Shown: one piece after another, positions 1 through 35,143 of the stretch | How positions within the stretch are numbered: the stretch's first letter is position 1 | Layout of the letters: every line of letters starts with the position of its first letter | Origin: Kiritimatiellia bacterium | Lineage (GTDB): Bacteria > Verrucomicrobiota > Kiritimatiellia > CAIQIC01 > Lenti-01 | NCBI GenBank assembly: GCA_017527155.1 | Contig: JAFXQI010000025.1 | Coordinates: 1-35,143 of the forward strand | Direction: 5' to 3' | Length of the DNA stretch: 35,143 nucleotides | The notes under the pieces: model-generated | Databases searched by the model: none | What the model saw: the letters and a program-made list of their open reading frames with translations, nothing else | Told to the model about the DNA's origin: nothing | Position numbers and translations under genes: made by a program

Positions 1-2753
1 AGGGGGGCGGGGGGAGTTGCAAGGGACGGGGGCTGGGCCCCCGAGCCCCCGGGGTGGGCTGACAGCCCGCCCTCAGGAGTGGAGGGGGCGGGGCGGAGGG
101 TGAGGAGGGAGCGGAGGGTGATGGGGGGGGCGTTGTCGATGGAGGCGGTGAATTTTTGGAAGAGGGCGTAGTTGTTGGTGCGGACGGCGAGGCGGAGGTC
201 GGCGAGGCGTTGGGGGGTCCAGAGGTGGGGGGTGGTGTGGAGGCGGAGGTGGTAGAGGCCGCCGGGGGGGAGTGAAGAGTGAAAAGTGAAAAGTGAAGAG
301 TGGGCGGGCGGGGGCGGGGCCCCCGCACTCCCGGAGGGGGCAAGGGAGGGGGAAGCAAGGAACGGGGGCTGCGCCCCCGAGCCCCCGGCGGGCGACGGCG
401 CGCCCGCGGCAGGACTGCGACTGGGAGCGGTGGGGCCGTGGGGGAGGAGGTGGCGGTCGAGGTCGGGGAGTTCGAGGCCGGAGACGGGGGAGGGAATGGA
501 GCCGAAGTAGTCGCGGAGGAGGGTCGGGCCGAGGCCGATGGCTTGGTAGATGCGGGCGTTGCGGTAGGAGCGGAGGGTGGAGATGCCCATCTTGGACATG
601 GTTTTCATGAGGCCGCGGCAGAGGGCGGTGACGTAGTTGGCGGCGGCGCGGTGGGGGGCGTCGGGGGAGAGGGCGGTGACGGTGGAGAGGGCGAGCCAGG
701 GGCAGGCGGCGGTGGCGCCGAAGCCGAGGAGGACGGAGAGGTGGTGGACTTCGCGGATTTCGCCGGAGTCGACGATGAGGCCGACGGAGGGGCGGAGTCC
801 GGCGTCGGAAAGGGTCTTGTGGACGGCCGCGACGGCGAGGAGGGAGGGGAGGCGTCGGGGGGGGGCGTCGGGGGCGGGGCGGTCGGAGAGGATGAGGATT
901 TTGTTGCCGGCGCGGACGGAGGCGAGGGCGGCCGTGGACAGGGCGTCGAGGGCGGGGCGGAGGGGGCCGTCGAAGTGGAGGGAAAGGGTGGCGGCGGGGT
1001 ACTCGGGGACGGAGCGGAGGCGGCGGAGTTCGTCGTCGGTCAGGACGGGGCGGGTGAGTTTGATGAGGCGGGCGTGGGCGGGGGTCTCGGCAAGGATGTT
1101 GGGCAGGTTGCCGATGTAGGTCATGATGGACATGACGAGTTCTTCGCGGATGGGGTCGATGGGGGGATTGGTGACTTGGGCGAAGAGTTGGTGGAAGTGG
1201 TCGAAGAGGGTGCGGGGTGCGGGGTCGAGGCAGGCGAGGGCGGCGTCGTTGCCCATGGCGCCGACGGGCTCGAGGGCGGTGTCGGCCATGGGGCGGAGGA
1301 TGGTTTCGGTGTCTTCGAGGGTCCAGCCGAAGGTGCGCTGGAGGGCGGGGAGGTCGGGAGGGACGGGGGAGGGGACGACTTCGGTGAAGAGGCCGGTGAC
1401 GGGGATGTGGTTCTGGGCGATCCAGCGGCGGTAGGGACGGCGGCGGGCGTAGTAGGCTTTGAGTTCGGCGTCTTCGCGGAGGCGGTGGGCGGCGAGGTCG
1501 AGCCAGAGGATGGAGCCGGGGGCGAGGCGTCCGTGGCGGGCGACGGCGGAAGGGGGGATGTCGAGGACGCCGGCTTCGGAGGCGAGGACGAAGAGGCCGT
1601 CGCGGGTCAGGGTCCAGCGGGCGGGGCGCAGTCCGTTGCGGTCGAGGGCGGCCCCCAGGGAGAGGCCGTCGGTGAAGGCGACCGCCGCCGGGCCGTCCCA
1701 GGGTTCCATGAGGGCGGAGTGGTATTCGCAGAAGGCCCGGACGTCGTGCGGCATGTGGTATTTGGCGCCCCATGCCTGCGGGATGAGCATGAGCATGGCG
1801 TGGGGGGCGTCGCGGCCGGCGGCGACGAGGAGTTCGTAGATGTTGTCGAGGGACGCGGAGTCGGATTGTCCGGGTTGGACGACGGGGAGGAGTTTTTGGA
1901 TGTCGTCGCCGAACAGGGGGGACGCGAGGGAGGGTTCGCGCGCGGCCAGGGCGGCCAGGTTGCCGCGCAGGGCGTTGATTTCGCCGTTGTGCGCCAGGGC
2001 GCGGAAGGGGTGCGCCAGGGTCCAGGAGGGGAAGGTGTTGGTGGAGTAGCGCTGGTGGACGATGGCGAAGGGGCTGGCGAAGGCGGGGTCGGCGAGGTCG
2101 GGGTAGAAGCGGTCGATCTGGGTCGCCAGGAGGAGGCCTTTGTAGACGATGGTGCGCGCGGAGCAGGAGCAGATGTAGGCGGTCGGGGCCGCGCGCTCGA
2201 GGACGCGGCGGAGGATGAGGAGGCGGCGCTCGAGGGAGGGGGAGAAGGCTTGGCCGGCCGACGGCCGGCCATCAGGAGCGGCGGGGGCGGGGGGGGAAGC
2301 GGGGGGCTCAGGGGCGAGGAAGAGTTGGCGGATGCGGGGGAGGGAGGAGCGGGCGACGGGGCCGATGGCGGTGGGGTCGGTGGGGACGTCGCGCCAGGCG
2401 AGGATGCGGAAGTGTTCGGCGGCGGCGGCGGCTTCGAGGGCGGGTTCGGCGCCTTCGCCGCCGAAAAGCATGGCGACGGCGTAGTGGCCGGCGGGGGGGA
2501 GGGTGGGGAGGAGGGCGCGGAAGAAGGCGTCGGGGATGCGGAGGAGCAGGCCGGCGCCATCGCCGGTGTCGGGGTCGTTGCCGGTGGCGCCGCGGTGCAT
2601 GAGGCGCTTGAGGACGGTCAGGCCCGAGGTGACGATGTCGTGGGTGGGGACGCCGTCGAGGCGCGCGACGAGGCCGACGCCGCAGGCGTCGTGTTCGTTG
2701 GCGGGGTCGTAGAGGCCGGTGGGGGGCGGGAGGGGGGCGAGGGGGTGGGTCAT
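1..2753 (-). CDS. gltB: Glutamate synthase large subunit (5' 917 codons, cut by window edge)
   Basis: Transfers the glutamine amide to 2-oxoglutarate to give glutamate. The frame reads from ATG at 2753 without a stop to position 3. The N-terminus has YDPANEHDACGVG with the class II glutaminase Cys, then RTIVYKGLL, HNGEINALRGN and KYHMPHDVRAFCEYHS. The central domain has KTMSKMGISTLRSYRNARIYQAIGLG and LAVRTNNYALFQKF. The FMN/Fe-S and GXGXG domains lie beyond the window. AGGAG 6 bases before the ATG supports the start. Codons 785-830 and the last residues are not family-like: they encode repeat DNA (GGSGAQPP twice, plus a heptamer array) inserted in frame in inter-domain linkers. A Pro/Ala-rich insert near codon 160 contains a perfect palindrome. 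The gene lies downstream of gltD but is separated from it by a toxin-antitoxin pair, so it probably has its own promoter. Family call secure; functionality likely because no stop is seen. Confidence 0.95.
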   Translation of the reverse strand, partial: MTHPLAPLPPPTGLYDPANEHDACGVGLVARLDGVPTHDIVTSGLTVLKRLMHRGATGNDPDTGDGAGLLLRIPDAFFRALLPTLPPAGHYAVAMLFGGEGAEPALEAAAAAEHFRILAWRDVPTDPTAIGPVARSSLPRIRQLFLAPEPPASPPAPAAPDGRPSAGQAFSPSLERRLLILRRVLERAAPTAYICSCSARTIVYKGLLLATQIDRFYPDLADPAFASPFAIVHQRYSTNTFPSWTLAHPFRALAHNGEINALRGNLAALAAREPSLASPLFGDDIQKLLPVVQPGQSDSASLDNIYELLVAAGRDAPHAMLMLIPQAWGAKYHMPHDVRAFCEYHSALMEPWDGPAAVAFTDGLSLGAALDRNGLRPARWTLTRDGLFVLASEAGVLDIPPSAVARHGRLAPGSILWLDLAAHRLREDAELKAYYARRRPYRRWIAQNHIPVTGLFTEVVPSPVPPDLPALQRTFGWTLEDTETILRPMADTALEPVGAMGNDAALACLDPAPRTLFDHFHQLFAQVTNPPIDPIREELVMSIMTYIGNLPNILAETPAHARLIKLTRPVLTDDELRRLRSVPEYPAATLSLHFDGPLRPALDALSTAALASVRAGNKILILSDRPAPDAPPRRLPSLLAVAAVHKTLSDAGLRPSVGLIVDSGEIREVHHLSVLLGFGATAACPWLALSTVTALSPDAPHRAAANYVTALCRGLMKTMSKMGISTLRSYRNARIYQAIGLGPTLLRDYFGSIPSPVSGLELPDLDRHLLPHGPTAPSRSPAAGAPSPAGGSGAQPPFLASPSLAPSGSAGAPPPPAHSSLFTFHSSLPPGGLYHLRLHTTPHLWTPQRLADLRLAVRTNNYALFQKFTASIDNAPPITLRSLLTLRPAPSTPEGGLSAHPGGSGAQPPSLATPPAP
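19..54 (+). repeat. Palindromic GC-rich element, copy 1, inside gltB
   Basis: A 36-base unit with core GGGGGCTGGGCCCCCGAGC. It is nearly identical to positions 355-390. Read on the gltB strand, it and copy 2 use the same frame and encode GGSGAQPPSLA here. It falls after the conserved LRSLLTLR segment, in a linker before the FMN domain. Confidence 0.8.
271..298 (+). repeat. Heptamer array (AGTGAAR)4 inside gltB
   Basis: Four perfect-register units: AGTGAAG, AGTGAAA, AGTGAAA, AGTGAAG. On the gltB strand they are read in frame as a Ser/Phe-rich stretch (HSSLFTFHSSL). The same unit forms a nine-unit intergenic array at 33330-33392, so this is spacer-type DNA within a core metabolic gene. Confidence 0.85.
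355..390 (+). repeat. Palindromic GC-rich element, copy 2, inside gltB
   Basis: Core GGGGGCTGCGCCCCCGAGC; GGGGGC/GCCCCC can form a hairpin. It is in the same orientation and same reading frame as copy 1 at 19-54 and encodes GGSGAQPPFLA. It lies between the GltB central-domain segments ending DRHLLPH and beginning GGLYHLRLH. Flanking bases at 300-354 are also GC-rich and not family-like. Confidence 0.8.
2251..2271. repeat. Perfect 10-bp inverted repeat within gltB
   Basis: TGGCCGGCCG, a central A, then CGGCCGGCCA. It is read in frame as part of a Pro/Ala/Gly-rich insert in the glutaminase domain, between LFLAPE and SLERRLLILRRVL, where family members normally have a shorter loop. Confidence 0.7.
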
Positions 2754-2776
2754 GGGTGGCTCCTGGAATTTTTCAC

Positions 2777-2811
2777 GACAATTCTGACAACTGGAAAGAC
2801 AATTTTGACAA
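2777..2811. promoter_or_regulatory. Two 14-bp direct repeats upstream of gltB
   Basis: GACAATTCTGACAA at 2777-2790 and GACAATTTTGACAA at 2798-2811 differ by one base. They are spaced exactly 21 bp, two helical turns, on the same face of the DNA. They lie 25-60 bp upstream of the gltB ATG in an unusually AT-rich patch. This looks like an operator for a dimeric regulator or part of the gltB promoter; the bound protein is unknown. Confidence 0.45.
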
Positions 2812-2963
2812 GGCTTGGAGGAGGGATTTTTTTGGAAACAAGGATGTCAATGGGACAAAGGTTTCAACAAAAGGGTCCTTCGGGGTTTCCGAAAGCTGGA
2901 CATTGGCAAGGGGGTGGGTGGGGGGTGGAAGGGGAAGCGGGTGGGGGAAGGGGAGGAATGGAC

Positions 2964-2993
2964 TTGAAACGGGACTGGATTTCGGACTATAAA
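2964..2993 (+). promoter_or_regulatory. Sigma-70-type promoter of the toxin-antitoxin pair
   Basis: TTGAAA (2964-2969), an 18-base spacer, TATAAA (2988-2993). It is followed by AAGGAG at 3012-3017 and the antitoxin ATG at 3025. This is the best sigma-70 match in the window. Confidence 0.65.
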
Positions 2994-3024
2994 CGGGACC
3001 GAAACAGAAACAAGGAGACTGGAC

Positions 3025-3276
3025 ATGGTGACGGCGGCGGCTTCGGAAATCAAGAGGAAGGGTTTGACTGCGCTGGATGGGGCGCTGGCGGAGGGGCCGG
3101 TATACGTGATCCGGAAGAACCGTCCGGCGTACGTGGTGCTGACGTGCGAGGCGTACGAAGCGCTGGAGGAGGCGGCGACGGTGGCTCGGGTGGAGGCGTC
3201 GGAGGAGGATTTGCGGGCGGGGCGCGTCGTGGAGGGGTCGGCGGACGAGTTGATGGCCGCCCTGGACGGGGTGTGA
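3025..3276 (+). CDS. Type II antitoxin, Phd/YefM-like
   Basis: 83 residues. The segment VYVIRKNRPAYVVLTCEAYEAL is the typical Phd/YefM DNA-binding-fold strand-helix, followed by an acidic helical C-terminus (EEDLRAGRVVEGSADELMAAL) of the kind that wraps the toxin. Family members neutralise the partner and autoregulate the operon. AAGGAG lies 7 bases before ATG, with a strong promoter upstream. The toxin gene starts 3 bases after the stop. The pair is inserted on the opposite strand between gltD and gltB, suggesting acquisition into a former gltDB operon. Exact subfamily not certain. Confidence 0.8.
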   Translation: MVTAAASEIKRKGLTALDGALAEGPVYVIRKNRPAYVVLTCEAYEALEEAATVARVEASEEDLRAGRVVEGSADELMAALDGV

Positions 3277-3279
3277 GCC

Positions 3280-3564
3280 GTGGAGAAGCTCTACCGGCTC
3301 GTTTGGACGGAGACGTTCCAGCGGACGGCCAAGAAGTGGCTGAAGGCGCGTCCGTGGATGCGGGCGGTGCTGTCGGAGGTGTTGCACACGCTGGAGCGGA
3401 ATCCCGACGATCCGTCGCTGCGGCTGCATCCGCTGCACGGTGCGCTGGAGGGGAAGCAGGCGGTGCGGCTGAGCTACTCGGACCGGATCGTGCTGAGGGT
3501 CGTGCGGCGGGAGCGGGAGATCGTGTTGCTGGATGTCGGGGGGCATGACGAGGTGTACCGCTGA
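3280..3564 (+). CDS. Type II toxin, RelE/YafQ/YoeB-like mRNA interferase
   Basis: 94 residues from a GTG start 3 bases after the antitoxin stop. The C-terminal half, LHGALEGKQAVRLSYSDRIVLRV followed by EIVLLDVGGHDEVYR, matches the RelE/ParE beta-sheet and its usual final '(D/I)-(V/I)-G-x-H-(D)-x-V-Y' strand. RelE-like members cleave mRNA on the ribosome; ParE-like members of the same fold target gyrase, and the sequence alone does not settle which. Arg and Lys are frequent along the putative active face. The stop lies 8 bases from the gltD stop, so the two genes converge tightly. Confidence 0.8.
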   Translation: MEKLYRLVWTETFQRTAKKWLKARPWMRAVLSEVLHTLERNPDDPSLRLHPLHGALEGKQAVRLSYSDRIVLRVVRREREIVLLDVGGHDEVYR

Positions 3565-3572
3565 GGGCCCGG

Positions 3573-4928
3573 TCAGAGGGGGAGGGCTTTGCCGGAGGCG
3601 AGGGCGCGGACGACGAGGGAGGCGCCGGTGGCGCAGTCGCCGACGCAGTGGATGCGGCGGGCGGGGTCGGAGGGGAGGGTGCCGCGGGGGGTGGGTGTCA
3701 GGCCGAGTTGGGCGAGGAGGGGAGTGTCGGCGGGGACGCCGGTGAAGCCGAGGGCGAGGAAGCAGAGGTCGCAGGGGATGGTTTCGCGGGTGCCGGGGAC
3801 GGGGATGAACTTGGATGGGCGGCCGTCGGGGGTGAGGGTCCAGTCGACGGTTTCGACTTCGACGCCGGTCAGGGTGTCGGTGCCGAGGAAGCGGAGGGTG
3901 TTGAGGGACCAGCGGCGGGTGCAGCCTTCGAGGTGGCTGGAGGAGGTGCGGAGCATCTGGGGCCATAGGGGCCAGGGGGTGGAGGGGGAGCGTTCTGAGG
4001 GGGGCTTGGGCATGATCTCGATCTGGGTGACTTCGGCGGCGCCGAGGCGGTGGGCGGTGCCGACGCAGTCGGAACCGGTGTCGCCGCCGCCGATGACGAG
4101 TACGCGCTTGCCGGCGGCGTCGACGGGCGGGGCGGGGAGTTCGCCGGCGAGGTGGCGGTTCTGGCCTTCGAGGAGGTCGAGGGCGAGGTGTACGCCGGGG
4201 AGGGTGCGGCCGGGGATGGGGAGGTCGCGCGCGGCGGGGGTGCCGATGGCCAGGACGACGGCGTCGTGGCGGCGCAGGAGCCAGCCGGCGGAGAGGTCGC
4301 GGCCGACTTCGAGGCTGGTGACGAAGCGGATGCCTTCGGCTTCGAGCAGCAGGCGGCGGCGGTCGATGAGGTTCTTGGCGAGCTTGAAGGCGGGAATGCC
4401 GTAGCGGAGGAGTCCGCCGACGGCGGCGCGGCGCTCGTAGACGGTGACGTCCCATCCGCGGCGGCGGAGGGTGGCGGCGGCGGATAGGCCGGCGGGTCCG
4501 GCGCCGACGATGGCGGCGCTGCGGCCGTTCTCGGTGGCGGGGGGGCGGGGGAGGACCCATCCGGCGGCGAAGGCGTGGTCGGTGATGCGTTTTTCGCTCT
4601 GGCGGATCATGACGGATTCGGCGTCGAGCTGGTGCACGCAGGAGCCTTCGCAGAGGGCCGGGCATACGCGGGAGGTGAATTCGGGGAAGTCGCTGTTGGC
4701 GCTGAGCAGGTCCCAGGCGGTACGCCAGTCGCCGCGCGCGACGGCGCGGTTCTGGTCGGGCACGAGGTTGCCGAGGGGGCAGCCGTAGGCGTGGCAGAAG
4801 GGCTGTCCGCAGTCGAGGCAGCGGGCGGTCTGGTCGGCGAGTTCGGCGTCGGTGAGGGGGCGCTCGACTTCGGCGAAGTCGCGGATGCGCTCGGGGAGGG
4901 GGCGGTAGAGGTCGTGGATTCGGTTCAT
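3573..4928 (-). CDS. gltD: Glutamate synthase small subunit (NADPH-dependent)
   Basis: 451 residues, usual length 450-490. It passes electrons from NAD(P)H through FAD and Fe-S clusters to GltB. Cysteines C37, C40, C45, C50 (CLDCGQPFC...GC) and C89, C93, C97 (CPALCEGSC) are the Fe-S ligands. VGAGPAGLSAA near residue 141 binds FAD and VIGGGDTGSD near 275 binds the nicotinamide nucleotide. The C-terminus keeps FLALGFTG and CVGDCATGASLVVRA. The start is the ATG followed by NRIHDLYRPLPERIRDF; no strong ribosome site is visible. It is co-oriented with gltB but upstream of it and separated from it by the toxin-antitoxin genes. Confidence 0.95.
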   Translation of the reverse strand: MNRIHDLYRPLPERIRDFAEVERPLTDAELADQTARCLDCGQPFCHAYGCPLGNLVPDQNRAVARGDWRTAWDLLSANSDFPEFTSRVCPALCEGSCVHQLDAESVMIRQSEKRITDHAFAAGWVLPRPPATENGRSAAIVGAGPAGLSAAATLRRRGWDVTVYERRAAVGGLLRYGIPAFKLAKNLIDRRRLLLEAEGIRFVTSLEVGRDLSAGWLLRRHDAVVLAIGTPAARDLPIPGRTLPGVHLALDLLEGQNRHLAGELPAPPVDAAGKRVLVIGGGDTGSDCVGTAHRLGAAEVTQIEIMPKPPSERSPSTPWPLWPQMLRTSSSHLEGCTRRWSLNTLRFLGTDTLTGVEVETVDWTLTPDGRPSKFIPVPGTRETIPCDLCFLALGFTGVPADTPLLAQLGLTPTPRGTLPSDPARRIHCVGDCATGASLVVRALASGKALPL

Positions 4929-5030
4929 GGGGGGCTCATGGGGTGCGGGGGGCGGATGTTTCTACACGGAGAAACAGCGGATGGAAAGCAAAAAATCCGC
5001 GCGGCGGGCGACGGGGGCGGCGGCGGCGGG

Positions 5031-5064
5031 CGGCACGGCGGCCGCCCGGCAGGACAGGGACACG
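5031..5064 (+). repeat. 34-bp GC element, copy A
   Basis: CGGCACGGCGGCCGCC, then CGGCAGGACAGGGACA. It is related to copies at 8707-8740, 26464-26497 and 30335-30368, all in the same orientation and all ending near GGGACA(GG). It lies in the 259-bp divergent spacer between gltD and the ATPase gene. Confidence 0.65.
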
Positions 5065-5127
5065 CGGACGGCGGGCGGGCGGGGGCGGGACGGGGCGGAG
5101 CATGTTTCGCTCCAACCGAAATAAATA

Positions 5128-5156
5128 TTGCGCTCCCGGCAAAATAGTGGCATCTT
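5128..5156 (+). promoter_or_regulatory. Candidate promoter of the AAA ATPase gene
   Basis: TTGCGC (5128-5133), 17 bases, CATCTT (5151-5156), in the only AT-richer stretch of the spacer. The -10 is weak (3 of 6), but the TTGC -35 recurs before many genes in this window. A leader of about 25 bases with AAAGGA follows. Confidence 0.35.
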
Positions 5157-5187
5157 CCTCCCCGAACCCTCTGCAAAGGAACCCGCC

Positions 5188-6396
5188 ATGCTCGAATCGG
5201 AACTCCGCGCCATCGCCGCCGCCCAGCGGGACGAGATGTCCCGCCGCAAGACCATGCCCCGCGACGCGCTCGCGACGCTGCGGCCCGTGGAAGGTTTCGC
5301 GCTCGTCGCCACCGGGATACGGCGCTGCGGCAAGAGCACCCTCCTGCACCAGTGGGCCGAACGGGAACCGACGCCCACCCTCTCGCTGCTGTTCGACGAC
5401 CTGCGCATGGCGGCCTTCACCACGGCCGACTTCGCCGTGCTGGACCGCCTGGTCGCCGTCGAAAGGCCCGCGAACCTGGTGTTCGACGAAATCCAGCTCG
5501 TGCCCGGCTGGGAGCGCTACGTCAAGCAGAAGCTCGACCAGGGGTTCCGGGTCCTCGTCACCGGCTCCAACGCCACGATGCTGAGCACGGAACTGGGCAC
5601 GCACCTGACGGGGCGGCACCTGGACCGCGAGCTGGCGCCCTTCTCCTACGCCGAATTCCTCCGCTGGACCCGCGCGGCGCCCTCGCCGGGCAGCGTGCGC
5701 GACTACCTCCGGCGGGGCGGCTTCCCCGCGCACCTGGCGACGGGCGAACCCGACGTCCTGCGCCAGCTGGTGCTCGACGTGGTCCACCGCGACGTCGCGG
5801 TGCGCCATGCGGTACGCGACGCCAAACCCCTCGAAACGCTGGCGGCCTTCCTGCTTTCCAACGTCGGCTCCGCGGTCGCGCCGAGCCGGCTGACGGCGGC
5901 GCTGGGGGTGCGGGCGCCCTCGACGGTGCTGGAGTGGTTCGACTGGCTCGAAAAGACGTACCTCGTCCGGCGCCTGGAAATCTTCTCCGACTCCGCCAAG
6001 GCGCGCTCCCTGGCCCCCAAGAAAATCTACGCCCCCGACACCGCCCTCGCGCGCGCCGCCTCCCCCACGCGCTCGGCGAACACCGGCCACCTGCTCGAAA
6101 ACGCCGTGCACGCCCGGCTCCGCACCCACGCCGCGCGCCTCCACTACTGGGCCACGCGCGACGCCGAATGCGACTTCGTGTGGGAGGCCCCCGACGGCGC
6201 CCTCGCCGCGCTGCAGGTCTGCGCCGAACTCACGCCGGAGAACCGCGACCGCGAACTCCGGGGCCTGCTGGCCGCGATGCAGGCGCTGGACCTGCGCGAA
6301 GGCGCGATTGTGACGCTTGCCCAGACCGACTACGCCGCGCCCGGCGGCCGCACCATCCGCATCCTGCCCGCGCACGAGTGGCTGCTCGAAGCGTGA
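5188..6396 (+). CDS. AAA-type ATPase with DUF4143 C-terminal domain
   Basis: 402 residues from the ATG preceded by AAAGGA; an upstream in-frame ATG (5128) lies over the promoter. Walker A is GIRRCGKST (43-51) and Walker B is LVFDEIQ (97-103), followed by the sensor VLVTGSNATML and HLTGRHLDRELAPFSYAEFL. These are the hallmarks of the AAA_14/DUF4143 family, whose C-terminal half resembles a nuclease fold (here HLLENAVHARLR...YWATRDAECDFV). Members are common and scattered in bacteria, and their role is not established. It stands alone, with a palindrome array immediately downstream. Family sure, function unknown. Confidence 0.85.
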   Translation: MLESELRAIAAAQRDEMSRRKTMPRDALATLRPVEGFALVATGIRRCGKSTLLHQWAEREPTPTLSLLFDDLRMAAFTTADFAVLDRLVAVERPANLVFDEIQLVPGWERYVKQKLDQGFRVLVTGSNATMLSTELGTHLTGRHLDRELAPFSYAEFLRWTRAAPSPGSVRDYLRRGGFPAHLATGEPDVLRQLVLDVVHRDVAVRHAVRDAKPLETLAAFLLSNVGSAVAPSRLTAALGVRAPSTVLEWFDWLEKTYLVRRLEIFSDSAKARSLAPKKIYAPDTALARAASPTRSANTGHLLENAVHARLRTHAARLHYWATRDAECDFVWEAPDGALAALQVCAELTPENRDRELRGLLAAMQALDLREGAIVTLAQTDYAAPGGRTIRILPAHEWLLEA

Positions 6397-6421
6397 GGCG
6401 CCGGAGCGGGCGCGCAAAACG

Positions 6422-6575
6422 TTTTCCAATGATTGGAAAATTTTTTTCCAATGGTTGGAAAATTTATGGCATTTTTTCCAATGATTGGAAAAAATGTTTC
6501 CAATGGTTGGAAAAATCGGGGCGGTTTTTCCAATGATTGGAAAAATTTTCCGGGCGTTTTCCAATGATTGGAAAA
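6422..6575. repeat. Six-copy palindrome array TTTTCCAATGATTGGAAAA
   Basis: 19-bp near-perfect palindromes start at 6422, 6444, 6474, 6496, 6526 and 6557. Copies 1, 3, 5 and 6 have the centre ATGATT; copies 2 and 4 have ATGGTT. Spacing alternates 22 and 30 bp (then 31), so the array is built of 52-bp dimers. Each unit can fold into an 8-bp stem with a 3-base loop. It lies between the convergent ATPase and membrane-protein genes, in an AT-rich island. It may act as bidirectional terminators or protein-binding sites. Confidence 0.9.
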
Positions 6576-6683
6576 AAGTTTCCGCGCAAGGGGAGAGCAA
6601 GGGAAGCGCAAGGGGAAAACGCAAAGAACGCAAAGGGGGGGACGCAAAGGGCGCAAAGGCGGGGGGCGGGAGGGGGGCGGCGT

Positions 6684-7091
6684 TCAGCACGAGGCGACGA
6701 TGTAGCAGCAGAAGAAGAAGGCAGCGAGGGTCCACCAGATGATGCCGTGGAGGGCGAGCCAGAGGGTTTTGCGGGGGCTGCAGGAGAACAGGATCCAGAC
6801 GAACAGGACCAGCGACACCGCATCCAGTACCCCCCACGTCGCGCGCTGGCACCACCAATCGCTTGCCGGCGGACCGTACAGGAATGGGAAGACGGGCGCC
6901 AAGGCCACGCCGACGTACTCCCACAGGAACCCCAGCGGACCATCCGGCCACATCGCTCCCGGCAAGTACAACCCCACGCTGGCCTCCATCACCACCACGA
7001 CCACGACCCCCAGCGCCAACCATACGGCCAGGGGCACCAGATAGTCCTGCACAATCCTGCGCCGGGAAGGGGTTGCGGGTGGGGTGTCCAT
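6684..7091 (-). CDS. Small integral membrane protein of unknown function
   Basis: 135 residues. Four hydrophobic segments can be seen: about residues 17-38 (LVPLAVWLALGVVVVVVMEA), 58-72, 84-104 (VLDAVSLVLFVWILF) and 110-134 (ending FFFCCYIVASC). Trp and Cys are frequent. No family motif is recognised. Base use is ordinary for the window and the frame has no competing gene, so it is probably real. It is convergent with the ATPase gene across the palindrome array and precedes the repeat-rich 3' flank of amt. Confidence 0.6.
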   Translation of the reverse strand: MDTPPATPSRRRIVQDYLVPLAVWLALGVVVVVVMEASVGLYLPGAMWPDGPLGFLWEYVGVALAPVFPFLYGPPASDWWCQRATWGVLDAVSLVLFVWILFSCSPRKTLWLALHGIIWWTLAAFFFCCYIVASC

Positions 7092-7199
7092 GAGGCGTGA
7101 ATTTACAGAAGGAGGAGGGGGGGCTCAAGGGGAAAAGCGGGCGGGAGGAGGGCGGGAGGGGGGCGGTTGGGGGCGATGGCAGGGCGCAGTACTCCCCCC

Positions 7200-7248
7200 G
7201 GCGCTGAAGCGCCACCCCCCTCTCGGAGGGGGGCGCGGCTTCGCCGCG
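7200..7248. repeat. Three adjacent perfect hairpins (REP-like cluster)
   Basis: GGCGCT-GA-AGCGCC (7200-7213), CCCCCCTC-TCG-GAGGGGGG (7215-7233) and CGCGGC-TTC-GCCGCG (7234-7248) stand head to tail. No T-run follows on either strand, so they are not ordinary terminators. They lie about 60 bp beyond the amt stop and could protect or end the amt transcript. Confidence 0.65.
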
Positions 7249-7265
7249 GAGGGCGGGCGGGGGTT

Positions 7266-7295
7266 GTGAGATTACGGAAAACATTGGGGTTTTCG
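7266..7295 (+). repeat. Element E, degenerate copy
   Basis: GAGATTACGGAAAACATTGG, then GGTTTTCG. This is the 5' half of the 58-bp element seen complete at 23163-23220 and 32180-32237; the 3' GGTGGCGCCCATG block is absent. It abuts the 3' end of amt. Confidence 0.5.
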
Positions 7296-7309
7296 CGGGG
7301 TTTCGGGCA

Positions 7310-8593
7310 TCAGGTGTTGGAGAAGAACTGGAAGGAGGCGTAGGCGTCCTGGCCGTGTTCGACGAGGTCGAGGCCTTTGAGTTCGGTGGTCGCCGGTACG
7401 CGCAGGATGTGCAGGCGCTTGAGGGCCGCGAAGATGACCGCGCCCATGCTGAACGCCCAGAGCGCCGTCGCGCCCGCGCCCAGGGCCTGCACGCCGAGGA
7501 GGCGGAGGCCACCGCCATAGAAGAGGCCCGCGAGGTCGTTGCCGTAGCCGGCGGCGGCGGGGGCGGCGAAGAGGCCCACGGCCAGGGTGCCCCATACGCC
7601 GTTGACGCAGTGGACGGAGACGGCGCCCACCGGGTCGTCGATGTGCAGCCGGTCGAAGGCGAACACGGAGAGCACCACCAGCACGCCCGCGACAAGGCCG
7701 ATCGCGATGGCAGCGTTCGCGGTCACGAGGTCGCAGGGTGCGGTGATGGCGACGAGGCCCGCCAGGCTGCCGTTGAGCGCCATCGTCAGGTCGGGCTTGC
7801 CCATGATGATCCATGCGGTGACGAGGGCCGCGCAGGTGCCCGCGCAGGCGGCGAGGTTCGTGGTCATGGCGACGCGGCCGATGGAGGCGGTGCCCGCGGT
7901 GTAGCTGCCGGGGTTGAAGCCGAACCACCCGATCCAGAGGAGGAAGACGCCCAGGGTCCCCAGCACGAGGCTGTGGCCCGGGATGGGGTTGGCCTTGCCG
8001 TCGGGACGGTATTTGCCGAGGCGCGGGCCGAGGGCGATCGCGCCCGCGAGGGCAATCCAGCCGCCGACGGAGTGGACGACGGTGGACCCGGCGAAGTCGT
8101 GGAAGCCCAGGGCTTCGAGCCAGCCCTGCGAGGCTTCGCCCGCCAGGGAGCCCCACATCCAGTGGCCGCTCACGGGGTAGACGAGGGCGCTGACGAGGAC
8201 GGAGTAGATGAGGTACGCCTTGAATTCGATGCGCTCGGCGACGGCGCCGGAGACGATGGTCGCGGCCGTCGCGGCGAACATGGTCTGGAAGAAGAGGAAG
8301 GTCCAGTCCCATGTGTCGGCGGAGGCGGAGAGCTGCGGCATGCCCAAGCCGCCCCAGCCGAACCATCCGGACGCGGCGCTCGCGCCGAACATGAGGGCGG
8401 CGCCGAGGAGGTAGAAGGCCAGGGAGCCGGCGGCGAAGTCCATGAGGTTCTTCATCATGATGTTCGCCGCGTTCTTGGCGCGGGTGAAGCCGGTCTCCAC
8501 CAGCGCGAAGCCCGCCTGCATCATGAAGACGAGGATCGCGGCGAGGAGGGTCCAGACGACGTCGAGGTTGTGTTGGACGAGGGTGGGGTTCAT
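7310..8593 (-). CDS. amt: Ammonium transporter
   Basis: 427 residues with about eleven membrane spans, the usual Amt/MEP/Rh length. Conserved segments include AGFALVETGFTRAKNAANIMMKN, DFAGSTVVHSVGGW and SVHCVNGVWGTLA. The latter two carry the twin pore histidines. It moves ammonium across the inner membrane and is usually blocked by the T-loop of a PII partner, encoded just upstream here. Its 5' leader is a tandem octamer array running right up to the ATG, and no Shine-Dalgarno is visible. It is co-oriented with glnN and the PII gene, and probably in one transcript with them. Confidence 0.96.
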   Translation of the reverse strand: MNPTLVQHNLDVVWTLLAAILVFMMQAGFALVETGFTRAKNAANIMMKNLMDFAAGSLAFYLLGAALMFGASAASGWFGWGGLGMPQLSASADTWDWTFLFFQTMFAATAATIVSGAVAERIEFKAYLIYSVLVSALVYPVSGHWMWGSLAGEASQGWLEALGFHDFAGSTVVHSVGGWIALAGAIALGPRLGKYRPDGKANPIPGHSLVLGTLGVFLLWIGWFGFNPGSYTAGTASIGRVAMTTNLAACAGTCAALVTAWIIMGKPDLTMALNGSLAGLVAITAPCDLVTANAAIAIGLVAGVLVVLSVFAFDRLHIDDPVGAVSVHCVNGVWGTLAVGLFAAPAAAGYGNDLAGLFYGGGLRLLGVQALGAGATALWAFSMGAVIFAALKRLHILRVPATTELKGLDLVEHGQDAYASFQFFSNT

Positions 8594-8689
8594 GGTTGAA
8601 AGGTTGAAAGGTTGAAAAGTTGAAAGGTTGAAGGGTTGAAAGGTTGAAGGGTTGAAGGGTTGAAGGGGTGGAGGGGTGGAAGGGATGAA
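8594..8689 (+). repeat. Octamer array (GGTTGAAR)12 in the amt leader
   Basis: Twelve 8-base units in register, starting directly at the amt start codon. The units next to the gene are closest to GGTTGAAA and they decay toward GGGTGGAG/GGGATGAA. On the amt strand the unit is YTTCAACC. It replaces any ribosome-binding site. Confidence 0.9.
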
Positions 8690-8706
8690 GGGCTTGGGGG
8701 GGCGGG

Positions 8707-8740
8707 CGGCACGGGGGCCGCCCGGCGGGACGGGGACAGG
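8707..8740 (+). repeat. 34-bp GC element, copy B
   Basis: CGGCACGGGGGCCGCC, then CGGCGGGACGGGGACAGG. It is in the PII-amt spacer, adjoining the octamer array. It is the best match to the consensus of the four copies. Confidence 0.7.
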
Positions 8741-8750
8741 GCGGGAGGGG

Positions 8751-9092
8751 CTAGCCGATGGCGGAGGGGCCGCGTTCGCCGGTGCGGATGCGGACGCATT
8801 CGTCCATGGGGAGGACGAAGATCTTGCCGTCGCCGATGTCGCCGGTGCGGGCGCCTTCGACGATGGCCTGGATGGTGGGTTCGACGAAGGTGTCGTTGAC
8901 GGCGATCGCCAGGCGCATCTTCTTGTGCAGGGTCACTTCTTCGGTGGCGCCGCGGTACATGTGGAGGTAGCCGCCCTGCTGGCCGCAGCCGAGGGCGTTG
9001 GTCACGGACATCTTGTAGATTTCGCGCGCGAACAGCGCCTGCTTGACGGCGTTGAGGCGGTCGGGCTGGATGTAGGCGATGATGAGTTTCAT
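8751..9092 (-). CDS. glnK: PII nitrogen regulatory protein (lacks the uridylylation Tyr51)
   Basis: 113 residues, full PII length. The C-terminal signature [23 protein letters not shown] is intact, as are the body strands and the T-loop base ([19 protein letters not shown]). Aligned with E. coli GlnB, Tyr46 of YRGA is kept but the modified Tyr51 is Glu. PII binds ATP/ADP and 2-oxoglutarate and controls Amt and other nitrogen proteins; this copy should signal by ligand binding only. The gene order glnN-PII-amt supports a GlnK-like role. No sigma-54 promoter is visible directly upstream, so it is probably co-transcribed with glnN. Confidence 0.93.
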
Positions 9093-9147
9093 TTTTTCGG
9101 GGGAGGGTTTCCGGGTTTCCGGGGGTTGGGGTTTCCGGGGGAAATGC

Positions 9148-9189
9148 CGATTGCAATCGAATGCACTCGAATGCAGTCGATTGCAATCG
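9148..9189. repeat. Decamer array 1 (CGATTGCAAT)4
   Basis: Units CGATTGCAAT, CGAATGCACT, CGAATGCAGT, CGATTGCAAT in exact 10-bp register. CGATTGCAATCG is itself palindromic. It lies between glnN and the PII gene. Related arrays are at 11479-11523 and 13211-13254. Confidence 0.85.
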
Positions 9190-9198
9190 GGCTGTGGG

Positions 9199-9215
9199 GC
9201 GCGCGGGACGCGCGC
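9199..9215. repeat. 7-bp hairpin directly after the glnN stop
   Basis: GCGCGCG-GGA-CGCGCGC, perfect stem, immediately downstream of the glnN stop on the minus strand. There is no T-run, so it may stabilise the glnN mRNA or lower read-through to the PII gene and amt rather than terminate fully. Confidence 0.5.
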
Positions 9216-11354
<2,139 letters not shown>

Positions 11355-11411
11355 GGTCGTGTCCTTGGGTTGTGCGCCCCGGGGCGGGACGCGGTGGTTT
11401 TGGTGTTCTCC

Positions 11412-11430
11412 AAGCAGGAGCCGTGCCAAG
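11412..11430 (-). promoter_or_regulatory. Sigma-54 (-24/-12) promoter of glnN
   Basis: On the minus strand CTTGGCACGGCTCCTGCTT. Consensus is TGGCAC-N5-TTGCW; here TGGCAC-N5-CTGCT, with GG and GC at the correct 12-base separation. Transcription would start near 11402, giving a leader of about 48 bases that includes AAGGA. The divergent neighbour encodes a sigma-54 activator. Confidence 0.75.
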
Positions 11431-11478
11431 TCGCGCGGGGCGTTGTGCGGCCGGGAGAACGGTGGAGGCGCAAGCTGT

Positions 11479-11523
11479 TCGACTGCAATCGATTGCAGTC
11501 GAGAGCAATCGATTGCAATCGAC
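11479..11523. repeat. Decamer array 2
   Basis: Units GACTGCAATC, GATTGCAGTC, GAGAGCAATC, GATTGCAATC, then GACTC. Helically phased palindromic units lie 50-110 bp upstream of the glnN sigma-54 promoter. Confidence 0.85.
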
Positions 11524-11555
11524 TCCCGCGCCGCCCCGCGCGCGGGGCGGCGGTT

Positions 11556-11623
11556 TTTCAAAAAACGAAAACCAAGCCCCAAACCACAACCATTTTTTGA
11601 AACCACATTTCAAAAAACGAAAA
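11556..11623. promoter_or_regulatory. Direct and inverted TTTCAAAAAA repeats (candidate enhancer/operator)
   Basis: TTTCAAAAAACGAAAA occurs at 11556-11571 and exactly again at 11608-11623. TTTTTTGAAA (11593-11602) and TTTCAAAAAA (11608-11617) form a perfect 10-bp inverted repeat with a 5-base spacer. It lies about 165-205 bp upstream of the glnN promoter and just before the -35 of the activator gene. That suits an activator site with autoregulation. The binding protein is inferred. Confidence 0.5.
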
Positions 11624-11629
11624 ATCCCC

Positions 11630-11659
11630 TTGCCCCCCGCCCCCTCCCCGCGCTACACT
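11630..11659 (+). promoter_or_regulatory. Promoter of the sigma-54 activator gene (near-leaderless)
   Basis: TTGCCC (11630-11635), 18 bases, TACACT (11654-11659). The ATG lies 8 bases after the -10, leaving room for only about 2 bases of leader. No ribosome site. Confidence 0.55.
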
Positions 11660-11667
11660 CCCGCCCC

Positions 11668-13191
11668 ATGACACGGCCCACCCCAACCGAATCCCCCGAA
11701 ATCGCCCTCCTGCGCGAAGTGACCACCGCCGTCGCCCGCGGGCGGGACGTCGCCAAACTCCTCGAAGACGTCATCGACATCCTCGAAAAGCGCCTCGGCA
11801 TGCTCCGCGGCACCGTCACCCTCCTCGAAGGCGACGAACTGCACATCGTCGCCTCCGCGCGCATCCTCAACGCCGAAGAGCGCGCCCTGGGCCGCTACCG
11901 GATCGGCGAAGGCATCACCGGGCTCGTCGCCAAGACCGGCCGCACCGTCGTCGTCCCCGACGTCCGGCGCGACCCCCGCTTCCTCAACCGCACCCGCACG
12001 CGGCGGAACACCGACGCCGTCTCCTTCGTCTGCGTCCCCCTCGTCCACCACGGGCAGGTCGTCGGCACCCTGTCCGCCGACCGCGACATCCGGCCCGGCG
12101 CCCGCCCCCTGGCCGGCGACGTCGCCCTCCTCGAAATCGTCGCCAACGCCGCCGCCGAAGCCGCCGCCGCCTGCCGCCGGCAGCGCGCCGAACGCGACGC
12201 CCTCGAAGGCGAAAACCGCCGCCTGCGCGCCCTCCTCGGGGACAACCCCGGCAACCTCGTCGGCAACTGCCCCGCCATGAAGCAGGTCTACGAACAGATC
12301 CGCCTCGTCGCCCCCTCCGACGCCACCGTCTTGGTCCGCGGACCGAGCGGCACCGGCAAGGAACTCGTCGCCCGCGCCATCCAGTCCCTCTCCCCGCGAC
12401 AGGACAAACCCTTCGTCGTCCTCAACTGCGCCGCCTTGCCCGAGGCCCTCGTCGAGAGCGAACTCTTCGGCCACGAGCGCGGTGCCTTCACCGACGCCCG
12501 CGACCGCCGCATCGGCCGCGCCGAAGCCGCCGACGGCGGGACCCTCTTCCTCGACGAAATCGGAGACCTGCCGCTTCCGCTCCAGGTCAAACTCCTCCGC
12601 TTCCTGCAGGACCGCACCTTCTCGCGCGTCGGCTCCAGCGAAGAGCGCCGCAGCGACGTCCGCATCCTGGCCGCCACCAGCCGCAACCTCGAAGACATGA
12701 TGTCCCGCGGCCTCTTCCGCGAAGACCTGTATTACCGCATCAACATCTTCCCCATCGCCCTTCCGCCCCTGTCCACGCGCGGCGACGACGTCCTCCTGCT
12801 GGCCCGGCACTTCCTCGCCCGCCTCTCCGCCAAATACGGAAAGACCGTGGACCGCATCTCCCCGCCCGCCGCCGACATCCTCCTCGCGCACCCCTGGCCG
12901 GGCAACGTCCGCGAACTGGAGAACTGCATCGAACGCGCCGTCCTGACCGCGCAGGACGACTGCATCCACACCTACAACCTCCCTCCGGCCCTCCGCGACG
13001 CCGCCCCCGCCGAAGACCCCGCCACGCCGGGCGCCCCCCTGACCCTGGCCGCCCAACTGGCGGCCCACGAACGCCAAATCCTCTCCTCCGCCCTCCGCCG
13101 CCACAACGGCAACCGCAGCGCCGCCGGCCGCGAACTCGGCGTCACCCCCCGCATGATGACCTACCGCCTCGCCAAGGCCGGCCTCTCCTGA
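11668..13191 (+). CDS. Sigma-54-dependent activator, GAF-AAA-Fis (NifA-like)
   Basis: 507 residues. An N-terminal GAF sensor (about 10-165; YRIGEGITGLVAKTGRTVVVPD) is joined by a short helical linker to the AAA+ domain (about 195-425) with Walker A GPSGTGKE (225-232), sigma-54 contact loop GAFTDA (272-277, usual GAFTGA), Walker B LFLDEI (293-298) and HPWPGNVRELENCIERAVL. A Fis-type helix-turn-helix ends it (RRHNGNRSAAGRELGVTPRMMTYRLAK). No receiver domain, so it responds to a ligand or partner, not a kinase. NifA has the same layout, but no nif gene is seen; the adjacent sigma-54 promoter of glnN suggests control of glutamine synthesis. The chosen start lies 8 bases after a -10. Confidence 0.9.
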   Translation: MTRPTPTESPEIALLREVTTAVARGRDVAKLLEDVIDILEKRLGMLRGTVTLLEGDELHIVASARILNAEERALGRYRIGEGITGLVAKTGRTVVVPDVRRDPRFLNRTRTRRNTDAVSFVCVPLVHHGQVVGTLSADRDIRPGARPLAGDVALLEIVANAAAEAAAACRRQRAERDALEGENRRLRALLGDNPGNLVGNCPAMKQVYEQIRLVAPSDATVLVRGPSGTGKELVARAIQSLSPRQDKPFVVLNCAALPEALVESELFGHERGAFTDARDRRIGRAEAADGGTLFLDEIGDLPLPLQVKLLRFLQDRTFSRVGSSEERRSDVRILAATSRNLEDMMSRGLFREDLYYRINIFPIALPPLSTRGDDVLLLARHFLARLSAKYGKTVDRISPPAADILLAHPWPGNVRELENCIERAVLTAQDDCIHTYNLPPALRDAAPAEDPATPGAPLTLAAQLAAHERQILSSALRRHNGNRSAAGRELGVTPRMMTYRLAKAGLS

Positions 13192-13210
13192 GCGGGGGGG
13201 CGGGGGCTTG

Positions 13211-13254
13211 TCGAATGCCGTCGACTGCAATCGACTGCAATCGATTGCGGTCGA
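13211..13254. repeat. Decamer array 3
   Basis: TCGAATGCCG, TCGACTGCAA, TCGACTGCAA, TCGATTGCGG, TCGA in exact 10-base register. It sits between the 3' ends of the activator gene and gspF. This location is not upstream of any gene. Confidence 0.85.
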
Positions 13255-13268
13255 ATTTCCGGGAGGGG

Positions 13269-14492
13269 TCAGACGGGGGCGAGGCCCTGGTTCATCTGGA
13301 GGACGGGGAGGAGGATGGCCAGGGCGATGAAGGCGACGAAGAGGCCGACGGCGAGGGTCAGGGCGATTTCGAGGAGCATCATGCCGCGGGAGGTGCGGCG
13401 CTCCCAGGAGCGCTGGAGGCGGCCGGCGGCAGTGTCGAGGAGTCCGGGAAGGTTGCCCGAGGTCTCGCCGGCGCGGACCCACGAGGCGAGGGACGGGTCG
13501 AGGGCGCGGATGCCGCGGACGGCTTCGACCAGGGGCTTGCCCTGCGCCAGGGCCGCGGCTTCGCGGTCGGCGGCGTCGGCCAGCCAGGGACTGCCGGAGG
13601 CGCGTCCGGCCAGGGGCAGGGCGTCGACGAGTCCGACGCCACGCGCAAGGAGGAGGGACCAGGTGCGGACGAAGCGCAGGCTGGCGAGTTCGCGCCAGGC
13701 GGGGCCCGCGGCGGGCAGGGCATAAAGGCGGCGGTCGAGGCGGATGCGGAAGGCGGAATCGGTGCGGCGGCGCCGGCGGGCGACGGCGGCGGCGGCGACG
13801 GCCCCGGCGAGGAGGAGGGCGAGGAGGATGCCCGCGATGCGCCCGCCGCCGAGAAGGATGCGGGTGACGAGGGGGATGGGCAGGTCGGCCTCGGCGAGCA
13901 CGCGCTGCATGGCGGGCAGAAGGAAGAGGAGGACGCCGGTTCCGAGGAGGAGGGCGAGGCCGACGACGATGCAGGGGTAGGCGAGGGCGGAGCGGAGTTT
14001 TTCGGCGAGGCGTTCCTGTTCTTCGAGGAAACCGGCGAGGCGGTCGAGGGCCTGGCCCATGCCGCCGGTGCGTTCGCCGGCTTCGGCGATGGCGCGCTCG
14101 AAGGGGGTGACGCGCGGGGAGGCGTCGGCAAGGGCGGCGGACAGGGGGCGGCCTTCGCGCACGGCGTCGCGCACGGCGGCGAGGATGATGCGGGAGGGGC
14201 CGGAGCCGGGGGCTTCGAGGACGATTTCGAGGGCGGGGACGAGGGCGACGCCGGCGTCGAGCAGGGCCGAGAGTTCGCGGTAGAGCATGGTGCGGACGGC
14301 GACGGGGAAGGCGGGGGCGCGTCCGGCGCGGCGTCCGGCGGCGGCGGCGCGGTCGGCCGCCGGGCGCACCCAGTCGGAGAGGATGCCGCGCGCCGCAAGG
14401 CGGGCGCGGGCGTCCTTGGGGCCGTCGGCTTCGAGGAGGCCGCGCGCGGGGCGCCCGTCGGTGTCGTAGCCTTTGTACTCGAAGGTGGTCAT
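13269..14492 (-). CDS. gspF: Type II secretion / type IV pilus inner-membrane protein, GspF/PilC family
   Basis: 407 residues, normal length. The N-terminal MTTFEYKGYDTDGRPARGLLEADG is typical, followed by two T2SF repeats (FPVAVRTMLYRELSALLDAGVALVPALEI and LRFVRTWSLLLARGVGLVDALPLAGRA). Three membrane segments are seen, about 170-190, 220-240 and 375-402. Family members are the inner-membrane platform that couples the ATPase to pseudopilus or pilus assembly. No gspD/E/G neighbour is present, so the rest of the machine must be elsewhere. It starts 26 bases after the DegT-family gene with GGGAG before the ATG. The ending (ILLPVLQMNQGLAPV) is typical. Confidence 0.9.
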   Translation of the reverse strand: MTTFEYKGYDTDGRPARGLLEADGPKDARARLAARGILSDWVRPAADRAAAAGRRAGRAPAFPVAVRTMLYRELSALLDAGVALVPALEIVLEAPGSGPSRIILAAVRDAVREGRPLSAALADASPRVTPFERAIAEAGERTGGMGQALDRLAGFLEEQERLAEKLRSALAYPCIVVGLALLLGTGVLLFLLPAMQRVLAEADLPIPLVTRILLGGGRIAGILLALLLAGAVAAAAVARRRRRTDSAFRIRLDRRLYALPAAGPAWRELASLRFVRTWSLLLARGVGLVDALPLAGRASGSPWLADAADREAAALAQGKPLVEAVRGIRALDPSLASWVRAGETSGNLPGLLDTAAGRLQRSWERRTSRGMMLLEIALTLAVGLFVAFIALAILLPVLQMNQGLAPV

Positions 14493-14518
14493 CGGCGGGC
14501 TCCCGCCGCGCCGCGCGC

Positions 14519-15643
14519 TCAGGCGCGGTAGAAGGCGGCGATGGTGTCGACGACGGCCGCGGCCATCTCGTCGGTCAGTTCGGGGTAGATGGGCAGCGCG
14601 AGGGTTTCCTTGGCCGCGAGTTCGCTCTCGGGGAAGTCGCCTTCCTTGTGGCCCAGCGAGGCGAAGCATTCCTGGAGGTGGAGCGGGACGGGGTAGTAGA
14701 TGGCGCAACCGATGCCGTGCCCGTGGAGGTACGCTTCGAGGGCGTCGCGGCGGCGGGCGCGGACGATGTACTGGTTGTAGATGTGCCGGTTGCCGGGCGC
14801 GGGCGGCGCGGGCAGGCGGATGTCGCCGCTGGCCAGCAGCCCGGAGGCCTCGAAGAGGCGGGCGTAGCGGGCGGCGTTGGATTGGCGCGCCGCGGACCAG
14901 GAGTCGAGGTGCGGGAGCTTGATGGAGACGACCGCCGCCTGGAGGGCGTCGAGGCGGAAGTTGCCGCCGACGGCGTGGTGGTAGTAGCGGGGGGCCATGC
15001 CGTGGTTGCGGAAGATTTCCAGGCGGTCGGCCTTCGCGGCGTCGTTGGTCGTGACGAGCCCGCCGTCGCCGAAGCAGCCGAGGTTCTTGGAGGGGAAGAA
15101 GGAGAAGCAACCGTAGTCGCCCAGGCTGCCGGCGCGGCGGCCCTTCCATTCGGCGCCGATCGCCTGGCAGGCGTCCTCGATGACGAGGAGGCCGTGGCGC
15201 TTGGCGATGGCGCAGATGGCGTCCATGTCGGCGCACTGGCCGTAGAGGTGGACGGGGATGATGGCCTTGGTGCGCGGCGTGACGCGGGCTTCGACGAGCG
15301 CGGGGTCGAGGTTGTAGGTCGCGGGGTCGATGTCGGCGAAGACCGGCGTCGCGCCGACGCGGGCGATGGCGCCGACGGTCGCGAAGAAGGTGTAGGGCGT
15401 CGTGATCACTTCGTCGCCGGGGCCGATGCCTTCCGCCATCAGGCTGATGATCAGCGCGTCGGAGCCGGAGGAGACGCCGACGGCGCGGGCGGTCTGGCAG
15501 TAGGCGGCGAGCTTTTCCTCGCATTCCTTGACGCGGGGGCCCAGGATGAAGCCCTGCGAGGCGCAAATCTCCAGCAGCACCGGCTCGATCTCGGCGCGGA
15601 GGGTCTCGTACTGCGGTTTCAGGTCCAGCAACGGAACGTTCAT
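14519..15643 (-). CDS. DegT/DnrJ/EryC1/StrS-family sugar aminotransferase
   Basis: 374 residues. PLP-dependent enzyme that typically aminates a nucleotide-linked keto-sugar for surface polysaccharide. [83 protein letters not shown] and [15 protein letters not shown] (K186 is the Schiff-base lysine) are family hallmarks. [27 protein letters not shown] is typical of WecE/ArnB/VioA relatives. The strong AAAGGAG before the ATG fixes the start. Precedes gspF on the same strand. Substrate cannot be told; a UDP-sugar is likely, given the epimerase fragment at the far end. Confidence 0.92.
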
Positions 15644-15764
15644 GGGCTTCTCCTTTGGGGATGGGTTTCGATGGTTTCCCGCAAGCATACGGCAGGGCGG
15701 GGGAAAAGGCACGCTTTTTCGCGGGGGGGGGCAGGGGAGACGGGAGACGGGACGGGGAGGGAGG

Positions 15765-15806
15765 AGAGAGGAGAGACGAGAGACGAGAGAGGAGAGACGA
15801 GAGAGG
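15765..15806 (+). repeat. Heptamer array (AGAGASG)6
   Basis: Units AGAGAGG, AGAGACG, AGAGACG, AGAGAGG, AGAGACG, AGAGAGG. Looser GGAGACG units stand just to the left (from about 15736). It lies in the spacer between miaB and the DegT-family gene. Confidence 0.8.
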
Positions 15807-15830
15807 AGTTTGCGGTGCGCCCGCTGGCGC

Positions 15831-15870
15831 GGGCGGGGAGGGCGGCTCGCTCGGAGAGCTCGCCCCACCA
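15831..15870 (+). repeat. 40-bp GC element, tandem copy 1
   Basis: Begins GGGCGGGGAGGGCGGC and ends GAGAGCTCGCCCCACCA. It is identical to 15877-15916 with a period of 46 bp. Its core recurs at 25799-25829. Confidence 0.85.
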
Positions 15871-15876
15871 CGGGGC

Positions 15877-15916
15877 GGGCGGGGAGGGCGGCTCGCTCGG
15901 AGAGCTCGCCCCACCA
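15877..15916 (+). repeat. 40-bp GC element, tandem copy 2
   Basis: Identical to copy 1. It ends 16 bases before the miaB stop, so the pair forms the 3' flank of miaB. Confidence 0.85.
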
Positions 15917-15932
15917 ACGGGGCGGGGCGGGG

Positions 15933-17255
15933 TCAGGCGGGGACGGCGATGAAGCTGAAGGGGCCGGCCCAGACGGTTTTCGTGCGGATGAGATCGCCGG
16001 GGCGGGCGTCGGAGCCGTCGACGAAGACGGGGATGGAGTCCGGGGTGCGGCCGTGGCGGCGTCCGCCCGGTTCGATGCGTTCGACGAGGATTTCCTCGGT
16101 ACCGCCGAGCCGGGGTGCGTGCTTGGCTTCGAGCATGGCGCGCAGCTGCGTCTCGATGGCGACGCGGCGGCGCTCCTTCTCTTCCGGCGGCACGTCGTCG
16201 GGCATCGTGCGCGCGGACAGGGTCTGCGGGCGCGGGGAGTACTTGGCGACGCGGATCATGTCGGGATCGACCCGCCGCATCAGGGCGAGGCTTTCCTCGA
16301 ACTGCGCCTCCGTCTCGCCGGGGAAGCCGACGATCAGGTCGGTGGAGATGCCGGCGCCGGGGATGCGGGCGCGGATGCGCGCGACGAGTTCTTCGTAGCG
16401 GGCGGCGGTGTAGCCGCGGCGCATGGCGGCGAGGACGGCGTCGGAACCGGCCTGGACGGGGATCTCGAAATACGGCATGAGGCCGGGGGTGTCCGCGACG
16501 GCTTCGAGCAGGTCGTCGGTGATCCAGTTCGGGTGGCTGGTCAGGAAGCGCACGCGCCGCACGCCGGGGATGGCCGCGGCGTTCCGCAGCAGCTCCGGCA
16601 GGAGCATCGCGCCGGGGCCGAGGTCCAGCCCGTAGCGGTCGATGATCTGTCCCAGCAGGACGAGTTCGCGCACGCCGCGGTCGGCCAGGGCGCGGGCCTC
16701 GGCCAGCACCTCGGCGGCGGGACGGGACCGTTCGGGGCCGCGGCGGTAGGGGATGATGCAGTAGGCGCAGGCGTGGGAGCATCCCAGCACGACGGGGAGG
16801 TGGGCGCGGACCGTGCGGCCGCCGGCCAGCGAGTCCGGGAGGGGCGGGGGTTCGCCGCCGCAGGCGCCGGCGTTCTCCGCCGGGCCCCCAGCGCGCGCCG
16901 CGAGCCACGACGCGAGCTGGCCGGTCGCGGACGGCGGCACGAACAGGTCCACGTACGGGAAGCGCGCGCGCAGCCCGTCCTCCGCCCCCGCGCGGAACCC
17001 GACGAAGCATCCCATCAGCGCGACCGTGCGCGACGGCTCGGCCCGCTTGAGTTCTTCGACGTACTTGAGGCGCGAGAGGATCTTGTCCTCGGCCTGCTGG
17101 CGCACCACGCAGGTGCCCAGGAGCAGGAACTCGGCGTCGCGCGCGTGTCCGGCGGGACGGTATCCGGCGGCTTCGAGCATCGCGGCCGCGCGCCAGGCGT
17201 CCGCCTCGTTCATCTGGCAGCCGATGGTCCAGAGATGGTAGGTGTGCGCCTTCAC
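15933..17255 (-). CDS. miaB: tRNA-2-methylthio-N6-dimethylallyladenosine synthase (MiaB)
   Basis: 440 residues, normal length. Adds the methylthio group to i6A37 of tRNA using two 4Fe-4S clusters and SAM. N-terminal UPF0004 cysteines C13 (IGCQMNEAD), C49 ([12 protein letters not shown]) and C83 (MGCFVG) bind one cluster; the radical-SAM motif CSHACAYC (C159, C163, C166) binds the other. [15 protein letters not shown] and [13 protein letters not shown], then a C-terminal TRAM domain, follow. GTCVVR instead of the common NTC(A/S)(V/I)R, with a short loop. GTG start with GGGAAG upstream. A MiaB paralogue such as MtaB is less likely because GCQMNE is MiaB-specific. Confidence 0.9.
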
Positions 17256-17298
17256 GGCCGTCTTCCCGCCACCGCCCCGCGCCGTGCGGGGCCGGGGA

Positions 17299-17799
17299 CT
17301 ACTTGCGGGCCTTGGATGCGGGTTTCCTGGGCTTCGCGGGGGCCTTCGCCGCGGGCTTGGCCTTGGGCTTGGCGGGCGCCTTGGGCTTGGCGGCGGCCGA
17401 TGCCTTCGCCTTGGCCTTCGCGGCCTCGCGGGCGACGGCGGCCTGGCTCTCTTCCGCGGCCTGCAGGATGTCGTCGGACGGCGGGGCGTCGGTTTCGTCG
17501 TCGGGGTCGCCGAAGGAATTCAGCGCCGCCTCCGTCTCCTTGTCCAGCTCCGGGTCGTCCGGGGCCAGCTCGGCGACGATCTTCAGCTCTTCGGCGTCGT
17601 TGTCGCCGAAGGCCTCGTCCTCGTCCAGGTCGCGGCCCTGGTCGGCGCACTCCTCGCAGACGTTGGAGTGGGGGAAACAGGCCGCACAGAACTCCATGCC
17701 GCAGACCGAGCATTCGCGCATGTAGTCCTCGCCGTGGACGGAACAACCGCCGCCGCCGAAACCCGCATAGGGATCGTACTCTTCGTCATCGTAGTTCAT
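17299..17799 (-). CDS. Zinc-finger protein with acidic middle and H1-like Lys/Ala/Pro tail
   Basis: 166 residues; no family recognised. The N-terminus is acidic ([11 protein letters not shown]) then a Gly run, followed by a treble-clef/B-box-like Cys array: C19, H22, C30, C33, C38, C41, C48, C51. Residues 54-115 are strongly acidic ([23 protein letters not shown]). Residues 131-166 are almost only Lys, Ala, Pro and Arg ([16 protein letters not shown]), like bacterial histone-H1 tails. The ATG has GGAGAACG upstream. An in-frame extension to 17862 lacks a ribosome site. It is divergent from clpB and 43 bases after miaB. The tail suggests nucleic-acid binding and the finger suggests protein or nucleic-acid contact; both are inferred. 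Confidence 0.7.
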
Positions 17800-18191
17800 G
17801 TCGTTCTCCGCAAATCCGGCACCCCCCGGTGTGGGGGCGCGCCATGCCTTTACTGTTGGCACGCCCCGTGCGTTCCGTCAAGCGCAGGGTTCGGGTTTCC
17901 GCCGTTTTTTTGGAGGTTTTCGGCGTTTCGCCGATTTCCGGCGCGGGGCCCGGAAGGGATACGGGGAAAATGGGAAAAGCGGTGGCGGCGGTCCCGGCGA
18001 ATAGGGCATTGCAAGGCCGGGCGTGGCGCTTTCCAGGGGACCGCAAGGATGCGTGTCCGGCTTCGCCCGCGCCGGGGGGGCGGCGGGCGGTTTTTCCGGG
18101 CGCCGGGGACTTGCAGTACGGAGAAACCGCCGTATGTTGTGCGGAGGCCAAGCGGGAGAATCCGCCGAAGGCCGGAAAGGATTTGATTGAC
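17800..18191. other. Divergent spacer between the zinc-finger gene and clpB
   Basis: 392 bp. Contains the clpB promoter on the plus strand (18111-18138) and a weak minus-strand match TTGACG-18-AACAGT (17881 down to 17852) for the zinc-finger gene. A small hairpin CGGCGTTTCGCCG lies at 17921-17933. No CIRCE-type inverted repeat and no tandem repeat array were seen, unlike most other spacers here. Confidence 0.5.
18111..18138 (+). promoter_or_regulatory. clpB promoter
   Basis: TTGCAG (18111-18116), 16 bases, TATGTT (18133-18138). A leader of about 45 bases with GGAAAGGA at 18174-18181 follows. This gene, unlike several neighbours, has a normal leader. Confidence 0.55.
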
Positions 18192-20843
18192 ATGAACAAC
18201 AAGAACGCGAACATTCCGCTGGACCGGTTGACCACCAAGGCCCGCGAGGCGCTGCAGGCCGCCATCCAGGACGCCGGCGCGCGCGGCAACGGCGAACTCA
18301 CCCCCCTGCACCTCGCGCTGGCGCTGGTGCGGCAGCAGGGCGGCGTCGTGCCGTCGGTGCTGGAGAAGACGGGCGTCAAGCCGGACCTCTTCGCCGCCGC
18401 CCTCGAAAAGCAGCTGGACACCCACGCGCGCCAGGAGGGCGGCGCCGTGCAGCCCTCGCCCAACCGCGCGTTCCAGGCGGTGCTGGAGGCGGCGTCGGGG
18501 ATCGCGGGGAGGATGAAGGACGAGTACATCAGCACGGAGCACCTCTTCCTCGCCGCCCTCGGCGAGAAGGACGGCGAGACGGCCCGCGTCGCCGCCGCCA
18601 TGGGCGTCACGGTGGACAGCGTCCTGCAGTCGCTGCAGGCCATACGCGGGAACCGCCGCGTGACGGACGAGGCCCCCGAGGACAAGTACGAGGCCATCAA
18701 GAAGTACGGCCGCGACCTCACGGCCGACGCCCGCGCCGGCAAGCTCGACCCGGTCATCGGCCGCGACGCGGAGATCCGCCGCGTGGTCCAGGTGCTCTCG
18801 CACCGCACGAAGAACAACCCGGTGCTGATCGGCGAACCGGGCGTCGGCAAGACGGCCATCGCGGAGGGCCTGGCGCAGCGGATCGTGGCCGGCGACGTGC
18901 CGGAGGGGCTCAAGCGGATGCGCGTCGTCTCGCTCGACCTCGGCGCGATGCTGGCCGGCGCGAAGTACCGCGGCGAGTTCGAGGACCGCTTCAAAGCGTT
19001 TTTGAAGGAAGTCACCGAGAGCGACGGGAAGATCATCGTCTTCATCGACGAGCTCCACACGCTCGTCGGCGCCGGCGGCGCGGAGGGCGCCGTGGACGCC
19101 TCGAACATGATCAAGCCGCCCCTCGCCCGCGGCGAACTGCGTTGCGTGGGCGCGACGACCCTCGGCGAGTACCGCAAGTACGTCGAGAAGGACCCCGCCC
19201 TCGCCCGCCGTTTCCAGACGGTGCTGGTGGACGAGCCGACCGTCGAGGACACCATCGCGATCCTCCGCGGCCTCAAGCCCCGCTACGAAGCCCACCACGG
19301 CGTGCGCATCCAGGACTCGGCCCTCGTCGAGGCCGCGCGCCTCTCCCACCGCTACATCTCCGACCGCTTCCTGCCCGACAAGGCCATCGACCTCGTCGAC
19401 GAAGCCGCCAGCCGCCTGCGCATGGAGATCGACTCGATGCCCGTCGAGATCGACGAACTCGAACGCCGCCGCATGCAGCTCGAAATCGAGCGCGAAGCCC
19501 TCCGCAAGGAGACCGACCGCGCCTCCGCCGACCGCCTCGCCGCGCTCGAGAAGGAACTCGCCGAGCTCAAGGAAAAATCCTCCGCCCTCAAATCCCAATG
19601 GTCGCGCGAAAAGGACCTCCTCGGCGCCATCCGCACCGCCACCGCCGACGTCGACCGCCTCCGCACCGAGCAGGAACAGGCCCAGCGCCGCGGCGACCTC
19701 GCCCGCGCCTCCGAGATCAAGTACGACCGCCTGCCCGCCGCCGAGAAGAAGATCGCCGCCGCCCAATCCGCCCTCGCCGACCTGCAGGGCACCCGGCGCC
19801 TCCTGCGCGAGGAAGTGACCCCCGAGAACATCGCCGAAGTCGTCGGCGCCTGGACGCACATCCCCGTCAGCCGCCTCCTCGAAGGCGAAAAAGCCAAACT
19901 CCTCCGCATGGAAGAGCGCCTGCGCGAGCGCGTCGTCGGGCAGGACGAAGCCGTCGCCGCCGTCGCCCGCGCCGTACGCCGCTCCCGCGCCGGCCTGCAG
20001 GACCCGAACCGCCCCATCGGCTCCTTCCTGTTCCTGGGCCCGACCGGCGTGGGCAAGACCGAACTCACCCGCGCGCTGGCCGACTTCCTCTTCGACGACG
20101 ACCAGGCCATGGTGCGTCTCGACATGAGCGAATACATGGAAAAACACTCCGTCAGCCGCCTTGTCGGCGCGCCTCCCGGATACGTCGGCCACGACGAAGG
20201 CGGCCAGCTCACCGAGGCCGTCCGGCGCAAACCCTACTCCGTCGTCCTCTTCGACGAAATCGAGAAAGCCCATCCCGACGTCTTCAACATCCTCTTGCAG
20301 GTGCTCGACGACGGTCGTCTGACAGACAACAAGGGCCGTACCGCCAACTTCAAGAACACGGTGCTCATCATGACCTCCAACCTCGGCGGCGACCTCATCC
20401 AGGACGCCCTGCGCGCCCACCCCGACCTCAAGCGCGACTCCGCCACCTGGCGCAAACTCGAGACCGACGTCACGGCCCTCCTCCGCACCCGGTTCCGTCC
20501 CGAATTCCTCAACCGAATCGACGAGACCATCCTCTTCCGGAGCCTGGGCCTCGACCAGCTGCGCCAGATCGTCGCCATCCAGCTCGCCCGCGTGCAGGGC
20601 TTCCTCAAGGACCGCGGCATCACGCTCGAACTGACCGACGCCGCCTCCGAGGCGCTGGCCGGCGAAGGCTACGACCCCGCCTTCGGCGCCCGTCCCCTCA
20701 AGCGCGCCATCCAGCGGATGATCCTCGACGAACTGGCCACCCGCGTCATCGCCGGCGAAATCCCCGACGGCTCCCGCGTCACGGTGGACTACGACCCCGA
20801 GCACCCCGACCGCTTCGACTTCAGGGCCACCCCCGCCGCCTGA
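18192..20843 (+). CDS. clpB: ClpB disaggregase
   Basis: 883 residues, ClpB length. Cytoplasmic hexameric AAA+ machine that, with DnaK, extracts proteins from aggregates. N-domain repeats (about 10-155), first AAA+ with Walker A GEPGVGKT and Walker [10 protein letters not shown], pore loop [11 protein letters not shown], then a long coiled-coil M domain (about 415-530; [19 protein letters not shown] onward), second AAA+ with [10 protein letters not shown] and [16 protein letters not shown], and the second pore loop [36 protein letters not shown] is canonical. No IGF/IGL loop for ClpP is seen. Start fixed by GGAAAGGA; the open frame further upstream is not coding. Probably heat-inducible, though no operator was found. 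Confidence 0.97.
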
Positions 20844-20923
20844 CCGGCTCCGGGGGGGGCGGGGCTTTTTTCCCCCCCGGCCCCCCGGCCCCCCGGCCCC
20901 CCGCCCCGCTCGGCCAACCGAAA

Positions 20924-20968
20924 CCATCGATTCCATCGAAAAAATCGATTCCATCGATTCTCTCGAAA
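20924..20968 (+). repeat. Nonamer array 1 (CCATCGATT)5
   Basis: CCATCGATT, CCATCGAAA, AAATCGATT, CCATCGATT, CTCTCGAAA in 9-base register. It is preceded by three GGCCCCCC octamers (about 20877-20902). Upstream of the four-helix-bundle gene. Confidence 0.85.
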
Positions 20969-21082
20969 GCCCCCGCCTCCCGCGCCAGCCCCCGCCCTGC
21001 ACGGGTTCTCCCTGCCTGCCCCCGCCCCCCCCGCCGCCCCGCCCCCAGCCCCCTCCCGCCGCCCCTCCCCCGCATTTTCCCC

Positions 21083-21112
21083 TTGCCCCCCTTCCCCGCC
21101 CCCCGCTACATT
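21083..21112 (+). promoter_or_regulatory. Promoter of the four-helix-bundle gene (near-leaderless)
   Basis: TTGCCC (21083-21088), 18 bases, TACATT (21107-21112), then 10 bases to the ATG with no ribosome site. Nearly the same string as the activator promoter at 11630-11659. Confidence 0.55.
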
Positions 21113-21122
21113 CCGCCCCGCC

Positions 21123-21905
21123 ATGAACACCCCCGCCGATCAACCGCCGACCGCACCGCCCGCCACCTTCAAATCCCCCCTCTCCCACTACTGGCTCGAC
21201 TCCTGGCTCCTGGCGGCCCTCATCGAGCACGCCGTACGCCGCTTCTGCCTCAAACACCTCGACCGGCGCATCGACCCGTGCGGACGCCTCTTCGACCAGA
21301 TGACCATGGCCGCCCGTTCCGCCGCCGCCAACATCGCCGAAGGCAACGCCCGCCGGTCCACCTCCCGCGAGACCCAGATGCGCCTGCTCGACGTCGCCCG
21401 TGCCACCCTTTCCGAGCTGTCGGGCGACCTCCGCTCCTACCTGCTGCTCTCCGACGAAGCCCCCTGGGCCGAATCCGACCCCGACGCCCGCGCCGTGTTC
21501 GCCACCCGCCTCGACCGTCCCGACTACCGCACCGACCTCGACCGCAACGTATCCCTCCACATCCTGGCCCAGCGCGCCAAATTCGCCCGCTGGCTCGACT
21601 CCCCCGATCCGCTCGTGCCCGCCCGCGCCCTCACCGTGCTCGTGTCCCGCCTCCAGATGATTCTCAACCGCCAGCTCGAACGCGCCCATGCCGAATTCCT
21701 GGCCCGTGGAGGCTTTTCCGAAACCCTTTCCCGCGACCGCATCGCCGCCCGCGCCAAGGTCCCTCCCGAACCCGGCGCCCCGCCCTGTCCCGGATGCGGC
21801 AAACCCATGCAGCGCCGACTGGCCAAACGCGGACCCCGCGCCGGCCACACCTTCTGGTCCTGCCCCGACTACCCCAACTGCGCAGGCAAGCCCGCCGCCC
21901 ACTGA
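21123..21905 (+). CDS. Four-helix-bundle (S23-like) protein with suffix domain and topoisomerase-type zinc ribbon
   Basis: 260 residues. About 40-115 is the S23/IVP four-helix bundle (DQMTMAARSAAANIAEGNARRSTSRETQMRLLDVARATLSEL), first known from proteins encoded in 23S rRNA intervening sequences. About 125-205 matches the 'four helix bundle suffix' region (VSLHILAQRAKFARWL...ALTVLVSRLQMILNRQLE). The C-terminus is a zinc ribbon of the topoisomerase I type (C222, C225, C247, C253; CPGCGKPM...FWSCPDYPNC). Nucleic-acid binding is likely and the process unknown. It is not in an rRNA gene here. Nonamer arrays flank it on both sides, and a near-leaderless promoter precedes it. Confidence 0.85.
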   Translation: MNTPADQPPTAPPATFKSPLSHYWLDSWLLAALIEHAVRRFCLKHLDRRIDPCGRLFDQMTMAARSAAANIAEGNARRSTSRETQMRLLDVARATLSELSGDLRSYLLLSDEAPWAESDPDARAVFATRLDRPDYRTDLDRNVSLHILAQRAKFARWLDSPDPLVPARALTVLVSRLQMILNRQLERAHAEFLARGGFSETLSRDRIAARAKVPPEPGAPPCPGCGKPMQRRLAKRGPRAGHTFWSCPDYPNCAGKPAAH

Positions 21906-21938
21906 CCGCCACACTCCGGCGCCCGCCCTCTCCGCCCT

Positions 21939-21983
21939 CCCATCGATCCCATCGGTTCTCTCGTTTCCTTCGATTCCGTCGCT
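21939..21983 (+). repeat. Nonamer array 2
   Basis: CCCATCGAT, CCCATCGGT, TCTCTCGTT, TCCTTCGAT, TCCGTCGCT: five 9-base units, more diverged than array 1 but of the same YYNTCGNT type. Downstream flank of the four-helix-bundle gene. Confidence 0.75.
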
Positions 21984-22030
21984 TCCCCCGCCCCCCAGCC
22001 GCGCAGCCCGCCCGAAAGCCGTGTTCCGCC

Positions 22031-22975
22031 CTATTCCTCCCGTCCGGGGGCCTCGGGCGGCAGCTGCGAGCGGATCTTGTGGAAGGAGATACGCATCCGG
22101 CCCTCCGGGCCCCATGCCGCACGCTTGCGCCCGGGGCCGACGATGCGGCAATGGCCCGTCACGATGTTGCGCTCCAGCTTCCACCCGCCGCACGCGTCGA
22201 GCACGTCCCACCACACGCCGGCGTCCAGCACCTTCCATTCGAGGTTGATGCGGCCCTGCGGCACGCGCACCCGGGCGGGCGCCGACGGCTTGCCGTCGAG
22301 GATGCGCCCGAGTTCGGTGAAGTAGAACGACGCGAGGTGGTTGCACACGCGCTTGAGGGCCGCGGACCGTCCCCATGCGGCGTCGATCTCCGTCTCGTCC
22401 GTGATGGTCTCCGGGACGGCGTATTCGAGCACGTTCGCGAGCGCGGCGGGCGAGCCGTTCCGGCCGAGCGACGGACCGCCCCCGCCGCCCGCCAGGTCGT
22501 AGCCGTACTTGAGGACGGTGTCCTCCGGGTTCACCACCACGATGGCGGGCCGCTCGCACCCGCCGCCCATCTGCGCCACGTCGGGGTCGTCCATCGGAAT
22601 CGCCGGCGCGAGCAGGATGCCCTGCCCGACCTTCATGCCCCTGCGTGACAACTCCGCGAGCGTGCGCGCCACGATGCGCCCGCCTAGGGAGTGCCCCACG
22701 ATCACGAGCCCGGAACGGAAGGCGGCGTCGGTGGACGCGATTTCGCCGGCGAGACGCTTGGCGGCCGCGTCCGCGTTCGCCGCGGAGGCCGGCCAGCTGC
22801 GGTCGCCGTCCCAACCCCAGAACGCGCAGGCCTCGCCCTTGAACGTGTTCGTGCAGGAGGCGTACGCAAGCCCGTTCGTCTCGGTCGTGCGGTTCCAGCC
22901 CGGCACGTACCACACCTCGGCCCGCGCCGCCGCGGCGATGCCCGCGGCAAGGATGGCCATGATTGCCGTCTTCAT
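22031..22975 (-). CDS. Secreted or periplasmic alpha/beta hydrolase
   Basis: 314 residues. Signal peptide MKTAIMAILAAGIAAAARA (1-19) with an AxA cleavage site. Then VWYVPGWNRT, GHSLGGRIVARTL with nucleophile Ser96, an NPEDTVLKY segment likely to hold the acid (Asp near 156), and a His candidate in KRVCNHLASFYFTELG. The C-terminal third may be a separate small domain. GHSLGG is shared by lipases and esterases, but the substrate is unknown. No convincing ribosome site before the ATG; upstream in-frame sequence is repeat DNA and not coding. Not operonic with its neighbours. Confidence 0.75.
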   Translation of the reverse strand: MKTAIMAILAAGIAAAARAEVWYVPGWNRTTETNGLAYASCTNTFKGEACAFWGWDGDRSWPASAANADAAAKRLAGEIASTDAAFRSGLVIVGHSLGGRIVARTLAELSRRGMKVGQGILLAPAIPMDDPDVAQMGGGCERPAIVVVNPEDTVLKYGYDLAGGGGGPSLGRNGSPAALANVLEYAVPETITDETEIDAAWGRSAALKRVCNHLASFYFTELGRILDGKPSAPARVRVPQGRINLEWKVLDAGVWWDVLDACGGWKLERNIVTGHCRIVGPGRKRAAWGPEGRMRISFHKIRSQLPPEAPGREE

Positions 22976-23162
22976 GGGGAGTCGTTGGTTTCGTTTTGCA
23001 AGGGAACGTCTAGCAGAAGGCCCGCCGCGAAACAACGGCAAACACGCCTCCGGCGGCGGATGGATCCGGCGCCCCCTCCCCTGCGCGGGCGGCATGGAAG
23101 GGGGGCAAACAGGCCCTCCCCCGCCGGTTCCATCCCCGTCCGGGGCGGAAGGGAAACATGTT

Positions 23163-23220
23163 TTGAGATTACGGAAAAACATGGACATTCCACCGGTTTT
23201 CCCGCATGGTGGCGCCCATG
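23163..23220 (+). repeat. Element E, complete copy (upstream of the methylase)
   Basis: 58 bases from TTGAGATTACGG to GGTGGCGCCCATG. The same length and same end blocks as 32180-32237, with the middle diverged. Oriented toward the downstream gene, ending 120 bp before its ATG. Confidence 0.7.
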
Positions 23221-23301
23221 AAAACCGTGGGTGCGGACGGGAGCGGATGGATGGGGGGGGCGCCCGCGCTCCGGCGCAAGAAGCATCCCCGGCGGGGACA
23301 G

Positions 23302-23330
23302 TTGCCAACCGGGGGGAAGTCGGGTATGGT
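23302..23330 (+). promoter_or_regulatory. Promoter of the methylase-nuclease operon (near-leaderless)
   Basis: TTGCCA (23302-23307), 17 bases, TATGGT (23325-23330). The ATG is 10 bases further, so the leader would be about 4 bases. Confidence 0.55.
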
Positions 23331-23340
23331 GGAACGCGCC

Positions 23341-24258
23341 ATGAATGGTTCCGTGCCTCACATTGTCCAGTACCAAGGGTCGAAACGGCTGCTCGCGCCG
23401 CAAATCCTGGAGTACGTGCCCCGGCGGTTCGGGCGTCTGGTGGAGCCCTTCGCGGGGATGGCCGCCATCACCATCGCCGTGGCGCGGCAGGAGCGGGCGG
23501 AGCGCTACCTCGTCAACGACCTGAACGCGCCTTTGGTGGGGATTCTGCGGGCGGCCGTCGAAACGCCGTCGGAACTGCTGGAAAGCTATGCGGCCGTCTG
23601 GGAGGGGCAGTTCAGCCACCCCGGGGGGAGCGTGGCGCATTTCAACGCGGTGCGGGATGCGTTCAACCGCGGCGACCGCTCTCCGGCCAACATGCTCTAC
23701 CTGCTGGCCCGGTGCGTGAAGGGTTCCGTGCGCTACGGGGCGAACGGCCAGTTCAACCAGTCGCCCGACAAACGCCGCAACGGGACGTCGCCCAAGACGC
23801 TCAAGCCCAATCTGGACGCCATCTCCTACTACCTCAAGGGACGCACCGAGTTCCGCTCGGCGGACTACCGCGCCGTGCTGGAGGAGGCCCGTCCCGGCGA
23901 CGTCGTGTACATGGATCCTCCCTACCAGGGCGTGTGCAAGGTGCGCGACAGCCGCTATCTCGCGGGCATCGACGCACGGGAGTTCGCCGAGGCCCTCGAA
24001 TCGCTGAACCGCCGCGGGGTGGACTATCTCGTCAGCTACGACGGCCAGTGCGGGGACAAGCAGTACGGGGAAGACCTGCCCGCCGGCCTGGGTCTGCGCA
24101 AGGTGTTGCTGAAAGCCGGCCTTTCGAGCCAGAGCCTGCTGCTCGGCAAGAAGGAAATCACCTACGAAGCGCTCTACATCAGCCCGGGCCTCTGCTCCCT
24201 CGTGCCCGGCACGCCACGGGAACGGCAGGCCCTGCTCTTCGAAATGCTGGACGCATGA
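23341..24258 (+). CDS. D12-class DNA adenine-N6 methyltransferase (restriction-modification)
   Basis: 305 residues. Motif order is Dam/DpnM-like: QYQGSKR (10-16, motif X), EPFAGMAAITIAVA (motif I, SAM), and catalytic DPPY (192-195, motif IV), with ISYYLKGRTEFRSADYRAVLEEARPGDVVYMDPPYQG typical. Methylates adenine in a short site that cannot be read from the sequence. The stop overlaps the start of an HNH nuclease by ATGA, so this is a two-gene restriction-modification unit. The start is the first ATG after the -10; the longer frame to 23206 runs through repeat DNA. Confidence 0.9.
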   Translation: MNGSVPHIVQYQGSKRLLAPQILEYVPRRFGRLVEPFAGMAAITIAVARQERAERYLVNDLNAPLVGILRAAVETPSELLESYAAVWEGQFSHPGGSVAHFNAVRDAFNRGDRSPANMLYLLARCVKGSVRYGANGQFNQSPDKRRNGTSPKTLKPNLDAISYYLKGRTEFRSADYRAVLEEARPGDVVYMDPPYQGVCKVRDSRYLAGIDAREFAEALESLNRRGVDYLVSYDGQCGDKQYGEDLPAGLGLRKVLLKAGLSSQSLLLGKKEITYEALYISPGLCSLVPGTPRERQALLFEMLDA

Positions 24259-24965
24259 AGAAGAAGTTCACCAAAGCCTTCCTGGCAAAGCTCGAATCCG
24301 TGACGGCGAAACGTCCGCGCACGGTCATCCGGCACATCCTGGAACACGGCTCCGTGACGACGGAGGAGCTGAAACGGCTCGGTTACGAACACGCCCCGCG
24401 CGCGGCCCGCGACGTCCGCGAACTGGGCATCCCCCTCGAAACGTTCCGGGTCAGGGACTCGCAGGGCCGCCGCATCGCGGCCTACCGTTTCGGCGATCCT
24501 TCCAAGGCGGGAAACCGGATGTCGAAGGCGTCCGGCCGCACGGTCCTTTCCAAGGCGCTGAAAAAAGCCCTCGTCGGCAAATACGGTGCCCGCTGTTTCA
24601 TCTACCGGCAACCGATGGAGGAGCGCCTGTTGCAGGTGGACCACCGGGTGCCGTACGAAATCGGCGGGGAGCAGGACGGACGGGACATCGACTGCTACAT
24701 GCTGCTCAGCCCATCGGCCAACCGCGCCAAATCGTGGACCTGCGAGCATTGCCCGAACTGGACCCTCAAGGATGCCGCCTACTGCGTGGGCTGTTTCTGG
24801 GCCCATCCCGAGGAATACACCCACGTGGCCGGACGGGAGCAGCGCCGGATCGTCATCACCTTCACCGGCGACGAAATCGAAGACTACAACCGCCTGATCG
24901 CCCTTGTCGGCATCGACAAGGCCGAGGCGACGATCAAGGAAATGATCGCAAAATACATCGAATAG
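24255..24965 (+). CDS. HNH restriction endonuclease of the methylase operon
   Basis: 236 residues. An N-terminal winged-helix segment (VIRHILEHGSVTTEELKRLGYEHAPRAARDVRELGI) could read DNA or regulate. The middle has the beta-beta-alpha metal motif VDHRVPYEIGG (D129, H130) and LLSPSANRAKSW as the HNH asparagine region. A zinc knuckle follows (CEHCPNW...CVGC). It should cut the site protected by the upstream methylase. It overlaps that gene by 4 bases, giving translational coupling. Role inferred from the pairing; the site is unknown. HNH enzymes are known among short-site restriction enzymes. Confidence 0.8.
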   Translation: MKKKFTKAFLAKLESVTAKRPRTVIRHILEHGSVTTEELKRLGYEHAPRAARDVRELGIPLETFRVRDSQGRRIAAYRFGDPSKAGNRMSKASGRTVLSKALKKALVGKYGARCFIYRQPMEERLLQVDHRVPYEIGGEQDGRDIDCYMLLSPSANRAKSWTCEHCPNWTLKDAAYCVGCFWAHPEEYTHVAGREQRRIVITFTGDEIEDYNRLIALVGIDKAEATIKEMIAKYIE

Positions 24966-25001
24966 ACGGCCGGGTTCCGGTGCCGTGCCGGAGGGTGAAT
25001 C

Positions 25002-25030
25002 TTGCATCCCGTCCGGTTTCCTGCCATCCT
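25002..25030 (+). promoter_or_regulatory. Candidate promoter of the AlkD-like gene
   Basis: TTGCAT (25002-25007), 17 bases, CATCCT (25025-25030), then 7 bases to the ATG. The -10 is weak, but the layout repeats that of other genes here. Confidence 0.4.
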
Positions 25031-25037
25031 GCACGGC

Positions 25038-25778
25038 ATGGAACGTGACACGCCCATTCCGCCGGCCGCCGCGGCGGTCGTCCGCGACCTGCGCGCCGCC
25101 GCTTCCGCGGAAAAGCGCGAGGTCCTTTCGCGGTTCTTCCGCACGGGCCCGGGCGAATACGGGGAGGGCGACCGGTTCCTCGGGGTCATGGTCCCGCAGA
25201 TCCGCGCCATCGCGAAGGCGCACGCGGGGGCGCCGCCGGAGGCCGAGGACGCCCTGCTGGCCGCGCCGTGGCACGAGGCGCGGGAATGCGGTCTTTTCCT
25301 GATGGTCGGCCGCCATGCCCGCGCCGGCGCCCGGGAACGCGACGCGATCCATGCGCGCTATCTCGCCGCGGCCGCCGCCGGGCACGTCGACAACTGGGAC
25401 CTCGTCGATGCCAGCGCCCCCGAGCTCGTCGGGGTCCACCTGCTCGACCGGCCGCGCGGCCTCCTCTACGGCCTCGTGCGGCGTCCGTCGCTTTGGGAGA
25501 ACCGGATCGCCATCGTGGCCACGCTGGCCTTCATCCGGCGCGGCGACCTCGATGACGCCTTCCGGCTGTCGGAGGTCCTTCTCGGGCATCCCCACGACCT
25601 GATCCACAAGGCCGTCGGCTGGATGCTCCGCGAATGCGGCAAGCGCGATCCGGACCGTCTCCGCGCCTTCCTCGCCGCCCATTGCGGCGCGATGCCCCGC
25701 ACCACCCTCCGCTATGCCATCGAGCGGTTCCTTCCCGACGAACGGCGCCGGTGGCTCGCTGCGCCGGCGGGGCCGTGA
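25038..25778 (+). CDS. DNA alkylation repair glycosylase, AlkD-like
   Basis: 246 residues in HEAT-like helical repeats. RFFRTGPGEYGEGDRFLGVMVPQIRAIAK, GHVDNWDLVDASAPELVGVHLL and HPHDLIHKAVGWMLRECGKRDPDRLRAFL match AlkD/AlkC relatives that remove 3- and 7-alkylpurines. The N/D-N-W-D-L-V-D segment carries the catalytic Asp and aromatic residues. The ATG at 25038 lies 7 bases after a -10-like hexamer; an in-frame TTG at 25002 overlaps the -35 and is rejected. It follows the restriction-modification genes with a 72-base spacer and may be independently transcribed. Confidence 0.88.
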   Translation: MERDTPIPPAAAAVVRDLRAAASAEKREVLSRFFRTGPGEYGEGDRFLGVMVPQIRAIAKAHAGAPPEAEDALLAAPWHEARECGLFLMVGRHARAGARERDAIHARYLAAAAAGHVDNWDLVDASAPELVGVHLLDRPRGLLYGLVRRPSLWENRIAIVATLAFIRRGDLDDAFRLSEVLLGHPHDLIHKAVGWMLRECGKRDPDRLRAFLAAHCGAMPRTTLRYAIERFLPDERRRWLAAPAGP

Positions 25779-25798
25779 CAGGGGGGGGATGAAACGGG

Positions 25799-25829
25799 GG
25801 GCGGCTCGCTCGGAGAGCTCGCCCCACCA
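25799..25829 (+). repeat. 40-bp GC element, partial copy 3
   Basis: GGCGGCTCGCTCGGAGAGCT, then CGCCCCACCA: 30 bases identical to the 3' part of the copies at 15831 and 15877, 10 kb away. It lies between the AlkD-like gene and the biotin ligase gene (convergent). Confidence 0.8.
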
Positions 25830-25846
25830 CGCCGGGAGAGCGGGGC

Positions 25847-26563
25847 TTACGGGGCGGCGGGGGGGCGGGCGCCGGAGCGGAGCCAGAGGGTGTGGAGGCG
25901 GGGATAGGGGATGGAGCGGACGTCGCGGAGGGTGGCGGAGAGGAGGTCGAGGACGGGGGGGATGGAGGAGGGGTGGCCTTCGATGAGGCAGGAGGTGGCG
26001 GAGGGGCGGATGTCGGGGGGGAAGTCGAGAGGGGTCTGGAGGAGGTTGAGGCCGATGCCCAGGATCACGAATTCGACGCGGGTCGCCGTCAGACGCGGCT
26101 CGGCCAGGATGCCGCAGATTTTCTTTCCGCGGCAGAGGATGTCGTTGGGGTATTTGACGGCCAGGTTTTCGAGTCCCAGGGCCCGCAGGGCGAAGAGCGC
26201 GGTCATGGCGCCGTAGACGGCCCAGACGTTGGCTTGGGAGGCCGGGCAGTCCGCCGGGCGCAGGATGTAGGAGACGGGAAGGCCCAGTCCGGGCGGGGAG
26301 CTCCAGGTGTGGCCGCGCTGGCCGCGGCCGGCGGTCTGGTCGTGGGCGGTGACGAGAGCGCCGTCGGGGGCGCCCGCAAGGGCCCAGCGGCGGGCGGCAT
26401 CGTTGGTGGAGGGGGTGGTGCGGAGCCAGAGGCGGGGGAGGCCGGGGAGGAGGGGAGATGGGGCCGACGGGGCGGCCCCCGGCAGGACCGGGACAGGCGA
26501 GGCGGCAGGGGCGGACGGGTCAGGGGAAGAGGCGGAGGCTCTCGGTGATGGAGTCGCAGACAT
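25847..26563 (-). CDS. birA: Biotin-protein ligase, no DNA-binding domain
   Basis: 238 residues. Joins biotin to the acetyl-CoA carboxylase carrier through biotinyl-AMP. The catalytic loop is AGRGQRGHTWSSPPG and KYPNDILCRGKKICGILAEPR is the other signature, followed by VILGIGLNL. Lacks the N-terminal repressor winged helix (group I ligase). The first ~45 residues are Pro/Ala/Ser-rich and include a copy of the 34-bp dispersed repeat (26464-26497) read in frame. No ATG, GTG or TTG is present between that repeat and the catalytic domain, so the start at 26563, overlapping the upstream aminotransferase gene by 44 bases, is the only conventional one. Confidence 0.88.
   Translation of the reverse strand: MSATPSPRASASSPDPSAPAASPVPVLPGAAPSAPSPLLPGLPRLWLRTTPSTNDAARRWALAGAPDGALVTAHDQTAGRGQRGHTWSSPPGLGLPVSYILRPADCPASQANVWAVYGAMTALFALRALGLENLAVKYPNDILCRGKKICGILAEPRLTATRVEFVILGIGLNLLQTPLDFPPDIRPSATSCLIEGHPSSIPPVLDLLSATLRDVRSIPYPRLHTLWLRSGARPPAAP
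26464..26497 (+). repeat. 34-bp GC element, copy C, within birA
   Basis: CCGACGGGGCGGCCCC, then CGGCAGGACCGGGACAGG. It encodes part of the low-complexity N-terminus of the ligase (VPVLPGAAPSA). Confidence 0.65.
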
Positions 26564-27722
26564 AGGGGAGGGTCGCGGGGAGGAGGCCGGCGACGTTGAT
26601 GCGGCCGCCTTTGACCATGTAGATGGCGCGTTCGGCGCGCAGCCACGCGACTTGGGCTTCGGTCAGGCCGCTGTAGGAGAACATGCCGTTCTGGCGGACG
26701 ATGTAGGTGAAGTCGCGGTCGGGGTTGCGGGCGGCGAGGCCGTCGGCGAGGAGTGTTCGGTTGCCGGCGATGCGGCGCTGCATGGCTGCGAGTTCGTGGA
26801 GCCAGAGGGCGCGGAGTTCGGTGTCGGCCAGGATGGTCCCGGCGATGGCGGCGCCGTGGCGCGGCGGGTTGGAGTAGAGGACGCGCGCGATGCGGCGGAC
26901 GTGGGTGAGGGCGGCTTGGGCGTCGTCGGGGGTGCGCGCGAGGAGTTGCAGGGACCCGGCGCGTTCGCTGTAGAGGCCCATGTTCTTGGAGAAGGAGGTG
27001 GCGACCAGGGCTTCGGGGACGCGGGAGAGGACGGTGAGCAATCCGGCGCGGTCGTCGACGGGGTTTTGGCCGAAGCCTTGGTAGGCGAAGTCGAAGAAGG
27101 GGAGCCAGCCGCGCGTTTCGGCGATGGCGGCGATTTGTTGCCAGAGGGCGGGGTCGGGGTCGGCGCCGGTGGGGTTGTGGCAGCAGGCGTGCAGGAGGAC
27201 GATGTCGGTGGGGGGGACGGCGGAAAGGGCGTCGAGGAGGGGGGCGTCGGCGACGGAGCGGGAGGCGGGGTCGTACCAGGGGTAGGTGTCCTGGGCGAGG
27301 CCGACGTCGCGGAGGATGGCGCCGTGGTTGCCCCAGGTGGGGGCGGGCAGCCATACGGTGGCGCCGGGGCGCAGTTGCCGGGCGAGGGCGAAGCCGAGGC
27401 GCAGGGCGCCGGTGCCACCGAGGGCCTGCGCGGCGGCGATGCGGCCTTCGCGCAGGGGGGCGAAGTCGCCGCCAAAGACGAGTTCGCCGACGAGGCGCAT
27501 GGTCGCGGGGTCGCCGGAGATGGGGAGGTACGATTTTGTCTTTTCGGTGGCGGCGAGGAGGTGCTCGGCCTTGCGGACGGCGTCCAGGATGGGCGTGGTG
27601 CCGGTTTCGTCCATGAACACGCCGACGCCCAGGTTGACCTTGCAGGGACGCGGGTCGGCGCGGTAGGCGTCGGTCAGGCCCAGGATGGGGTCGGGCGGGG
27701 CGGGCTGGATGCGGTCGAACAT
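26520..27722 (-). CDS. Aspartate/aromatic-amino-acid aminotransferase (class I)
   Basis: 400 residues, usual AspC/TyrB length. PLP enzyme exchanging amino groups between glutamate and aspartate or aromatic 2-oxoacids. VNLGVGVFMDETGTTPIL, YLPISGDPATMRLVGEL, LHACCHNPTGADPD, DFAYQGFGQ, SFSKNMGLYSERAG (PLP lysine) and SNPPRHGA are the Ialpha-subgroup signatures. Ends near RINVAGLL. GAGGAGG upstream of the ATG. The stop lies inside the start of birA, so the two are co-transcribed. AspC and TyrB cannot be told apart here. Confidence 0.93.
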   Translation of the reverse strand: MFDRIQPAPPDPILGLTDAYRADPRPCKVNLGVGVFMDETGTTPILDAVRKAEHLLAATEKTKSYLPISGDPATMRLVGELVFGGDFAPLREGRIAAAQALGGTGALRLGFALARQLRPGATVWLPAPTWGNHGAILRDVGLAQDTYPWYDPASRSVADAPLLDALSAVPPTDIVLLHACCHNPTGADPDPALWQQIAAIAETRGWLPFFDFAYQGFGQNPVDDRAGLLTVLSRVPEALVATSFSKNMGLYSERAGSLQLLARTPDDAQAALTHVRRIARVLYSNPPRHGAAIAGTILADTELRALWLHELAAMQRRIAGNRTLLADGLAARNPDRDFTYIVRQNGMFSYSGLTEAQVAWLRAERAIYMVKGGRINVAGLLPATLPYVCDSITESLRLFP

Positions 27723-27768
27723 GGCGGAGGACCTCCTCGCGGGGCGGTGGGGGGCGGGTGCGGACGGC

Positions 27769-28929
27769 TCAGGGGTAGTAGGCTTCGACCCAGGAGCAGA
27801 TGCTCTCGGAATCGACCTGCGTGATGCCCATCTCGCGCGCGGCGTTCTCGGGGGAGTCGGAGGCGTGGGCGGCGTTGACCATGACGTCGGTGCCGAATTC
27901 GCGGCGGACGGACCCGGTGGCGGCCTTGGTGGGGTCGGTGGAGCCGAGGATGGTCCGGATGCGCGAGATGGCGTTCGGGCCGGCGTAGACGAGCAGGAGG
28001 CAACGGACGGTGCCGGGCTTGGCCTTCTCGCTCTCGACGAGGCCTTCGCCCCAGCGGCCGGTCATGAACTGCACGATCTGGTAGAACTGGTTGTCGCCGT
28101 AGAGGGGGCCGAGCAGGTCGCCGAGCTTGCCCTTGGTTTCTTCGGTGAGCTCCATCCCGAGCTCGGCGGCGACGGCCTTGGCGGAGCGTTCGGCGACCTT
28201 GCCCTTGAGCTTTTCGCGCAGGACCTGCTGGACGGGGCCGTAGAAGCGCTCGGCCTCGGCGACGCTCATGCGGTGGACCTTCGCGCAGACGATGCGCAGG
28301 CCGCTGCGGGAGAAGATGTCGATGATCTGTCCCGGGCGGGCGGACGCGAAGCGGAAGTTGTCGGGCTTGAGGATGACGAGGGCGCGCTGGCTGTCGGCTT
28401 CCTGGACGACGTCGCCGGCGGTGTCGACCATGCCGCCGTCCTCGGCGCTGTGGGCGGCCCAGAGCTTGAGGGCGGCGCCGGCGCTGCGGACGGAGGGGCC
28501 GATGAAGACGGCGGGCTCGAAGTACTGGACGTCGCCGGAGGCGCCGATGATGTAGTCGCCGTAGGTGTCGCGGATGGTCTCGCCGGCGTTGGCGGGGCGG
28601 ATGGGGCCGGTGGCGTCCTTGATGCGCTTGATGGCGTCCTCGCCCTCGAAGAGGAGCATCATGACGCGGCGGCGGGCACCGGTGGTCGGGTCGGGGGCGT
28701 AGCGGTGGGCGACGTAGTCGGCGAGGAGCGGGCGGGCGACGGGATCGACTTCCTCGTCGTGGCGGATGAGGTCGGCGTACTTCTGCGCGAGTTCGGCGCT
28801 CGGGGCGAACATGCGGGCGGCGACGAGGTCGAGGCCGGTGCGCGAGATGTAGCGGCCGATGATGCCGCCGGTGCGCGACTTGGAGACGGTGTAGGGGTTG
28901 ATGAGGACGAAGGCCAGTTCTTTGGACAT
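27769..28929 (-). CDS. ndk: Nucleoside-diphosphate kinase with a degenerate second domain
   Basis: 386 residues, against 140-150 for a normal NDK. The N-terminal half (LAFVLINPYTVSKSRTGGIIGRYISRTGLDLV...) is an NDK fold that has lost its active histidine: GETIRDTYGDYIIGASGD replaces the usual N-x-x-H-G-S-D-S. The C-terminal half (RALVILKPDNFRFASARPGQIIDIFSRSGLRIV...) keeps VMVNAAHASDSPENAAREM with H355. It also has a ~50-residue helical insertion between PVQQVL and FYQIVQFMTGRW. GGAG precedes the ATG. Tandem duplication with one domain turned structural or regulatory is the simplest reading. Confidence 0.85.
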   Translation of the reverse strand: MSKELAFVLINPYTVSKSRTGGIIGRYISRTGLDLVAARMFAPSAELAQKYADLIRHDEEVDPVARPLLADYVAHRYAPDPTTGARRRVMMLLFEGEDAIKRIKDATGPIRPANAGETIRDTYGDYIIGASGDVQYFEPAVFIGPSVRSAGAALKLWAAHSAEDGGMVDTAGDVVQEADSQRALVILKPDNFRFASARPGQIIDIFSRSGLRIVCAKVHRMSVAEAERFYGPVQQVLREKLKGKVAERSAKAVAAELGMELTEETKGKLGDLLGPLYGDNQFYQIVQFMTGRWGEGLVESEKAKPGTVRCLLLVYAGPNAISRIRTILGSTDPTKAATGSVRREFGTDVMVNAAHASDSPENAAREMGITQVDSESICSWVEAYYP

Positions 28930-28990
28930 TGGATGCTCCGGGTTGGGTTGGGGTGGATGCCAGGGCCCGCCGCGGGGCGGACCGCGGAGC

Positions 28991-29018
28991 ATTCAACCAC
29001 GTCCCGGCGGAAATGCAA
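28991..29018 (-). promoter_or_regulatory. Candidate ndk promoter
   Basis: On the minus strand TTGCAT (29018-29013), 16 bases, TTGAAT (28996-28991). A leader of about 55 bases precedes the ATG at 28929. Confidence 0.45.
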
Positions 29019-29060
29019 GAGCGGTTTGGGGCGGGGAGGCGGGGAAGGCGGTGCGATTTC

Positions 29061-29121
29061 CATGGCGGGGATGGAGGGGAGAAACGGCCGGAAAACAAGG
29101 GATTTTCCTTGATATCGCGAG
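29061..29121 (-). repeat. Element F, copy 1 (upstream of ndk)
   Basis: Read on the minus strand: CTCGCGATATCAAGG, then GGAAAA-TCCCTTG-TTTTCC-type inverted arms, then about 25 bases to an ATG. The last 32 bases (29090-29121) are nearly identical to 34537-34568. Same layout as element E; oriented toward ndk. Confidence 0.65.
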
Positions 29122-29149
29122 GGGTTGGGGAGGGGGATGCGGCGGGGCT

Positions 29150-29177
29150 TTGCAAAGGGCGGGGAATCGGGTATGGT
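29150..29177 (+). promoter_or_regulatory. mscS promoter (near-leaderless)
   Basis: TTGCAA (29150-29155), 16 bases, TATGGT (29172-29177), 7 bases to ATG. Confidence 0.55.
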
Positions 29178-29184
29178 CGGGGGC

Positions 29185-30321
29185 ATGAAAAGTCTGGCAG
29201 ATTTGTGGGCGACGGTTGCGGCGTGGTGGCACGGGATCGCGGAGAACGTGATCTGGAAGCGTGGGCGCCTGGACATCACCACCGGCGAGGTGGTCTGGTG
29301 CGCGCTGCTGCTGCTGGCCGTGCTGTGGGGCATCCGGTGGCTCGCGCACTGGGTCGTGCGGCGGATGCCGGAACCGGTGCGCGAGGACCCGGACGTGCCC
29401 AGGCGGGTGGTGCGGGGGCTCTACCTCGTCTCGCTCGTGCTGGCGGGACTGGCGGCGCTGGCCATCATGGACATCCCGTACAAGCGGTTCATCGACATCC
29501 CGCTCTGGAAGATGGGCGGGCGGAACATCACCGCCGGCGGCCTGCTCTGGGCGCTGGGCCTGCTGCTGGCGGGACGGTGGATCAGCCGCGTCCTCGCGTA
29601 CTGGTTCGTGCAGCGCCTGCCGAAGGCGGTGCGCGAGGCGCCGGAAATGCAGACGCGGGTGCCGAGGGCGCTGTACATCGCGTTCTTCCTGCTGTTCGTG
29701 CTGGGGGCGCTGCAGATCGCGGGAATCCCGCTCAAGACGTTCACGTTCCTGGGCAGCGCGATCGCGCTGGGCTTCGGCTTCGGCGCGCAGAACCTGTGCA
29801 GCAACATCATCAGCGGCGTGATCCTCAAGCTGACGCGCCCGCTGGGCAAGGGGGACATCATCGAGACCGACGGGCGGGCGGGGACGGTGCAGGTGGTGGG
29901 GTTCCGGTCGACGGAGATTTTGACGTTCGACGGAGTGCACCTGGAGGTGCCGAACAGCAACCTGCTGTCGTCGACGATCGTGACGCGCACGACGAATTCG
30001 GGGATGCTGCGCGGGTCGCTGACGGTGGGGGTGTCGTACGATTCGGATTCGCGGCTGGTGGAGAGGCTGCTGACGGAGCTGGTGGAGAACCATCCGACGG
30101 TGGTGCACGAGGAGGGGCGGGCGAACCGGGTGCTGTTCAAGAACTTCGGGGACAGCGCGCTGGAGTTCCAGGTCCTCTACTGGGTGGACATCGGCAAGAC
30201 GACGCTGGACATCGTGGGCGGGGAGCTGAGGCACGCGATCCTGGAGACGTTCCGGGCGAACCGGATTTCGATTCCGTATCCGCAGGTGGACGTGCACATG
30301 CCGGAGGGCGCGGGGAAGTGA
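29185..30321 (+). CDS. mscS: MscS-family mechanosensitive channel
   Basis: 378 residues. Inner-membrane channel opened by membrane tension, releasing solutes after osmotic downshock. Several hydrophobic segments precede the pore helix (about 35-55, 85-105, 130-150, 170-190). The family core LGSAIALGFGFGAQNLCSNIISGVILKLTRPLGKGDIIETDGRAGTVQVVGFRSTEI includes the Gly/Ala-rich TM3 and beta domain. The C-terminus ends ISIPYPQVDVHMPE, the usual MscS close. The extra N-terminal spans are like the longer MscS/YnaI-type channels. Start chosen 7 bases after the -10; the frame extends farther upstream without a ribosome site. Confidence 0.92.
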   Translation: MKSLADLWATVAAWWHGIAENVIWKRGRLDITTGEVVWCALLLLAVLWGIRWLAHWVVRRMPEPVREDPDVPRRVVRGLYLVSLVLAGLAALAIMDIPYKRFIDIPLWKMGGRNITAGGLLWALGLLLAGRWISRVLAYWFVQRLPKAVREAPEMQTRVPRALYIAFFLLFVLGALQIAGIPLKTFTFLGSAIALGFGFGAQNLCSNIISGVILKLTRPLGKGDIIETDGRAGTVQVVGFRSTEILTFDGVHLEVPNSNLLSSTIVTRTTNSGMLRGSLTVGVSYDSDSRLVERLLTELVENHPTVVHEEGRANRVLFKNFGDSALEFQVLYWVDIGKTTLDIVGGELRHAILETFRANRISIPYPQVDVHMPEGAGK

Positions 30322-30334
30322 CGGAGGGGGCGGC

Positions 30335-30368
30335 CCGACGGGGCGGGCCGCGGCGGGACGGGGACAGG
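30335..30368 (+). repeat. 34-bp GC element, copy D
   Basis: CCGACGGGGCGGGCCGCGG, then CGGGACGGGGACAGG. In the convergent spacer between mscS and the ACT-domain gene. Confidence 0.65.
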
Positions 30369-30393
30369 GGAGGAGGCGGGGGCGGGGGCGGGG

Positions 30394-30804
30394 TCAGGCG
30401 CCGAGGGCGGCGAGGGCGGTGTCGATGTCGGAGGGGCAGAGGACGATGCCTTTTTCGTTGTCCGGGCCGCCCATGACGTAGGCGTATTCGATGTTCACTT
30501 CCGCTTCCGCCATCCGCTTGAGGACGCGCCCGAGTTCGCCGGGGGTGTTGTCGGCGTGCACCAGCAGGACGTCGGTCGCGGCGACGAGTTCGTTGGAGTC
30601 TTCGATGAGCTGCCGGGCTTTCTCGGTGTCGGAGACGATCAGCCGGGCGTGGCCGTGGCCTTCGCCCGTGACGGCGACCGCCAGACCGTAGATGTTCACG
30701 CCGTTGCGGCCGAGGAAGGAGGCAAGGTCGCCCAGGGTGCCGTGGCGGTTGTCGAGGTAGACGGTCAGCTGGGTGCCGCGGGTGATGACGAGGTTGGGTT
30801 GCAT
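30394..30804 (-). CDS. Tandem ACT-domain protein
   Basis: 136 residues forming two ACT domains: about 8-70 (LTVYLDNRHGTLGDLASFLGRNGVNIYGLAVA) and 76-136 (VLLVHADNTPGELGRVLKRMAEAEVNIEYAYV). ACT domains bind amino acids and regulate enzymes. There is no catalytic part, so it should be a stand-alone sensor. AAAGG upstream of the ATG; 19 bases after the dapL stop on the same strand, so in one operon. A role in lysine or aspartate-family control is plausible but inferred; similar proteins also sit next to acyl-CoA ligases. Confidence 0.85.
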   Translation of the reverse strand: MQPNLVITRGTQLTVYLDNRHGTLGDLASFLGRNGVNIYGLAVAVTGEGHGHARLIVSDTEKARQLIEDSNELVAATDVLLVHADNTPGELGRVLKRMAEAEVNIEYAYVMGGPDNEKGIVLCPSDIDTALAALGA

Positions 30805-30823
30805 GGCGGAAGGCCTTTCGGGG

Positions 30824-32050
30824 TCAGAAGACGAGGTTGGCGGTGGCGAGGCGGCGGGCGAGTTCGTCGAGGACGCGCGCGTCGTCGTGCGGGCCCGCGG
30901 ATTCGAAGGTCGCCCCGAAGCGGAGGTAGGCGCCCGCGTCGTCCCACGGGACGGTCGAGATGCTGCATTCGGTGATGAGGTACTGCGCGGCGTCTTCGGC
31001 GGTCGCGAAGGTGCGGCCGTCCGCCGTGCCCTTCGGCGCCGGGACGTAGAGGTAGAAGGTGCCGCCGGGCATCCGGGCCTTGAAGCCCGCCGCCTTCAGG
31101 ATGCGCACCATCCGGCGCAGGCGGCGCTGGTAGTGGGCGCGGATCTTCTCGGAGAGGCGCAGGTCCGCGATGCCCGCGCAGGCCGCCACCTGGATGGCCT
31201 TGAACTGGCCGCTGTCGATGTTGTCCTTGACCGTCGCGACGGCCTTCACCGCCGGCGCGGAGCCCGCCACGAAGCCGAGGCGCCAGCCGGTCATGTTGTA
31301 GCTCTTGCTCATGGAGTGCAGCTCGATCGCCGCTTCCTTGCCGCCCGGGCGCGAGAGGATGGAAAGGCGGTCGCGGCCGTAGACGAGCGTGGCGTAGGCG
31401 GCGTCCTGGACGATCAGGATGTTGTGGCGGTTCGCGAAGGCAATCAGTTCGTCGAAGAAGTCCGCCGTCGCGGCGGCGCCGGTCGGGTTGTTGGGGTAGT
31501 TGACATAGAAGAGCTTGGCGCGGGAGAGATCCTGCTTTTCGAGGGCCTTGAGGTCGGGGAAGAAACGGTTCTTCGCTAGGAGGGGGACCGGGATGACGGT
31601 GCCGCCGAGGTAGCGGGCGTGGGTCGCGAGGACGGGGTAGCCGGGGGTCGTCGCGAGGACGGCGTCGCCGGGGTTGACGAAGCAGGTCGGCAGCATCGCG
31701 AGGGCCGGCTTGGAGCCGATGGTGTGGTTGATCTCGGTCGCGGGGTCGAGGTCCGTGACGCCGAAGAAACCCGCCATGTAGGCGGCGGCGGCTTCCTTGA
31801 AGGCCGCGATGCCGTTGTCGGCGTAGCCGCGGTTGGCGGGGTCGTCGACGGCTTTCTTCAGGGCCTGGCGGATCGGGCGGGGGGCCATCTGGTCGGGCTC
31901 GCCGACGCCGAAGTCCAGCATCTCGCGCTCGGGGTGCGCCTCTAGGGCGGCGCGCTTGGCGCGCTTGATCTTCTCGAATTTGTAGATGGCGGTGTCCTTG
32001 CCGAAGGCGGCGCCGCCGATGCGGTCGGCGAAGAGGGTCTGGATGTCCAT
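30824..32050 (-). CDS. dapL: LL-diaminopimelate aminotransferase
   Basis: 408 residues. Converts tetrahydrodipicolinate and glutamate directly to LL-diaminopimelate for lysine and peptidoglycan, bypassing succinylase or acetylase routes. FEKIKRAKRAALEAHP, DFGVGEPDQMAPRPI, GYADNGIAAFKEAAAAYM, NYPNNPTGAAA, QDAAYATLVY and SMSKSYNMTGWRLGFV (PLP lysine) are typical of DapL and its class I aminotransferase relatives. Known mainly from plants, chlamydiae and PVC-type bacteria, which agrees with the taxonomic guess. AAAGGA 7 bases before the ATG excludes the longer frame to 32185. Followed by the ACT gene. Confidence 0.88.
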   Translation of the reverse strand: MDIQTLFADRIGGAAFGKDTAIYKFEKIKRAKRAALEAHPEREMLDFGVGEPDQMAPRPIRQALKKAVDDPANRGYADNGIAAFKEAAAAYMAGFFGVTDLDPATEINHTIGSKPALAMLPTCFVNPGDAVLATTPGYPVLATHARYLGGTVIPVPLLAKNRFFPDLKALEKQDLSRAKLFYVNYPNNPTGAAATADFFDELIAFANRHNILIVQDAAYATLVYGRDRLSILSRPGGKEAAIELHSMSKSYNMTGWRLGFVAGSAPAVKAVATVKDNIDSGQFKAIQVAACAGIADLRLSEKIRAHYQRRLRRMVRILKAAGFKARMPGGTFYLYVPAPKGTADGRTFATAEDAAQYLITECSISTVPWDDAGAYLRFGATFESAGPHDDARVLDELARRLATANLVF

Positions 32051-32080
32051 GGTGGGGTCCTTTCGGGTGAATCGGGGGGC

Positions 32081-32109
32081 ATTATGCAGGGGGGGGCGGG
32101 GGAGTGCAA
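32081..32109 (-). promoter_or_regulatory. dapL promoter
   Basis: Minus strand TTGCAC (32109-32104), 17 bases, CATAAT (32086-32081). About 25 bases of leader carry AAAGGA. Confidence 0.65.
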
Positions 32110-32179
32110 CGAATTTTGTGTGGGGGGGCAGGCCCCGCGGGGCCGGGCGCGGGACCTCTTGGAGGAGTGGAAAAAACTT

Positions 32180-32237
32180 TTGCAATTACGGGAAACATTG
32201 ATGTTTTCCATGGTTTTCCGTCAAGGTGGCGCCCATG
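32180..32237 (+). repeat. Element E, complete copy (upstream of amrS)
   Basis: TTGCAATTACG, an inverted repeat around GGAAACATTGATGTTTTCC (9-bp stem with one G-T pair), then GGTGGCGCCCATG. It is 58 bases long, as at 23163. The end block GGTGGCGCCCATGAAA is identical in both copies. Ends 46 bp before the amrS ATG. Confidence 0.75.
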
Positions 32238-32271
32238 AAAGTTCGGGGCTGGAAACGGCGGCGGGATGGGG

Positions 32272-32277
32272 TAGGAT
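32272..32277 (+). promoter_or_regulatory. -10 of a leaderless amrS promoter
   Basis: TAGGAT, then 6 bases to the ATG, so the start site would be the A of ATG. No clear -35 at 16-18 bases upstream. Confidence 0.4.
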
Positions 32278-32283
32278 GGGGGC

Positions 32284-33333
32284 ATGGACGAGTTGAAAGA
32301 AGCGAGGTTCTGGACGGCGGGGGAGGGCGGGAGCGTGCGGTGCGGGGTGTGTCCGCACGGGTGCGTGGTGGAGGAGGGGAGGAGGGGAAGGTGCGGGGTG
32401 CGGGGGAACGTGGGCGGGAGGATGCGGAGCCTGGTGTGGGGGAGGGCGGCGGCGGTGGCGGTGGATCCGGTGGAGAAGAAGCCGCTGTACCATTTCCTGC
32501 CGGGCGGGCGGGTGCTGTCGGTGGGGACGCTGGGGTGCAATCTGTCGTGCCGGTTCTGCCAGAACGACGGGCTGAGCCGGGCGTCGGCGGAGGAGGTGGA
32601 GGCGCTGGCGGGGGAGCGGGCGCTGGAGCCGGAGGAGGTGGCGGCGGCAGCGAGGGGGAGGGGGGTGCCGATGGTGGCCTTCACGTACAACGAGCCGGCG
32701 GTGTGGGCGGAATGGGCGGCGGAGACGGCGGCGGCGTGCCGGGAGGTGGGGGTGCGGTCGGTGGCGGTGACGAACGGGTACGTGGCGGGGAAGGCGCGGG
32801 AGGCGTTCTTCGGGGCGATGGATGCGGCGAACGTGGATTTGAAGGCGTTTTCGGAGGGATTCTACCGGAAGCAGTGCGGGGCGCGGCTGGGGCCGGTGCT
32901 GGAGACGCTGGAGTGGATCCGGCGGGAGTCGCGGTGCTGGCTGGAGGTGACGACGCTGGTCATCCCGGGGTTGAACGACTCGGACGGGGAGCTGGAGGCG
33001 CTGTCGGGGTGGGTGGCGGAGAAGCTGGGGGCGGAGACGCCGCTGCATCTGAGCGCGTTTTACGGGGCGTGCGAGATGGCGGGGGCGGCGCCGACGCCGG
33101 TGGGGACGTTGCTGCGGGCGCGGCGGATCGCGGCGGGGGCGGGGCTGAAGCACGTGTATCTGGGGAACGTGCGGGTGGAGGGGGGCGGGGATACGCGGTG
33201 CGCGGGGTGCGGGGCGGTGCTGGTGGAGCGGGAGGGGTTCGGGGCGCGGGTGCGGTGGGGGGAAGGGGAAGGGGCGGCGGCGGCGGGGAGGTGCCCGGTG
33301 TGCGGGAGGAGGTGCGGGGGGGTGTGGGAGTGA
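32284..33333 (+). CDS. amrS: AmmeMemoRadiSam-system radical SAM enzyme
   Basis: 349 residues. N-terminal Cys array C20, C23, C27, C37 (CGVCPHGCVVEEGRRGRCGVR), then radical-SAM CNLSCRFC (C85, C89, C92) and SVGTLGCNLSCRFCQNDGLSRA, VAFTYNEPAVWAEW, VTNGYV and NVDLKAFSEGFYRK. A C-terminal zinc-like tail (CAGC...CPVCGRRC) follows. It belongs to the radical-SAM member of the AmmeMemo system, whose function is unresolved. The partner Memo and AMMECR1 proteins are not in the window. The stop codon lies in the first unit of a heptamer array. G-rich codon use, with the ATG 6 bases after a -10. Confidence 0.9.
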   Translation: MDELKEARFWTAGEGGSVRCGVCPHGCVVEEGRRGRCGVRGNVGGRMRSLVWGRAAAVAVDPVEKKPLYHFLPGGRVLSVGTLGCNLSCRFCQNDGLSRASAEEVEALAGERALEPEEVAAAARGRGVPMVAFTYNEPAVWAEWAAETAAACREVGVRSVAVTNGYVAGKAREAFFGAMDAANVDLKAFSEGFYRKQCGARLGPVLETLEWIRRESRCWLEVTTLVIPGLNDSDGELEALSGWVAEKLGAETPLHLSAFYGACEMAGAAPTPVGTLLRARRIAAGAGLKHVYLGNVRVEGGGDTRCAGCGAVLVEREGFGARVRWGEGEGAAAAGRCPVCGRRCGGVWE

Positions 33334-33392
33334 AAACGAAAAACGAAAAGAGAAAAGAGAAAAGTGAAAAGAGAAAAGTGAAAAGCGAAAAA
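33330..33392 (+). repeat. Heptamer array (GTGAAAA/AGAAAAG)9
   Basis: Nine 7-base units, from GTGAAAA to CGAAAAA, variously T/A/C before GAAAAG. The amrS stop TGA is bases 2-4 of the first unit. Same family as the intragenic gltB array at 271-298. Confidence 0.85.
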
Positions 33393-33403
33393 GGGGCGGA
33401 GGG

Positions 33404-34105
33404 TCAGGGGGAGAGGGAGAGGGAGGTCCAGTCGATGGGGGGGAGGGTGGAGAGGGAGGTGCGGAGGAGGGAGAGGTAGGTGGAGCGGGGGAGGGGGGCG
33501 GCGCCGAAGCGGGCGAAGTGGGGGGACGGGGTCTGGCAGTCGATGAAGGGGCATCCGGCGGCGAACAGGGCCGGGGCCAGGACGGCGAAGGCGCATTTGG
33601 AGGCGTCGGGGACGAGGTGGAACATGGATTCGCCGACGAAGCAGGGGCCGACGGCGACGCCGTAGAGGCCGCCGACGAGGCGGTCGCCGTCCCAGGCTTC
33701 GGCGGAATGGGCGTGTCCGGCGCGGTGGAGGGCGGTGTAGCCGCGGCGGAGGGCGGGAGTGATCCAGGTGGTTTCGCCGTCGGGACGGGGGGCGCGGGCG
33801 CAGGCGGCGATGACCTGGGGGAAGGCGCGGTCGACGGTGATGCGGTAGGGGGCCTTCTTCAGGAGGCGGCGGAGGGTGTGGGGGATGCGGAAGTTTTCGC
33901 GCAGGAGGACGAAACGGGGATCGGGGGAATGCCAGGTGATGCGGCCGCGCCAGACGGACCAGGGGAAGATGCCGCCGCGGTAGGCGGCGAGGAGGCGGGG
34001 AACGCCGTAGTCGCCGCCGATGGCGAGGATGCCGTCGGGATCGGGGGCGGCGAGTTCGGCGGGCGGGAAGCCGGGGGTGTCGTCGGAGAGGAGCCAGAGG
34101 GGCAT
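33404..34105 (-). CDS. aat: Leucyl/phenylalanyl-tRNA-protein transferase
   Basis: 233 residues. Adds Leu or Phe to N-terminal Arg/Lys of proteins so that ClpS-ClpAP degrades them. FPPAELAAPDPDGILAIGGDYGVPRLLAAYRGGIFPWS, WHSPDPRFVL, FVGESMFHLVPDASKCAFAVL and FIDCQTPSPHFARFGA are the Aat hallmarks. The start ATG is 10 bases after clpS ends, with no strong ribosome site; translational coupling with clpS is likely. Normal length. Confidence 0.95.
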   Translation of the reverse strand: MPLWLLSDDTPGFPPAELAAPDPDGILAIGGDYGVPRLLAAYRGGIFPWSVWRGRITWHSPDPRFVLLRENFRIPHTLRRLLKKAPYRITVDRAFPQVIAACARAPRPDGETTWITPALRRGYTALHRAGHAHSAEAWDGDRLVGGLYGVAVGPCFVGESMFHLVPDASKCAFAVLAPALFAAGCPFIDCQTPSPHFARFGAAPLPRSTYLSLLRTSLSTLPPIDWTSLSLSP

Positions 34106-34115
34106 GGGAGAGGGC

Positions 34116-34439
34116 TCAGACGCTTTCGACGGCGGCCCGGAGGCCGCGGTCGAGGAGGGCGGCGGCGTGTTTTTCGGCGTCGGGACGGGGTTCGACTTCG
34201 GCGATGGCGCGGCCGGTGTTGTGGGCTTCGAGGGCGATGGTCTCGGCCAGGGGTTCGGGATGGCCGAAGACGTCCATGAGGGACGCGATGACGTGTTCGA
34301 AGGTGTTGACGTCGTCGTTGAAGAGGATGACCTGGGTGTCCCATCCGGAGGCGCCGTTGGAGTCGAGGACGGCGGTGGCGGCGTCGGCGTCGGTGGAGAA
34401 GCCGGGAGGGGTGAAGGGGATGGAGGAGGAGGGGGGCAT
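34116..34439 (-). CDS. clpS: ClpS N-degron adaptor
   Basis: 107 residues. Delivers proteins with bulky N-terminal residues to ClpA-ClpP. VILFNDDVNTFEHVIASLMDVFG holds the NDD and hydrophobic pocket. EAHNTGRAIAEVEPRPDAEKHAAALLDRGL is the usual C-terminal half, with the conserved His. N-terminal extension (PPSSSIPFTPPGFSTDADAAT) disordered, as in the family. The start follows a TACGCT -10 by 7 bases, so it is probably leaderless. Precedes aat in an operon. Possible extension to 34580 runs through repeat F and is rejected. Confidence 0.93.
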   Translation of the reverse strand: MPPSSSIPFTPPGFSTDADAATAVLDSNGASGWDTQVILFNDDVNTFEHVIASLMDVFGHPEPLAETIALEAHNTGRAIAEVEPRPDAEKHAAALLDRGLRAAVESV

Positions 34440-34446
34440 GGGCGGA

Positions 34447-34452
34447 AGCGTA
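34447..34452 (-). promoter_or_regulatory. -10 of a leaderless clpS promoter
   Basis: Minus strand TACGCT, then 7 bases (TCCGCCC) to the ATG at 34439. No convincing -35. Confidence 0.4.
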
Positions 34453-34502
34453 GCACGGAGCGGGGGGCGGGAGGGAGGGAAAAGCGCGGGGGAGGGGCGG
34501 GA

Positions 34503-34568
34503 TTTTTCATGGGAGGGAGGATGGGGGGATGGGGCTGGAAAATGCAGGGTTTTCCTTGATATCGCGAG
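34503..34568 (-). repeat. Element F, copy 2 (upstream of clpS)
   Basis: Minus strand: CTCGCGATATCAAGG, then GGAAAA-CCCTGCA-TTTTCC, about 25 bases, CATGAAA. The 32 bases at 34537-34568 match copy 1 at 29090-29121 closely. The ATG-like end lies about 70 bp before the clpS ATG. Confidence 0.65.
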
Positions 34569-34670
34569 TGGGAAGGACATGGGGGGCTGGGGGGATGGCG
34601 GAGGGGGGGAGAGGCGGTAGAGGGGGGCGGCAAGGGGGGGCGGAGGGTGGCGGCGGCGGCGGGGGGGACC

Positions 34671-35143
34671 TCAGACGTCGTAGTAGTCGCGGTACCAGGC
34701 GATGAAGCGGGCGATGCCGGTGTCGAGGGGGGTGGAGGGGGCGAAGCCGACGTCGCGCTGGAGGTCCTGGACGTCGGCGCAGGTGGAGGGGACGTCGCCG
34801 GGCTGCATGGGGAGGTTGTTGCGGATGGCTTTCTTGCCGAGGTGTTTTTCGATGAGGCCGATGAAGGTGTCGAGTTCGACTGGGGAGTGGTTGCCGATGT
34901 TGTAGACGCGGTAGGGGGCGCGGGCGGTGCCGGGGTCGGGATGCGCGGGGTCCCAGGCGGGGTTCGGCGGGGCGATGCGGTCGGAGGTGCGGATGACGCC
35001 CTGGACGATGTCGTCGACGTAGGTGAAGTCGCGCTGCATGTGCCCGTTGTTGAACACGTCGATGGGTTTGCCCGCCAGGATGGCGCGGGTGAAGAGGAAG
35101 TACGACATGTCGGGGCGGCCCCAGGGGCCGTAGACGGTGAAGA
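34671..35143 (-). CDS. UDP-glucuronate epimerase-like NAD-dependent epimerase, 3' part
   Basis: Reads from the window edge; about 157 C-terminal residues. [51 protein letters not shown] and [29 protein letters not shown] are the C-terminal half of extended SDR epimerases, closest to UDP-glucuronate 4-epimerase (GalE/WcaG family). [44 protein letters not shown] is typical. The N-terminal NAD-binding Rossmann fold and catalytic YxxxK are missing, so sub-family is likely rather than certain. Could supply sugars for the DegT-type aminotransferase, though they are far apart. Confidence 0.88.

Follow-up and report, generated by a model that had tools for sequence, protein, structure and literature searches.

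The E and F elements in the window (the whole stretch of 35,143 nucleotides analyzed here) form one superfamily with three box types, A (the F box), B (the E box), and C. The explanation that we favor, to which we give about an even chance, is that E and F are solo left-end operator-promoter modules of a multi-copy, probably mobile, self-binding family of leaderless genes. It builds on the observation of a superfamily linked to a multi-copy gene, with a fixed geometry, a missing -35, an orientation bias, and turnover between species. The elements and related features in the window are the following:

23161 to 23222, plus strand: E1 (type B), with box TTTTGAGATTACGGAAAA at 23161-23178, 39 nt, and ATGAA from 23218; the D12 methylase gene is next.
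32178 to 32239, plus strand: E2 (type B variant), with box TTTTGCAATTACGGGAAA at 32178-32195, 39 nt, and ATGAA from 32235.
29059 to 29121, minus strand: F1 (type A), with box CTCGCGATATCAAGGAAAA at 29121-29103, 39 nt, and ATGGAA from 29063.
34506 to 34568, minus strand: F2 (type A), with box CTCGCGATATCAAGGAAAA at 34568-34550, 39 nt, and ATGAA from 34510.
7265 to 7281, plus strand: partial type B box TGTGAGATTACGGAAAA, a fifth E box, without ATGAA at the fixed distance.
23302 to 23343, plus strand: the methylase gene's own leaderless-type promoter, with TTGCCA at 23302-23307, 17 nt, TATGGT at 23325-23330, and ATG at 23341 (read by eye, with no statistical call).

The gap between box and ATG is exactly 39 nt in all 4 elements, and the F consensus on the minus strand is CTCGCGATATCAAGGAAAA, 39 nt, and ATG(A/G)A. 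A sequence-only reading had described E and F as unlike in sequence with a common layout. Both are real elements, the coordinates it gave are right within a few bases, and the geometry (box, 39 nt, ATG) is equal to the base. Its claim that all 4 lie upstream of a gene in the same direction (methylase, radical SAM, ndk, and clpS) is correct, for F only when the element is read on the minus strand, which had been left unstated. The E1 ATG is in frame with the downstream D12 methylase, E2 precedes the radical SAM (amrS-like) gene at 32284, and F1 and F2 lie 134 nt and 71 nt from the starts of ndk (28929) and clpS (34439), respectively. The identical E ending reported earlier, GGTGGCGCCCATGAAA, is indeed exact in E1 and E2, but because it occurs in only these 2 elements genome-wide it is not their defining part. 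That some downstream genes, such as the methylase gene, seem to own a leaderless promoter counts against the explanation we favor.

Box counts were obtained in the study genome (G000, 3.23 Mb in 114 contigs), and its sister species (G001, isolate RUG11196) served for comparison. The study genome is that of a rumen-type bacterium, probably of the Kiritimatiellota. The F box was present 96 times with up to 2 mismatches (0 in a reversed control), the E box 133 times with up to 3 mismatches (2 in the control), and the third box type C, TTTTGGAAACAGGAAAA, 76 times with up to 3 mismatches (3 in the control); these counts take in the gene-family promoters and their internal boxes. The box is nearly invariant, with 2.0 bits at most positions. 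The spacing from GGAAAA to CATGAA peaked at 38-39 nt, with 50 cases in 824 kb versus 0-2 off-peak. Box and ATGAA were found jointly 53 times in 435 kb of the study genome and 36 times in 389 kb of the sister species, and 0 times in reversed sequence; extrapolation from these samples gives roughly 390 elements in each genome. Under the strict pattern ANGGAAAA-N(37-40)-CATGAA, the counts were 145 in the study genome, 77 in the sister species, and 0-8 in each of 54 other relatives, which is near background. As far as sampled, the expansion is confined to one genus. As to absence from relatives, which the sequence-only reading had named as evidence against its proposal, the sister species carries the element, and more distant relatives lack the solo form in numbers. 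A literature search on this organism or such elements in it found nothing.

In some copies the ATG serves as the start codon of a real gene. A query with one 324-aa protein of this family produced 78 matches in the study genome, some of them contig-end fragments, and many in the sister species. Characteristic of the family proteins are a hydrophobic segment at the N terminus and a core of conserved motifs (GSRLADLEPTLD, KGW, YST-MRYK, RLR). By eye the core resembles a helix-turn-helix protein; a DNA-binding fold is at present a guess. No match was obtained when 18 members were compared with Pfam, NCBIfam, and PDB, PHROG gave no match to the family, phage records contained no homologue, and an AlphaFold model from 7 sequences was poor (mean pLDDT 51.5). 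Two of these properties weigh against the favored explanation: the hydrophobic segment is unexpected in regulators and transposases alike, and the putative DNA-binding fold has no family match and a poor model. Almost all complete members that were examined are leaderless and have the order box, TTGAC/TTGCA, approximately 17 nt, -10 (e.g., CATNNT), approximately 8 nt, and ATGAA. The box varies by subgroup, being the F box in close members (A), E-like in another set (B), and C-like in the rest. Members of A and B carry their own box again, inverted, inside the coding end, and subgroup C has no second box. In subgroup A this internal box lies exactly 192 nt before the stop codon in 32 of 33 genes and encodes N-S/P-L-I-S-R. 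The upstream and internal boxes of the same gene differ by 0.85 mismatches in 12 positions, compared with 2.38 in 12 for boxes paired at random across A and B (0 of 20,000 shuffles). A finer pairing of each gene's 2 boxes within A or B alone was not above shuffled. Two grounds for the favored explanation come from this family, namely that the solos and the promoters of its 78 members have the same geometry, and that subgroup and box go together both upstream and inside the coding end.

Further grounds come from the rest of the class, where a profile search with the family gave matches in 40 of 288 genomes, often in several copies each. Homologues of one family (f32) are again leaderless and carry TTTC-TACG-ACCGTAATCTCATTTT before the -35. 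The complement of this box contains the 11-mer TGAGATTACGG, which is the E box core of this genome in opposite orientation. An inverted box is located 65-68 nt before the stop codon in 9 of the 11 complete f32 genes analyzed, whatever the protein length, and 86-89 nt before it in the remaining 2 (G279). The variable letters of the left and right boxes agree within a unit (1.64 versus 2.80 mismatches; 0 of 20,000). Since the right box is fixed relative to the unit end and not to the left box, recognition of ends is favored over a regulatory loop. In some relatives' genomes a plain inverted repeat, e.g., GAGAATT-N10-AATTCTC, stands before the -35. Homology between copies, in f32 and in this genome, starts at the left box and breaks off near the stop codon, even for 2 copies that are 95% identical, and such sharp-ended homology is how a mobile unit behaves. 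The presence of the 11-mer with its class homologues, upstream of the -35 and again, inverted, close to the stop codon, together with the sharp unit ends, argues for the favored explanation, in which the gene units would be mobile and the solos derived from their left ends. On this evidence the putative recognition sequence is conserved with the gene family across the class, and their joint occurrence is indirect evidence that the family proteins may bind it.

This unit structure is also what would be expected if the solos were non-autonomous mobile mini-elements, like MITEs or REPINs, with no regulatory role. The family protein would then be an unrecognized transposase acting on the box, and the solos left-end derivatives settling between genes. 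We regard this as possible, although on balance unlikely. The gene units are sharp-ended, with inverted boxes at both ends and the right one fixed to the unit end, and solo pairs at unrelated loci share sequence only from approximately -4 to +65 and not beyond, their interiors being up to approximately 88% alike. However, each solo has one box only. The lack of the right-end box needed to explain movement is a difficulty for the modules that we propose as well.

Promoter parts were compared in 238 distinct elements from both species, namely 47 at the start of a family gene and 191 solos. At the -35 place, TTG was found in 47 of 47 gene-linked copies and in 55 of 191 solos (shuffled 47); for a -10-like hexamer the counts were 46 of 47 gene-linked copies and 116 of 191 solos (shuffled 28). 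A sigma-70-type leaderless promoter, with -35 and -10 approximately 17 nt apart and a start codon a few nt past the -10, is thus present in gene-linked copies only; solos have its -10 part but not its -35 part. Having a box, a -10, and ATGAA without a -35, the solos look as expected of a promoter that depends on an activator at the box. We propose that the family proteins bind the boxes and that the solos are promoters they would switch on. Two earlier suggestions fit these data: transcription signals, as the plan of the elements is identical to that of the promoters of a multi-copy gene family, and one mobile-element superfamily, as there are 3 dispersed, intergenic box types. Copies differ in their interior but agree in box and ATGAA, and this preservation, like the conserved -10, argues against mini-elements without a regulatory role. 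Where orthologous frames were comparable, the reading frames of solos were not conserved and ATGAA was kept.

The invariant box and the kept -10 and start site would also suit an ordinary large regulon of fixed, selected transcription-factor sites, with the gene family as the regulators and the apparent mobility reflecting fast intergenic turnover. This is improbable in our judgment: it leaves unexplained 78 regulators present as sharp-ended copies, hundreds of housekeeping targets with no theme, and the interior likeness of unrelated solos.

The sequence-only reading had also proposed regulatory RNA leaders and a covariance search for a stem. GGAAAA and TTTTCC could pair, and E2 alone contains a good hairpin (GGAAACAT / ATGTTTTCC). 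Against a riboswitch-like leader with a GGAAAA/TTTTCC stem, RNAalifold predicted 0 consensus pairs in 26 aligned E copies, no Rfam match was found in the window, and T tracts are sometimes swapped for A tracts while the box is unchanged. In addition, transcription probably starts at the ATG, so that the box would not be transcribed. We therefore consider RNA leaders very improbable.

Nearly all solo copies are intergenic. The same reading had held that many copies inside genes in random orientation would speak against the elements; the only regular genic copies are the inverted boxes that members of the linked gene family carry at a constant position. In co-directional gaps, 48 of 56 copies at the sampled loci (p=5e-8) and 21 of 25 in a contiguous sample (p=9e-4) were oriented with the genes. 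This strong bias suits both our explanation and a regulon, and counts against mini-elements. Divergent and convergent gaps were occupied roughly per their number, according to gene calls from a simple purpose-built model, which indicates that the element is not exclusively the promoter of the next gene. Approximately one-fifth of copies lie in convergent gaps, some at most 60 nt from the end of the opposing gene; these can drive no next gene, which goes against our explanation, and such gaps not being avoided is consistent with mini-elements. The next genes are mixed and include those for DnaJ, SurE, adenosine deaminase, threonine synthase, UvrD helicase, LemA, glucosamine-6-phosphate isomerase, MTHFR, RNase HII, and exonuclease V gamma, among others.

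Comparison of the 2 species showed a divergence of 3.6%, as in genes, over the 138 nt that follow the element ATG and of 11.1% over the 138 nt that precede it (p=3e-14). Slower change downstream is consistent with a transcript beginning at the ATG, and a regulon would share this property. In ten orthologous elements, which include three that are gene-linked or partly so, divergence was 6.7% in the box, 9.2% in the interior, and 3.3% in CATGAA; in some, the interior had changed far more than the approximately 99% identical flanks. Orthologous sites whose flanks are 93-99% identical have E, F, or C-like boxes in exchange for one another, or lack a box. F2 at the clpS site is missing in the sister species between 98.7 and 99.2% identical flanks. 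The ndk site has an A element in both species, that of the sister having the left flank of another A element in the study genome. Type A here corresponds to B in the sister at L188/L234 and L177/L242 (one flank each), and B corresponds to the sister's C-like box TTGCAATCACGTGAAA at L217/L278 (both flanks approximately 98%). This exchange suggests that the types are equivalent in function at a given site. Presence/absence and type swaps between such close species are difficult to reconcile with an ordinary regulon, and presence/absence would be natural for mini-elements. However, the clpS and L217/L278 sites differ by replacement and not by clean insertion; that no target duplication or clean empty site was seen there may weigh against mini-elements. 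Altogether, the retained -10 with a -35 at chance level, the co-directional bias, the slow divergence downstream, and the type swaps point to the explanation that we favor.

Under that explanation, the family proteins would bind the box of their own subgroup (A, B, or C). At the family's own promoters this would mean autoregulation or recognition of the unit ends, and at solos it would recruit RNA polymerase to a promoter without a -35. Transcription would start at the ATG, the 5' AUGAA offering a leaderless start for ribosomes. The modules would spread with the gene family, and their types would swap at the same site, rewiring the promoters of ordinary genes. We suggest only tentatively, and think it rather doubtful, that this is a spreading self-binding family of an undescribed kind, in which approximately 78 genes and some hundreds of typed operator-promoters (A, B, and C) in one genus interchange at the same genes, so that mobile regulators would run a large share of housekeeping transcription. 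An abundant anonymous repeat is here connected with the gene family that is its source and with a recognition sequence that is conserved class-wide. This offers a bacterial case for following, one location at a time, how regulatory sites are spread by a multi-copy gene family, and locations where the box type has changed within almost identical surroundings serve as natural experiments in regulatory rewiring. The superfamily may show how a spreading gene family takes over a bacterium's promoters.

Among known systems, the superfamily would seem to work most like a RAYT gene with its REPINs, in which hundreds of short extragenic elements are tied to a gene carrying the same sequence at its ends, with several types per genome (PMC3116915). 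Here, too, there are hundreds of extragenic elements of several types and a linked gene with the same sequence at its ends, flanked by an inverted repeat in two subgroups (A and B) as well as in the homologues from other families. In contrast to the palindromic REPs in a hairpin-forming inverted doublet, the box is non-palindromic over its length and single in each solo, and in place of a Y1 (HUH) transposase the 18 members compared have no Pfam, NCBIfam, or PDB match. Further differences are the -10 and start codon within the elements and the copy number of the gene itself, approximately 78. As with MITEs and their parent insertion sequence, the end of a mobile-looking coding unit recurs in short non-coding copies, and ends are sharp; however, a solo has one box and CATGAA at its other end instead of terminal inverted repeats at both, no target duplication was seen (clpS and L217/L278), and the parent protein has no match in the libraries searched. 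A recognizable transposase with catalytic residues, as in an insertion sequence, is likewise lacking. Putative mobile promoters are promoter sequences found at non-orthologous genes within one genome. The likeness to these lies in a promoter-type sequence at such genes; they differ from our elements, which have a conserved upstream box, a fixed 39-nt spacing, a linked gene family, and no -35. Finally, the box abuts the -35 of the gene for a presumed DNA-binding protein, as in an autoregulated transcription factor with a dimeric operator, and the plain inverted repeats (GAGAATT-N10-AATTCTC) of some relatives add to this likeness; unlike such factors, the family has a second, inverted box within the 3' end of the gene, is present tens of times in a genome, and is dispersed with sharp ends.

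The frame of the element ATG relative to the next gene showed no bias (p=0.53). The element's reading frame meets the next start by an ATGA overlap in 12 of 19 eligible cases, a count that includes orthologous pairs (p=0.012), which hints at translational coupling to the next gene. Gaps with elements had 11 breaks versus 7 collinear cases and other gaps 13 versus 10, no clear difference in rearrangement; gene order between the 2 species is strongly scrambled in general.

Gene order appears to be strongly scrambled between the genome under study (G000) and its sister species (G001, isolate RUG11196), despite the fact that the genes common to both are approximately 96% to 98% identical. In the comparison of the 2 genomes, both of which were sampled, 24 of the 41 intergenic gaps of at least 60 nt that could be judged were not collinear. 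At one G000 locus (L239, contig C60, approximately 15.8 to 16.7 kb), 4 type B elements lie in tandem with a spacing of approximately 280 bp, and their repeat units are 87% to 92% identical. Recent duplicates of an A element, each including approximately 170 to 300 bp from downstream of it, are located at the ends of G000 contigs (loci L047/L048/L013 on C84, C104, and C21).

Palindromes of TTTTCCAATGATTGGAAAA are arrayed at window positions 6422–6514. Because similar stretches recur at further G000 loci, and the sister species also has one between genes (L243), this array probably represents a second dispersed repeat family. Elsewhere in the window, 10-mers of the CGATTGCAATCG / CGAATGCA type make up repeats at 9148–9189, 11480–11521, and 13212–13253, with inverted orientation between sites, and an 8-base unit (GGTTGAAA/G) forms a tandem array at 8586–8665, ahead of a long minus-strand gene.

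In genome G233, several copies of the orphan gene family contain in-frame stop codons (contigs C315, C208, C152, and C4), as if these genes were decaying.
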